Shown here piece by piece: positions 1 through 54,711 of a stretch of 54,711 bases of DNA. The stretch spans positions 1 through 54,711 of the forward strand of contig PNKL01000016.1 in NCBI GenBank assembly GCA_013822425.1, given 5' to 3'. The number at the start of each line of letters is the position of its first letter. Position 1 is the first letter of the stretch. The translations under genes were made by a program, and so were the position numbers. This DNA comes from Gemmatimonas sp. GTDB lineage: Bacteria > Gemmatimonadota > Gemmatimonadetes > Gemmatimonadales > Gemmatimonadaceae. Under the pieces are notes generated by a model. That model was not told where the DNA came from. It was given only the letters and a program-made list of their open reading frames with translations, and ran no database searches.

Positions 1-183
1 CCGGTCGGCGTCGAACGCGCGCTGGATCTGCGCCCAGTACAGCTCGTCGTCGGCCAGCGCGGCGGGGGAACGGTCGCCGGCCATGACGTTCGCCTTGAAG
101 AGCTGCTCCATGGCGTTGGCGCGAAACGCGGGGAGGGTGACACCAGCGGCGGCGAGACCGCTCAGGAATTGGCGGCGTTCCAT
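1..183 (-). CDS. Class V aminotransferase-like protein, Tat-exported, N-terminal part only
   Basis: The reverse strand reads from an ATG at 183 to the window edge, giving 61 residues that begin MERRQFLSGLAAAG. The RRxFL motif followed by a short hydrophobic Ala/Gly-rich stretch looks like a twin-arginine signal. After it comes ELYWAQIQRAFDADR, which matches the usual opening of exported PLP-dependent class V aminotransferases of the isopenicillin-N-epimerase-like group, just before the conserved LNNGG region that lies outside the window. The catalytic lysine is not visible, so the assignment rests on the signal and this opening motif. It is the last gene in a minus-strand series but is separated from the CBM48 operon by about 335 bases containing repeats, so it may be a separate transcription unit. 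Confidence 0.6.
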   Translation of the reverse strand, partial: MERRQFLSGLAAAGVTLPAFRANAMEQLFKANVMAGDRSPAALADDELYWAQIQRAFDADR

Positions 184-307
184 GGGGGCAGATGGGAGAC
201 GGGAGACGGCAGACCCTGGGCGACGGGGCAAATATGGCGCGATGGCGGGTGAGCGCCAGCGCCCCATTCCGGCATTTGTGTCTCGCGTGCTCTTACTACA
301 CCTGCTT

Positions 308-448
308 ACCACGGATCACACGGAGAAGGGCCGGGTTCCCACGGATCGTGCAACAGAAGAATTGAACTACTTGGGTCGGCAAGCCCGTGTCGCATCGAAC
401 GCGAAAGGAATCCGTGTCAATCCGGTCCTTCTCCGTGTCATCCGTGGT
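308..448. repeat. Imperfect inverted repeat, arms 308-329 and 427-448
   Basis: The left arm reads ACCACGGATCACACGGAGAA and two further bases. Its reverse complement occurs at 427-448 with a single mismatch in 22 bases. The loop is about 97 nt and has no convincing gene. A related but looser string (GATCCGCGTTCATCCGTG) occurs at 8393-8410. This looks like a dispersed intergenic repeat family. Confidence 0.6.
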
Positions 449-466
449 ATGCAATTCGCCCTTTCC

Positions 467-506
467 TGCCGTCCTCTGCCGTATGCTGTCGTCCTCTGCC
501 GTATTC
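467..506. repeat. 20-nt direct repeat, two copies
   Basis: Units at 467-486 and 487-506 share the core CGTCCTCTGCCGTAT and differ at a few positions. On the opposite strand they read as a GACGGCAGAGG-type motif, similar in flavour to the GACGGCAGACGG run found inside metH and the GGGAGACGGCAGA string near 195-213. Confidence 0.6.
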
Positions 507-536
507 TGGTCGTGGTTCCTACGGAACCACGACCAG
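506..536 (-). terminator. Perfect 14-bp hairpin straddling the stop codon of the CBM48 gene
   Basis: CTGGTCGTGGTTCC (506-519) pairs perfectly with GGAACCACGACCAG (523-536) around a 3-nt loop. On the minus strand the right arm encodes the last codons of the upstream gene and the TAG stop (complement of 519-521) lies at the loop. No T-tract follows, so it is not a classical intrinsic terminator. It could stabilise the 3' end or reflect a duplicated inverted segment. Confidence 0.45.
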
Positions 537-1664
537 TCCCGCCTCGCCGCCAAACTCGTCCGTGACCTTGGTGAGGTTCGCCGGCGCGCGCCACTGGCTC
601 CCGTTGATGCGCACGGCCACCCGTTGCGGACCCGGCGGCAGGTGTACCTGCAGCTCCCACGCGTCGAGCACCCACCGCATCGGCACCGGTTGCCAGCCGC
701 TGAACGAACCGTACGCCTCCACCCGCGCCGCCGAGTTTGCCAGGACGCGGAGGGTGAGCGTCGCACCGCCATCGGGATCCTGCCGCAGCATGGCAATGGT
801 GCCATACCGGTCAATCTGGAGCACCGCCGGATCGCGCCGCAGGAACAACACCCGCACGGAAGCCGAGAGGAACTTCGCGTCGGGAAGCGCCCGCAGCGGA
901 TTGGCGAGCTGTCGGCCACCCGACACCGTGAGCGCCACGACAGGCGACAGGTAGAAGGCGGCCGCGAGCTGGAAGGCGCGGTCGTTCACCTTGGTGGTCA
1001 CACCCTCGCCGGCGCGGATCGTGCCGATGGCGGCGACGTCGAAGGCGGAAAACGTCTGCTGGACCGTGACCGTCGCGTCCCGCACGATGTACGCGCCGAA
1101 GGGGCGCCGGGACGGCAGGCTGCTCGCCGATAGCAGGTCGGTGTCGAGCGATCGCGTCTGCACGGCCGCGATCGTGCCCGAGGTTCGCCGGTATTCGCCC
1201 CACACGCCGACGTCGTATGCGGACGACCGGAAGTTGTCTCCCGTCCGGTTCGTGACGCTCGTCGCGGCGCCCGCCCAGACCCCGCTCATGCCGCGGGCGC
1301 GTTGCACCCGCGTGAACGCGGCGCCGTTGCCGTCGTCGGCGAGTGACTTGAGCCCGAAGACGGCGCCGGCTACCCCCGATTCCACGCGCCAGCTGGGACG
1401 CTTCGCAAACTGGTAGCGCATGGCCAGCAGGCCCTGCGCGGTATCAATGGAATCGCGCGCCGCGGTCACCGAACCGCTGGCGGTCGTGACCACTCGCTCG
1501 TTGATGCGACGCCACGTGACGCCCATCAACGCAGCGGCGCGCGAACGATTGCCCGCCTGGCGCACCTCGGCGGCGCCAGCTTCCACGCGAATCTCGTCAG
1601 GGGCCTGCGCCGCCGCACCGTTCAGGGCGACGATCAGCAAGCAAGCGGCGGCGGGACCCCTCAT
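519..1664 (-). CDS. Exported protein with a C-terminal AMPK-type glycogen-binding (CBM48/E-set) domain
   Basis: 381 residues. The N-terminus (about 1-20) is a signal peptide ending ...NGAAAQA. The middle (about 30-290) has alternating hydrophobic and polar stretches and many Gly/Arg/Thr residues, as in outer-membrane beta-barrel or surface strands. The last ~85 residues hold the CBM48 hallmark: GSFSGW (319-324), then a W-rich strand and LPPGPQRVAVRING. In known members this fold binds alpha-glucans or acts as a beta-sandwich module. It is the last gene of the sigma-factor operon, 10 nt after the upstream stop. The matching CBM48 module in the membrane protein of the same operon suggests that the two work together. 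Ligand and barrel topology are not proven by sequence alone. Confidence 0.7.
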   Translation of the reverse strand: MRGPAAACLLIVALNGAAAQAPDEIRVEAGAAEVRQAGNRSRAAALMGVTWRRINERVVTTASGSVTAARDSIDTAQGLLAMRYQFAKRPSWRVESGVAGAVFGLKSLADDGNGAAFTRVQRARGMSGVWAGAATSVTNRTGDNFRSSAYDVGVWGEYRRTSGTIAAVQTRSLDTDLLSASSLPSRRPFGAYIVRDATVTVQQTFSAFDVAAIGTIRAGEGVTTKVNDRAFQLAAAFYLSPVVALTVSGGRQLANPLRALPDAKFLSASVRVLFLRRDPAVLQIDRYGTIAMLRQDPDGGATLTLRVLANSAARVEAYGSFSGWQPVPMRWVLDAWELQVHLPPGPQRVAVRINGSQWRAPANLTKVTDEFGGEAGLVVVP

Positions 1665-1674
1665 CGCATGGGCG

Positions 1675-2316
1675 TCACGGCCTCCGCGGACTGGTGAACG
1701 CGGACGCGGCGGGGGCAGGTGGCAGGAGCGACATCACCCCGCGGGCGCGAAGATCCAGTGCAGCTTCCGGCGCCCAGCCGGCGGCGACGTCGCCTTGGAC
1801 CGACTGCGCGAGCGCGTATAGCTGCACATTGGTGGCCCCACGCGCCATCAGGTCGGTCACGACCTGGGCCGCGCGGGCGGCGGGCAGTCCCTTCGCCACG
1901 AGTTCCGTGAGCACGCCAAGAGGCAGGGCCAGCGACCGGTGGGGCCAGGCCGCACGCATCTTCTTCAAGATGGGCGCGGGGACACCGACGTAGAGCGCGT
2001 CGGCGCCGGCAGCAATCTCGTCCTCGCTCGGGTTGGGCGCGAGCTGGTCGCGCGCAACCTGCAGCCGCTTTCCAAGGGCGGCGACGGCGTCCGTGATGCG
2101 CTTCGGCGTTGCCCGCTTGGCGATCCCCTCGTTGGCCTTCGCAATCAGCAGCCCTTCGGGAAGCCCGATGGCGCGCGCGGCCACCACTTCACGTTCCACG
2201 GCACGGCGAAGCCCGAGGTCGGCGGAGGCGTCGAGGCGAGCCACCTGCGCGTGTACCCCGGTGGCGGCGGTACCCGACGCAAGCGAAATGAGGAAGAAAC
2301 GGCGAAGTGTCATCAC
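1675..2316 (-). CDS. Exported protein of unknown function in the ECF sigma operon
   Basis: 213 residues beginning MMTLRRFFLISLASGTAATGVHA, a good Sec signal peptide (the RR pair followed by FF could be weakly Tat-like). The mature part is largely helical, rich in Ala, Leu and Arg, and lacks cysteines or recognisable catalytic motifs. The start overlaps the stop of the upstream CBM48 membrane protein by 4 nt, so translation is coupled. The gene sits between two CBM48 proteins and probably acts in the periplasm with them. I do not recognise the family. Confidence 0.7.
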   Translation of the reverse strand: MMTLRRFFLISLASGTAATGVHAQVARLDASADLGLRRAVEREVVAARAIGLPEGLLIAKANEGIAKRATPKRITDAVAALGKRLQVARDQLAPNPSEDEIAAGADALYVGVPAPILKKMRAAWPHRSLALPLGVLTELVAKGLPAARAAQVVTDLMARGATNVQLYALAQSVQGDVAAGWAPEAALDLRARGVMSLLPPAPAASAFTSPRRP

Positions 2317-2900
2317 GGTGCCTGCACGATAAGTACGGAGTTTGCACGCCCGAAGTCCAGATCAGGCGCCTTCTGCGCCCGCGGATCGGTCATCCAGTTC
2401 TTCCCATTGACAACGAAGGCGTAGACGTGCCGGCCCGCCGAGAGCGGAACCGTGACGCTCCACGTGCCGGGCTCCGTGCCCGGCTCGAGCGGCGTCGCCG
2501 TCTGCGACCAGCCGTTGAAGTCACCCACCAGCGTCACCTGCGAGGCCCGCACGTCGCGGAGCGTGAACTGCACCGGCACCGGGACGGCTTCGCCTGAGGC
2601 GCGCGCCGCCGGAACCAGCGGAATGGCCTGCGCCCCCGGCTGCGCGGCGACTGGCTGGTCGTGCCCCGCGGGGTCGGTGGCTTCACGCGACAGGAAACCG
2701 AGCAGCAGCCCGGCAGCGGCCAGCGTCGCCGTGGCCGAAAGCGAAAACGGCGCCGATGGCCACGTGACCGCGCGCCACCAGCGGCGCGACCGTCCCTCGA
2801 CGGTCACCAGTATCCGCGATACCAGCCGCGGATTCGGCGCGTGCCGGCGCCGCAGCGCTGCGGTCGCGCGATCGATCAGTTCGTCATGTGCTTCGTTCAC
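2313..2900 (-). CDS. Single-pass membrane protein with periplasmic CBM48/E-set domain, possible anti-sigma partner
   Basis: 195 residues. Residues 1-48 are charged and presumably cytoplasmic; about 50-70 form one transmembrane helix; residues 105-195 form a glycogen-binding-type beta-sandwich with GDFNGW (126-131), VPLSAGRHVYAFVVNG and a terminal NSVLIV strand. The gene starts 1 nt after the stop of the ECF sigma gene, the usual place for an anti-sigma factor, and its topology (short cytoplasmic part, one helix, periplasmic domain) fits that role. However, no zinc-binding HxxxCxxC anti-sigma motif is present. The carbohydrate-type domain outside the membrane suggests that the sensed signal is a glucan or an envelope protein. 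This is inference from layout and fold. Confidence 0.75.
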   Translation of the reverse strand: MNEAHDELIDRATAALRRRHAPNPRLVSRILVTVEGRSRRWWRAVTWPSAPFSLSATATLAAAGLLLGFLSREATDPAGHDQPVAAQPGAQAIPLVPAARASGEAVPVPVQFTLRDVRASQVTLVGDFNGWSQTATPLEPGTEPGTWSVTVPLSAGRHVYAFVVNGKNWMTDPRAQKAPDLDFGRANSVLIVQAP

Positions 2901-2901
2901 G

Positions 2902-3573
2902 TTACGTCTCCTTCAACCGGGAGCGCAGCGTGTCACACGCGCGCTTGACCCGCATGCGGAGCGCGGACAGCCGCACCCCGGTAATGACCGCCATGTCTTC
3001 GTACGACAGATCCTCTACGTGCCGCAGCAGGAACGCCTCCCGCTGCTCGGTCGGCAGCTCTTCGAGCGCTGCCTCCACCTCTTCCAGCAGATCCTGTGAA
3101 ACCGCCGGTGCCTCCGCCGCCACTGCGGGGAGCTCGCCGGTGGTCACCAGCGATTCCCGGCGCCGGCGCCGCTCGCGCACCGTTCGGCATCGATTCGCGA
3201 GGATCCGAAAGAGCCACGGCTCGAAACGCGCGTCCGGGCGGAACTGTCCCAGATGGTCGTAGACACGCACGAACGTGTCCTGAACCGCCTCCTCCGCATC
3301 CTCTTCCTCGCCCAGCATGTACCGCGCATACCGCAGGCATCGCTCGTGGAAGAACTCCACGAGTTCAGCGAACGCCGCCGCGTCCCCATCGCGTGCACGC
3401 AGCGGGATGGCGGGATCGATGTCGGTACTTGGTCGCACGGAGATCGGCTCTGCGGGTTGGATAGCCCACAATACCCCGGGCACCTCTTCCCTCGCTACCG
3501 CCTCCGCACGCTGTGACCGCGATGCCATCGCACTCCGCTTCGAGATACCATTCCGGCCGGCATCTGCCGCCAA
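2902..3573 (-). CDS. ECF-type RNA polymerase sigma factor
   Basis: 223 residues. Region 2 lies at about 67-135, with the GEEEDAEEAVQDTFVRVYDHL stretch typical of sigma-70 region 2.2 followed by FEPWLFRILANRCR. Region 4 lies at 168-220, with LPTEQREAFLLRHVEDLSYEDMA and a helix-turn-helix ending in MRVKRACDTLRSRL. Regions 1 and 3 are absent, which defines the ECF class. The ~55-residue N-terminal extension is unusual; a later ATG at 3526-3528 (residue 16) is possible but still leaves an extension. It is the first gene of a four-gene operon with two CBM48 proteins and probably drives its own operon. Divergent from the aldehyde dehydrogenase. Confidence 0.9.
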   Translation of the reverse strand: MAADAGRNGISKRSAMASRSQRAEAVAREEVPGVLWAIQPAEPISVRPSTDIDPAIPLRARDGDAAAFAELVEFFHERCLRYARYMLGEEEDAEEAVQDTFVRVYDHLGQFRPDARFEPWLFRILANRCRTVRERRRRRESLVTTGELPAVAAEAPAVSQDLLEEVEAALEELPTEQREAFLLRHVEDLSYEDMAVITGVRLSALRMRVKRACDTLRSRLKET

Positions 3574-3791
3574 CCATACAACATCCCTTTACGATCCCGG
3601 CAAGAACCACCTAACTCATTGCAACACAACATCTTGAAAACGAACACCAGGCGATGTGCAACCACTGCATCACACGGCACGCCTCACCTTCACATACCCG
3701 CAGGCAGCGCCCAGCGTCACATTCATCACGCGCTGGCGGCCTCTTCGTCGCGGTGACATTCTCTCAGACACCTCTCGCACCGGAATCGTTC

Positions 3792-5384
3792 GTGACCAAC
3801 CACGCTACCGAAGCCCCCACCGGTCATGCCCAGCCTGCCAGCCGGCTGCCGGAGTCCCGGGACCCCGCCACCGGCGAGGTCTGGCAGAGGTACCCCGTGG
3901 CCGACGAACAGGCCGTTCGCATCGCTGTTGCGAGGGCGCGTGCGGCACAGCCAGATTGGGCGGCGCGCCCTGCCCTCATGCGCGCCGAGGTAATCCGACT
4001 CTTCACGCAGAAACTGCTGGCGCGGCGCGAGGAGGCCGCGTGCCTCGTCGCGCGAGAGAACGGCAAGCCGGTGGGAGAGGCCCTCGGCGTGGATGTCGGC
4101 GTCACGCTGGGACTCGCCGACTATTTCGTCGGGGCCACCCCACGCTTTCTCCGCGCCCGATGGCATCGCAGTTCCATGCTGGCCGCGTGGCGGAAACGCG
4201 TGACGCTCGTGAAGGAACCGTACGGCGTCGTCGGCATCATCTCGCCGTGGAACTACCCGATGTTCCTGCCGTTGAGCTCGGCGCTCCCCGCCCTGCTCTG
4301 CGGCAACGCCGTCGTGAACAAGCCGAGCGAGTGGACGCCGGGGGTTGCCGAACTGGTCAAGGAGTGCCTGCATGACGCAGGCGTCCCGCTCGACATCTAC
4401 CAGGTCGTCCACGGCGCCGGCGCCACCGGCGCCGCGCTGTGCGAGGAAGTGGACAAGGTCTTTTTCACGGGATCCGAGGCGACGGGTCGCAAGGTCGCCA
4501 TGGCGTGCGCCCGACGGCTGATTCCGTGCGCGCTCGAACTGGGCGGCAGCGACCCCGCCCTTGTGCTCGCCGACGCCAACCTCGCGCATGCCGCGAGCGG
4601 TATCGCCTGGGCGCGCTTCTCCAACGCGGGGCAGACGTGCGTCGCGGCCAAGCGCGTCTTCGTCGAGGCAAGCGTTCATGACGAGTTCCTTCGCCTGCTC
4701 ATCGCCGCCGTCGGCCAGTTGAAGGTGGGACCTGGCACCGACGACGCCACCGACATCGGACCGATGATCCGCCCTGAGCAGCGGGCCACGATCGCAGCCC
4801 AGCACGCCGACGCCATGGCGCGCGGCGCGCGCGAGGTGCTGCGGCTCGAGACGCCGCCCGGCGACTGCTACTTCCCGCCAACGATCCTCACCGACGTGTC
4901 CGCGGACAGCCGCGCGATGACCGACGAGACGTTCGGCCCGCTCCTCCCCGTGACAAAGGTGCGCGACGTGGACGAGGCGATCGCGCGCGCCAACGACACG
5001 ACGCTGGGATTGTCGGCGAGCGTCTGGACCGGCGATGTCACGCGGGGCATTGCCGTGGCGCAGCGCCTGCAGGCGGGGTCGGTGCTCATCAACGACGCCT
5101 GCACCTCTGCCGGGATCAGCGACGTGCCGCACGGCGGCTTCAAGGCGAGCGGGCTCGGCAAGGTGCACGGCGACCTCGGCCTGCAGGAATGCGTGCGCAC
5201 CAAGGCGATTGCCGTGGACTGGTTCCAGGCATGGCGCCAGCCGTGGTGGTTTGGCTACGGGCCGGAGCATCGCGCCGAGATCGACGCGTTCCTGTGCGCG
5301 GCGCACGGCTCCGCGCTGCTCGACCGCGCACGCGCACTGCCCAAAGTGCTGCGACTGGTCTTCGCGCCATCGCGCAAGGTCTGA
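3792..5384 (+). CDS. NAD(P)-dependent aldehyde dehydrogenase
   Basis: Oxidises an aldehyde to the acid; the substrate is not evident. With a GTG start at 3792 the protein has 530 residues. The nucleophile is Cys283 in FSNAGQTC, the general base is Glu249 in ALELGG, and the cofactor-binding region includes FTGSEATGRK. The frame is open further upstream to an ATG at 3654 (GTG also at 3753), but those 46 residues look unlike the family and no candidate start has a strong ribosome binding site. The C-terminal ~60 residues after the usual domain end carry WFQAWRQPWWFGYG, an extension I have seen in some bacterial aldehyde dehydrogenases. The gene is divergent from the sigma operon and is followed after 17 nt by a strong hairpin. 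Confidence 0.88.
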   Translation: MTNHATEAPTGHAQPASRLPESRDPATGEVWQRYPVADEQAVRIAVARARAAQPDWAARPALMRAEVIRLFTQKLLARREEAACLVARENGKPVGEALGVDVGVTLGLADYFVGATPRFLRARWHRSSMLAAWRKRVTLVKEPYGVVGIISPWNYPMFLPLSSALPALLCGNAVVNKPSEWTPGVAELVKECLHDAGVPLDIYQVVHGAGATGAALCEEVDKVFFTGSEATGRKVAMACARRLIPCALELGGSDPALVLADANLAHAASGIAWARFSNAGQTCVAAKRVFVEASVHDEFLRLLIAAVGQLKVGPGTDDATDIGPMIRPEQRATIAAQHADAMARGAREVLRLETPPGDCYFPPTILTDVSADSRAMTDETFGPLLPVTKVRDVDEAIARANDTTLGLSASVWTGDVTRGIAVAQRLQAGSVLINDACTSAGISDVPHGGFKASGLGKVHGDLGLQECVRTKAIAVDWFQAWRQPWWFGYGPEHRAEIDAFLCAAHGSALLDRARALPKVLRLVFAPSRKV

Positions 5385-5401
5385 CGGTGACTTGTTGATC
5401 A

Positions 5402-5438
5402 CAGCGCGCTCACGCAAATTTTGCGTGTGAGCGCGCTG
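5402..5438 (+). promoter_or_regulatory. 12-bp plus 5-bp hairpin covering the start region of the YggT gene
   Basis: CAGCGCGCTCAC (5402-5413) pairs perfectly with GTGAGCGCGCTG (5427-5438). Inside, GCAAA pairs with TTTGC, with a 2-nt bulge. The likely GTG start of the next gene (5427) is the first codon of the right arm. It may end aldehyde dehydrogenase transcription and/or hide the yggT start. Confidence 0.5.
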
Positions 5439-6017
5439 CTGTTCGGCCTCGACAATCTCATCACCGCACTGCGCGGGGTGTTCTTCGGCTTCGCCCTGGC
5501 CGCCGCGCTCTTCTGCGCGCTCGACTGGATGGTGCGCACGCGGCGTCTCAACCCGTTCGGTGCGTTCGCCGGCTTCCTGCGCACGAACATCCGGCCGTTC
5601 ATCGCCCCCGTGGAACGCCGCATCCTGCGCTCGGGCGGCAACCCGGTCATGGCGCCATGGTGGACGCTCGTGGTGGTGGTGCTCGCCGGCATCGTCGTGC
5701 TCGAAGTGCTCGACTTCGTCCGCGACCAGGTGGCGATCGCCGCTGGCATGCTTGGCCTCGGGCTGGCGGGAGTCTACCGCCTCTCGGTCTCATGGACGTT
5801 CGAGGTGCTGCGCTTTGCGCTGATCGTGCGCGTGATCGTCTCGTGGGTGCACCCGTCGCCGTTCACGTGGTACGTGCGGTGGTCGTATGCGCTCACTGAA
5901 TGGATGCTCCATCCGTTGCGCGGGTTCATCCCGCTCGTGATGATGGTGGACATTACGCCAATCGTGGCGTACCTCCTGCTCGGCCTCGTGCAGGGCTTCC
6001 TCCTGCGGCTCGCGTGA
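5427..6017 (+). CDS. YggT family membrane protein (two YggT units)
   Basis: About 196 residues with four or five transmembrane helices arranged as two similar halves; each half has a hydrophobic helix pair and a short PxxxP segment (RPFIAPVERRIL in the first, HPLRGFIPLV in the second), the YggT pattern. Members are small inner-membrane proteins linked to cell division or osmotic stress, with no known enzyme activity. Start choice: GTG 5427 or TTG 5421, both inside a strong hairpin. The stop overlaps the DUF167 start as TGATG, and the YggT-YggU(DUF167) order is conserved in many bacteria, which supports both calls. Confidence 0.8.
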   Translation: MSALLFGLDNLITALRGVFFGFALAAALFCALDWMVRTRRLNPFGAFAGFLRTNIRPFIAPVERRILRSGGNPVMAPWWTLVVVVLAGIVVLEVLDFVRDQVAIAAGMLGLGLAGVYRLSVSWTFEVLRFALIVRVIVSWVHPSPFTWYVRWSYALTEWMLHPLRGFIPLVMMVDITPIVAYLLLGLVQGFLLRLA

Positions 6018-6310
6018 TGGCGTTCACCGTGACTCCGCGCGACGCCGGCGTGCGCTTTGCCGTGCACGTGCAGCCGCGCGCCAGGAAGCCTGGCATTGAC
6101 GGCGCGCAGGGCGACGCCCTGCGCGTGCGCGTGCAGGCGCCGCCCGTGGACGGGGCCGCCAACGACGCCGTCATCGCGGTCATCGCCGACACGCTCGGCG
6201 TCCCCCGCCGCGCCGTGCGCATCGCCGCCGGCTTTTCCGGCCGCCAGAAGCTCGTGGATGTTGATGGCATTGACGCTCCCGCCGCGACCGCGCGGCTGCT
6301 CCCCCGATGA
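6017..6310 (+). CDS. DUF167 (YggU family) protein
   Basis: 97 residues. The sequence VHVQPRARKPGI, then ALRVRVQAPPVDGAANDAVI and SGRQKLVDVDG is the standard DUF167 profile. The family is a small alpha/beta fold of uncertain role, usually beside yggT. I chose the ATG at 6017 because it overlaps the yggT stop by one base (TGATG) and the domain begins directly after it; the frame remains open upstream but that part is the shadow of yggT. Confidence 0.85.
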   Translation: MAFTVTPRDAGVRFAVHVQPRARKPGIDGAQGDALRVRVQAPPVDGAANDAVIAVIADTLGVPRRAVRIAAGFSGRQKLVDVDGIDAPAATARLLPR

Positions 6311-6341
6311 TGATGGCGTCCCGCCACCCCACCGACTGACC

Positions 6342-6746
6342 GTGGCCGATCTCCTGCTCGTTGGCGCCGACGCGGCGCTCCTCGAAGGCATTGCCCAGAC
6401 GCTCACCGCCGCCGGCCATCAGGTCCTGACGGCCGTCTCGATGGACGAGGCGTCGTTCATCGCAGGGGCGGCGCCGCCGCTGCTCGCGGTGGTCGACCGG
6501 ACGCTGCTGGCGACTGCCGGCGACACCCGCGCGCTCGGGCTCGCGCCCGGCGGTGCACTGGTCGTGTTCGGCGATCCCGCGTCGCCGCTTCCCGGTCCCA
6601 TGCGCCGCACGGTGCTCGCGGAGCTTCGCCTGCCGCTCGAACGCGCGCGGCTTACCGCGCTCGCGGCACATGTCGCGGCTCGCGCGCAGCGCACGGGACG
6701 CAACGCAACCAGGCTGACGCCACCGGAATCGCGGCCTGGGGTGTAG
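6342..6746 (+). CDS. Degenerate receiver-like (CheY-fold) protein
   Basis: 134 residues from a GTG start. The first ~115 residues follow the receiver pattern: LLLVGADAALLEGIAQTL, then GHQVLTAVSMDEA, then LLAVVDRTLL with an aspartate where the phospho-acceptor would be, and GALVVFGDPASPLP. The acidic pair expected after the first strand is reduced to one residue, and the lysine before the last helix is not clear, so it may not be phosphorylated normally. It starts 31 nt after DUF167 and probably ends that operon. A receiver-like fold is an inference from pattern, not proven. Confidence 0.5.
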   Translation: MADLLLVGADAALLEGIAQTLTAAGHQVLTAVSMDEASFIAGAAPPLLAVVDRTLLATAGDTRALGLAPGGALVVFGDPASPLPGPMRRTVLAELRLPLERARLTALAAHVAARAQRTGRNATRLTPPESRPGV

Positions 6747-6878
6747 CAACGGCTCCCGATCGGTTCCCGTGACTGGCAGTTGTGCGGTCTTCGAACTAGC
6801 ATCGAGCCGCTCATCAAACTAGCAATTGGCCGACCGGCAATCTTGCATTCAGCCGCTGGTTGGGGCTACCATGAGGCC

Positions 6879-7521
6879 ATGCCGCGCTCCTTCGCCACCA
6901 CCCCGCGCCTGCTTGCCCCGCGCGTTCGCGAGGCGCTGGCCGATAGCCCGGTGGTCCTCCTCCACGGCCCCCGGCAGAGCGGCAAGTCCACCCTTGCCCG
7001 CATGGTGGGTGAACCCCGCCGCTACCAGTACATCACCTTCGACGACGACACCGTACGGCTCGCCGCCGGGCAGGATCCGGTGGGATTCGTCGATGGGCTC
7101 CCGACCCGGGTGATTCTCGACGAAGTGCAGCGCGTGCCGCAGCTCTTCACGAGCACCAAGGCCGCCGTCGACCGCCACCGCGTGCCGGGGCGCTTTCTGC
7201 TCACCGGATCGGCCAACGTGCTGCTCCTCCACACATTGGCCGACTCGCTTGCCGGCCGCATGGCCATCCGTACGGTTGCATCCGCTCGCCCAATGCGAAC
7301 TCACCGGCAAGCGGCCCTGGTTGCTCGACGCGTTCTTCGAGGGCTTGCTTCGCAGCGCCATCGGCAAGGAACGGCTCGGCCCGTCGCTCCCGCGCCTCAT
7401 CGCCGCGGGCGGTTATCCCGCCGCGCTCGCGCGGCGCACCCCGCAGCGCCGACGGGCCTGGTATCGCGACTACGTGGAAACGCAGATCCAGCGCGACGTG
7501 CGCGACTTCTCGCGCCTCGAC
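6879..7521 (+). pseudogene. DUF4143-type AAA ATPase, frameshifted and truncated
   Basis: The start MPRSFATTPRLLAP leads into a Walker A motif (HGPRQSGKSTLARM) and Walker B (RVILDEVQRVPQLF), followed by GRFLLTGSANVLLLHTLADSLAGRM, which is the standard N-terminal half of the ATPases with a DUF4143 C-terminal domain. At about 7268-7272 the reading frame shifts by one base; the next frame continues correctly with VRLHPLAQCEL, then FFEGLLRSAIG, GGYPAALARRTPQRRRAWYRDYVETQIQRDVRDFSRL. The usual DUF4143 domain that should follow is gone; at about 7522 an unrelated sequence begins. The gene cannot be functional as written. Confidence 0.8.
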
Positions 7522-7809
7522 GTGCGATTCCGGGGTGCGCTCTGCTACATCGACGCATACTGCGAACCGGAGCCGCCCAGCAAGGCGTTGCTGCGCCTGA
7601 CTGGCGAGACCCGGGCCGAGTTCGTGGAGCGACTACGGGCGACCCCGATTCATCTGTGCCGTCTCCGCTACTCCGGCGGGCCTCGACGTTGGACAGTGGC
7701 GTTCTACGCGTACAGCAGCGAGCGCTATGAGCCGGCGGCCTTCCCGAGCGGCGACTTCTTTGGCACTCCCGAAGAGGCGCTCGACCTGGGCGCCGTGTAC
7801 CTGCAATAG
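7522..7809 (+). pseudogene. C-terminal fragment of a small unknown protein fused to the ATPase relic
   Basis: After the junction the frame encodes VRFRGALCYIDAY, then ERLRATPIHLCRLRY, WTVAFYAYSSERYEP and FPSGDFFGTPEEALDLGAVYL, ending in TAG. Its aromatic-rich composition differs sharply from the ATPase part. I recognise the motif set (CYIDA, THLCRLRY-like, FAFYTYSHERYEP-like, FxGTPEEA) as typical of short conserved hypothetical proteins in other bacteria, where it is preceded by its own N-terminus. The fusion points to a deletion that removed the DUF4143 domain and the start of this gene. No function known. Confidence 0.55.
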
Positions 7810-7853
7810 GGCGCGTACCTGCGCCACGGGCACCAACCGCCGGGAGGTACCAG

Positions 7854-8321
7854 ATGGTAAGCCGAAAGCGATCGGCATTCCAGTATCGGTTCAAGGTGAA
7901 CTTCAAGCGTCGCCGGTCGATATGGCGCTCGGTCGTCCTGCGCGGAGACCAAACGCTCGACGACTTGCATGAGATGATCTTCAGTGCTTTTGATCGCAGC
8001 GACCCCCACCTGTATTGCTTCTACTTTCCTAACGCGGCAGCGCGTCGGGCCCCGCTTGGCAAGCGACCCAAGTCGTATATCTCCCCAGAAGCATTCGAGC
8101 CGTCCGCATTCGACAACCGGGAGAGTGCGGACAGCGCGACGCTCGACGAACTCCATTTCCGGACTGGCCAGACGTTCGAGTACCTGTTCGACTTCGGCGA
8201 CGAGTGGTGGCACGAAATCACGGTGGAGGACATCGGCCCGATTGAATCGGGTGCGCCGTATCCTCGCATCGTGGCGCGGAAGGGAGATTCACCACCGCAG
8301 TATCCGGAGGCCGGCGAGTGA
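7854..8321 (+). CDS. Plasmid pRiA4b ORF-3-like protein
   Basis: 155 residues with a good ribosome binding site (GGGAGG) before the ATG. FQYRFKVNFKRRRSIWRSVVLRGDQTLDD matches the conserved opening of the pRiA4b ORF-3 family (YxFKVxLxxxxPxIWRxxxVxxxxTLxDLHxxI), followed by a His/Tyr-rich strand and TFEYLFDFGDEWWHEITVED, the family's FDFGDxWxHxI signature. The family is common on plasmids, islands and in IS elements, and often sits in the same protein or near SEC-C domains; function unknown. It directly follows an ATPase pseudogene, so it looks like the surviving part of an accessory segment. Confidence 0.75.
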   Translation: MVSRKRSAFQYRFKVNFKRRRSIWRSVVLRGDQTLDDLHEMIFSAFDRSDPHLYCFYFPNAAARRAPLGKRPKSYISPEAFEPSAFDNRESADSATLDELHFRTGQTFEYLFDFGDEWWHEITVEDIGPIESGAPYPRIVARKGDSPPQYPEAGE

Positions 8322-8521
8322 AGAGCAGAGCGGCATTGAACAGAGACGGCCGATTTCCGTGGAGACCCCTCTGCTCGGGTGACCGCGTGCGCTGATCCGC
8401 GTTCATCCGTGCAATCCGGAGTTCGGCAGTAATGGCCGGCGCTGGCGCGAAGTTCAACCGACCCCCGCTTGCCTTCCTCATTCGCCCACACGATCATTAG
8501 TGTTGAATACGACAACCGAAG

Positions 8522-8576
8522 CTCGTGGCGATTTTGGGCAAATTGCGGCCACGTTAATCCCTCGCTAAAGCGCCAG
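8522..8576 (+). promoter_or_regulatory. SAM-II-like (SAM_alpha) riboswitch aptamer upstream of metH
   Basis: P1 is CGTGG (8524-8528) with CCACG (8549-8553). The loop begins CGATTT and ends with TTGC just before the right P1 arm, then TTAA, and CGCTAAA at 8563-8569: this matches the SAM-II consensus order GUGGYGAUUU ... UUGC ... CCACGUUAA ... CGCUAAA. The pseudoknot can form between 8535-8539 (TGGGC) and 8572-8575 (GCCA), a changed but complementary pair compared with the usual CC/GG. It sits about 75 nt before metH, the expected gene type. Recognised by eye; not scored with a covariance model. Confidence 0.65.
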
Positions 8577-8583
8577 CCCTGGG

Positions 8584-8607
8584 CGCCCCGTCGCCGAGGG
8601 CGTTTTT
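8584..8607 (+). terminator. Intrinsic terminator between the riboswitch and metH
   Basis: CGCCC (8584-8588) pairs with GGGCG (8598-8602) and is followed by five T (8603-8607). An alternative hairpin, GCGCC (8570-8574) with GGCGC (8582-8586), would use bases needed both for the riboswitch pseudoknot and for the terminator's left arm. That is the layout of an antiterminator/terminator switch. Confidence 0.55.
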
Positions 8608-8652
8608 CGTTCCTCCTCGCTCCACTCGTCCCCCCGCACCACACCCTGTACC

Positions 8653-11600
8653 GTGCCTCATTCCCCTCCCCCCGTCAGTTCCGCTTATCTCTCCGCCCTC
8701 GGGGAGCGCGTGCTCGTTTATGACGGCGCGATGGGGACGAGCATCCAGCGCTTCCACCTGACTGCGGACGATTTCGGCGGCGGATCGCTCGAGGGGTGCA
8801 ACGACCACCTGGTGCTCACGCGCCCCGACGTCATCCAGTCGATCCACGAGTCGTTCCTCGCCGTGGGCTGCGATGTCGTGGAGACCTGCACGTTCCAGAG
8901 CACGCCGCGGCGGCTCGGCGAATGGGGGCTCGAGGAGAAGGCGCGCGCCATCAACATCGCGGCGGCGCGCGTGGCGCGCGCGGCCTGCGACAAGTTCGCA
9001 ACCGCGGCGCAGCCGCGCTTCGTCGCGGGCTCCATCGGCCCCACCGGGATGCTGCCGAGCTCGAGCGATCCGGCGCTTTCGGCCATCACCTTCGCCGCGC
9101 TCGCCGAGCAGTACTACCTGCAGGCGAAGTACCTCGTCGAGGGCGGCGTGGACGTGCTCCTCGTCGAAACGTCGCAGGACATCCTCGAAGTCAAGGCGGC
9201 CATCGCCGGCTTCGAGCAGCTGTTCGCGGAGATCGGCCGCCGGCTCCCCGTGCAGGCGCAGGTGACGCTCGACACGAGCGGGCGGATGCTGCTCGGCACT
9301 GACATCGCCAGCGCGATGACGACGCTCGAGGCGCTCCCGGTGCACGTGATCGGGCTGAACTGCTCCACCGGGCCGGAGCACATGCGCGAACCGGTGCGCT
9401 GGCTCACCGAGCACGCCACGCGCCCCATCAGCTGCATCCCCAATGCGGGGCTCCCGCTCAACACCGGCACCGGCGACGCCGTCTATCCGCTGGAACCGGC
9501 GCCGATGGCCGAGGCGCTCCGCGAGTTCGTGCAGCAGTTCGGCGTGCGCATCGTTGGCGGGTGCTGCGGCACCACGCCGGCGCACCTCGAGGCGGTCGTG
9601 CGGGCGGTGCGGGGGGCATCCGTGTCGGCCGATGTTCGCAAGACGCCAGCGACACTCGGGCCGTCGGCACCGGCTGCGGCTTCTGGCGCCGCGGCGTGGG
9701 TACCGCGCGCCCGCGCCGTCCCCCGCGTCTCGTCCGCCATGCGCGCCATCACGCTGCATCAGGACCCTGCTCCCCTGCTCGTGGGCGAGCGTGTCAACGC
9801 GCAGGGCTCGCGCAAGGTGAAGCGCCTGCTCCTCGCCGAGGACTACGAGGGGATCCTGGAGGTCGCACGCGAGCAGGTGGACGGCGGCGCGCACGTGCTC
9901 GACGTCTGCGTGGCCGTCACCGAGCGCGGCGACGAAGCCGACCAGATGGAGCAGGTGGTGCGCCTGCTGTCGCAGTCGGTGGAGACGCCGCTGATGATCG
10001 ACTCCACCGAGCCCGACGTCATCGCGCGCGCGCTCGAGCACGTCCCCGGCCGCGCGCTCGTGAACTCCATCAACATGGAGAACGGGCGCAAGCGCATCGA
10101 GGCCGTCGTCCCCATCGCCAGGAAGCACGGTGCCGCTTTGGTGGCGCTGACCATCGACGAACACGGGATGGCCAAGACCGCCGCGCGCAAGCTCGAGGTG
10201 GCCCGCAAGATTCACGACATCGTGGTCGGCGAGTACGGCATGTCGAGCGACGACCTGGTCTTCGACGCGCTCACCTTCACGCTCGCCACCGGCGACGCGG
10301 AGTGGATCGACTCGGCGCACGAGACGATCGACGGCATCCGCGCCATCAAGCGCGAGCTCCCCGGCGTCCTCACCATCCTCGGCGTCAGCAACGTCTCGTT
10401 CGGACTCGACCCTGAAGCGCGCGGCGTGCTCAACTCCGTCTTCCTGCACCACTGCGTGCAGGCGGGGCTCGACGCCGCCATCGTGAACCCGGCGCACGTG
10501 ACGCCCTACGCGGAGATCCCGGAGGTGGCGCGCGAGCTCGCCGATGACCTGATCTTCAATCGGCGACCTGACGCGCTGCAACGACTCATCGAGCGATTCC
10601 AGCAGACGGCAGACGGCGGACGGCAGACGGCGGAAAAAGCGGATCCGACCGAGGGCATGTCGCCCGCGCAGCGCGTGCACTGGATGGTGGTGCACCGCAA
10701 GAAGGAGGGGATCGAGGACGCGCTCGACACGGCCGGCGTGCGCGAGCAGCCGGTGCGCGTGCTCAACGAAGTGCTGCTTCCGGCGATGAAGGAGGTCGGC
10801 GACAAGTTCGGCTCGGGCGAGCTCATTCTTCCCTTCGTGCTGCAGAGCGCCGAGGTGATGAAGCGGGCCGTGAAGCACCTCGAGCAGTTCCTCGAGCGGC
10901 AGGAAGGGTATACGAAGGGGACGGTGGTGCTGGCCACGGTGTACGGCGATGTGCACGACATCGGGAAGTCGCTGGTGAACACCATCCTCGCCAACAACGG
11001 CTACACGGTGCACGACCTCGGCAAGCAGGTGCCCGTGAACACCATCGTGGACAAGGCGGTGGAGCTGAAGGTAGACGCCATTGGCCTCAGCGCGCTGCTG
11101 GTGAGCACGTCGAAGCAGATGCCGTTGTGCGTGCAGGAACTCGACCGCCGCGGGTTGAAGTTGCCGGTGCTCATCGGCGGCGCGGCGATCAACCGCCGCT
11201 TCGGCCGGCGGGCGATGTTCGTCGAAGGCGAGCGCGCCTACGCACCGGGCGTCTTCTACTGCAAGGATGCGTTCGAGGGGCTCGAGACGATTGACCGGTT
11301 GCAGGACCCGGCCACCCGCAAGGCATTTACGCAGCAACTGATGGACGACGCGCGCAACGACGTTTTCCTCAATACGGGCGTCGGCAAGGACATCCGGGCC
11401 GGCGAGAGCGGCGGCGCCCGCAGCGACGTGCGTGCCGATGTGCCCGTGCCGCGCGCTCCGTTCTTTGGCGCGCGAGTGCTGCATGACATTCCGCTGGCCG
11501 AGGTTTTTGCGCTGCTCGACCTCGATGAACTCTACCGCCTGCAGTGGGGCGGCCGCGGCTCGGGGCCCGCGTACGACGACGTCGTGCGCGACGAGTTCGA

Positions 11601-12234
11601 ACCGGCGCGGCGGCGGCTCGAAGCCGAGGCGCTCCGCGACGGCTGGCTGAAGCCGCAGGCGGTGTACGGCTACTTCCCCGCCCAGAGCGACGGCAATGCG
11701 ATCATCGTGTACGACCCCGCCGCCTATGAGAGCGACGGCGCCGCGCTGCGCGAGATCGCGCGCTTCGAGTTCCCGCGCCAGGCGGGGCGTGAGCGGCTCT
11801 GCCTCGCCGACTATGTGCGCCCGGTCGCCAGCGACGCGGTGGACGTCATCGCGCTGCAAGTGGTGACGGTGGGCAGCACCGCGTCGGCGCGGTTCGACGC
11901 GCTGCAGCAGGCGGGCGAGTACAGCGAGGCGTTCCTGGTCCACGGACTCGCCGTGGAGACAGCTGAAGCGGTGGCGCAGTGGATGCACGCGCGCATCCGG
12001 CGTGAACTCGCGCTTGAAGACGAACGCGGCAAGCGCTACTCGTGGGGTTACGGCGCCTGCCCCGACCTCGGCGATCACGGCCAGGTCTTCAGGCTGCTGC
12101 CGGTGGAAGCGTCGCTCGGCATGACGCTCACCGAGGCGTTCCAGCTCGTCCCGGAGCAGAGCACCGCGGCCATCGTGCTCCACCACCCGGAGTGCAAGTA
12201 CTATGCCGTGCGCACCGCGGCGGAGGCTACATGA
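8653..12234 (+). CDS. metH: Cobalamin-dependent methionine synthase
   Basis: 1193 residues from a GTG at 8653. It moves the methyl group of 5-methyltetrahydrofolate to homocysteine through cobalamin. Domains in order: homocysteine-binding (about 1-320, zinc ligands Cys237, Cys304, Cys305 in GLNCS and GGCCG); pterin-binding (about 365-640, beginning VGERVNAQGSRK); a linker built from a 7-nt repeat (about 651-662); helical cap (about 670-750); B12-binding (about 755-890, DVHDIG with axial His768); and a reactivation domain to the C-terminus with YFPAQSDGN and YSWGYGACPD. Full length for the family. The stop overlaps the next start (ATGA), and a SAM-II-like riboswitch with terminator precedes it, so high SAM should turn it off. 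Confidence 0.95.
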   Translation: MPHSPPPVSSAYLSALGERVLVYDGAMGTSIQRFHLTADDFGGGSLEGCNDHLVLTRPDVIQSIHESFLAVGCDVVETCTFQSTPRRLGEWGLEEKARAINIAAARVARAACDKFATAAQPRFVAGSIGPTGMLPSSSDPALSAITFAALAEQYYLQAKYLVEGGVDVLLVETSQDILEVKAAIAGFEQLFAEIGRRLPVQAQVTLDTSGRMLLGTDIASAMTTLEALPVHVIGLNCSTGPEHMREPVRWLTEHATRPISCIPNAGLPLNTGTGDAVYPLEPAPMAEALREFVQQFGVRIVGGCCGTTPAHLEAVVRAVRGASVSADVRKTPATLGPSAPAAASGAAAWVPRARAVPRVSSAMRAITLHQDPAPLLVGERVNAQGSRKVKRLLLAEDYEGILEVAREQVDGGAHVLDVCVAVTERGDEADQMEQVVRLLSQSVETPLMIDSTEPDVIARALEHVPGRALVNSINMENGRKRIEAVVPIARKHGAALVALTIDEHGMAKTAARKLEVARKIHDIVVGEYGMSSDDLVFDALTFTLATGDAEWIDSAHETIDGIRAIKRELPGVLTILGVSNVSFGLDPEARGVLNSVFLHHCVQAGLDAAIVNPAHVTPYAEIPEVARELADDLIFNRRPDALQRLIERFQQTADGGRQTAEKADPTEGMSPAQRVHWMVVHRKKEGIEDALDTAGVREQPVRVLNEVLLPAMKEVGDKFGSGELILPFVLQSAEVMKRAVKHLEQFLERQEGYTKGTVVLATVYGDVHDIGKSLVNTILANNGYTVHDLGKQVPVNTIVDKAVELKVDAIGLSALLVSTSKQMPLCVQELDRRGLKLPVLIGGAAINRRFGRRAMFVEGERAYAPGVFYCKDAFEGLETIDRLQDPATRKAFTQQLMDDARNDVFLNTGVGKDIRAGESGGARSDVRADVPVPRAPFFGARVLHDIPLAEVFALLDLDELYRLQWGGRGSGPAYDDVVRDEFEPARRRLEAEALRDGWLKPQAVYGYFPAQSDGNAIIVYDPAAYESDGAALREIARFEFPRQAGRERLCLADYVRPVASDAVDVIALQVVTVGSTASARFDALQQAGEYSEAFLVHGLAVETAEAVAQWMHARIRRELALEDERGKRYSWGYGACPDLGDHGQVFRLLPVEASLGMTLTEAFQLVPEQSTAAIVLHHPECKYYAVRTAAEAT
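10603..10634 (+). repeat. 7-nt tandem repeat inside metH
   Basis: Four and a half copies of (C/A)(A/G)GACGG-type units: CAGACGG, CAGACGG, CGGACGG, CAGACGG, CGGA. It is in frame and encodes QTADGGRQTAE between the pterin-binding and cap domains. Similar GACGGCAGA strings occur between genes near 195-213 and 467-506. Confidence 0.75.
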
Positions 12235-14108
12235 GCGCGGCCCGCAGCGACCTGCTCAAGCGCCTGCTCGACCCGACACAGGTGGTGATCGCCGATGGCG
12301 CGATGGGGACGATGCTGTACGCCAAGGGCGTCTTCATCAACCAGTGTTACGACGAGCTCAACGTGCGCCAGCCCGACCTGGTGCGCGGCATCCACGCCGA
12401 CTACGTACGCGCCGGCGCCGAGCTGCTCGAAACCAACTCGTTCGGCGCCAACCGGCCCAAGCTGCAGCATTACGGACTCGAGGCGCACGTGCACGAGTTC
12501 AACCTCGCGGCGGCCACGCTTGCCCGCGAGGCGGCGGGTGATGAGGCACTGGTCGCCGGCGCCGTCGGACCACTCGGTGTGCGCATCGAGCCCTATGGCC
12601 CGACGTCCCGCGAGGAAGCACAGGAGTTGTTTGCTGAGCAGATGCGCGCCCTCAAGGAGGGCGGCGTGGACTGTTTCATCCTCGAGACATTCAGCGACCT
12701 CGACGAGATCGCGCAGGCGGTGAAGGCGGCGCGCGCGGTGGATCCGACGCTGCCCGTGATTGCGCAGGTGACGGTGGGCACGGACGGGGTGACCTCGTTC
12801 GGTGTTCCGCCGGAGGAAGCCGCAGAAACGCTCGACGAGACCGGCGCCGACATCATCGGACTCAACTGCTCGGTGGGGCCGCAGACCATCCTCGAGGCGA
12901 TCGAGCGGATGGTGCCGGTGACCACGAAGAAGCTCTCCGCCATGCCCAACGCCGGTATGCCGCGCGAGGTCGGCGGGCGCCACATGTACATGGCGAGCCC
13001 CGAGTACATGGCGAGCTACGCCCGCAATCTCATCCAGGCCGGCGTGCGCCTGGTGGGTGGCTGCTGCGGCACGACACCGGAGCACATCCGCGCCATGGTG
13101 GACGGCGTGCGTCCGCTGGTGCCGCGCCATGCCACGGTGGAGCAGTCGGCGGGTGGCGGGCGTCTGTCGCGCGTCGCCGCACATCCCGAGTCGCACGCCG
13201 TCGCGGCGGTGCCGCTCGCCGAGCGCTCGGCGTGGGGGCGCAAGCTCGCCGCCGGCGAGTTCGTGACGAGCGTGGAGATCGTGCCGCCACGCGGCGTCGA
13301 GCCATCAAAGATGCTCGCCGAAGTGCGCAAGCTGAAGGAGGCCGGCGTGGATGCGGTGAACGTGCCGGACGGCCCGCGCGCACAGAGCCGCATGAGCGCC
13401 ATCGCCACCAGCGTGCTCATCCAGCAGGCGTGCGGCATCGAGACGGTGACGCACTACGCGTGCCGCGACCGCAACCTGCTCGGCATGCTCTCGGACCTGC
13501 TGGGCGCCTCCGCGCTCGGGCTGCACAACGTGCTGCTGGTCACGGGCGATCCGCCCAAGATGGGTCCGTATCCCGATGCTACCGCGGTGTTTGACATTGA
13601 CGCCATCGGCTTGACCAACCTCGTCAGCCAGCTCAACCATGGCATGGACCCGGGCGGCAACAGCATCGGCGCGCCGACACGGTATGTCATCGGCGTCGGC
13701 GTGAATCCGGTGGCGATAGACGTCGAGCACGAACTGAAGCGCTTCGCATGGAAGGTGGAGGCGGGAGCCGAGTTTGCGGTAACGCAGCCCGTCTTCGACC
13801 CGGCGCAGCTCGAGTCGTTCGTGTCACGCATAGCGGACACGCGCATTCCCGTCGTGGCGGGCATCTGGCCGCTCGTGTCGGTGCGCAACGCCGAGTTCCT
13901 GGCCAACGAGGTACCGGGCGTGAGCGTGCCGGCGGCTATCATCGACCGCATGCGCCGCGCCAACGAGAAGTCCAAGGACCACGCGGTGGCCGAAGGCATT
14001 GCGATCGCGCGCGCGATGCTGGAGCGCGTGCGGCCGGGGGTGCAGGGGGTGCAGGTGTCGGCGCCCTTCGGGAAGGTGGAGCTGGCGCTTGAGGTGTTCA
14101 AGGCGTAA
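12231..14108 (+). CDS. Homocysteine S-methyltransferase / methylenetetrahydrofolate reductase fusion
   Basis: 625 residues. The N-terminal half (about 1-300) is a homocysteine-binding domain with VIADGAMGTMLY and intact zinc ligands Cys213 (GLNCSVG), Cys278 and Cys279 (GGCCGTTP). The C-terminal half (about 335-620) is the FAD-dependent MTHFR barrel: FVTSVEIVPPRG, VTHYACRDRNLLGM, LLVTGDPPKMG, GAEFAVTQPVFD, PVVAGIWPL. MTHFR makes 5-methyltetrahydrofolate, the substrate of the adjacent MetH. The same domain order is seen in Bacillus YitJ. The ATG at 12231 overlaps the metH stop by 4 nt, so both are co-translated under the riboswitch. The frame extends upstream to 12042 but that part is a metH shadow. 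Confidence 0.92.
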   Translation: MSAARSDLLKRLLDPTQVVIADGAMGTMLYAKGVFINQCYDELNVRQPDLVRGIHADYVRAGAELLETNSFGANRPKLQHYGLEAHVHEFNLAAATLAREAAGDEALVAGAVGPLGVRIEPYGPTSREEAQELFAEQMRALKEGGVDCFILETFSDLDEIAQAVKAARAVDPTLPVIAQVTVGTDGVTSFGVPPEEAAETLDETGADIIGLNCSVGPQTILEAIERMVPVTTKKLSAMPNAGMPREVGGRHMYMASPEYMASYARNLIQAGVRLVGGCCGTTPEHIRAMVDGVRPLVPRHATVEQSAGGGRLSRVAAHPESHAVAAVPLAERSAWGRKLAAGEFVTSVEIVPPRGVEPSKMLAEVRKLKEAGVDAVNVPDGPRAQSRMSAIATSVLIQQACGIETVTHYACRDRNLLGMLSDLLGASALGLHNVLLVTGDPPKMGPYPDATAVFDIDAIGLTNLVSQLNHGMDPGGNSIGAPTRYVIGVGVNPVAIDVEHELKRFAWKVEAGAEFAVTQPVFDPAQLESFVSRIADTRIPVVAGIWPLVSVRNAEFLANEVPGVSVPAAIIDRMRRANEKSKDHAVAEGIAIARAMLERVRPGVQGVQVSAPFGKVELALEVFKA

Positions 14109-14128
14109 CCCATCGATCGCTAGATCGT

Positions 14129-14208
14129 CTCGAGCCGCTGCGCGGCCGCATCCGCCGCGTGGTGCTGCTCGGTCCTGCTCATTGCAAATACGCGCGACGC
14201 TTGCCCTG
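14129..14208 (+). pseudogene. Relic of a MEMO-like gene (internal fragment)
   Basis: Bases 14129-14208 translate to LEPLRGRIRRVVLLGPAH followed by a diverged tail. The intact MEMO gene further on has LEPLRGRVRRVVLLGPAH at 17646-17699, and the two DNA segments are also closely similar. There is no start, and neither the first nor the last metal ligand of the family is present, so this is a short leftover of a duplicated or recombined MEMO gene, 3.5 kb upstream of the intact copy. Confidence 0.7.
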
Positions 14209-14310
14209 CACGTTCACGCGGACGTTGGTGCCCGGGCTGGCCACGGCAGCGGCCTTCGGAACGCGCTAGATTCAGCGCTGTCGGAAGTCTCCCTGGCGCC
14301 GAGTCCGCGG

Positions 14311-14394
14311 ATGGATGAGCAGCTTGAGTTCCTGCAACCGATCGCTTCGCGTCTCGCCCTGGCGGACACCCTCGAACAGTTGCGGCCATCATGA
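14311..14394 (+). pseudogene. C-terminal relic of a nucleotidyltransferase-like gene
   Basis: The last 27 codons before the TGA at 14392-14394 read MDEQLEFLQPIASRLALADTLEQLRPS. The pattern LxxxAxRLxxxDxLExx resembles the C-terminus of the intact nucleotidyltransferase at 23009-23635 (LRDWAARLGVSDLLERAF). No N-terminal catalytic part is found upstream. The stop overlaps the ATG of the small partner gene by 4 nt (ATGA), which suggests an ancient two-gene unit whose first gene was mostly lost. Confidence 0.4.
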
Positions 14395-14672
14395 GCGATA
14401 CGTCACCGGCGACTCGCGCCCAGCTCGCGACGCTCTATGCCGCTCGGAGTGCCGCGGCGCGCTTGCGCATGGCCACCTCGCTGTTCGGCACCGCGAAACG
14501 CCTCGCCATCGCCGGGATTCGGCGCAGCGCCGTCGACCTCGACGAGCAGGGCGTGCGCGCGGCGCTCTTCGATCGCCTGTATGGGGATCTGTTCTCGGAC
14601 GCAGAACGTGCCACCATCCTTCGTCCATCTCGCGAGGCGACGCCGCGAGATGAGCAGGAGGATGTTCGCTGA
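14391..14672 (+). CDS. Small helical protein, homologue of the nucleotidyltransferase partner at 22753
   Basis: 93 residues, MSDTSPATRAQLATLYAARSA at the start, then AARLRMATSLFGTAKRLAIAGIRR, DEQGVRAALFDRLYGD. It aligns over most of its length with the 88-residue protein at 22753-23019 (TSP...LYAxxSxAAxL...LALAGxRR...E...LxRL..GD). In other bacteria I know similar ~90-residue proteins (MSPAxKL...LADIRRR...LRLA) next to nucleotidyltransferase genes. Here the adjoining nucleotidyltransferase is only a relic. Role unknown; a toxin-antitoxin-like pairing is a guess. Confidence 0.6.
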   Translation: MSDTSPATRAQLATLYAARSAAARLRMATSLFGTAKRLAIAGIRRSAVDLDEQGVRAALFDRLYGDLFSDAERATILRPSREATPRDEQEDVR

Positions 14673-14721
14673 TGGCCAGAGCGGCGGTGTCGGATTCACC
14701 TTTCCCCAACCCCCTGTCGAG

Positions 14722-16689
14722 ATGACGGAACTTCCAGGCCGTAACGACCCCTGCCCCTGCGGTTCGGGACGCAAGTACAAGAAGTGTCACGAGGCCAGCG
14801 ATCGCGAAGCCGCCGGCTCGCCACAGCTGCGCCTTCTCGCCGGGGCTCCGGCCGTGGAGCTCAATCGGATGTTGCGTCTGCCGGATTCCGCGGCGTTGAG
14901 TCGCGCGTGGGAGATCGACATCGTGCCGATTCCCGCGTCGTTCGAGGATGATGCGACGGCGCGTCCCGCGGTGATTCTCGTGGTTGCGCCGCCATTCGTA
15001 GTCTGGAGCGATCTGGTGAGCCGCCCGACCGCCGAGCCTCATGAGCTGGCGGCCCTCCTCGCCCACCACGTCCTGGCGGCCGCCAGGAATGCGGGCGTCA
15101 CGCCGACGCAGGTGGCGATTCGCCATCCATCGCTCGTTACGGCGCTTGAGCAGGCGCTGGCCCCGCACCGGATTCGTGTTCTCGCCGCCGAAGAGCTTCC
15201 CGGGGTGGATGATGCAATCCGCAGCCTGTTGGCGCACGTCTATGGCGGCATCGTGCCCCTGCACCAGCTGCGCGCCCAACCCGAAACGTGGGCCGGATGG
15301 GGAATGCCGCCTGATCTCACGGCGCGACTGTTTCGTGCGGCGGCGGCGTTCCATCGCGCCGCGCCGTGGACAATCTCCGACAACGAGGTGCCGGTCCTCG
15401 TCACGCGACCCGGTGGCGATCCGTGGGCCGCCGTTGTCCTCGGCGCGGCCGGAGAGACGTTCGGGCTGGCGCTCTATCACGACATCGTCGACCTCGAGTT
15501 GCTGTTCGCCCGCGGCCCCGAATCAGAGCCCTCCACCGCGTTTGAGGGAATGCACGACACGATCCTCTCGCTGCTGTTCAACACGCGAGCCGAACTCCCA
15601 CGGCGCATGCGTGCCGAAATCAGGGGCGCCGGCTGGGATGTTGCGGGACCGAATGCGTATCCAACGCTCACCGTTCTCAACACGCCGGGTGGCGGTATTC
15701 GGCAGCGGGACTTCGAGGATCTCGTCGCCGCGCTCGAGAGCGTCCCCCGGTTCTTCGCGACGTGCGCGCCGATCTTTGCGGGCACGGCGCTCGACGACGA
15801 GGCAATGGACTGGACGGATCCCGAGACCGGCACGACCTGCAGCCTCCTGCTCGACGAGGTGCTGTTCGACGAATTTCCGCCACCACCCGCGCTCCAACCC
15901 GCCGGTCCTGAGGGTCCGGGCGCGACGCCGCTCGCCTCGCTCGACAACGCGAACGCCCAGCGCAGCGTCAACCGGACGCTCTCCCGATTTCGCGCCTGGC
16001 TTCGCAAGCCACGTCGTGGCAAGCCGCCATCGGAAGCCACCGTGCGCCGGCACGTCGACAACGCGCGCCTCTTCGTTGAACTGTGCGCGTACTCCAGCCA
16101 GATGCCGGTGACCGCCGTCAGCGAATTCGAGTTGCGCAGCTTCCTCTACGACTGGTACCCGCGCAAGGTGGCCGGGTCGTTGGCCGACGCACGGCGCATG
16201 CTCGTCGGGCTGCGCCGGTTCTTCGCCTTTCTCGAGGAGCGCGAGGCCGTGCAGTGCCCATGGGCGTGGCCCATGCTCGGCGACGTGGAGTGGTTCGAGA
16301 TTCGCTGGGAGAGCTTCCCGGGCGGCTTCTTCTGGGACGAGGCCGTTCGGGAATGGCAGGCGCCCTATGTGCGCGATCTCGCCAGCCGGGTACTGCTCCC
16401 CGTCAGCAACCCGGACGGCGGCATTACGTGGGGGGCCACCATGGGGTTGGTCGAGTACACGCTCAACCGCGAGGCGCACCGCCTCTGGATCGTGCAGCGT
16501 GACGAGGCAATTCGCGGCGGGACCACGGTGCCAAGCGATGTGCTCGCGCATGCGGCGGAGGGGCAGCGAGTCTGGGCGCACACGCCGAATGCGAGCTGTG
16601 GCGGACTCACTCCCAAGGCCGCGATTGAGCAGGAACGTGAGCGGATGGAAGCGGACCGCGCGGCCGCGCCGCGGTCGCCGGGGCCGTGA
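14722..16689 (+). CDS. SEC-C zinc-binding protein with long unknown C-terminal part
   Basis: 655 residues. Residues 4-22 are a SEC-C motif (GRNDPCPCGSGRKYKKCH), the C-x-C-x8-C-H zinc site also found at the end of SecA. The middle (about 60-390) contains several alpha/beta segments of the sort found in large uncharacterised SEC-C proteins. Residues about 415-520 (SVNRTLSRFRAWLRK, SEATVRRHVDNARLFVELCA, SLADARRMLVGLRRFFAFLEE) look like an all-helical core-binding domain of tyrosine recombinases, but no catalytic recombinase domain follows. The ATG at 14722 places SEC-C at the N-terminus; the open frame upstream is not convincing. Its last codons overlap a broken ATPase gene. It sits in an accessory segment. 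Confidence 0.65.
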   Translation: MTELPGRNDPCPCGSGRKYKKCHEASDREAAGSPQLRLLAGAPAVELNRMLRLPDSAALSRAWEIDIVPIPASFEDDATARPAVILVVAPPFVVWSDLVSRPTAEPHELAALLAHHVLAAARNAGVTPTQVAIRHPSLVTALEQALAPHRIRVLAAEELPGVDDAIRSLLAHVYGGIVPLHQLRAQPETWAGWGMPPDLTARLFRAAAAFHRAAPWTISDNEVPVLVTRPGGDPWAAVVLGAAGETFGLALYHDIVDLELLFARGPESEPSTAFEGMHDTILSLLFNTRAELPRRMRAEIRGAGWDVAGPNAYPTLTVLNTPGGGIRQRDFEDLVAALESVPRFFATCAPIFAGTALDDEAMDWTDPETGTTCSLLLDEVLFDEFPPPPALQPAGPEGPGATPLASLDNANAQRSVNRTLSRFRAWLRKPRRGKPPSEATVRRHVDNARLFVELCAYSSQMPVTAVSEFELRSFLYDWYPRKVAGSLADARRMLVGLRRFFAFLEEREAVQCPWAWPMLGDVEWFEIRWESFPGGFFWDEAVREWQAPYVRDLASRVLLPVSNPDGGITWGATMGLVEYTLNREAHRLWIVQRDEAIRGGTTVPSDVLAHAAEGQRVWAHTPNASCGGLTPKAAIEQERERMEADRAAAPRSPGP

Positions 16690-17314
16690 TCAGGACCGCG
16701 CTGCGGCCGCTCAAGGGGCTGGTGGTCCTTGACGAGGTGCAGCGGCTTCCCGATCTCTTTCCCGTGCTCCGCGTGCTAGCCGACCGTCGCTTCGGGAGCA
16801 GGACTGTGTGGCGTGGCGCAAGCAGTTCATCCAGACGCTCCTCGAGCGTGACCTGCCGCAGTGGGGCGTGCGCGTCCCGGCCATCGCACTGCGACGCTTC
16901 TGGACGATGGTCGCGCACTATCACGACCAGACGTGGAACGCCGCGGAGCCGGCGCGCGCGCTGGGAGTGAACGAATCCACCACGCGCCGCTATCTGGACC
17001 TGCTCACGGACGCACTGATGATCCGGCAGCTGCAACCGTGGCACGCCAATCTGCGCAAGCGTCAGGTGCGGTCGCCCAAGGTGTTCGTCCGGGACAGCGG
17101 GCTGCTGCGCCGGGGAGACCGCCTGTTCGGCGTGGAGTGCAAGCGCGCGGATGCACCGCGCATGACGCCCTCAATTCGGATTGCGCTGGAAGACCTGGGA
17201 CTCGAACGCGTCGCGGTGGTCTATCCGGGCGAAACGCGATACGCCATAGCCGATCGGGTCGAAGCTGTCCCGCTCAAGACGCTGGCCCGTGCGGAGCGGC
17301 TGTTTGGGGAGTGA
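16686..17314 (+). pseudogene. Second DUF4143-type ATPase, decayed by several deletions
   Basis: It begins in the middle of the ATPase domain (LKGLVVLDEVQRLPDLFPVLRVLADRR), with no Walker A. A deletion and frame change follow near 16800, after which the other frame gives AWRKQFIQTLLERDLPQWGV, RRFWTMVAHYHDQTWNAAEPARALGVNESTTRRYLDLL, the typical DUF4143 region. A second deletion joins KVFVRDSGLLRR directly to GDRLFGVECKRADAP, removing the ~80 residues between. The final LDVE/ECK-like nuclease-fold end with ALEDLGLERVAVVYPG is intact. Not functional as written. Compare with the other broken copy at 6879. Confidence 0.8.
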
Positions 17315-17450
17315 ATCGGCTGAAGGGATTCCGAGTATGGCGGTCGACTCCCGCGTGTACTACAGTGAGAATGCGGCTGGTGTCGCCGCGTCTGCTTTTC
17401 CGTCGCATCGCACCTGCCGCGCTCTTGGCCGAGAGTCGAGATCCTGACCC

Positions 17451-18851
17451 ATGAAGACCGTTCGCCGTGCCGCCGTGGCGGGGATGTTCTATCCGAACAA
17501 CCCCGCGGAACTCGAGCAGACACTCACCGACCTGCTGGCGCATCCTGAAGGCGCCAGGCGGACTCAACCGCCCAAGGCGCTGATCGTGCCGCATGCGGGC
17601 TATGTCTACTCCGGCCCTATCGCCGCCAGCGCCTACGCTCAGCTGGAACCACTGCGCGGCCGCGTTCGCCGCGTGGTGCTGCTGGGGCCCGCCCACTACG
17701 CGTTCGTGCGCGGCCTCGCGCTGCCCGACGCTCAGTGCTTCCGCACTCCCCTCGGCGAAGTACCGCTTGACCTGAACCGCATGCGGCAGCTGGACGCCAT
17801 GCCGCAGGTGGTGCGCAGCGCAGACGCCCACCACAAGGAGCACTCGCTCGAGGTGCAGCTGCCGTTCCTCCAGCACGTGCTGGGCGACTTCGAGCTGTTG
17901 CCGCTGGCAGTGGGCGAAGCGTCCGCGGAGGAGGTGGCCGACGTGCTGGACGCCGTGTGGGGGGGCGACGAGACCCTGATCGTGATCAGCTCCGACCTCT
18001 CGCACTTCCTGCCGGACACGCTCGCCCGCCGGATGGACCAGCAGACGGTGGCCGAGATCGTCGCCCTCGACTCGCACATCGATGCCGAGCGGGCGTGCGG
18101 CGCCACGCCCATCAACGGCATGCTGCTGGCGGCGAAACGGCATGGCCTGCGCGCGGTGACGCTGGACGTGCGCAACTCGAGCCAGACGGCGGGCGATCCC
18201 GACCGGGTGGTGGGCTACGCCGCCTTCGCGTTTGAAGCAAGCGGCTCGGAAGCGACGTCCGACGGGAGTCGAGAGGCCTTCCACGAGAGCTACGGTGCCT
18301 TCGACGAGAGCCGCGGAGAGATCCTGCTCAAGCTGGCCCGCGCGGCCATCAGCGCGCGGCTCGGCCAGAAAGCTCAACCGGTGTCGGAGCCGGAATGGCT
18401 GGCCGAACCCGGCGCGACGTTCGTCACGCTGACCATCAAGGGCGAACTGCGGGGCTGCATCGGCACACTCGACCCGTATCGTTCGCTCACGGATGACGTG
18501 AAGGAGAACGCGGTGGCTGCCGCGTTTCGCGATCCGCGGTTCGATCCGCTGCGCCCGGCGGAACTCAATGACGTGCGCGTCGAGGTGTCCTTGCTGTCGC
18601 CGGTCGAGCTCATCGTGGCGGCCGATGAACCCGCGGCGCTCGCCGCGCTGCGACCGCACGTTGACGGCGTTGTCCTCGAATACAAGCAATATCGCGGTCT
18701 CTTCCTGCCGCAGGTCTGGGAGCAGCTCCCCGAACCGGCCAGATTCCTCGCGCATCTCAAGCGCAAGGCGAGCCTGCCGATGAACTTCTGGTCCCCCGCC
18801 GTTCGTCTGCTGCGCTTCACCGTGAGCAAGTGGAAGGAAGTGGGCGCATGA
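17451..18851 (+). CDS. AmmeMemoRadiSam protein B-A fusion (MEMO + AMMECR1)
   Basis: 466 residues. Residues 1-265 are a MEMO domain (LigB-like dioxygenase fold) with the metal ligands His48 (VPHAGY), His82 (GPAHY), His185 (SDLSHF) and Cys216 (ACGATPIN), all matching the human Memo1 pattern. Residues about 280-460 are an AMMECR1 domain (FVTLTIKGELRGCIGTL, AAFRDPRFDPL, VEVSLLSPVELI, FLPQVWEQL). It overlaps the radical SAM gene by 4 nt. The three-part system is widespread, but its reaction is unknown; metal handling or redox chemistry has been suggested for Memo. MEMO and AMMECR1 in one chain support a physical complex. Confidence 0.92.
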   Translation: MKTVRRAAVAGMFYPNNPAELEQTLTDLLAHPEGARRTQPPKALIVPHAGYVYSGPIAASAYAQLEPLRGRVRRVVLLGPAHYAFVRGLALPDAQCFRTPLGEVPLDLNRMRQLDAMPQVVRSADAHHKEHSLEVQLPFLQHVLGDFELLPLAVGEASAEEVADVLDAVWGGDETLIVISSDLSHFLPDTLARRMDQQTVAEIVALDSHIDAERACGATPINGMLLAAKRHGLRAVTLDVRNSSQTAGDPDRVVGYAAFAFEASGSEATSDGSREAFHESYGAFDESRGEILLKLARAAISARLGQKAQPVSEPEWLAEPGATFVTLTIKGELRGCIGTLDPYRSLTDDVKENAVAAAFRDPRFDPLRPAELNDVRVEVSLLSPVELIVAADEPAALAALRPHVDGVVLEYKQYRGLFLPQVWEQLPEPARFLAHLKRKASLPMNFWSPAVRLLRFTVSKWKEVGA

Positions 18852-19933
18852 GCATCGCCGAATCGCACTACCCGGCGCGATGGTGGCATGCGCTGCCGGA
18901 CGGCCGCATCCAGTGCGACCTCTGCCCGCGCGACTGCAGGCTGCGCGAGGGCCAGCGCGGCCTCTGCTTCGTGCGCAAGGTGGCGGACGGCCGGATGGTG
19001 CTCACGACCTACGGCCGCTCCTCTGGATTCTGCGTTGATCCCATCGAGAAGAAGCCGCTCAACCACTTCTACCCCGGCACGTCGGTCTTCTCCTTCGGCA
19101 CCGCCGGCTGCAACCTGGCGTGCAAGTTCTGCCAGAACTGGGACATCTCCAAGTCGCGCGAGACCGACACGCTGGTGGACCAGGCAATGCCCGACGAGAT
19201 CGCCGCCGCCGCCGCGCGAGGCGGCTGCGCCAGCGTGGCCTTCACGTACAACGATCCGGTGATCTTCGCCGAGTACGCAATGGACGTTGCCGACGCCTGC
19301 CACGCGCGCGGACTCAAGACGGTCGCGGTGACCGCCGGCTACATGCACGACGAGCCTCGTCGCGCGTTCTACGCGAAGATGGATGCAGCGAATGTTGACC
19401 TGAAGGCGTTCACCGAGGATTTCTATTTCACGCTCACGAGCGCGCACCTGCAGCCGGTGCTCGACACGCTGGTCTATCTGGTGCGTGAAACGCACGTCTG
19501 GGTCGAGATCACCACGCTGCTGATTCCGGGCCGCAACGATTCCGACGCGGAACTCGACGCGATGAGCCAATGGATCATGCGCGCACTCGGCCCCGACGTG
19601 CCGCTGCACTTCTCGGCTTTCCACCCCGACTGGAAGATGACGGACGTGCCACCGACGCCTCCGGCCACGCTGACCCGCGCTCGCTCCATCGCGCTGAAGG
19701 CCGGACTGCACTACGTCTACACCGGCAACGTGCACGACCCCGCCGGAGGTACGACATCGTGCCCCGGCTGCCACGAGCCGCTCATCGTCCGGGACTGGTA
19801 TGACATCAGCGCCTACCACCTGACGGCACATGGACGCTGCCCCCGGTGCGGCACGGGCATTGCAGGCCACTTCGGCGTGTTCCGGCGGCCGTTCGGCAGT
19901 CGCCGCGTCCCGATCGCGATGCACCGCGCGTGA
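18848..19933 (+). CDS. AmmeMemoRadiSam system radical SAM enzyme
   Basis: 361 residues. The radical SAM cluster motif is CNLACKFC (Cys88, Cys92, Cys95). It lies later than in typical enzymes because the N-terminus carries an extra cysteine-rich module (Cys23, Cys26, Cys30, Cys40: CDLCPRDC and GLC), a known trait of this family. The C-terminus adds CPGC and CPRC pairs, so an auxiliary metal site is likely. GTSVFSFGTAGCN and VDLKAFTEDFY are family signatures. The ATG at 18848 overlaps the MEMO-AMMECR1 stop. Probably uses SAM to make a radical that modifies an unknown substrate held by MEMO-AMMECR1. Confidence 0.92.
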   Translation: MSIAESHYPARWWHALPDGRIQCDLCPRDCRLREGQRGLCFVRKVADGRMVLTTYGRSSGFCVDPIEKKPLNHFYPGTSVFSFGTAGCNLACKFCQNWDISKSRETDTLVDQAMPDEIAAAAARGGCASVAFTYNDPVIFAEYAMDVADACHARGLKTVAVTAGYMHDEPRRAFYAKMDAANVDLKAFTEDFYFTLTSAHLQPVLDTLVYLVRETHVWVEITTLLIPGRNDSDAELDAMSQWIMRALGPDVPLHFSAFHPDWKMTDVPPTPPATLTRARSIALKAGLHYVYTGNVHDPAGGTTSCPGCHEPLIVRDWYDISAYHLTAHGRCPRCGTGIAGHFGVFRRPFGSRRVPIAMHRA

Positions 19934-20038
19934 CCTCCCCGTGGGGCACGCGCGACCACCCTGGGCGCGTCGCGGGCCCGCAACCAGGCTGCTCGCCGTG
20001 CCTGTGCGAGCGGAAGTAGATTTGAGAGTTGGCCTCGC

Positions 20039-21055
20039 ATGCCACGAGCGAAGATGAGTCCACTGTCCCTGGGGGCCCGAGCGATGGCGGGTGGGTTGAT
20101 GTCACGTCGGCCCGTGCGGATTGCGGCCGCCGGGATCGTGCTGCTGGTGCTCGGCGGCGCCGCGTGGCTGCTGCGGAACCCCGAGCCGGTCTTCGCGGCG
20201 CGCACCGGCCGGCTGGTGCGCGTGGACACGCTCGCCGTGCGGCACGATCGTGGCATGCTCGAGCAGGAGTTCGCGCTCACGTCGGCAACGGGATTGCGCG
20301 TCCACGTGGCCGTGCGGCGGCCGGCGCCGGCGTCTGGTGACACGCTGCGCCGCATGCTCTTCCTGCTGCTTGGTGGTCATGAGCGCGGCCGCGGCGCGGC
20401 CGCGCTCGTCGCTGACACACGAGGCACCGTCGTCGCGTCGTTCGACTACCCGTTCGACGGCGAGCGTCGTGCCAAGGGACTCGCGGTGGTTGCGCAGGTG
20501 CCGTCGATTCGACGTGCGCTGTACGACAGTCCGCCGGCGGTCACGCTCGCCCTCGACTACCTGCTGGGGCGTCCCGACGTGGATTCCGCGCGCGTCGAGC
20601 TGGTCGGGGCGAGCTTCGGCGCGTCGTTCGCGACTATCGCGGCCGCACGGGATCCGCGGGTCACGCGGCTCTGGATCGCTCACGGCGGTGGCAAGCCATT
20701 TGCGATGATCAACGCCGGCCTGGAGCGGGACATTCCCTTCGCACCGCTCCGGTGGCCGGTGGCGGGCCTGGCCACCCTGCTCGCCTCGGGGCCCCGCTTC
20801 GCGGCCGAGCGATGGGTGGCGCGGGTGGCGCCGCGGCCGGTGGTGATGCTGAACGCCCGGGAGGACGAGCGGATTCCGCGAGAGAGCGTTGAGGCCCTCT
20901 GGAACGCCGCGCGGGAACCGAAATCGCAGGTGTGGCTCCCCGGACGGCACATGCAGGGCAATCGCCAGGACGTGCTTCGCGCCCTCGTTGACACCGTGAT
21001 GGCACGCTCGGGCGTGCCGTTTGGTACGCTGGGCAGCACTGCCCCGTTGCGGTAG
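20039..21055 (+). CDS. Membrane-anchored alpha/beta hydrolase
   Basis: 338 residues from ATG 20039; later ATGs at 20054, 20084 and 20099 are possible, the last starting directly at the membrane anchor (SRRPVRIAAAGIVLLVLGG). The nucleophile elbow is GASFG. An acidic residue in NAREDERIP and a late histidine in LPGRHMQGN complete a plausible Ser-Asp-His triad. The region around LLLGGHERGRGAA would hold the oxyanion hole. Substrate unknown; located outside the membrane if the anchor is N-in. It lies 105 nt after the radical SAM gene and 9 nt before the acyl-CoA dehydrogenase. Confidence 0.65.
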   Translation: MPRAKMSPLSLGARAMAGGLMSRRPVRIAAAGIVLLVLGGAAWLLRNPEPVFAARTGRLVRVDTLAVRHDRGMLEQEFALTSATGLRVHVAVRRPAPASGDTLRRMLFLLLGGHERGRGAAALVADTRGTVVASFDYPFDGERRAKGLAVVAQVPSIRRALYDSPPAVTLALDYLLGRPDVDSARVELVGASFGASFATIAAARDPRVTRLWIAHGGGKPFAMINAGLERDIPFAPLRWPVAGLATLLASGPRFAAERWVARVAPRPVVMLNAREDERIPRESVEALWNAAREPKSQVWLPGRHMQGNRQDVLRALVDTVMARSGVPFGTLGSTAPLR

Positions 21056-21064
21056 CTTCCACGC

Positions 21065-22234
21065 ATGACTCCCGACTCCTCCGCCCAGCGCCCCCCGTTG
21101 ACGGTCCTCACCGACGACGAGCTCGCCTTCCGCGATGCGGTCGCCGATTTCACGAACGGCGAAGTGCGCCCACGCGTGCAAGAGATGGAGCGCGCGGCCA
21201 AGCTCGATCCAACACTGATCCCCAAGTACTTCGAGCTGGGTCTCATGGGCATCCAGGTGCCCGAGGAGCACGGCGGCGCGGGCGGCTCCCTGATGATGGT
21301 GACCATCGCCGTCGAGGAGATCAGCAAGGCCGACGCGGCTGCCGCCATCATGGTGGACGTGCAGAATACGCTCGTCCTCTACCCGATGCTCACGTACGCG
21401 ACCGACGAGCAGAAGGCGAGATACCTGCCTCGCCTCTGCACCGACATGGTGGGTGCGTACGCGCTCTCCGAGGCATCCTCGGGAAGCGACGCCTTCGCCC
21501 TGCAGACGCGCGCCACGGTGCAGCCCGACGGGTCATGGCTCCTCAACGGCCGCAAGCTGTGGATCACCAACGGCGCCGAGGCGGAGTTCTTCATCATCTT
21601 CGCCAACGCCGATCCGTCCAAAGGCTACAAGGGGATCACGGCGTTCATCGTCGAGCGCGGATTCGGTGGCTTCTCCGTTGGCAAGAAGGAGGACAAGCTC
21701 GGCATTCGTGCCTCGAGCACAACGGAGCTCATTCTCGACAACGTCCCGGTGCCTGCGGCCAACGTGCTCGGTCCCGTGGGACAGGGCTACAAGATCGCCA
21801 TCGAGACGCTCAACGAGGGGCGCATCGGCATCGGCGCGCAGATGATCGGCAACGCGCAGGGCGCGCTTGCCGCCGCCGTCGCGTACCTCAAGGAGCGCAA
21901 GCAGTTCGGCAAGGCGCTCAGCGAGTTCCAGGGAATCCAGTTCCAGGTGGCGCAGGCGGCGACGGAACTGGAGGCCGCACGGCTCATGGTGTACAACGCC
22001 ACGCGGCTCAAGGAAGCCGGGCACGACATCGCCGTCACCGGTGCAATGGCCAAGCTGTACGCGTCGCAGGTGTGCGAGCGCGTGACCTCGCTGGCCGTCG
22101 AACTCCTCGGCGGCGCCGGCTACACCAAGGACTATCCCGTCGAGAAGTTCTACCGCGACGCGAAGATCGGGACGATCTACGAGGGGACGTCGAACATGCA
22201 GTTACAGACGATTGCGAAGGCGCTACTCAAGTAG
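21065..22234 (+). CDS. Acyl-CoA dehydrogenase
   Basis: 389 residues, full length. FAD-dependent oxidation of acyl-CoA to enoyl-CoA, with electrons passed to ETF. Visible family marks: GIQVPEEHGGAGGS, AYALSEASSGSDAFAL, LNGRKLWITNGAEAEFFIIFA, the RKQFGKALSEFQGIQFQVA helix, LLGGAGYTKDYPVEKFYRDAKI and the C-terminal IYEGTSNMQLQTIAKALL, where the glutamate of YEGTSN is the catalytic base seen in short-chain and medium-chain enzymes. Chain-length specificity cannot be told by eye. It is 9 nt after the hydrolase gene and probably co-transcribed. Confidence 0.93.
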   Translation: MTPDSSAQRPPLTVLTDDELAFRDAVADFTNGEVRPRVQEMERAAKLDPTLIPKYFELGLMGIQVPEEHGGAGGSLMMVTIAVEEISKADAAAAIMVDVQNTLVLYPMLTYATDEQKARYLPRLCTDMVGAYALSEASSGSDAFALQTRATVQPDGSWLLNGRKLWITNGAEAEFFIIFANADPSKGYKGITAFIVERGFGGFSVGKKEDKLGIRASSTTELILDNVPVPAANVLGPVGQGYKIAIETLNEGRIGIGAQMIGNAQGALAAAVAYLKERKQFGKALSEFQGIQFQVAQAATELEAARLMVYNATRLKEAGHDIAVTGAMAKLYASQVCERVTSLAVELLGGAGYTKDYPVEKFYRDAKIGTIYEGTSNMQLQTIAKALLK

Positions 22235-22335
22235 AGCGGGGACGTTGCGACGGAATCGCCCACCGTGCAACACGATGGTGACAGCCCGCGCGCCGACCGT
22301 GCCAATGCTCTTCGCTCGACGGTCGAGGAGCGCGG

Positions 22336-22731
22336 ATGGGACACGAGGCGCCGGCGGCCTGCGACGTCTACAAGCCCTTGCGTCCGCAGGCGTCGCCGTT
22401 GTTCCGGTTGGTGTCGAATCACGTGCAGCGGCTGCAGACGGTGCCCGACGAGCGCTTCGCGCGCGAGTACGGCCCGTGCTGCACCGGCAAGTCGTCCTGG
22501 CGATCCCGAAGCGGCTCCGCGTGTGCGGTCTGGGTCCCCGAGGACGATCGAGTCTTCGCGACACGCCTCGCGCGCTACTGCGCGCGCAATCCCGTGGCAC
22601 TGGAGCGGCTGACGGACGACCGCGCGGCGGGAAGCGGCGGGTACACGGCCCCCCGACCGCCCTCAGCGTTGTTGCGCCGCGGGCAGAGCCGCGCGATCCT
22701 TTCACCACCCCGATTGAAACTCCTATCCTGA
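22336..22731 (+). pseudogene. Degenerate IS91-type transposase
   Basis: One frame gives YKPLRPQASPLFRLVSNHVQ and LQTVPDERFAREYGPCC, like the N-terminus of IS91-family transposases (YRPRxPExTxLYxLVxxHxxxF). A neighbouring frame at 22488-22529 gives VVLAIPKRLRVC, the conserved VLxxPKRLR segment. The first frame then continues with RLARYCARNPVALERLTDDRA, the motif near the C-terminus (LxRYxxRPxxxxERL). Most of the catalytic middle, including the HUH/Tyr region, is missing and the frame is broken. No ends or target sites recognised. Confidence 0.65.
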
Positions 22732-22752
22732 ACTCCTATCCTGATTGCCCAG

Positions 22753-23019
22753 ATGACCGATCTGCTCCCCCCCGACGACACAAGCCCAGAGGCGCAGCGG
22801 GTGCTAGCGGGCCTGTACGCGCGGATGTCGCCCGCCGCGAAGCTACAGTGCATGCAGCAGATCACGCGCTCGGCGAATCAACTGGCGCTCGCGGGTCTGC
22901 GGCGCAGGAATCCAGGGGACACCGAATCTGAGCTCCTGCTGCGGCTGGCGCGCATGCGGCTCGGCGATGACATCATCGACGCGGTCTATTCCCCACAGAC
23001 GCCTCGCCGTGGCGCCTGA
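22753..23019 (+). CDS. Small helical protein paired with a nucleotidyltransferase
   Basis: 88 residues: TSPEAQRVLAGLYARMSPAAKL, QQITRSANQLALAGLRRRN, ESELLLRLARMRLGDD. It belongs to the same family as the protein at 14391. The GTG start of the nucleotidyltransferase lies inside its last codons (11-nt overlap), so the two are translated together and probably interact. The pair follows an IS91-type relic and looks like a mobile cassette. A toxin-antitoxin function is possible but nothing in the sequence proves it. Confidence 0.65.
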   Translation: MTDLLPPDDTSPEAQRVLAGLYARMSPAAKLQCMQQITRSANQLALAGLRRRNPGDTESELLLRLARMRLGDDIIDAVYSPQTPRRGA

Positions 23020-23635
23020 CTCGTTCCCCGATCCGATCGCCGTCGCGATCTCGTTCTCAGCCTTGCTGGAGCGGCTTGGTATTTCGTACCTGATTGGCGG
23101 GTCGTTCGCGAGTTCGATTCACGGGGAGCCCCGATCGACCAACGACATCGACGTGGTCGCCGATATTCGCGCCGAACACGTTCCATTGTTCGTCGAACTG
23201 CTCGGCCAAGAATACTACGTGAGTGCCGAGGCCATGGAGGCCGCCGTCCGATCTGAGGGAACGTTCAACGTCATCCATGTGGACGGGGGCATCAAGGTCG
23301 ACGTCTTCGTAGCGGGGCATGACGCCTTCAACCAGGAGCGTCTGCGGTTCCGCGAGCCGGTGCTCCCCCTCGCAGGCCAGTCCTCGACGCTGTACGTGGA
23401 CACGGCGGAGCATTCGATCTTGCGCAAGCTCGAGTGGTTCCGGCGCGGCGACGACGTCTCCGAGCGGCAGTGGCGCGACGTGGTCGGGATCCTGCGCGTT
23501 CAGGGGAACCGGCTCGACGTGCGCCGCCTGCGCGACTGGGCGGCGCGGCTTGGCGTATCGGACCTGCTGGAGCGCGCGTTCCGTGTCAGCGAAGGCGAGG
23601 GGACGTCGCGCGCGGGACCGCCTGAGGCGCGATGA
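23009..23635 (+). CDS. Nucleotidyltransferase-fold protein (MNT/DUF6036-like)
   Basis: 208 residues from GTG 23009 (overlapping the partner gene); an ATG at 22967 in the same frame is less likely. Catalytic signature: YLIGGSFASSIHGEPRSTND followed by IDVV, i.e. the GGS loop (30-32) and the DxD pair (Asp46, Asp48) with a third acidic candidate in IKVDVF. C-terminal helical part: RKLEWFRRGDDVSERQWRDVVGIL and LRDWAARLGVSDLLERAF. Such proteins can transfer a nucleotide to RNA or protein. Pairing with a small helical gene suggests a two-component cassette. Intact and full length by eye. Confidence 0.75.
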   Translation: MAPDSFPDPIAVAISFSALLERLGISYLIGGSFASSIHGEPRSTNDIDVVADIRAEHVPLFVELLGQEYYVSAEAMEAAVRSEGTFNVIHVDGGIKVDVFVAGHDAFNQERLRFREPVLPLAGQSSTLYVDTAEHSILRKLEWFRRGDDVSERQWRDVVGILRVQGNRLDVRRLRDWAARLGVSDLLERAFRVSEGEGTSRAGPPEAR

Positions 23636-23681
23636 AGCCAACGCAGGACGCAGCCCGGCTTACCGACAAACCGACGGCCGC

Positions 23682-25193
23682 TCAGACTTCCATCACCACC
23701 CGCACGTCCGCATCGAGCTGGCTCGCCGCGCGCGTGCGGGTGAGCCAGCTTACGACGAAGAAGACGAGCAGCGAACACAGCAGCGAGAGCCCGCTCACCG
23801 TGACCCCCGTCGGCAGCGAGAAGACGCGCAGGAAGGCAAGCGTCTCGAGCGTGAGCGTCAGCGCGAGGCCGGTGGCAATGCTGGCGATGGCGCCCTCGCG
23901 CGTCGCCCCCTGCCAGTTGAGGCCGATGGCGAGCGACGGGACCAGCGTCGCGGCGAAGAGGCCGAACCCGAAGATCCCGAGGAAGGCGACCACGGTCCCC
24001 GGAAGCTGCGCGAGCAGCACCGCGGCGAGCGAGAGCACGATGGTCCACGCGCGCCCCCAGCGCAGTTCGTCCCCCACGCGGCGGCCGAAGGCGCGGGGCA
24101 GGTCGTGCGTCACCGCGGCCGCGCCGATGTTCATGAACGAGTTCACCGTGCTCATCCCTGCGGCGAGCACGCCGGCGAAGACGAGGCCGGCGACGGCACC
24201 CGGGGTGAAGCCGAGCACGAACGCCGGTGTCGCGTCGTCGGCGCGGGCGAGCGGCGGCAACGCACCGCCGGCCACCTTGGCGCGCATCACCAGACCGACG
24301 CCCACGTACAGCAGCAGCGTCAGCGCCATCGCCGCGCTCATCAGCAGCGGATACCACTTGAGCTGCCGCGGGTCGCGCAGCATGTAGAACTTGTGGGCCA
24401 CGTGCGGCTGGCCGAGGGCGCCGACGCCAAAGACGAAGAAGAGCGAGAGCGCGGCGAGCGCCGGCATCTTGCCCCACGGCCCCAGGAACGTGGCGTCCAC
24501 TGCGGTGATCGCCCGCGAGATTCCCGCGAGCCCGCCGCCGGCCTGCAGCACGAAGTAGAACACGGTCACCGACGCCGCCGTCTTCACGAACCCCTCGAAC
24601 AGGTCGGTGTAGACGCCCGCGAGAATGCCGCCTGCCGCCGTGTACGACAGCGTCACCAGCATCGCGATCCAGATGCCCAGCGACAACCCTGTGCCGAACA
24701 TCGCGTCAATGACGAGCCCGAGCGCAAGGAAGTTCGCGGCCATGTAGCCGATGACGGCGACGAGGATGGCCACCGCGCTGAGCCCCTGCGCCGCGGGCGA
24801 GCGGTAGCGCGCGCCGATTGCGTCGGGCACGGTGATGAGGCCGCGCACCTCGCCGAGCAGGCGCATGCGCCGGGCGAGCACCCATGCCCCCATCGTGTTC
24901 GTGATGGACGCCGACAGCACAATGAACACGGCTCCCGTGCCGACCGTGTAGACCAGTCCGGGGCCTCCGATGAACGCGAAGCCCGACAGCGTGCTTGCCA
25001 TGGCGGCAACCGCCAGCGTCACGATGCCGATCCCCTGGCCCGCCACGAAGAAGTCGCGCGCGCTGTGCGTGCGGCGCGTCGCCCAGATGCCGATGACGGC
25101 GACGGCGGCGAAATAGAGGAGCGCAACGCCGATCACCGCCGGCTGTCGCAATGCTGCGCTCGCCGCGGCCTGTGCCCAGAGCCAGCCGCTCAC
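23682..25193 (-). CDS. Sodium:solute symporter (SSS family)
   Basis: 503 residues with about thirteen transmembrane helices. Family marks: RRTHSARDFFVAGQGIGIVTLAVAAMAS near the N-terminus, TLSGFAFIGGPGLVY, YTAAGGILAGVYTDLFEGF, GALGQPHVAHKFYMLRDPRQLKWYP and GVLAAGMSTVNSFMNIGAAAVTHDL. The last motifs are typical of acetate/proline-type members, but substrate is not fixed. It takes up a solute with sodium across the inner membrane. Its ATG overlaps the stop of an accessory membrane protein by 4 nt. It converges with the nucleotidyltransferase gene (46 nt between stops). Confidence 0.88.
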   Translation of the reverse strand: MSGWLWAQAAASAALRQPAVIGVALLYFAAVAVIGIWATRRTHSARDFFVAGQGIGIVTLAVAAMASTLSGFAFIGGPGLVYTVGTGAVFIVLSASITNTMGAWVLARRMRLLGEVRGLITVPDAIGARYRSPAAQGLSAVAILVAVIGYMAANFLALGLVIDAMFGTGLSLGIWIAMLVTLSYTAAGGILAGVYTDLFEGFVKTAASVTVFYFVLQAGGGLAGISRAITAVDATFLGPWGKMPALAALSLFFVFGVGALGQPHVAHKFYMLRDPRQLKWYPLLMSAAMALTLLLYVGVGLVMRAKVAGGALPPLARADDATPAFVLGFTPGAVAGLVFAGVLAAGMSTVNSFMNIGAAAVTHDLPRAFGRRVGDELRWGRAWTIVLSLAAVLLAQLPGTVVAFLGIFGFGLFAATLVPSLAIGLNWQGATREGAIASIATGLALTLTLETLAFLRVFSLPTGVTVSGLSLLCSLLVFFVVSWLTRTRAASQLDADVRVVMEV

Positions 25194-25636
25194 GCGTCCC
25201 GGTCCTTCGCCGCGCGGCGCACCCGGTCGAGATCCTCGTCCGTCAGCGTGTCGGCGTCGAACGAGGCCGCGTAGGCGAGCGGGAGGAACAACAGCGGCAC
25301 GAGACCGACACCGTACAGCACGATCGCCGTGCGGAGCGGCAGGCCGAGCACCAGTGCGGCTCCTCGCCCTTCGTCAGGCGGGAGAAGCAGCGCCGCGCCG
25401 AAACAGCCACTGACGACAAGAAAGGTCAGCGCACAGGCCGCCCCCGCCATCGGGCGCAGGCGTCCGCCTCGCGTGGCGCCCAGTGCCATCAGGGATGACA
25501 GCGCGCCGGCGCTGCCAATCGCAATCCCCCACGCCGCCCATGGCGGCGCGCCGCCCGGCAGGAAGGCCAGCCCGTACGCGCCGGCGATGGCGGCGCACGA
25601 GAGCACGAGGACGGCGAGGGGAAGGCGGGTGGTCAT
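25190..25636 (-). CDS. Small multi-pass membrane protein upstream of the symporter
   Basis: 148 residues from ATG 25636, starting MTTRLPLAVLVLSCAAIAG; the frame is open further upstream but those residues look noncoding. Four hydrophobic helices: about 7-25, 33-52, 62-83 and 100-122, then a charged tail (TLTDEDLDRVRRAAKDRDA). Translationally coupled to the symporter through a 4-nt overlap, so it is probably an accessory or regulatory subunit. No known family recognised. Confidence 0.7.
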   Translation of the reverse strand: MTTRLPLAVLVLSCAAIAGAYGLAFLPGGAPPWAAWGIAIGSAGALSSLMALGATRGGRLRPMAGAACALTFLVVSGCFGAALLLPPDEGRGAALVLGLPLRTAIVLYGVGLVPLLFLPLAYAASFDADTLTDEDLDRVRRAAKDRDA

Positions 25637-25703
25637 GGAGGCGTCGGCAAGGTCGCCGCCGACGCCGCCGGTATCAAGGGCGTGCCCCCCCTTCACCCCC
25701 CGA

Positions 25704-25916
25704 CTACGGTTCCGTGGACGCCAGGTCGTCGTGCGGCTTGAAGACGCGCTTCACGAGCCAGGCGACCAGCGCAATCGGAAGTACGACGAACAACAGGATC
25801 TTGAACACGACGACCGCCGCGAGGCCGATGGCGATAAGCCCCAGCACCGGAATGCCGAGGATCGCCACGCCGACCAGCGGACGCAGTACGACGAGGCGCG
25901 CAAGCAGGGCAAGCAT
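25704..25916 (-). CDS. Small two-helix membrane protein
   Basis: 70 residues from ATG 25916: MLALLARLVVLRPLVGVAILGIPVLGL, then IAIGLAAVVVFKILLFVVLPIALVAWLVKRVF, then a charged tail KPHDDLASTEP. A ribosome binding site-like GGTGGAG precedes the ATG on this strand. It lies between the symporter operon and the EAL gene. No family recognised; composition and length are typical of small envelope-stress membrane proteins, but that is only a guess. Confidence 0.6.
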   Translation of the reverse strand: MLALLARLVVLRPLVGVAILGIPVLGLIAIGLAAVVVFKILLFVVLPIALVAWLVKRVFKPHDDLASTEP

Positions 25917-25980
25917 CTCAGACACTCCACCTGGGGATACCCACCATACGGCGCGCCACCCCCTCCTGGTTTCGCGGACC

Positions 25981-27069
25981 TCAGGTCTGCCCGAAGACAG
26001 GCTCGCTCGGGCGCCCGGTGGCGAACCCTTGCACGTACGCGGCGCCGTGCGTCTGCGCCCATGCCAGTTCACCCTCGGTCTCCACGCCCTCTGCAATCGT
26101 CGCGACGCCGAGCTCGGTGGCGATTTCGATGGTCTTGCGGGCGACGAGCGCCTTGTACGGGTCGCGGTCCACGCCCCGCACAAGGTCCATGTCGAGCTTG
26201 ATGAAGTCGGGACGCAACTGGTGCAGGCGGTTCAGCGATGAGTAACCAGCGCCCACGTCATCGAGGGCCACGCGGAAGCCGGCGTCCCGATAGGTGGCGA
26301 GCAGGCCCCGCAGGTGCACCACATCCGGGGCGTGCTCGCTCTCCACGACCTCAAAGACGATCCGCTCGTGCGCGATCTTAAGCCGGTCAATCTGCTCCAC
26401 GGTGTGCGCGAGCGCCGCCAGCGGGTCGTCAATGGCGCTCGGCGTCAGGTTGAGGAAGAGCGATTCCGTGTGGCCGGTCCGCACCATGGTCTCGATGGCC
26501 GAGTCACGCGCGAGCAGGTCGAGCTCGGCCAGCATCCCGCATCCGCGCGCCACTTCAAACAGATAGTGCGCGTGCACCACCCCACCCTCGCGTTCGGCTC
26601 CGCGGAGTAGTGCCTCACGGGCGTAGACGACTCCCGGGTTGGCGGCGTGGACGATGGGCTGCAGCACGCTCGTGTAGCGCCGGGCGTCAATCAGCTCGCG
26701 CAGCCACGTGCTCTGGCTGACCAGCGCAAACTGCGCGTATGACTTGACTGTCGGGAAATCGCCAATGGAGAGCGCACCGCCGGCTGGCTTGTAGAGGACG
26801 CGCGTGTCCTCGGATTCGCCGTGTGTCAGCAGTCGTCGCAGCGGCCCCACGATGTCGCGGAGCACCGACCACTCGACGTCCACCACCAGCGAGTCGCCTT
26901 CGGCGGACTCGAAGTCCAGGGTGTGCTGGCTCAGCAGCGACACCACCTTGGCCATCGCCTGCTCGGTGGGGAACCACAGGTACAAGCGTCCGAGGGGCGC
27001 CATCATCTCGCCCGCGGAATTCCGTCGGGCGGATCGGTGCGTGAGGAGCGTCTTGCGCGGGGGAGGCAC
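25981..27069 (-). CDS. EAL-domain cyclic-di-GMP phosphodiesterase
   Basis: 362 residues; an internal ATG (27006-27008, MAPLGRLYLW) is an alternative start that fits the domain better. The first ~120 residues form an N-terminal region of unknown type. The EAL domain covers about 125-360 with the catalytic set intact: REALLRG (EAL), FLNLTP (Asn), VFEVVES (Glu), ALDDVGAGYSSL (DD pair), DFIKLD (Lys), IAEGVET (Glu) and VQGFATG (Gln). It should therefore hydrolyse c-di-GMP. No GGDEF domain or transmembrane helix is present, so it is probably cytoplasmic. Confidence 0.88.
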   Translation of the reverse strand: MPPPRKTLLTHRSARRNSAGEMMAPLGRLYLWFPTEQAMAKVVSLLSQHTLDFESAEGDSLVVDVEWSVLRDIVGPLRRLLTHGESEDTRVLYKPAGGALSIGDFPTVKSYAQFALVSQSTWLRELIDARRYTSVLQPIVHAANPGVVYAREALLRGAEREGGVVHAHYLFEVARGCGMLAELDLLARDSAIETMVRTGHTESLFLNLTPSAIDDPLAALAHTVEQIDRLKIAHERIVFEVVESEHAPDVVHLRGLLATYRDAGFRVALDDVGAGYSSLNRLHQLRPDFIKLDMDLVRGVDRDPYKALVARKTIEIATELGVATIAEGVETEGELAWAQTHGAAYVQGFATGRPSEPVFGQT

Positions 27070-27173
27070 GATCAGGGGATGTGGGGCGGAGAGCGATGGA
27101 CGACACCCGGCTGCGACGCCGGGGGGAAGGGGTCCGTGCGCAGGAGCCTATCACCAAGTCCCGCCATCGGCAA

Positions 27174-27233
27174 CGTGCGAAGCGCAACCCGTGCGAAGCG
27201 CAACCCGTGCGAAGCGCAACCCGTGCGAAGCGC
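27174..27233. repeat. 16-bp tandem repeat, 3.75 copies
   Basis: CGTGCGAAGCGCAACC is repeated perfectly at 27174-27189, 27190-27205 and 27206-27221, followed by a 12-base partial copy. It lies in the 309-base space between the EAL gene and the M14 peptidase gene. No gene is convincing in that space. Confidence 0.9.
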
Positions 27234-27317
27234 GCAGGGACGCCCAACGCACCATGGCCACGCGGGGGTGGACAAAGCCGATGGGCGACCATCCGGCAAA
27301 TCACCGAATCAATCGCC

Positions 27318-27370
27318 CATCGAAATCCTCCATCGTGATCCGAAATCGAAATTCTGAATCCAGATCCTCA
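27318..27370. repeat. Degenerate ATCG/ATCC-type intergenic repeat
   Basis: The stretch has repeating strings such as CATCGAAATCC, CATCGTGATCC, GAAATCGAAATTC and GAATCCAGATCC. The same style of repeat (ATCGTAATCC, AATCGCAATCC) forms the large inverted repeat at 38246-38366. This is probably a dispersed repeat family. Confidence 0.4.
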
Positions 27371-27378
27371 GTCGCTGT

Positions 27379-30111
27379 CTACTGGATTGGCGGCTTCACC
27401 GAATACAGCGTATTGAAAAGCAGCCGGAACGTGCCGTGCGGCTGCGCGCGGAACAGGATCTCCGGACCGAACAGGTAGAGGGTCCCCTGTCCGACGGCCG
27501 CCTCGGCGATGGCCGTGCCGCCCTCGAGGTAGCGCTCACCCCACGCCCAGCCGGAGACCAGTGGCGCCTTCTCATACCAGGCGATCCGCTTCACGCCCTT
27601 GACCGCGGCATCCGGCGCAAGCTTGAAGACCGGCGAGTGGTCGAAGAAGACGTTGGCCTGCGACGCCATGCCCTTGTTCACCATCGCCGTGGTGTCGAAC
27701 GACGCCTTCAGGATGGAGCCCGGCACATAGAACTTCTCCTGCGGGAGCGGCCGGTCGTTCTCGGTCAGCCAGTTTTCCACCGGCAGGCCGAGGTGCTGTG
27801 CGAGCGACGTCGACGACCCGATGGTGACGACGCGCCCGCCAGCCTGCAGGAACGCCTTCAGTTGCGGCACCGTCTGGTCCACCGTCACGGCGCCCACCGT
27901 CTTGCGCCACTCCGCCGGCAGGGTGGTGGTGTCGGGGCCGCCGCCGCCGAACCCGCCGCCGCGACGTCCGCCGGCGCCGGCTACGGCCGGGATGGACCCG
28001 TCAGGGAAGATGATCAGGTCGTACTTGGCGCGCAGGTTGCCTGCGTCGAGCTCCTGCGGGAAGACGTCCGTGTACGCCATCCCGAACTGCTCGAGCAGCC
28101 ACCGCGTGTGGCCCGACGGCATCTGGCCGCCGTACCGATCGAACAGCGCCACGCGCGGCGTGGTGAGCTTCTGCGCGCCCGCCGGGCGCTTGCCGTCGGC
28201 GAAGGTGATGCCGAGTTCCCTGGCCGCCTTCTCGGCAATCGGGCGGCTCTTGCCGTTCGACGCGACGTAGAAGTTGCCGTCGAAGCCGCGATAGACATCC
28301 ACACCGCCCGTCAGGAAGCGCGCGACGGCGGCGAACGCGCCATTCTGCACCGGCGAGAGCTTCCACGTTCCACCCTTCGCCACCACGCCGGTCGGAGCCG
28401 TCACGAGGTTCGCCGGCTCGATGCGGTCGCATGGGCAGTCGAAGCCGTCAAGAATCCGGTCAAACTGCACGCCCATCTGCAGGGCGAGCGTCCAGCCGGC
28501 GTTGTCGTACGGCGGCGTCGGCGGCGCACCCGGATAGCGGAAGTCGTTCGGGTGGTCCTGCGGTTCGAACATGTCAATGATGTACGGGCGGTAGGCCTGC
28601 GCCGTCTTCACGACGATGGAGCCGGCCGGGTACGACTTGCCGGCCACCGAGAACGACGCGCTGGCACGATGCACCACGATGGCGCTCTGCTGCAGCTTCC
28701 CGATGAACTTGAGCGCCGTCGGGAAATCGGCCTGGTTGGACGGCACGATGTAGCCGCGCGGGTCGCGCAGTTCCGGCGCGGTCAGCATGGCCAGGAACTT
28801 CGGGTCGGCGGCCGCCGCGAAACCGCCGCCGCGCGCCGGAGCGGCCGGCGCCGTATTGGCGGCGGCCGGATTGATGGCGTTCTTCATCGCCTGCAGCCGC
28901 TTGGGCCAGACGGTCCAGGTGTCCTTGTTCCCGGCTGCGATCATCTCGGCGCCCATCTGCCACTGTCGCAGCATCATCGTCTCGCGGAACCGCTGCGCGA
29001 AGTCGAGCACCGCGCGGTTGGCCGTCACCGAGTAGTCGATGGACTGCCGGAAGTGCCATTCCTGCGGCTGGATCGGCAGCGGCAGGTCGGCGTTGCGCAT
29101 CAGCTTGTCCGGAATGAACGGAATGCGCATCGGCGTCGGGTTGCCGATGGTCTCGGTGAGCAGGCCGATGATGTTGTGGAAGTAGGCCGCGGTGCGCAGG
29201 CCGCCGTTCCACCACGTCGAGTACAGCGTCGAGGCGCGCATCGTGACGCCGGGCTTGTTCTCGGCCACGAAGCGCGCATGCATCGCCGACCCCACCTGGT
29301 CGAGGCCGGTCATGACCAGCGAATGCAGGTTGTAGTTCATCGGGTCGCGGAACGGCGGCGCGAACATCACCGTGCCGGCGGGGCCGGTCTGGTGATGGTT
29401 GTACATGATCTGCGGATACCATTCCTGGTACAGCGCGCGACTCAGGTTGATCGACTCGGGCTGGTTGAGCGCGTAGAAGTCCCGGTTGTTGTCGTGCCCG
29501 ATGTACTTCTGATAGAGGCGCGGGATCTGCATGTTGCGCTTCCTGGGATCGCGCTCGCGCATGTACCAGTTGGACACCAGCTCCATGCCGTCGGGGTTGG
29601 CGTGCACGAAGACGATGATGACGTCATTCAGGATGCGCAGCGTCTCCTCGTCGTTCTGCGAGACGAACTGCCAGTGCGTCTCCAGCAACTGGCTGGCGCC
29701 GAGCACCTCGGTGGCATGGAGGCCGCCGTCAATCCAGACGATCGCCTTGCCGTCCCTGGCCAGTGCCTTGGCCTGCGCTTCCGTCAGCCCCTCGGCATGG
29801 CTGAGCTTCTCCACGATCTGCCGGTACCTCTCGCGGTTCCTGATGTTTTCCGGCGAGGACACGATGGACAGCACCTGCGGACGCCCCTCGGCGGTCATGC
29901 CGATGGTGTCGAGCACCATCCGGTCGGACTCCCTGGCCAGCGTTTCCCAGTACTTCAGGAACTGGGTGTAGTTGGGGAGCCAGTAGTCCTCACCGATCTC
30001 GTGACCGAAGAACTGCTTCGGCGTGGTCAGTCGGCCCTGGGCGACGGCGACGAACGGAAGCGCGGCTGCCAGGGCAAGGGCGATCAGCGCGCGGCGGGCG
30101 AAGAGACGCAT
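27379..30111 (-). CDS. Exported M14-family zinc metallocarboxypeptidase
   Basis: 910 residues with a signal peptide (about 1-25, ending VAVAQG). The M14 domain lies at about 45-390: zinc ligands His132 and Glu135 in GGLHATE, NPDGMELVSN and NNRDFY (substrate binding), and a third zinc ligand among His239/His240 in MYNHHQTG. The rest (about 440-910) is a long C-terminal region with Rossmann-like segments (YDLIIFPDGSIPA, GRVVTIGSS), as in the large M14 proteins with a glutamine-amidotransferase-like end. It probably degrades peptides outside the cytoplasm. It is one of two secreted metallopeptidases in the window. Confidence 0.88.
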   Translation of the reverse strand: MRLFARRALIALALAAALPFVAVAQGRLTTPKQFFGHEIGEDYWLPNYTQFLKYWETLARESDRMVLDTIGMTAEGRPQVLSIVSSPENIRNRERYRQIVEKLSHAEGLTEAQAKALARDGKAIVWIDGGLHATEVLGASQLLETHWQFVSQNDEETLRILNDVIIVFVHANPDGMELVSNWYMRERDPRKRNMQIPRLYQKYIGHDNNRDFYALNQPESINLSRALYQEWYPQIMYNHHQTGPAGTVMFAPPFRDPMNYNLHSLVMTGLDQVGSAMHARFVAENKPGVTMRASTLYSTWWNGGLRTAAYFHNIIGLLTETIGNPTPMRIPFIPDKLMRNADLPLPIQPQEWHFRQSIDYSVTANRAVLDFAQRFRETMMLRQWQMGAEMIAAGNKDTWTVWPKRLQAMKNAINPAAANTAPAAPARGGGFAAAADPKFLAMLTAPELRDPRGYIVPSNQADFPTALKFIGKLQQSAIVVHRASASFSVAGKSYPAGSIVVKTAQAYRPYIIDMFEPQDHPNDFRYPGAPPTPPYDNAGWTLALQMGVQFDRILDGFDCPCDRIEPANLVTAPTGVVAKGGTWKLSPVQNGAFAAVARFLTGGVDVYRGFDGNFYVASNGKSRPIAEKAARELGITFADGKRPAGAQKLTTPRVALFDRYGGQMPSGHTRWLLEQFGMAYTDVFPQELDAGNLRAKYDLIIFPDGSIPAVAGAGGRRGGGFGGGGPDTTTLPAEWRKTVGAVTVDQTVPQLKAFLQAGGRVVTIGSSTSLAQHLGLPVENWLTENDRPLPQEKFYVPGSILKASFDTTAMVNKGMASQANVFFDHSPVFKLAPDAAVKGVKRIAWYEKAPLVSGWAWGERYLEGGTAIAEAAVGQGTLYLFGPEILFRAQPHGTFRLLFNTLYSVKPPIQ

Positions 30112-30180
30112 GGTCGTGGGGGAATCGGGGAACGAGGTGCGGCCGGGCGGCCGCCATGGAACCCATGTTTGCGTAACGCT

Positions 30181-30282
30181 TCAGGTCGGCGTCGCGTTGA
30201 CCGGATGCCGCCCGGTCGGCGCGCCCTGCGCGGCTACCGCGGGAGCGACGGCGGCCAGCAGGACAATTGGGAGGCGACGCAT
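30181..30282 (-). CDS. 33-residue ORF consisting almost only of a signal peptide
   Basis: ATG at 30282 on the minus strand gives MRRLPIVLLAAVAPAVAAQG then a 13-residue tail and TGA. It looks like a Sec signal with an AxA cleavage site and almost no mature part. It could be a truncated gene, a tiny secreted peptide or chance. It sits in the space between the M14 peptidase and the gene at 30456. No separate ribosome binding site stands out. Confidence 0.3.
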   Translation of the reverse strand: MRRLPIVLLAAVAPAVAAQGAPTGRHPVNATPT

Positions 30283-30455
30283 CGAAGGTCCGTATCAGGG
30301 TGCCCGAAAAGCTAGCGCGTTGCCGCTTTCCACCGCGAATCGTTCATTACTATGGTGGTGGGCTGGTGCCCGGCCCCCCACGCCGTCGTGGTGCTGGCAA
30401 CCTTGGTGCCGCCATTCGACATACCGTACTCCCGCGTTGCGAGGCGCTTCGTCGC

Positions 30456-30983
30456 ATGACCGGTCCGAACACCCGAACCAGCAAGGCCGTGGAGTCCAAG
30501 CGGCTCCACCTGATCATGCGCGACACCACGATGCTCGAGGGCGAGATCTACATCGGCGACGATGCGCCGCTCGTGCAGTATCTGGCGAACCGGAAGGGCG
30601 GCTGGATGAACATGGTGCATGGCCGTCGCCCGAAGCTGAACGAGAACCCCGGGCACCTCATCGTGCAGACGGACCACATCGTCCTTGCCTCGGCGCCCGA
30701 CGGCAACGTGCTCGTGCTTGGCCAGTCCGCCACCGGCGTTGGCGAACGCGGCGTAGACATCATCCTGGTCGGCGGCACCACGGTGAAGGGCATCCTGCCG
30801 CTGGCCCCGCAGCAGCGCCTGAGCGACTACCTCAGCGCGAGCGGCCGCTTTGTCGGCGTGAAGGCGGCTTCGCTCGCGGCGGACGGACGCGCCCTCGGTG
30901 ACGTCGTCATCCATGCGTCGGCCATCACGATGCTGCGCGAGGCGCGGGACGCGCCCGGCCCGGCCATCGGCCCGGGCGACTGA
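30456..30983 (+). CDS. Conserved-looking protein of unknown function
   Basis: 175 residues from ATG 30456, beginning MTGPNTRTSKAVESKRLHLI; the frame runs upstream but those residues look noncoding. The N-terminal half has a beta-rich run (HLIMRDTTMLEGEIYIGDDAPLVQYL, then GHLIVQTDHIVLAS). A second half repeats the idea with VDIILVGGTTVKGILPLAP and RLSDYLSASGRFVGVKAASL. That suggests two similar beta-barrel-like units. No signal peptide or membrane helix. The stop lies 2 nt from the convergent stop of the hybrid histidine kinase. I do not recognise the family. Confidence 0.65.
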   Translation: MTGPNTRTSKAVESKRLHLIMRDTTMLEGEIYIGDDAPLVQYLANRKGGWMNMVHGRRPKLNENPGHLIVQTDHIVLASAPDGNVLVLGQSATGVGERGVDIILVGGTTVKGILPLAPQQRLSDYLSASGRFVGVKAASLAADGRALGDVVIHASAITMLREARDAPGPAIGPGD

Positions 30984-30985
30984 CG

Positions 30986-33832
30986 TCAAGCGCTCAGCAC
31001 CGCCTGCACGCGAGCGAGGAGTTCAGCAGGCGTGAAGGGTTTCGTGAGCAGCTCTGAATCGCCCACCAGCCCCCCGTCTTCGGCGATGACATCCGATGCA
31101 AAGCCGGACATGAAGAGCACGCGCGCGTTCGGTCGCGCCTGTCGAAAGCGGAGCGCCAGTTCGCGCCCATTCAGTCCCGGCATCACCACATCGGTGAGCA
31201 GCAAGTCGATGCGCCCCGCGTGGGCCGCGGCGCGGGTGAGCGCCTCGTCACCGTCGCGCGCGGCCAGTACCCGATAACCCGCGCGCGTGAGCGCGGTGCG
31301 CACGAGTTCGCGCACGGCACTTTCATCCTCGACCACGAGCAGGGTGCGCGCGCTGACCTCGTCCGGCACCGCGGGATTGAGGCGCACGTCTGGCAGCGGC
31401 AGCGCCGAGGCGACCAGATGAGGCACCGTCTCGGCCAGAGGCAGCAGGACCCGCACGCGCGTCCCCACGCCCACCACGCTTTCGACGAAGATCGTGCCCC
31501 CGTGCTGGCGCGCGATGCCGTATGCGGTGGACAGGCCGAGCCCCGTCCCCTTGCCGCGCGGCTTTGTGGTGAAAAAGGGATCGAACGCCCGCTGGCGCGT
31601 CGCATCATCCATCCCCACGCCGAAGTCGCCCACGCTGATCACACCGTAGCGGCCAGCGGGCAGCGGCTCCGGATCCTTGGGATCCGGCGCCAGGTGATCC
31701 TCGGTGCCGACATGCACCTCCACCCGCCCGCCGTCGGGCATGGCGTCGGCCGCGTTGAGCACGAGGTTCATCAAGACCTGCTGCACCTTTGCCCGGTCGG
31801 CCACCACCACGACGCCCGGCTCCATCACCAAGACGAGTTCATGGTTCACTCTCAGCGATTTCCGGAGCAGCGGCTCGAACTCGGCGACCGCGTCGGCAAG
31901 GTCAAGGCGTCGCGTGTCGAGCACCTGCGCGCGCCCGAAGGCAAGCAGCTGCGCCACCACTTCCTTGGCGCGTCCGGCCGCGGTGCGCACGAGCGACAGG
32001 TCCTTCCGCGCCGGGCTGTCCGCGGGAACGCCCGCGAGGGCGAGATCGGTGTACCCGACGATGGGCGTCAGCAGGTTGTTGAAGTCGTGCGCGATGCCGC
32101 CGGCGAGGCGCCCGATGCCCTCCATCTTCTGCGCCTGCACGAGTTGCTCGAGCGTCTCGCGGTACTTTGCCTCGCTCGCCTGCACGGCGTGGGCATCGGA
32201 ATCGCGCCGTTCACGCAGCGCATGGTCCAGGCGCAGGAATTGCGCGCCCAGCATTCGAATCTCCTGCACTGGGCTCTCGCCCAAGTGCTGGAGCGTTTCG
32301 CGCGGCACGGGACGCCCGTCGGCAAGGTCCTCCGCCACGGCACCGATGGATTGCAGCGGCGCCACAAGCTGGGCGCCGAGCCGCCGCGCCACCGCGTACA
32401 CGGAGAGCAGCGCGACGAGCATGAGCACGACGAGGGCTGCCGACGTCGGCATCAACGTCCGGTGCACCGTCGACAACGGCTCGTCCGCGAGCACGGTGAA
32501 CGGGAACGTGGCGAGGGGCTGCGCAATCGTGAGCCGGGGCGATACGCCGAGGCGCGCGACATACGACTCGCCGCCGCGCGCCGCGATGAGGCGCGGGACG
32601 TCGCTGGCTTCGGCCGTCGCCTCGACCGCCTCGCGCCGGCGATCGTCACCCGGCTTCCAGCGCGGGCTCGAACTCGCGACCACTCGTCCCGCCCGGTCGA
32701 GCAGCTGCACGACGCCTTCGTCGCTTGCGACTCGCGCTCTCAGGATCGATCGCAGCGCGCTCGCATTGAGGGCACCCATCACCACGCCGCCAAAGTCACC
32801 CTCCGACGTGGTCACCGGCACCACGAGGGGGAGGATCGGTGCAACGGCGGCCGGGCGCACCTGGAGCTGCCCCAGGACGATCTCGCCGAAGGCCGGACGC
32901 CTCGTGGCCCGCGCCACCCCGAAGTACGACCGCGCGCTGAGATCGAGCCCCTTGAGCGGCTCGCCCGTCAGCGAGGTCTCCGGCGCCGACGCCGTGACGA
33001 TGCCGGCGTCATTTGTCACGAGGATGTTCAGGAACTCCGGACGCGCCTTCAGGAAGTCGTGCAGAAGACCCGTCCGGCGCGGCTCCGCACTTCCCCGCAG
33101 CACGAGGAGCGAGTGATTCAGGTCTTCCAGCGTGCCGAGGCGCGCCTGAAAGAACTGGTCCGCCACCTCGTCCGCGTCCACCGCCGCCCGGTGGAGCTGC
33201 GCCGATGTCTCGTTCAGGGCCGCAGAGTTCGAGGCCCGCGCCAGCAACAGCGCAATGACGGTCATCGGCACCATCACGAGGGGCACCGTCCGGTCGAAGA
33301 GCACCTCGCTCCACGTGCGCATCGATTCCGCCGGAAGCCCCAGCCGGACGCGCACGAGCGCGCTCCGTGACACCCATTCGGCGACCACGGCGTTCATGGT
33401 GCCGTTCAGCAACTGCTTGACGAGAAGGAGCAGCACGTAGCCGGCGGGCAGCTGCAGCCACAGGATCGCGGCGACCGCGTCGAGAAGAGCCCCGAGCGTC
33501 AGCCAGAACAGCATATCCGCAACAACGAGGCTGCGCGTGCGCGCGGCCAGTCGCGTCACGACGAACCCCTCGACGGCGTAGAGCGCGATGGCGGCCACGG
33601 TAACCTCGGCGACCTCGCTCCTCGAGGTGAAGCCGATTGCCACGGCGACGAGGCCGGGCAGCACGCCCAGCCGCTGGAATGCCAGCAGCACGAACGCCCC
33701 GCCCAGCGCAAATTCCGGTGACACGCTCGACACGATCGGCGCGGGGATCTGGTTGAGCGCGAGAGCCGCCACGCCGCATGCGATGCCCCACGCCAGGCGC
33801 TGCACGAAAGGACGCGCCGCGATGCCGCTCAC
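30986..33832 (-). CDS. Hybrid sensor histidine kinase / response regulator
   Basis: 948 residues. About 1-195: six or more membrane helices (a MASE-type integral sensor). About 205-455: extracytoplasmic Cache-like sensor flanked by helices, with ARSYFGVARATRRPAFGEIV. A final helix (about 460-485) leads to a linker and the kinase core: HisKA with the phospho-acceptor His582 in GGIAHDFNNLL, then a GHKL ATPase (NLVLNAADAMPDGG, DFGVGMDD, GKGTGLGLSTAYGI). The C-terminal receiver (about 830-945) has LLVVEDESAVRELV, phospho-acceptor Asp881 in LLLTDVVMPG and LTKPFTP. The AHDFNNLL type of HisKA is usual for hybrid kinases. Signal and output partner unknown. Confidence 0.9.
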   Translation of the reverse strand: MSGIAARPFVQRLAWGIACGVAALALNQIPAPIVSSVSPEFALGGAFVLLAFQRLGVLPGLVAVAIGFTSRSEVAEVTVAAIALYAVEGFVVTRLAARTRSLVVADMLFWLTLGALLDAVAAILWLQLPAGYVLLLLVKQLLNGTMNAVVAEWVSRSALVRVRLGLPAESMRTWSEVLFDRTVPLVMVPMTVIALLLARASNSAALNETSAQLHRAAVDADEVADQFFQARLGTLEDLNHSLLVLRGSAEPRRTGLLHDFLKARPEFLNILVTNDAGIVTASAPETSLTGEPLKGLDLSARSYFGVARATRRPAFGEIVLGQLQVRPAAVAPILPLVVPVTTSEGDFGGVVMGALNASALRSILRARVASDEGVVQLLDRAGRVVASSSPRWKPGDDRRREAVEATAEASDVPRLIAARGGESYVARLGVSPRLTIAQPLATFPFTVLADEPLSTVHRTLMPTSAALVVLMLVALLSVYAVARRLGAQLVAPLQSIGAVAEDLADGRPVPRETLQHLGESPVQEIRMLGAQFLRLDHALRERRDSDAHAVQASEAKYRETLEQLVQAQKMEGIGRLAGGIAHDFNNLLTPIVGYTDLALAGVPADSPARKDLSLVRTAAGRAKEVVAQLLAFGRAQVLDTRRLDLADAVAEFEPLLRKSLRVNHELVLVMEPGVVVVADRAKVQQVLMNLVLNAADAMPDGGRVEVHVGTEDHLAPDPKDPEPLPAGRYGVISVGDFGVGMDDATRQRAFDPFFTTKPRGKGTGLGLSTAYGIARQHGGTIFVESVVGVGTRVRVLLPLAETVPHLVASALPLPDVRLNPAVPDEVSARTLLVVEDESAVRELVRTALTRAGYRVLAARDGDEALTRAAAHAGRIDLLLTDVVMPGLNGRELALRFRQARPNARVLFMSGFASDVIAEDGGLVGDSELLTKPFTPAELLARVQAVLSA

Positions 33833-34060
33833 GGTGGTCGCTGGCCAGTCGGGGTGGGGCGCGGACGCATGGCCCTAACAATTGGCATCCGACGTCGGCA
33901 GGGCAACGGCTGGCCGCGACGCAGGCAACCGAACATCTTCCCCCGGCCCGCGTCGCACCCGTCCGCGCCACCGCTCCCCGACCCCGTGCGCCTCGCCCTC
34001 CCCAGCGCTGGCTATCATCCGTCCGTAAGGACTGACGCTCCTCTTTCCTGGACCCGCCTC

Positions 34061-35737
34061 ATGCTCCGACTGATTTCGTGCTGCCTCCTCTTCGCCGGCA
34101 TCCCCGCCGTCGCGCTTGCACAGGGCGCGACGCCGACTGCCGATCTCATCGTTACCAATGCGCGCATCTATACCTCGGATGATACGCGCCCCGTGGTGCA
34201 GGCCGTCGCCGTGGCGGGCGGCAGGGTGCTGTTCGCGGGCAACGCCGCTGGCGCCATGGCGCTGAAGGGAGCCGCGACGCGCGTCCTCGACCTGGGCGGA
34301 CGCACGGTGATCCCGGGCATGATTGACGCGCACGGCCACGTGGCCGGCCTTGGCGACGCGCTGCACATCGTGGACCTCACGGGCACCATGTCCTACGACG
34401 AAGTGGTGGCGCGCGTCGCCGAACGGGCGAAGAACACGCCCAAGGGCGAGTGGGTGCTCGGCCGCGGCTGGGACCAGAACGACTGGGGCGACACGCGGTT
34501 CCCGACGCACGACAAGATGTCTGCCGCGGTCCCCGATCACCCAGTGTACATCGTCCGCGTGGACGGGCACGCCGGCCTCGCCAACCTCAAGGCGCTGCAG
34601 GCGGCGGGCGTCATTGCCGCCACTCAGGATCCCTCCGGCGGGCACATCGAGCGCACCGCCGACGGCAGCCCGTCCGGCGTCTTCGTGGACAATGCGCAAG
34701 GACTCGTGCGGCGTGCCATCCCGCGCCAGACGCGCGATGACGTGAAGCGGGCGATCCTCGACGCGGTGCGCGAGGCGCAGCGCTGGGGGCTGACGGGCGT
34801 GCACGATGCCGGCGCCGGCGCCACCGCCCTGGACGTGTACGAGGAGCTCGCGAAGGCCGGCCAACTGAAGTTTCGCCTCTACGCGATGATCAGCGACAAC
34901 GCCCCGACAATTGACGCCTGGTTCAAGCGCGGCCCGCTGATGGACGCGTACAACGGCTCGCTCTGGGTGCGCTCCATCAAGCTCTACTCCGACGGCGCGC
35001 TTGGCTCCCGCGGCGCCGCCCTGCTCGAACCCTACAGCGACGACCCCAGGAACACGGGCCTGCTCGTCTCGCCGCCGGCCCACATCCAGGACGTCGCCAC
35101 GCGCGCGCTCAAGACCGGCTTCCAGGTCAACTCCCATGCCATCGGCGACCGCGGCAACCGCGTCGTGCTCGATGCCTACGCCGCGGCGCTGAAGGCCGTG
35201 CCGACCGCCGACCACCGGTTCCGCGTCGAGCACGCACAGATTCTCAACTTCGACGACGTGACGCGCTTCGCGTCGCTTGGCGTCATTCCGTCCATGCAGG
35301 CGAGCCACCAGACCAGCGACATGTATTGGGCCGGCGCACGACTCGGCGAGCAGCGCCTGCTTGGCGCCTACGCCTGGCGGTCGCTGCTCAACACCGGCGT
35401 GGTGGTGCCGAACGGCAGCGACTTCCCGGTTGAGCAGGTCAACCCGCTGATCTCGTTCCACTCCGCCGTCTCCCGGCAGGATGCGCGCGACTGGCCGCCC
35501 GGGGGCTGGTACCCGGCCGAACGGATGACGCGCGAGGAAGCGTTGAAGTCCATCACCATCTGGGCGGCGCATGCCGGCTTCCAGGAGAAGGTCCTCGGGT
35601 CGCTGTCCCCCGGCAAGTACGCCGACTTCGTGGTGCTCGACCAGGACATCATGCGCGTTCCCGCTGAGCTCATCCTGCGCACCAAGGTGCTGCAGACCTG
35701 GGTGGGTGGAGCACGAGTGTACGAGGCGGCGCCATGA
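34061..35737 (+). CDS. Exported amidohydrolase (Amidohydro_3, YtcJ-like)
   Basis: 558 residues; I chose ATG 34061 because MLRLISCCLLFAGIPAVALAQG is a signal peptide. Metal site: the HxH in MIDAHGHVAGLG, carboxylate or Lys region near SIKLYSDGALGSRGAALL, His in VNSHAIGDRGNR, His in FRVEHAQIL, and Asp in NGSDFPVEQVNP. The DLIVTNARIYT opening and the LSPGKYADFVVLDQD ending are the composite-domain strands of the superfamily. Hydrolyses an amide-type substrate that cannot be named. Coupled to the downstream membrane protein by a 4-nt overlap. Confidence 0.88.
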   Translation: MLRLISCCLLFAGIPAVALAQGATPTADLIVTNARIYTSDDTRPVVQAVAVAGGRVLFAGNAAGAMALKGAATRVLDLGGRTVIPGMIDAHGHVAGLGDALHIVDLTGTMSYDEVVARVAERAKNTPKGEWVLGRGWDQNDWGDTRFPTHDKMSAAVPDHPVYIVRVDGHAGLANLKALQAAGVIAATQDPSGGHIERTADGSPSGVFVDNAQGLVRRAIPRQTRDDVKRAILDAVREAQRWGLTGVHDAGAGATALDVYEELAKAGQLKFRLYAMISDNAPTIDAWFKRGPLMDAYNGSLWVRSIKLYSDGALGSRGAALLEPYSDDPRNTGLLVSPPAHIQDVATRALKTGFQVNSHAIGDRGNRVVLDAYAAALKAVPTADHRFRVEHAQILNFDDVTRFASLGVIPSMQASHQTSDMYWAGARLGEQRLLGAYAWRSLLNTGVVVPNGSDFPVEQVNPLISFHSAVSRQDARDWPPGGWYPAERMTREEALKSITIWAAHAGFQEKVLGSLSPGKYADFVVLDQDIMRVPAELILRTKVLQTWVGGARVYEAAP

Positions 35738-36117
35738 CACCCGCACCGAGCGCCAAGGTGTTCTTCCTGATCCGTCTCGCCATGACGGTGGGAGTGATCA
35801 CCTTCATCGCGGTCGCCTGGTTCCTCCACGGACGCGGACAGCCTCCGCTGATGTCACTGTCGTCACTGACAACGCTCACCACGGTGATGTACACGTCGGT
35901 CGGCATCGCCGCGGCGGTGGTCATGGCGCTGCGGCTGCGCATCGCCAGCGCGGAACCCGCGATGCGACGCTCGCTGTCGGTGGTGGCGTGGGCGGTCGGG
36001 GAGTTCGCCGCCCTCTTCGGCGGGGTGCTCCTGTTTCTCACCGGCGAGTGGCGGCTCGTGCTCCCCGGCGCGCTCGTCTTTGCCCTGGCGCTCGCGGCGG
36101 TGCGAATCCCCGAATGA
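35734..36117 (+). CDS. Small membrane protein of unknown function
   Basis: 127 residues, with four hydrophobic helices: about 10-29, 43-65, 78-102 and 106-122. It starts within the stop of the amidohydrolase gene (ATGA), so it is co-translated. No cysteines or motif I recognise. A 10-bp hairpin (36136-36163) follows the stop, between this gene and the convergent TSUP gene. Confidence 0.65.
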   Translation: MTPAPSAKVFFLIRLAMTVGVITFIAVAWFLHGRGQPPLMSLSSLTTLTTVMYTSVGIAAAVVMALRLRIASAEPAMRRSLSVVAWAVGEFAALFGGVLLFLTGEWRLVLPGALVFALALAAVRIPE

Positions 36118-36135
36118 CCTGACGGCTGTACGACA

Positions 36136-36163
36136 ACCGATGCCGCGGACAGCCGGCATCGGT
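36136..36163. terminator. Hairpin between convergent genes
   Basis: ACCGATGCCG (36136-36145) pairs perfectly with CGGCATCGGT (36154-36163) around an 8-nt loop. Both flanking genes end here. No T-run follows on either side, so a bidirectional terminator is possible but unproven. Confidence 0.4.
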
Positions 36164-36180
36164 CACCCATCACCCGCCGG

Positions 36181-36537
36181 TCATCCCACCCACATTTTCA
36201 CGGCTACGCCGGCGAGAACGACCGCGAAGAGCCGTCGCAGGAACGCATCGCCCATCGCCTGCGCGAGCTGCGCACCCACCCAGGCGCCGAAGAACAGCCC
36301 CACCGCCACCCAGAGTGACGCCCGCCAGTTGAGGTGGCCGCCTCGATAATACGACCAGGCGCCCAGCGCACCGACCGGCAGCAACAGCGCGCCGAGCGAG
36401 GTGCCGATGGCGGTCTGCATCGGCAGGCGCGCGACATAGACGAGCGCCGGTACGATGACAATGCCGCCGCCAATGCCGAAGAGCCCGGCGAGCACGCCGG
36501 CGGCGAGACCGATGACCACCAGTAGGGTCGAGTCCAT
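36181..36537 (-). CDS. Half-size TSUP (TauE/SafE) family permease
   Basis: 118 residues, one copy of the TSUP repeat: VIGLAAGVLAGLFGIGGGIVIVPAL, the family's GxxxGxxGxGGG(x)xxxP signature, then AIGTSLGALLLPVGALGAWSYYRGG and a final helix ending VKMWVG. Full-length members have two such repeats and ~250 residues, so this one must pair with itself or another protein. It would move small anions such as sulfite or organosulfonates in known relatives. Convergent with the gene at 35734. Confidence 0.75.
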   Translation of the reverse strand: MDSTLLVVIGLAAGVLAGLFGIGGGIVIVPALVYVARLPMQTAIGTSLGALLLPVGALGAWSYYRGGHLNWRASLWVAVGLFFGAWVGAQLAQAMGDAFLRRLFAVVLAGVAVKMWVG

Positions 36538-36688
36538 TGCTCAGAAGACCTGGAAAGTGTGGGGCCGTACGTGAAGGCCGGACACGGCCGGCCGGCGGGG
36601 GGCGGTCCATCTGGTCGTGGGGAGCGGTTGTCTGGATTTCAATCCCTCGCCCGCCTAACATACGCGGGTCTTCTCTCCCTCAACACCC

Positions 36689-38029
36689 ATGACCTCCATG
36701 CGCGCACCATTTCGCTCGCGCGGCGCGGCGCTCACCGCCGCCATGCTGCTCTCGGCAGGCTGTCACATCGCATTCCGTGGGTCTCCCGCGGTGCTCACGA
36801 CGCCCGCCGCCGATCAGATGCGGTCGGACGTCACCTACCTCGCGAGCGAGGCCCTCGAGGGGCGCGGCACCGGCACCCCCGGCAACGACAGCGCCGCCTT
36901 CTTCATCGCCCATCGGTACAACGCGCTGCGGCTCGCCAGCATCGCGCAGACCGATCGCCCGTCGTGCGCCAAGGGGGGCGTGACCGGCAAGGCGGAGTGC
37001 TTTGTCCTGCCGTTCACCGCCAGCGTCCCGGTGCGCACCGCGGCACCGCGGCTGCTCAGGACGCAGAACGTCGCCGCAATCATACCCGGCCGCGGCCCCC
37101 TGACCGGCGAATATGTCATCGTTGGCGCACACTTCGATCATGTCGGCCGCGACTCGTCGAGCGCACGCGATCCCGAGAAGGGGCGCGTCATCCGCCCCGG
37201 GGCCGACGACAACGGATCAGGCACGGTGGCCGTGATGGAGATCGCGCGCCGCCTGGCGCGCCGCCCCACCAACCGCTCCGTAATCATCGTCAACTTCTCA
37301 GGCGAGGAGCTCGGCCTCCTTGGCAGCGAGCAGTTCGTTAACCACCTCCCGGTGCCGAAAGAAAAGGTGCAGGCAATGGTCAACCTCGACATGGTTGGCC
37401 GGATGAAGAACGACAAGCTCATCGTCTATGGCGTGGCCACCGCCACGGAGATGAAGGGCATCGTTGACAGCGCCAACGTCGAGCCCAGGCTCACCCTCGC
37501 GGCCGTCGGTGATGGCGAGGGACCAAGCGATCACGCCGCGTTCTACCGCAAGGACCTGCCCGTCCTGCACCTCTTCACCGACGTGCACGACGATTACCAC
37601 TCGGCCGCCGACGTGGCGGACCGGCTCAACATCGACGGGCTCGTGCGCATCGCCGACTATACGGAGCGCGTCGTGCGCGCCCTGGCAGACCACCCGTCGC
37701 GACTCACCTTCCAGCGCGTGCAGACGGCGGGCGCCAACCGTCCGTCGGCGCGGCCGGGCGGCGGCGCGTACCTGGGATCGGTGCCCGACATGGGCGCGGC
37801 CGACGTGAAGGGCATGAAACTCTCCGGGGTGCGTCCAGGCAGCCCGGCCGAGAAGGGCGGCCTCAGGGCCGGGGACATCATCATCAAGTTCGGCGGCAAG
37901 ACGATCAACAACATTTACGACTACACGGACGCGCTCGGGTCGCACAAGCCGGGTGACGTGGTCGAGGTCGTCGTGGAGCGCGTGGACGGGCAGGTGACGC
38001 TACAGATCACGCTTGGGACGCGCGGATGA
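36689..38029 (+). CDS. M28 family zinc peptidase lipoprotein with PDZ domain
   Basis: 446 residues. A lipobox LLSAGC (Cys25) follows the signal, so it is anchored in the outer or inner membrane. The M28 domain spans about 40-330 with metal ligands His148 (GAHFDHVG), Asp173 (PGADDNGSG), Glu206/207 (SGEELGLLGSEQ), Asp234 (NLDMVG) and His304 (DDYHSAADV). Residues about 355-446 form a PDZ domain (GVRPGSPAEKGGLRAGDIIIKFGGKTINNIYDY). The combination is known in bacterial aminopeptidases outside the cytoplasm. Followed by a repeat-rich stretch. Confidence 0.9.
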   Translation: MTSMRAPFRSRGAALTAAMLLSAGCHIAFRGSPAVLTTPAADQMRSDVTYLASEALEGRGTGTPGNDSAAFFIAHRYNALRLASIAQTDRPSCAKGGVTGKAECFVLPFTASVPVRTAAPRLLRTQNVAAIIPGRGPLTGEYVIVGAHFDHVGRDSSSARDPEKGRVIRPGADDNGSGTVAVMEIARRLARRPTNRSVIIVNFSGEELGLLGSEQFVNHLPVPKEKVQAMVNLDMVGRMKNDKLIVYGVATATEMKGIVDSANVEPRLTLAAVGDGEGPSDHAAFYRKDLPVLHLFTDVHDDYHSAADVADRLNIDGLVRIADYTERVVRALADHPSRLTFQRVQTAGANRPSARPGGGAYLGSVPDMGAADVKGMKLSGVRPGSPAEKGGLRAGDIIIKFGGKTINNIYDYTDALGSHKPGDVVEVVVERVDGQVTLQITLGTRG

Positions 38030-38056
38030 TGGATGGAGAGCTCCCAATCCGTAATT

Positions 38057-38087
38057 CCCCGTCCGTGATCATCCCCGTCCGTGATCA
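38057..38087 (+). repeat. 15-bp direct repeat
   Basis: CCCCGTCCGTGATCA occurs at 38057-38071 and again at 38073-38087, one base apart. It begins 28 bases after the M28 stop, in a 350-base stretch that has no convincing gene. Confidence 0.8.
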
Positions 38088-38245
38088 GCGTCTGGTCCTC
38101 CGCCCGCTTTCCCTACCGGCGGCCGAGCAGCGGCGGCTCGGATTCCCCTGGAGCAGCGCGCGGCGCGCGTTTTCCGCGCCGCCGTCATCGACCTCGACGT
38201 CCACCAAGGCGCATGTGAATACAGCGCGGATTGCGAACGATTTTT

Positions 38246-38366
38246 GATTTGGACCCAGGATTACGATCGAGGATTGCGATCCCGGACCGCGACTGGCGAT
38301 GCCTCGCAGGGATCGTCCATCGTAATCCCGAATCGCAATCCTCGATCGTAATCCTGGGTCCAAATC
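38246..38366. repeat. 35-bp perfect inverted repeat, possible MITE or large hairpin
   Basis: Arms 38246-38280 and 38332-38366 are exact reverse complements (left arm starts GATTTGGACCCAGG, ends GGATTGCGAT). The loop is 51 nt. The right arm ends 13 nt before the GTG of the next gene. The arms carry ATCG/AATCC strings like those at 27318-27370. Five T (38241-38245) precede the left arm. No terminal target-site duplication is obvious. Confidence 0.85.
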
Positions 38367-38379
38367 CTAGATTGTAGTT

Positions 38380-39252
38380 GTGCCGTTTTCCGGCTTCACG
38401 AAGTCGACTCCCGTCCCCCTCTACTGGGTCTCCCACGGCCCAGCCGGCGGCGAGCGCCTGGTCGTGCTCCACGGCGGCCCAGGCGCGCATCACGATTACC
38501 TGCTGCCGCAGATGCTCGATCTCGCGCGGGACCGCGAGTGTCTGTTCTACGACCAGCGCGGCGGCGGCCGCTCGCGGCACGACGACGACCGCGCGGCGGT
38601 CACCTGGGAATCGCAGGTGCGCGACCTCGAGGCCATCGTGCGCGAGTTCTCGCTCGACCCGCTTACCATCGTGGGCTACTCGTGGGGGGCGCTGCTCGCC
38701 CTGCTGTACAGCGTGCAGGCGGCGCACGGACACGCCGCGCCGGTCCCGGCGCGGCTCGTCCTCATTGACCCCGCCCCGATCTCGCGGCCATGGCGCATGC
38801 GGTTCGAGGCCGAGTTCGCTGAGCGCCAGCAATCCGTGGCGGTGCAGGCCCTGCGGGACGAGCTCGCCGCGTCCGGCCTGCGCGAGTCTGACCCGGCCGC
38901 GTACCGGCAGAGGGCCTTCGAGCTGGGCGTGGCCGGCTACTTCGCCGACCCGCGCGCCGCCCGCGCCCTCACCCCATTTCGCGTGACCGCTCGCGTGCAG
39001 CAGTCCACGTGGGACTCGCTCGGTGACTTCGACCTCACGACCGCCCTGCGTGACGTCTGCTGTCCGGCCCTCGTCGTTCACGGAAGGCAAGACCCCATCC
39101 CCCTGGAGTCGTCGGCCGCCGTGGCCGAGGCGCTCAAGGCCGGGCTCATCGTACTGGATGACTGCGGCCACGTGCCGTATGTTGAGCAACCGGAGGCGCT
39201 CTTTCGCGCCGTCCGGGACTTTCTCGACCGCACCTCGCCCACCCCCGCCTGA
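38380..39252 (+). CDS. Alpha/beta hydrolase, proline iminopeptidase-like
   Basis: 290 residues from GTG 38380. The family marks of proline iminopeptidases (S33) are clear: LVVLHGGPGAHHDYLLPQM, CLFYDQRGGGRS, nucleophile elbow GYSWGA, LVVHGRQDPI with the catalytic Asp, and LDDCGHVPYVEQPE with the catalytic His. It likely cleaves N-terminal proline or a related amide in the cytoplasm (no signal). The upstream 35-bp inverted repeat ends 13 nt before the start. The next gene begins 4 nt after its stop. Confidence 0.82.
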   Translation: MPFSGFTKSTPVPLYWVSHGPAGGERLVVLHGGPGAHHDYLLPQMLDLARDRECLFYDQRGGGRSRHDDDRAAVTWESQVRDLEAIVREFSLDPLTIVGYSWGALLALLYSVQAAHGHAAPVPARLVLIDPAPISRPWRMRFEAEFAERQQSVAVQALRDELAASGLRESDPAAYRQRAFELGVAGYFADPRAARALTPFRVTARVQQSTWDSLGDFDLTTALRDVCCPALVVHGRQDPIPLESSAAVAEALKAGLIVLDDCGHVPYVEQPEALFRAVRDFLDRTSPTPA

Positions 39253-39256
39253 CCGC

Positions 39257-39712
39257 ATGAGCGCCTACGACGAGATCTCCCAACCGTACGTTGCCACCAT
39301 CGAAACCGAGGGCAAGCGCTACACGGTATCGGTGCGCATCACGTACGATGGCATCGAGTATGTCGGGCGCCTCTGGTTCGCCGATGAGTCGTGGGACGAT
39401 CTCGGTCTTCCCGACCGCGGCGCGCTCCCCGGGCGGAACAAGGATGAGGTGCTGGCCCTCGCCCGTCGCATCGGTCCCGATGAACTCGTGCGCCGGCACC
39501 GCCGCGCACTCGCCGAAAAGCGTCGGTACCACGGCCTCCGCAAGGCGACGGACGAGATCCTCGCGAAGATCCGCTACCTGAACCAGGTGGCCATCTCGAT
39601 GCGCGCCGGCCTGCTCGACGTGGAGGGGGCGGCGCAGGAAATCGACCTGACCGAGAAACAGCTCCACGCACTGATTGACCGCCTCGCCATCCACGCGGGC
39701 ATCGAGGAATAA
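39257..39712 (+). CDS. Conserved-looking protein of unknown function
   Basis: 151 residues from ATG 39257, 4 nt after the hydrolase stop. A beta-rich first part (PYVATIETEGKRYTVSVRITYDGIEYVGRLWFADES) is followed by charged helices (KDEVLALARRIGPDELVRRHRRALAEKRRYHGLRK) and a helical end (AAQEIDLTEKQLHALIDRLA). No signal or membrane segment. I do not recognise a family. A strong hairpin with T-rich tail follows, so it ends the operon. Confidence 0.6.
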   Translation: MSAYDEISQPYVATIETEGKRYTVSVRITYDGIEYVGRLWFADESWDDLGLPDRGALPGRNKDEVLALARRIGPDELVRRHRRALAEKRRYHGLRKATDEILAKIRYLNQVAISMRAGLLDVEGAAQEIDLTEKQLHALIDRLAIHAGIEE

Positions 39713-39736
39713 GCTCCCCTGTTCCCTGCACCATGG

Positions 39737-39767
39737 ACCCCGGCGGCCCTCGCCGGGGTTATTGTTG
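39737..39767 (+). terminator. Intrinsic terminator
   Basis: ACCCCGGCG (39737-39745) pairs with CGCCGGGGT (39751-39759) around a 5-nt loop and is followed by a T-rich tail, TATTGTTGT. It ends 9 nt before the nth start, so it could also act on nth translation. Confidence 0.6.
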
Positions 39768-39775
39768 TGTACCCG

Positions 39776-40459
39776 ATGAACAAACCCGCCCCAAAACGCC
39801 GTCCGAGGCGTCGCACGCTGTCGGGCGCGGCGCTCCGCGCGCACGCGCGCGAGATCGAACGCCGTCTCGTCGGGCTCTACCCCGACGCGCACTGCGAACT
39901 CGACTTCCGCTCGCCTTTTGAACTGCTCTGCGCCACCATCCTCTCGGCGCAGTGCACGGACAAGCGCGTCAACATGGTCACGCCGGTGCTGTTCGAGCGC
40001 TGGCCTGACGCGCGCGCGCTTGCCGGAGCCAGCCAGGAAGACGTCGAGGAAGTCATCCGCAGCACGGGCTTCTTTCGCAGCAAGGCGAAGTCGCTCATCG
40101 GTATGGCCCGGGCACTCATGGCATCGCACGCAGGGAACGTCCCTGCCGACATGAACGCGCTGACGGCGCTGCCGGGAGTCGGGCGAAAAACCGCGAACGT
40201 GCTCCTCGGAAACGCCTTCATGCAGAATGAGGGAATCGTCGTGGACACCCACGTCGCGCGGCTCGCGGCGCGACTCGGCCTGACGGTGGAGACAGACCCT
40301 GTGCGGATCGAGCAGGCGCTCATGCCGCTGTTCGACCGCGCGGGGTGGACCCGCCTGTCGCATCTCCTCATCTGGCACGGCCGCCGCGTGTGCGACGCCC
40401 GCAAGCCTCGTTGCGCATACTGCACGCTCGCCACGATCTGTCCTTCGGCCGCGGTCTGA
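39776..40459 (+). CDS. nth: Endonuclease III
   Basis: 227 residues from ATG 39776 (a GTG nine bases upstream is also possible). A DNA glycosylase/AP lyase that removes oxidised pyrimidines. The helix-hairpin-helix LPGVGRKTANV includes the catalytic Lys138; Asp157 in VDTHVARLA is the second catalytic residue. The C-terminal Cys206-x6-Cys213-x2-Cys216-x5-Cys222 binds the [4Fe-4S] cluster. The basic N-terminus (KRRPRRR) is extra compared with E. coli Nth. It is followed closely by a lipoprotein gene. All key residues present. Confidence 0.95.
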   Translation: MNKPAPKRRPRRRTLSGAALRAHAREIERRLVGLYPDAHCELDFRSPFELLCATILSAQCTDKRVNMVTPVLFERWPDARALAGASQEDVEEVIRSTGFFRSKAKSLIGMARALMASHAGNVPADMNALTALPGVGRKTANVLLGNAFMQNEGIVVDTHVARLAARLGLTVETDPVRIEQALMPLFDRAGWTRLSHLLIWHGRRVCDARKPRCAYCTLATICPSAAV

Positions 40460-40485
40460 CGCTCTCTCATTCCGTCCTCCACACT

Positions 40486-40962
40486 GTGCAACTCCCACTG
40501 TCCGTCGCCTGCGTGGTGGTGCTGGCGCTCTCCGCCTGCACCCCGCCGCCGCCACCGCCGCTGCTCGCGCCGGAGCCGGCACCCGTCCCGCTCGCCAGCG
40601 ACGACCTCTGCTACCTGGTGCAGGCCGAAGCGGCGAGGTCGCCTGGCCTCGAGGTGGACCGCGCCCCCGACGTGGTGAAATACGAGCCCCGTCCGCTGAT
40701 GCCTCCCAAGGGTGGCTATCCACGCGGCGTCATCCGGCGGGACGGGAAGACGCGCGTGAAGGTCTCCGTGGTCGTGGACACCACCGGGAAGGCCGACATG
40801 ACGACGTTCACGGTGGTCGAGACCACGCACAAGTGGCTCGGTGACAACCTCAAGTCGCTGATTCCGCGGTGGACCTTCACCCCGGCCGTGAAGAACGGCT
40901 GCCGCGTGGCGGGCCTGTGGGTGTTCACCGCGGCGCCGGGGCAGCGGAGGCCCGCGAAGTAG
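40486..40962 (+). CDS. Lipoprotein with TonB-C-terminal-like domain
   Basis: 158 residues from GTG 40486, chosen because the frame then starts with a hydrophobic signal ending in the lipobox LALSAC. A proline run ([17 protein letters not shown]) follows the lipid cysteine. The last ~90 residues match the TonB C-terminal pattern ([35 protein letters not shown] ... [20 protein letters not shown]). There is no transmembrane energy-coupling anchor, so it may be a stand-alone periplasmic TonB-C-like protein. Function not clear. Confidence 0.65.
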
Positions 40963-41053
40963 CCCGGCCACCGGGTGCCCACTATATTTAGAGGTTAGGC
41001 CCCAGCTACCGCGTACTGTCGTACTTTGCCTCCCTCTGTCTCAATCTGTCCCC

Positions 41054-41512
41054 ATGAAAACCGCAACTTTCGAAACCAGCCTCGGCACGATCGTGGCCGA
41101 GTTGTATGACGATGCCGCGCCGAAGACGGTCGAGAACTTCGAGACGCTCGCCAACCAGGGCTTCTACGACGGCGTCAAGTTCCATCGCGTCATCCCGGAC
41201 TTCGTGGTGCAGGGCGGCGACCCGCTCTCCAGGGACCTGCCCGCTGGCCATCCGCGTGTCGGCACCGGCGGCCCCGGCCATACGATCAAGTGCGAGACCG
41301 CGGGCAACCCGCACACGCACGCCGTGGGCGCGCTGTCCATGGCGCACGCGGGCAAGGACACCGGCGGCAGTCAGTTCTTCATGGTGCTGAGCGAGTCCAA
41401 TACGCGGCACCTGAACGGCGTCCATACCGTCTTCGGCCAGATCACCAGTGGCCTCGACGTGATGCAGAAGATCAAGCAGCACGATGTCATGACCAAGGTG
41501 CGCGTCGCCTGA
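41054..41512 (+). CDS. ppiB: Peptidyl-prolyl cis-trans isomerase, cyclophilin type
   Basis: 152 residues without signal peptide, so cytoplasmic. Cyclophilin marks: [44 protein letters not shown] (active-site Arg in FHRV), [19 protein letters not shown] and the [12 protein letters not shown] end. It lacks the tryptophan of human CypA (His in HLNGV at that position), as is usual for bacterial short cyclophilins. The TATATTTA string about 70 nt upstream could be a promoter element, not proven. Confidence 0.93.
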
Positions 41513-41546
41513 CGGCGGTGCCGCCCCCCACCCTGCGAGGACCCGC

Positions 41547-41705
41547 ATGAGCGCCACCACGCATCATCCCGAAGACCGCAAGGCCGCCTTCACCGGACTC
41601 ATTGTCGGTGCCGTCGCGCTGCTGGTCATCTGCTTCACGATCGTGCAGCTGACGAACATGAAGTTTGCCGGGCACAAGAAGCCGGCCGCCGAAGCCGCCA
41701 AGTAG
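41547..41705 (+). CDS. 52-residue membrane protein
   Basis: ATG at 41547 with GCGAGGA upstream; encodes MSATTHHPEDRKAAF, a helix (TGLIVGAVALLVICFTIVQL), then TNMKFAGHKKPAAEAAK. One transmembrane segment with basic cytoplasm-side ends. It starts 34 nt after ppiB and ends 8 nt before the metal ATPase, so it is probably co-transcribed with that gene. No family recognised; it may be an accessory peptide of the ATPase or of the cbb3 locus. Confidence 0.6.
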   Translation: MSATTHHPEDRKAAFTGLIVGAVALLVICFTIVQLTNMKFAGHKKPAAEAAK

Positions 41706-41713
41706 GAGCGGTC

Positions 41714-43588
41714 ATGACGATGGACGAACGCCCCCTCGCCGCCCCCGGCGTGGGGGCGTTTTCGCTGACCCGGGGAGCCACCTGGCTTCCCGCCCTCGCC
41801 GTCGTCGCGCTCGCGGCAGGCGGCGCGGCGCGACTGACGGACCGCGGCAACCCGTGGGTCTGGCGCGGCTGGATGCTGGCGTTGGTCATCTCCGGCCTCC
41901 CCGTGGTCGTGCGCACGGTGCGCGGGCTGCTGCGCGGACACTTCGCCGCCGACGTGGCCGCCACCCTTTCCATCCTCGGTGCCATCGTGCTCGGCCAGCC
42001 GATCGCCGGTCTCGTCATCGTGCTCATGCAGACGGGCGGCGAATGGCTGGAGCGATACGCCGAGGGGCGCGCCTCCAACGCGGTGCGCGCCCTTGAGGAC
42101 GCCGCGCCGCGCACGGCGCATCGGCAGCGTTCGGACGGCCAGCATGAGGACATCGCTGCATCGGACATCAATCCGGGTGACCTGCTGCTTGTGCGCCCCG
42201 GCGAGATGCTCCCGGCCGATGGTGTCGTCGAGAGCGGGCGGTCGCACCTCGATGTGTCGCGCCTCACCGGTGAAGCGCCCCCGGATCTCGTGCAGGCGGG
42301 CAGCGACGTCCGCTCCGGCGCCGTCAATCTCGAGGGTGCCATCGTGGTGCGCGCCACGCGCCCGGCTCGCGAGTCGCTGTACGCGCGCATCGTCGAACTC
42401 GTACGGACAGCGCAGGCCGAGAAGTCGCCCATCCAGCGCATGGCCGACCGCTACGCCGTCTGGTTCACGCCGGCCACCCTGCTGGTCTGCGCCGTCACCT
42501 GGTTCGCCACACATGACTCGCTGCGCGTGCTGGCAGTGCTCGTGGTGGCCACGCCGTGCCCGCTTCTCCTCGCCACGCCCGTCGCCATCATCGGCGGCAT
42601 CAACCGCGCCGCGCGCCATCAGGTGATCGTGCGCACCGGCGGCGCGCTCGAGCGGCTGGCGAGCGTGGATACCGCGGTCTTCGACAAGACGGGAACGCTC
42701 ACCATCGGCCGGCCTGAGGTGGTGGCGGTCGACGCGCTCGAGGGGTGGACGCCCGACGAGGTGCTGCGGCTTGGCGCCGCCGTAGAGGTGGGATCGGGCC
42801 ATCACCTCGCACGCAGCACGGTGGACGCGGCCATGCACCGCGGCATCGCGCTCCCCGTCCCCTCCAACGTCGTGGACGCGCCGGGGCTCGGCGTCCGCGG
42901 CACCGTCGAAGGGCGCAATGTCGCCGTCGGTGCCGCCGCCTGGCTCTTGTCGCTCTTCCCGGCGCAGCGCGAGGCGATCGCCACCGCGCGCGGCGCGGGC
43001 ATGCGCGGCATTGTGGCGGTGGACGGCCAGATCGCTGGTGCCATCGAGTACGCCGACCACGCCCGCGAAGGGCTGCACGGCTTCTTCGATCAGCTGCGTC
43101 GGCTGGGGCTCCGCCAACTCGTCCTGCTCTCCGGCGACCATCAGGCCAACGTCGAGGGCATTGCGCGTGCCGTCGGCATCGACGATGCGCGGGGCGATCT
43201 CCTCCCGCAGCAGAAGGTCGAGGCCGTGCGCGAACTCATGCGCGCAGGTCGGCGTGTGGTCATGGTGGGCGACGGCACCAACGACGCCCCGGCGCTCAGC
43301 GCCGCCACGGCGGGCATAGCGCTCGCCGCGCACGGCGGCGGCATCGCCGCCGAATCGGCCGATGCGGTGATCCTGTGCGACGACATCACGCGCGTCGCCG
43401 ACGCCATCCGGATCGGGCGGCGCTCGGTGGCCATCGCGCGGCAGAGCATCGTCGTCGGACTTGGCCTCAGCGCGCTCGCGATGGTGGCCGCCTCCCTCGG
43501 CTACTTCTCGCCGACCACGGGGGCGATGTTGCAGGAGGCCATCGACGTGGCGGTGATCCTGAACGCGGTGCGAGCCTCATCCGAGTAG
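41714..43588 (+). CDS. P1B-type metal-transporting ATPase with a TPC motif
   Basis: 624 residues. No N-terminal metal-binding (HMA) domain. The ion-path motif is Thr280-Pro281-Cys282 (ATPCPLLLATP) instead of CPC; the phosphorylated Asp324 is in FDKTGTLT; TGEAPP lies in the actuator domain; GDGTNDAPAL in the P domain. The usual HP dipeptide in the nucleotide domain is replaced by His363-His364 (SGHHLA). TPC-type members form a poorly characterised subgroup with proposed metals such as iron or nickel. It exports or imports a metal at the inner membrane. It sits just before the cbb3 cluster, whose own copper ATPase is ccoI. Confidence 0.88.
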   Translation: MTMDERPLAAPGVGAFSLTRGATWLPALAVVALAAGGAARLTDRGNPWVWRGWMLALVISGLPVVVRTVRGLLRGHFAADVAATLSILGAIVLGQPIAGLVIVLMQTGGEWLERYAEGRASNAVRALEDAAPRTAHRQRSDGQHEDIAASDINPGDLLLVRPGEMLPADGVVESGRSHLDVSRLTGEAPPDLVQAGSDVRSGAVNLEGAIVVRATRPARESLYARIVELVRTAQAEKSPIQRMADRYAVWFTPATLLVCAVTWFATHDSLRVLAVLVVATPCPLLLATPVAIIGGINRAARHQVIVRTGGALERLASVDTAVFDKTGTLTIGRPEVVAVDALEGWTPDEVLRLGAAVEVGSGHHLARSTVDAAMHRGIALPVPSNVVDAPGLGVRGTVEGRNVAVGAAAWLLSLFPAQREAIATARGAGMRGIVAVDGQIAGAIEYADHAREGLHGFFDQLRRLGLRQLVLLSGDHQANVEGIARAVGIDDARGDLLPQQKVEAVRELMRAGRRVVMVGDGTNDAPALSAATAGIALAAHGGGIAAESADAVILCDDITRVADAIRIGRRSVAIARQSIVVGLGLSALAMVAASLGYFSPTTGAMLQEAIDVAVILNAVRASSE

Positions 43589-43816
43589 CGGACCTTGCGT
43601 CAGGGGCGGGCCGCATCAGTCAGCCAACTCGCTTGGCCGCACGCGGACACCAATCCTGTTGCCCCGTACCCGCACAAGGCGTCAGCATATCCCTGACATC
43701 TTGCGGGGGCTGCGCTGATTGCCGCTCCCTGTATCGCCATAGATAGTTGTCGCTTGCAAGGCGCACCCCGTCAGGAAGGCGGTTGCGCGCGTCCTCCCCA
43801 CCCCTTTGGAGCAGCG

Positions 43817-46047
<2,231 letters not shown>

Positions 46048-46048
<1 letters not shown>

Positions 46049-46230
46049 TGCGACTCTCCGACATCATGGGCGCGGCGAACCTCTCGGCCTACGCCGAGGT
46101 CGCGATGATCCTGTTCATCGCGGCGTTTGTGGCCATCGTGATCGCGACTTTCGCCCCCGGCCGGCAGCGGACGTACGACGCGGCCAGCCGGATGCCACTC
46201 GACGACGAACATCCTCAGACGCCGCGCTGA
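46048..46230 (+). CDS. ccoQ: cbb3 oxidase small subunit (CcoQ-like)
   Basis: 60 residues: MRLSDIMGAANLSAYAEVAMILFIAAFVAIVIATFAPGR then an acidic/basic tail. One transmembrane helix and the tail with RTYDAASRMPLDDE are typical of CcoQ. The ATG shares a base with the ccoNO stop (TGATG), which couples them. Stabilises the oxidase in other bacteria. Confidence 0.85.
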
Positions 46231-46255
46231 AGACGCGCCGCGCACCGGAGCGCAT

Positions 46256-46855
46256 ATGGCTGACAACGACAAGCTGCTCGACCACGCGTACGACGGCATC
46301 CAGGAGTTCGACAATCCGCTGCCGACGTGGTGGAAGTGGATATTCTACGCGACCATCCTCGTGGTGCCGATCTACTATTGGGATCCCATGGGCATTGGGG
46401 TGGGACCAGGCAAGGAGAAGGCCTACAAGCAGCAGATGGCGGCGTTCAATGCCGCGCACCCCAAGACGGCCGGTGCGTACACGGATGACCAGATCGCCGC
46501 GTTCGCCGGGGATCCGGCGAAAGTGGAGGCGGGCAAGGCCGTCTACACGCGGCATTGCGTTGCATGTCACCGTCCCGATGGTGGCGGCCAGATCGGCCCC
46601 AACCTCACGGACGACTTCTGGATCCATGGGGGCCGACCGACCGAGATCATGAAGACGGTCGTCGAGGGAGTGCTCGCCAAGGGCATGCCGCCCTGGGGCA
46701 AGATGCTGAAGTCCGACGAAGTCGAAGGTGTCGTGGGATACGTACAGACACTGCACGGCACGAATCCCGCCAATCCGAAGGCCCCGGAAGGGGCCAAGTA
46801 CCCCGCTGATTCGGCCGCGGCTCCTGCCGCAACGCCGCAGACGAAGGGGATGTAG
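46256..46855 (+). CDS. ccoP: cbb3 oxidase monoheme cytochrome c subunit (CcoP-like)
   Basis: 199 residues. One N-terminal helix (about 24-46, WWKWIFYATILVVPIYYW) anchors it; the soluble part has a single CVACH heme site (Cys101, Cys104, His105). The likely methionine ligand lies in KGMPPWGKML, in the usual MPPWG context. Canonical CcoP carries two hemes in ~300 residues; here the first is absent. It has the CcoP-like opening EFDNPLPTWWKW. It passes electrons to CcoNO. A 10-bp hairpin follows the stop. Confidence 0.88.
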   Translation: MADNDKLLDHAYDGIQEFDNPLPTWWKWIFYATILVVPIYYWDPMGIGVGPGKEKAYKQQMAAFNAAHPKTAGAYTDDQIAAFAGDPAKVEAGKAVYTRHCVACHRPDGGGQIGPNLTDDFWIHGGRPTEIMKTVVEGVLAKGMPPWGKMLKSDEVEGVVGYVQTLHGTNPANPKAPEGAKYPADSAAAPAATPQTKGM

Positions 46856-46867
46856 ACTCCGCCGAGT

Positions 46868-46892
46868 GGGAGCGCGGCTCCTCCGCGCTCCC
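46868..46892 (+). terminator. Hairpin between ccoP and ccoG
   Basis: GGGAGCGCGG (46868-46877) pairs perfectly with CCGCGCTCCC (46883-46892) around a 5-nt loop. Only CCTTCC follows, not a T-run. It may be a partial terminator or an mRNA-stabilising stem setting structural-gene against assembly-gene levels. Confidence 0.5.
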
Positions 46893-46932
46893 CCTTCCGC
46901 TCGCCCCCCAGCTTGACCAAGAGTCGCTTTTC

Positions 46933-48357
46933 ATGGCTGTCCCGGTTGCACCCGGTCGTGTCCTCCCGACCCTGAATGAAGACGGCACGCACCGCTGGCT
47001 CCGCCCCAAGCCGGCACCTGGCGCCTGGCTGACCCGTCGGACGGTCGTCGCGTGGCTGCTGATCTTCATCTACGTCGCCATTCCGCACGTCTTCATCGGC
47101 GGGAAGCCGACGATCCTGCTCGACCTCCAGCGCCGCGAGTTCACGTTCTTCGGCACGACGTTCCTGCCGACCGACACGCTGCTCCTCATGCTCCTCGCGA
47201 TCAGCGTGGTGATCGCCATCTTCCTCGCCTCCGCGCTCGCGGGGCGCGTCTGGTGCGGATGGGCCTGCCCGCAGACGGTGTACATGGAGTTCGTCTACCG
47301 TCCGCTCGAGCGCCTGTTCGAGGGTGGCCCGCGCGGTTCAACGCAGATTGACCGCGCCGGAACCTGGTTCCATCCGCGCCGCTTCGCAAAGCACGTCACC
47401 TACCTGGTGATCAGTTCGTTCCTCGCCCACACCTTCCTGGCCTACTTCGTCGGCTGGGACCAGGTGGTGCACTGGGTCTTTGGCAGCCCGAGCGCCCACC
47501 CTGTTGGCTTCACGATCGTCACCATCACGACGATCGCGATGATGCTCGATTTCGTGTACTTCCGCGAACAGACCTGCATGGTGGCCTGCCCGTACGGCCG
47601 CTGGCAGTCGGCGCTGCTCGACAATGACTCGCTGATCGTCGCGTACGATTACAACCGCGGCGAGCCGCGCGGACTGGGCAAGGACCGCACCGGCAAGGGC
47701 GACTGCGTCGATTGCGAGGCGTGCGTCATCACCTGCCCCACCGGCATCGACATCCGCAACGGCCTGCAGATGGAGTGCATCCACTGCACGCAGTGCATGG
47801 ACGCCTGCGATGCCGTGATGCGCAAGGTGGGCAGGCCGGAGGGGCTCATCCGCTACACTTCGCGCGCCGCGCTCGCCGGCAAGGGCAAGCACTTCCTGCG
47901 CCCGCGCACCGTGCTCTACCCCATCGCCTTCGCCATCGTCTTCGGCGGCTTTGTCTGGCAGCTGACGTTCAAGGATGCCGCCGACGTCACCCTGCTCGGC
48001 GCGGCGGGGGCACCATTCGTGGTGCAGCAGGACGGCAAGGTCACCAACCAGTTGCGCATCCGCATCGCCAACCGGTCGGGGGCGGAACATGCGTACACCG
48101 TCGAGGTGACGGGGGCCGACGACGTGTCGGTCATCGCGCCCATGAGTCCGCTGTCGGTGCGCCCCGGGCACACCGAAACGATGCCGGTCTTCGTCACGCT
48201 GCCGCGCGACGAATTCGACGAAGGCGTCCGCACGGTGACGGTGCGCGTCTCCGACGGCGCGAGCTACGCGGCCGACTTCCCGTACCGGCTCACCGGACCG
48301 ATCCGCGAATCGCACGACGACGACCGCAAGGACCGCCGAAACGGACCGCGCGAATGA
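46933..48357 (+). CDS. ccoG: Cytochrome c oxidase accessory protein CcoG (FixG/RdxA family)
   Basis: 474 residues. Membrane iron-sulfur protein needed for copper delivery to cbb3 oxidase in other bacteria. Five or so transmembrane helices; WCGWACPQTVYMEFVYRPLE; REQTCMVACPYGRWQSAL; two ferredoxin-type cluster motifs at about 258-300 (CVDCEACVITCP, then CIHCTQCMDACD). The C-terminal ~110 residues form an Ig-like periplasmic domain (RIRIANRSGAEHAYTVEV). It starts 77 nt after ccoP, past a hairpin, and overlaps ccoH by 4 nt. Confidence 0.95.
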   Translation: MAVPVAPGRVLPTLNEDGTHRWLRPKPAPGAWLTRRTVVAWLLIFIYVAIPHVFIGGKPTILLDLQRREFTFFGTTFLPTDTLLLMLLAISVVIAIFLASALAGRVWCGWACPQTVYMEFVYRPLERLFEGGPRGSTQIDRAGTWFHPRRFAKHVTYLVISSFLAHTFLAYFVGWDQVVHWVFGSPSAHPVGFTIVTITTIAMMLDFVYFREQTCMVACPYGRWQSALLDNDSLIVAYDYNRGEPRGLGKDRTGKGDCVDCEACVITCPTGIDIRNGLQMECIHCTQCMDACDAVMRKVGRPEGLIRYTSRAALAGKGKHFLRPRTVLYPIAFAIVFGGFVWQLTFKDAADVTLLGAAGAPFVVQQDGKVTNQLRIRIANRSGAEHAYTVEVTGADDVSVIAPMSPLSVRPGHTETMPVFVTLPRDEFDEGVRTVTVRVSDGASYAADFPYRLTGPIRESHDDDRKDRRNGPRE

Positions 48358-48830
48358 AAAAAGGAATGCAGTGGCCCATCGGCGTCGCGGCCGTGCTCGC
48401 GCTGACCATCGCGGCCAACATCTACGTGATGGTGCGCGCCAATGACGACCCGTCGGTGGCGATCGCCAAGGACTATTACCAGCGCGCCGTGCGCTTCGAC
48501 GCCGACCAGGCGCTGCGCCGGCGCAGCGAGCGCCTCGGATGGCGCGTCTCGCTCGAGGCTGCGCGCACCTCGGCCACTGAGGCCACGGTGACCGCGGTGC
48601 TGGTGGATTCCACGGGGGCGCCTATCCGCGGCGCCATCGTGCGTATCGCCGCGCACGCGGTGGCGCGCAGCAATGACATCTTCACCGCCACGGCCACGCC
48701 GGCGGGCGATCGGTATCTCGCCGTGCTGCCGGTGAACCGTGGCGGGCTCTGGGACCTCAACGTCGAGGCGGTGCGCGGCAGCGAACGATTCGTCGCCACA
48801 CAGCGGCTCGACCTGCCGGGAATGCCTTAA
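48354..48830 (+). CDS. ccoH: FixH/CcoH family protein
   Basis: 158 residues from ATG 48354, overlapping the ccoG stop. One N-terminal helix (MQWPIGVAAVLALTIAANIYV), then the FixH hallmark DDPSVAIAKDYYQRAVRFDADQ, then an Ig-like periplasmic domain ending in GGLWDLNVEAVRG. In known systems it helps copper insertion or oxidase stability together with CcoI. The frame upstream is a ccoG shadow. Followed directly by the TauE/SafE-like gene. Confidence 0.85.
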   Translation: MKKGMQWPIGVAAVLALTIAANIYVMVRANDDPSVAIAKDYYQRAVRFDADQALRRRSERLGWRVSLEAARTSATEATVTAVLVDSTGAPIRGAIVRIAAHAVARSNDIFTATATPAGDRYLAVLPVNRGGLWDLNVEAVRGSERFVATQRLDLPGMP

Positions 48831-49600
48831 TGCTGACCCTTGCCGGAGCGGTTCTCGTCGCGAGCCTGCTTGGCTCGATGCACTGCGCGGGCATGTGCAC
48901 GCCCTTTGTCTGCTTCTATGCCGGCGCCGACGCCCGCGCGAGTTGGTGGGGACATCTCGCGTACAACGGTGGACGCCTCGTGTCGTACCTCATCCTCGGC
49001 GCCATCGCGGGAGCGGTGGGCGCCGGCATCCAGCAGGTTGGCCTCGGTGTCGGCGTCTCGCGCGCCGCGGCGTCGCTCGCCGGCATCCTGATGATCACGT
49101 GGGGCGTGGTGCAGCTGCTCGTCGTGCGCGGCGTGAGGGTGCCCACCCCGGCGCCGCTCGCCGGCGCCCAGCGGTGGATGGCCTCGCGCCTGCGCGACGT
49201 GCGCGACTTCGCGCCCACGGTCCGCGCACTCACCGTCGGCCTGCTCACCACGCTCCTCCCGTGCGGCTGGCTGTATGCGTTCGTCATCACGGCTGCGGGC
49301 ACGGGCACGGTAACGGACGCGATGCTCATCATGGCCGCCTTCTGGGTCGGCACGCTGCCGATGATGCTCGCCATCGGCGTCGGCATCCGGCGCCTCGCCG
49401 GCCCGCTGCGCGACCGCCTGCCGGTTTTCAGCGCGCTCGTCCTCGTGGCTATCGGGCTCTACTCGCTCGGCGGCGGCATCCAGAAGGACCCGGCAAAGGT
49501 CGCCATGCGCGCGCGGCACATGATCCCCTCGTCGATTGCGATCCCGGCGCCGACGGCCACACCAGAAACGGTTCAGCCCCCCCATGAGCACCGTCCCTGA
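48830..49600 (+). CDS. TauE/SafE-like membrane protein of the cbb3 cluster
   Basis: 256 residues with six to seven helices. The N-terminal GSMHCAGMC (Cys19, Cys23) and the LLPCGWLYAFV motif match the SafE/UreH-like proteins that sit between ccoH and ccoI in many cbb3 clusters. A role in copper or thiol handling during oxidase assembly is likely, but not shown by sequence. Its start shares a base with the ccoH stop (TAATG); its stop lies inside the start of ccoI (17-nt overlap). Confidence 0.82.
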   Translation: MLTLAGAVLVASLLGSMHCAGMCTPFVCFYAGADARASWWGHLAYNGGRLVSYLILGAIAGAVGAGIQQVGLGVGVSRAAASLAGILMITWGVVQLLVVRGVRVPTPAPLAGAQRWMASRLRDVRDFAPTVRALTVGLLTTLLPCGWLYAFVITAAGTGTVTDAMLIMAAFWVGTLPMMLAIGVGIRRLAGPLRDRLPVFSALVLVAIGLYSLGGGIQKDPAKVAMRARHMIPSSIAIPAPTATPETVQPPHEHRP

Positions 49601-52121
49601 CGCGCGAGCCGGCTCCAACACGCCCACGCCCGCCCCCGGCTCCTTCAGGCCCGCGTCCGCTCCCATCGCGTGCGCGCACTGCGGACTCGATGTCCCCGCC
49701 GGCCTGATCGAGGCCGACGCCGAGCGCCAGTTCTGCTGCACGGGGTGCCGCACGGCGTACGCCATCCTCCACGAACACGGACTCGGCCAGTACTACGCCT
49801 TCGGCGAGAAGCGCGACGCGCCCGTCCGGCCTACTGGCAAAAAGTACGAGGAGTTCGACCACGAAGCGTTTCAGTCGCTGTACGTGAAACCGCTGCGCGG
49901 CGGCCTCTGCGCCACGGAGCTCTATCTCGAGGGCGTGCACTGCACCTCATGCGTCTGGCTGGTGGAGCGCGTGCCGCTGCTGCTCAGCGGCGTGGTGCGT
50001 GCCGAGCTCGACATCCGTCGCGCGCGGGCACATGTGGAGTGGGACCCGTCGGTTGTCAACCTGTCGGCCATTGCGCAGCAACTCGACATGCTCGGGTATG
50101 CACCGCATCCGTTCCGTGGAGTCGCCGCCGAGGAGATGCGCCGCAAGGAAGACCGCGCGATGCTTACGCGCATCGGCATTTCTGGGGCGCTGGCCGGCAA
50201 CATCATGCTGCTGGCACTGGCACAGTACAGCGGGTGGTTCAGCGGTATGGAGGCCGAGTACGAACGCTACTTCCGCGTCATCTCCCTCCTGCTCACCATC
50301 CCGTCGCTCTTCGGGCCCGGGTGGCTCTTCTTCCAGGGCGCGCTCGCGTCGGTGCGCACGCGGCGCCTGCACATTGACCTTCCCATCGCCATCGCGCTGC
50401 TTGCTGGTTTCACGCGCGGCGCCGTCAACACGATCAGCGGCAGCGGCCCTATCTACTTCGATGCAGTCGGCACGCTCGTCTTTCTCCTCCTGAGCGGCCG
50501 CTTCCTGCAGAACCGCGGCCAGCGCGCGGCGGCCGATGCTGCCGAGCTGCTGGGTTCGCTCGCCCCCAACGCGGCACGTGTCTTGGACACCGGGGGCGAG
50601 CGCTCGATTCCGGCCGAAGCGCTGCTGCCCGGCATGGTAATGAGCGTGCGCGCAGGCGAGACGTTCGCCGCCGACGGCGACGTCGCCGAGGGGCGCTCGG
50701 CGGTGGATTGCTCGCTGCTCACCGGCGAGCCGCGTCCCGAGGCGGTGGAGTTGGGTACGCGCGTCTACGCCGGCACCGTCAACCTCACCGGCCCGCTGCT
50801 GGTGAAGGTGACGCAGGCGGGAGAGATGAGCCGGCTTGGCGCGCTGGTGCGCCGCATGGAGGAGAGCGCACGCCGGCGTGCGCCGGTCGTGCAGCTCGCC
50901 AACTCCATCGCCGGCTGGTTTGTGGCCGTCGTGCTGGTCGTCGCCGCCGTCACGTATGTCTACGGCCTGCGCACGGACCCCGCGCGCGCCCTCGACAACG
51001 CCATCGCGCTGCTCGTGGTCACCTGCCCCTGCGCGCTCGGCCTCGCCACGCCACTCGCCATCACCATGGGCATCGGTCGCGCGGCGAGGGCCGGCATTCT
51101 CATCAAGGGCGGCGATGCCATTGAAGCCCTCAATCTTCCCGGTCTCATCCTGCTCGACAAGACCGGCACCGTGACCGAAGGGCGCGTCCGCCTCGTGCGC
51201 TGGGAAGGCGCCGACGCGGTGAAGCCGCTCGTCGCGGCGCTCGAGCGCGAGAGCAGCCATCCCATCGCCATCGCCGTGCAGCAGGCATGGCCGGTCATCG
51301 AGCTCCTTGAGACGCAGGATGTGTCGCAGACCAACGGCGGCGGCATGGAGGGAACGGTGGCCGGCCATCGCGTCGTGGTCGGCGCGCCCGTCTTTGTCGC
51401 GCGCCGCATCGGCGCCGACGAACACGCCCCCGAGGTGCGCATCGAGGCCTTCGCCGAGGAGGGACTCACGCCGGTCTGGGTGGCGGTGGACGGCGCGGTG
51501 GTCGCGCGTGCCGGCTTCGGCGATCCGCTGCGCGCCGATGCCCGTGAGTCTGTGGAGCGCCTGCGCGCACTCGGCTGGCGCGTGGCGCTGCTGAGCGGCG
51601 ATCACCCGGCGGTCGTGCGCGGCGTGGCCGCGCGCCTCGGCATTGACCTGGCCGATGCCGCCGGCGGCGCCTCGCCCGAGGAGAAGCTGCGCCGCGTCGA
51701 GGAGGCGCGCACGCACGGTACGGTGTTGATGGTGGGCGACGGCGTCAACGACGCCGCCGCCATCGCCGCCGCCACGGTGGGCGTCGGCGTGCACGGCGGC
51801 GCCGAGGCGTCCATGAGCGCGGCCGATGTCTACCTGTCGCGTCCGGGGCTCGGGCCGCTCGTCGAGCTCGTGCAGGGCGCGCACCGCACGATGCTCGTGA
51901 TCCGCAACAACATCATCTTCTCCATCGCCTACAACATCCTCGGCGCGACGCTCGCGGTGCTCGGCATCCTCGACCCGCTCATCGCCGCGGTGCTGATGCC
52001 CATGAGTTCGCTCAGCGTGGTGCTGGCCAGTTGGCGCGGCCGGTCGTTCGACGCGCCCGTTGCGCCGGCCGCCGCAGTGGGCACATCATCCGGTGTCCCC
52101 CGCGTGGAGCCGTCGCGATGA
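49584..52121 (+). CDS. ccoI: Copper-translocating P-type ATPase CcoI (FixI)
   Basis: 845 residues from ATG 49584. Unlike a plain CopA, it opens with a cysteine-rich metal-binding module (Cys30, Cys33, Cys51, Cys52, Cys55 in ACAHCG and CCTGC), typical of FixI/CcoI, then an HMA-like domain with CTSC (Cys120, Cys123). Membrane CPC is Cys481-Pro482-Cys483; the phosphorylated Asp525 is in [18 protein letters not shown] is the intact HP motif; [10 protein letters not shown] closes the P domain. Exports copper needed for cbb3 active-site assembly. It overlaps the previous and next genes. Confidence 0.95.
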
Positions 52122-52297
52122 GCGTGATGTATTTGATCCTTCCGCTGGCGCTGTTCGTCGTCTTCGTCGCGGTCCTCGCCTTCGTGTGGGCGGCGCGGCG
52201 CGGCCAGTTCGACGACCTCGACACGCCGGCGATGCGGGCGCTGCACGATGAGGTGGGCACGAGGAAGCCCGGCGACAAACGGTCAGCGGCGAACTGA
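52118..52297 (+). CDS. ccoS: cbb3 oxidase assembly protein CcoS
   Basis: 59 residues: [46 protein letters not shown] single N-terminal helix followed by [17 protein letters not shown] is the CcoS signature. Needed for cofactor insertion in other bacteria. The ATG overlaps the ccoI stop (ATGA). Its last bases overlap the 3' end of the decayed minus-strand hydrolase. It closes the cbb3 operon. Confidence 0.93.
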
Positions 52298-52811
52298 ATT
52301 CCCCTTGCATCGCGAGTCTGGGCGGGCCACGTGACCGATCGGCAGGCCGGCCTTGGGGAACCGGGGCGTCCGCTTCCAGGCAAGCTCGGCGGCCCGCGGC
52401 GCGAAGGCATCGGTGCAGTCCGACTCGAAGAACCAGTGCCTGGTACCTGGATACCGACGGAATGTGACCGGCACGCGCGCGGAGTCGAGTCGCCCTGCGA
52501 GCTTCCTGACCACTGCAGCTGAGACCCAGTCGTCGTCCTCGGCGAAGTGGCAGAGGAAGGAGGATCGAGTCGGGGAGAAGTTGCCGCTCCGGGCGGCGTA
52601 GAAGGTCACGGTTGCCGCGATCCCGAGCCCTTCTTGCTGGGCAAGCCGGAAAGCACAATGCCCGTCCATCGAGAACCCAAGCTGCCCAATCTCGAATCCC
52701 GTCACCGCTTCGTGGCGCCGCAGATACTCGATCTGCCGTATAATGAAGCACGAGGACTCCCCTTCCCGAGCCACACTTCGGTATCGCGAGGTAGTGGCCT
52801 CCGGAACTCAC
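52283..52811 (-). pseudogene. Dienelactone hydrolase family gene with internal deletion and frameshift
   Basis: From a possible GTG at 52811 one frame reads SSGGHYLAIPKCGSGRGVLVLH, the family's opening. The expected HAWWGLN and oxyanion region, ~60 residues, is missing. At about 52740 the reading continues in another frame with RQIEYLRRHEAVTG, GFSMDGHCAFRLAQQ (nucleophile position Ser in place of the usual Cys; GFSMGG changed to GFSMDG), HFAEDDDWVSAAVV (catalytic Asp region) and YPGTRHWFFESD (catalytic His). Hence inactive as written. Confidence 0.75.
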
Positions 52812-53067
52812 CGTTGCCCGATCATCGCTTCGCGCCGTCACCGTACGGACGCTTTCGCTGGCGAGTGGTCGCCGGGCGCGTTGATGATCACGGGCAGCCT
52901 TCCCTTCCATTCGTCCCACGCCGTCGGGGTTGGGCTCAACGCACACATGAAGTGCGCCGCATTGGCCATGTTGGTGTTGTCCGCGGCAAAGAGACTGCGC
53001 ACAAGGTCATCGTGCAGCGCGTATTCCGAATCACATTCTCGCTGTCTCGGCCCTTCGCGACACGATC

Positions 53068-53505
53068 TTGGACTACGCCCTCGGCGTCGGCGATCCTGTG
53101 CCACCTCTCCCGCTCCGCCTCGGTGACGGCCGTCGCACGACCCTGCGTGACGCTTCAGGAACTGCAAGCATTCTCTACTTCGAAAGTGAGAAGTGCCCTG
53201 CCTGCGGCGCAATCCGGCCACAGATCGACAGCGTTGAGTTGCGTTATCCAGGTCTCATCCTCCGGATTGAGTACGATCCGCGGGGACGTGACTCGACGAT
53301 AGAGAGCCACGGACGCGTGTCAGCCATCCCGACCAACGAATGGCGGCGCTACGTGCAGTACACACCGTCCGTTGCCTTCGTCGATGAGACTTGTACGATA
53401 GAGGCAGTGATTCACGGCGCTAGTGGCCGCGTGCTGCGCGCTCTGACCCATCGCCTGAAAGCACGGCCACAGCCAGTGCGGAAGCGAGAGTGTCCCGCGT
53501 TGTAG
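53068..53505 (+). CDS. Thioredoxin-like protein with CPAC motif
   Basis: 145 residues from a TTG at 53068; no strong start signal, and the true start may differ. The opening LGVGDPVPPLPLRLGDGRRTTLRD, a strand ILYFESEKCPACGAIRPQID with the redox pair CPAC, and a later VAFVDETCTIEAVIHGAS follow the TlpA/AhpC-like thioredoxin pattern. No signal peptide is clear at this start. The cis-proline region is TPSVAFVD. Composition is less GC-biased than its neighbours. Function: probably disulfide exchange, partner unknown. Confidence 0.55.
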   Translation: MDYALGVGDPVPPLPLRLGDGRRTTLRDASGTASILYFESEKCPACGAIRPQIDSVELRYPGLILRIEYDPRGRDSTIESHGRVSAIPTNEWRRYVQYTPSVAFVDETCTIEAVIHGASGRVLRALTHRLKARPQPVRKRECPAL

Positions 53506-53805
53506 CGGCGCCTGTCGGCTGGAATCTTGCAGCAACAGTTACCACCGGCGGCAGCCCGAGGCGACGCGACTGATTTCGGAAGGACTCGTTTGTCCGGAGT
53601 ACCACCGGGTGCTAGCTTGAGAGCCAAGCGGCCAACAGTTGGTCACACGACCCTGATGAACGGTGCCGCAAGTTGACGTACGCCTGTGTTTCATGATGGT
53701 CACCGCATGTGCCTCTCTCCTGATCGTCTCGACCACAAGTTCGTGGTCGACGTCCTGAGGTCAAGCCATCACGCTCTCGTCAAGCGCGAGGGAGGACGGA
53801 CACGC
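53506..53805. other. Gene-poor stretch
   Basis: 300 bases without a convincing gene. It contains an 8-bp inverted repeat (TCGACCAC and GTGGTCGA near 53729-53750) and, just before the next start, the strong ribosome binding site GAGGGAGGA at 53788-53796. An ATG at 53707 is in frame with the next gene but would add 33 residues ahead of its signal peptide. Confidence 0.5.
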
Positions 53806-54711
53806 GTGCGGACGCTTTGCTGGCCTCTCATCCTCGTTCTGTGCGTACTGCACGAAACGATGCCGATTGCTGCGCAGGCTCAGGCGAGGGCTATTACTGG
53901 GGTTGTGAAACTGAATCCCACGACTCGGGAGCCTGGAGCAAGCGTTGTCCAGCTCACGGATCTCGATGGTCGCACGATTTCGGCCGTCCGCCCCACGTCC
54001 TCCGGCGCGTTCACTTTGCAAACGGTTGTCGCGGGACGCTTTCGTCTGCGCCTGCTTCGCCTGGGATACCAGCCCGTCGACATCGACGTTCAGGTGGCTG
54101 CGGACGACGTGACCCTGGGGGTTCTTGACGGCCCCGGAATTCCGGTTCCGCTGGCAACGATTCGAGTACGTGAAACCTCGGCGTGCACCGACGCACGCGC
54201 GAGCGGGCACGTCGGCAACCTCTGGCGCCTCTTCGAGGTTGCGTTGGCCACGCAGGTTGCCGATCAAGATATGGCGGCGGTCGCGGAACGATGGATGTCC
54301 TACGAGCAACGGGTGAACGTGCGAAGCGGCATGGTCGAGCAGTTGCATGTTCGCGATGATGCGAACGGATCGCCCAGTGGCTTCCATCCGGCCCCGGCTT
54401 CCGCGTTGGCGGATCGTGGTTTCATTTCCGCAGACGATGCGGGTCTCACGTACTTTCTCCCCGTCGCGAGGACGCTGCTCTCGCCGGAATTCCTGGAACG
54501 CTACTGCTTTCGCGTTGGCGATGAACCGGGGCTTGCCGGCGATACACGTTCGCTCGCCTTTCGCCCCGCGAGGGCGACCCCTGGACGGACCGACGTGGCA
54601 GGCAACATGGTCTTCTCGCCGGACGGTCAACTGCTCGAATCCGTACGCTTCGAGTATGTGAACCTCCCGGCGACCCTCGACGGTACTCGCGCGGCAGGCA
54701 AGGTGGCTTTC
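53806..54711 (+). CDS. Secreted protein with carboxypeptidase-regulatory-like domain, 3' end outside window
   Basis: 302 codons from GTG 53806, still open at the window edge. The start is chosen for the strong GGGAGGA site 9 nt upstream and because it opens a signal peptide (MRTLCWPLILVLCVLHETMP, cleavage near AQA). The first mature domain (ITGVVKLNPTTREPGASVVQL ... AFTLQTVVAGRFRLRLLRLGYQ) is the beta-sandwich of the carboxypeptidase-regulatory-like type, common in secreted and outer-membrane proteins of Gemmatimonadota and Bacteroidota. The rest (FLERYCFRVGDEPG, LAFRPARATPGR, FSPDGQLLESVRFEYVNLP) is of unknown function. Confidence 0.75.
   Translation, partial: MRTLCWPLILVLCVLHETMPIAAQAQARAITGVVKLNPTTREPGASVVQLTDLDGRTISAVRPTSSGAFTLQTVVAGRFRLRLLRLGYQPVDIDVQVAADDVTLGVLDGPGIPVPLATIRVRETSACTDARASGHVGNLWRLFEVALATQVADQDMAAVAERWMSYEQRVNVRSGMVEQLHVRDDANGSPSGFHPAPASALADRGFISADDAGLTYFLPVARTLLSPEFLERYCFRVGDEPGLAGDTRSLAFRPARATPGRTDVAGNMVFSPDGQLLESVRFEYVNLPATLDGTRAAGKVAF

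Follow-up and report, generated by a model that had tools for sequence, protein, structure and literature searches.

The window, i.e., the whole stretch of 54,711 nucleotides analysed here, contains metH, which encodes a cobalamin-dependent methionine synthase, followed by a gene encoding a homocysteine S-methyltransferase/methylenetetrahydrofolate reductase fusion protein of the YitJ type (Table 1). The two genes overlap by 4 bases (ATGA), as read directly, and the GTG start codon of metH aligns with ATG in relatives. The initial annotation had spoken of a metH-MetF fusion operon; this is right if it means metH and then the fusion gene, as both TIGR02082 and PRK08645 matches indicate. While GGAGG precedes the start of the fusion gene, direct reading found no Shine-Dalgarno-like sequence before the start of metH, a difference that favours transcriptional over translational control. 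The gene upstream of the metH leader (7854–8321) is PRiA4_ORF3-like. Between this gene and the aptamer lies a promoter-like block, consisting of TTGC and ATCATTAG (ATCATTG in G247), which is kept in 11/11 congeners with near-constant spacing (23–25 bases, start to start); the block does not match the σ70 consensus, and a σ70 promoter scan found nothing, so that its role as a promoter is putative.

Table 1. Features of the metH leader and operon, with positions numbered from the first base of the window.
Feature	Elements	Positions	Strand	Evidence
Conserved promoter-like block upstream of P1	TTGC 8469–8472; ATCATTAG 8493–8500	8469–8500	+	Kept in congeners
SAM-II aptamer, covariance-model extent		8515–8588	+	RF00521, 28.3 bits (gathering cut-off 36); R2, 68.5 bits
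P1 helix	CGUGGC 8524–8529 with GCCACG 8548–8553	8524–8553	+	Covariation class-wide
L1, third strand of SAM-binding triplex by analogy with SAM-II/SAM-V structures	GAUUU	8530–8534	+	AUUU invariant in 48 class sequences
P2a, distal pseudoknot helix	GGC 8537–8539 with GCC 8572–8574	8537–8574	+	Changes on both sides
P2b, predicted SAM-binding pseudoknot helix	UUGC 8543–8546 with GC-U-AA 8564–8568	8543–8568	+	Invariant; role from literature
Predicted antiterminator hairpin	GCGCC(A) 8570–8575 with (U)GGGCGC 8580–8586	8570–8586	+	Minimum free energy (MFE) fold of nascent chain
Intrinsic terminator	8576–8585 with 8592–8601 (9 bp, one G-G mismatch); U tract 8603–8607	8576–8607	+	Folding energy, covariation, class survey
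metH, cobalamin-dependent methionine synthase	GTG start	8653–12234	+	TIGR02082, 1084.7 bits (cutoff 1010.85); complete Pfam domains
Homocysteine S-methyltransferase/methylenetetrahydrofolate reductase fusion (YitJ type)		12231–14108	+	NF006396/PRK08645, 742.8 bits (cutoff 453)

The SAM-II element order claimed in the initial annotation (CGTGGC-GATTT-GGC-TTGC-GCCACG-TTAA-CGCTAAA) was read directly at 8524–8569, and the strand order P1-L1-P2-P1′-L3-P2′ with a single P1 stem was read at 8524–8574. When 8300–8800 was searched with all Rfam models, RF00521 (SAM_alpha, SAM-II) was the sole family found at E ≤ 10; it matched over its full model length (E = 1.8e-4), yet the score fell below the Rfam gathering cut-off, and with gathering cut-offs applied the whole window gave zero matches. 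The models for SAM-V, SAM/SAH, and SAM-II long loop (RF01726) did not match the element at E ≤ 10, and a genome search found no SAM-I riboswitch. In Bacillus subtilis, a gene for a homocysteine methyltransferase/MTHFR fusion, yitJ, is controlled by a SAM-responsive terminator in a SAM-I (S-box) leader; that leader resembles the one described here in its target and terminator control, but its aptamer is unrelated. The second-best RF00521 match in the entire 3.57-Mb genome scored only 15.3 bits. Because the site in the window is under the Rfam cut-off, relatives were examined for support. A hold-out covariance model (R2), built from 40 sequences from other genera of the class and none from the element's own genus, scored the element far higher (genome-wide E = 2.5e-14, short calibration) and gave no further match in the window or the genome. 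The gathering score is a curation threshold rather than a structural feature, and it appears conservative for this lineage, since 139/295 class genomes pass it, a metX-type copy in one congener passes it at 36.3 bits, and the lineage model scores the present element at 68.5 bits.

RF00521 also gave matches at E ≤ 1 in 212/295 class genomes and at E < 0.005 in 124/126 sampled genomes of the same order. An element of the same type as that in the window was found in 11/11 genomes of the genus, with metH as the next gene in each. Named relatives of the window MetH come from MAGs of Gemmatimonadaceae and other Gemmatimonadota; in 16 of them, metH is immediately preceded by the element (58–75 bits with a class model), and these 16 comprise two congeners (L068 and L071) and 14 Gemmatimonadota loci outside the genus (58–74 bits). 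Conservation upstream of metH in relatives, which had been proposed as a check on the annotation, is thus evident both in and beyond the genus. No SAM-II was found before metH in the loci outside Gemmatimonadota (Chloroflexota and others). Diverged SAM-II elements were found in three further metH loci, two of them labelled Longimicrobium or Longimicrobiaceae; one (L085) passes RF01726 at 45.0 bits (cut-off 44), another (L124) passes RF00521 at 37.7 bits, and the third (L103) scores 36.8 and 27.9 bits, just below both cut-offs. These Longimicrobia-type leaders have P1 helices of GGUGG/CCACC and P2a helices of CGAC/GUCG. The window genome has one SAM-II only; at least 7/10 congeners have a second copy, located before metX- or metY-type genes.

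Alignment of the relatives showed that both P1 and P2a change on both sides of the helix. Among 48 class sequences, 98.6% of cells in P1 and the pseudoknot are paired, with four pairs changed on both sides, and sliding the partner columns by one to three positions lowers pairing to 25–51%; among 28 metH leaders, 99.2% of cells are paired, also with four pairs changed on both sides, and the covariation score exceeds that of all shuffles. Counts as high were reached by 0/500 shuffles for the class sequences and four changed pairs by 6/500 for the metH leaders, although such covariation counts may be exaggerated because the shuffles ignore relatedness. In P1, U-A is replaced by A-U in five and C-G by A-U in one of the 48 class sequences, and C-G is replaced by G-C in three Longimicrobia-type loci in the metH-leader alignment. 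The outer pair of P2a changes from GC to CG in 8/48 and to UG in 1/48 class sequences, and two P2a pairs show changes on both sides among the 28 metH leaders. Change of one helix in separate lineages offers good support for the predicted pairing. P2b is invariant in 48/48 class and 28/28 metH sequences, as are the ligand-pocket elements AUUU, UUGC, and GCUAA in alignments A1 and A2; the aptamer core is invariant across 11 congeners. The initial annotation had proposed a pseudoknot pairing TGGGC with GCCA, changed on both sides; the both-sided change holds for a 3-bp GGC/GCC helix, but the outer U-A pair is inconsistent and was rejected, as it can form in only about half of the congeners (5/11, with C-G in one and C/A in the remainder). 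The L3 segment reads UAAUCCC in the window, as compared to UAAACAA in the consensus. Without the pseudoknot, 8526–8538 could pair with 8559–8567 (UGGCGA and GGG with CCC-UCGCUA); this alternative structure would disrupt P1 and depends in part on the unusual UAAUCCC of the genus.

Judged from these sequence features, the metH leader carries a genuine SAM-II aptamer. L1 is assigned to the triplex on the basis of structural work on SAM-II and SAM-V (PMC6061858, PMC5352136). A SAM-II-like pseudoknot that binds another ligand, e.g., SAH or another adenosyl compound, is very improbable; specificity is unreadable from sequence, and L3 and P2a depart from the proteobacterial consensus, but the elements that contact the ligand (AUUU, UUGC, and GCUAAA) show no change, the genes downstream serve the synthesis of methionine, from which SAM is made, and neither SAM-V nor SAM/SAH models matched at E ≤ 10.

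A terminator hairpin with a U5 tract, placed directly 3′ of P2a, is common to the congeners. A T-tailed terminator had been annotated at 8584–8607; the terminator itself is borne out, but its 5-bp stem (8584–8588 with 8598–8602) was rejected, as 85.5% of its cells are paired with zero changes on both sides, and the covarying stem is the one listed in Table 1. Within the genus, both partners have changed in two pairs of this stem: 8579–8598 is C-G in nine congeners and U-A in two, while 8580–8597 is U-A, A-U, U-G, or G-U in six congeners and unpaired in four. The stem energy is −17.7 kcal/mol, although, taken by itself, the folding energy is unremarkable for this GC-rich sequence (z = −1.4), and a simple terminator scan missed this hairpin. 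In a survey of 63 class loci (49 loci including the window and the 14 named loci), a terminator-like hairpin was found no more than 110 bases from the aptamer in 50, as compared to 8% of shuffles. It is hardly credible that this terminator serves the upstream PRiA4_ORF3-like gene and that the aptamer has decayed into a non-functional remnant; the sub-threshold RF00521 score would fit such decay, but the core shows no variation among 11 congeners, the helices covary, the promoter-like block separates the upstream gene from the aptamer, and the terminator begins one base after P2a and approximately 255 bases beyond the upstream ORF.

The alternative hairpin at 8570–8586 that was proposed in the initial annotation is recovered when the nascent RNA is folded: MFE structures of chains ending at 8586–8594 pair 8570–8574 with 8582–8586. 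Formation of this hairpin takes up the P2a 3′ strand together with a portion of the terminator 5′ arm and would thus preclude both P2a and the terminator. Within the genus, 94% of its cells are paired, with no changes on both sides; in one locus (L073), GCGCC/GGCGC is replaced by CCGCC/GGCGG. An antiterminator overlapping the P2a 3′ strand and the terminator was predicted in 42/46 loci, although 64% of GC-rich linker shuffles also pair with the terminator; only the pooled energies of the nascent folds separate observed from shuffled linkers (mean of −7.5 versus −5.8 kcal/mol, Wilcoxon p = 4e-7). The predicted antiterminator is the part of the switch with the weakest evidence. Nearest-neighbour energies for the full-length RNA are −19.1 kcal/mol for the terminator and −6.7 kcal/mol for the antiterminator, even without SAM, suggesting that a switch governed by thermodynamics alone would largely stay in the off state; with the terminator so much more stable, switching, if real, must be settled during transcription.

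Overall, the leader is very probably a transcriptional SAM-II OFF switch of the metH operon that works by competition between antiterminator and terminator; its anatomy fits the originally proposed model, in which a SAM-stabilised pseudoknot blocks the antiterminator. When SAM is scarce, 8570–8575, just 3′ of the aptamer, would pair with 8580–8586; the resulting hairpin would occupy the 5′ arm of the terminator, and polymerase would continue into metH and the fusion gene. When SAM is abundant, the pseudoknot would be stabilised and 8572–8574 held in P2a, so that the antiterminator could not form, the terminator would fold, and transcription would end before metH. High levels of SAM, the methyl donor, thus most likely stop transcription of the methionine-synthase operon; SAM binding and the direction of switching are inferred, and, with the terminator far more stable than the antiterminator, control would have to be kinetic, during transcription. 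It is unlikely that the SAM-II element acts on metH translation alongside a terminator that is incidental or attenuates constitutively. There is a precedent in Sinorhizobium meliloti, whose metA terminator is not predicted to be SAM-controlled (PMC9373788), and in a few loci of the class (e.g., L010, L011, L013, and L026) the start codon of a YitJ-type fusion gene is found approximately 10 bases past the aptamer core with no intervening terminator, suggesting that translational SAM-II variants are likely to occur in Gemmatimonadota. However, the metH start codon in the window is about 80 bases from the aptamer, no Shine-Dalgarno-like sequence is within reach of the pseudoknot, and within the genus the terminator shows both conservation and covariation.

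The transcriptional control proposed for the metH leader is in line with previous studies of SAM-II. Most SAM-II riboswitches are transcriptional according to published work (PMC2258182, PMC6061858); Corbino et al. 2005 described many SAM-II aptamers as being followed by terminators, with promoter elements located immediately 5′ of P1 (PMC1273637), and terminators were also described by Scheuer et al. 2022 for the SAM-II riboswitches of metZ and metA in S. meliloti (PMC9373788). The suggestion that a transcriptional SAM-II would be notable was therefore not borne out, and novelty on this ground was rejected; with terminators and transcriptional control already in the literature, the mechanism predicted for the element in the window is of the usual SAM-II kind. 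As in the original RF00521 elements (PMC1273637), P1 is combined with an H-type pseudoknot, AUUU, UUGC, and GCUAAA are invariant, and the element lies before methionine genes, with a terminator downstream and a promoter-like block just upstream; the element in the window differs in its Gemmatimonadota host, its 3-bp P2a (60% of SAM-II have a 5-bp P2a; PMC6061858), its L3 segment, and its lower RF00521 score. The S. meliloti metZ riboswitch likewise precedes a methionine gene and is predicted to act by SAM-dependent intrinsic termination (PMC9373788), but it differs in target gene and phylum, and its read-through and terminated RNAs were measured. RF01726 has the same fold and is found before metH in the Longimicrobia-type relatives, and SAM-V has a near-identical pseudoknot binding core (PMC6061858), but neither model matched the element in the window. 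No paper reporting SAM-II in Gemmatimonadota was found in the open-paper literature; a database annotation very likely exists, as Rfam's own model finds these elements. The element is thus a real but ordinary SAM-II with a terminator in an uncultured Gemmatimonadota bacterium, which brings a textbook class of riboswitch into a phylum that is common but poorly studied and leaves the view of SAM-II action unchanged; its compact form, a transcriptional SAM-II whose P2a has only 3 bp, makes it a test case for antiterminator competition.

Elsewhere in Gemmatimonadota, the element precedes metH, genes for YitJ-type fusions, metF, metX, and metY. In four related genomes (G054, G284, G263, and G199), SAM-II (53–61 bits) was also found directly before panB (L006, L009, L020, and L023; L139–L142), a pantothenate gene encoding ketopantoate hydroxymethyltransferase (TIGR00222, 260–266 bits in three loci; PF02548 in L020); the genes 3′ of panB vary between the four genomes. 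PanB uses 5,10-methylene-THF, which is the substrate of MetF. SAM-II before panB is more unusual than the metH leader itself. It is possible, with a chance slightly short of even, that the order containing Gemmatimonadaceae uses SAM-II as its standard SAM sensor, mostly in the form of kinetic transcriptional switches with a short P2a, and that the regulon extends past methionine to pantothenate synthesis (panB). A third SAM-II copy in one genome (L047/L143, G295:C6:31890–31965) is located before genes encoding a RimK-like ATP-grasp protein and an LLM flavin monooxygenase that is closest to the dimethylsulfone monooxygenase SfnG, at 246 bits and thus under the cut-off for SfnG; this copy may control organosulfur use. 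Another SAM-II (L147, G186:C13:43670–43719) was found before a gene similar to those encoding bifunctional aspartate kinase/homoserine dehydrogenase (PRK09436, 665 bits).
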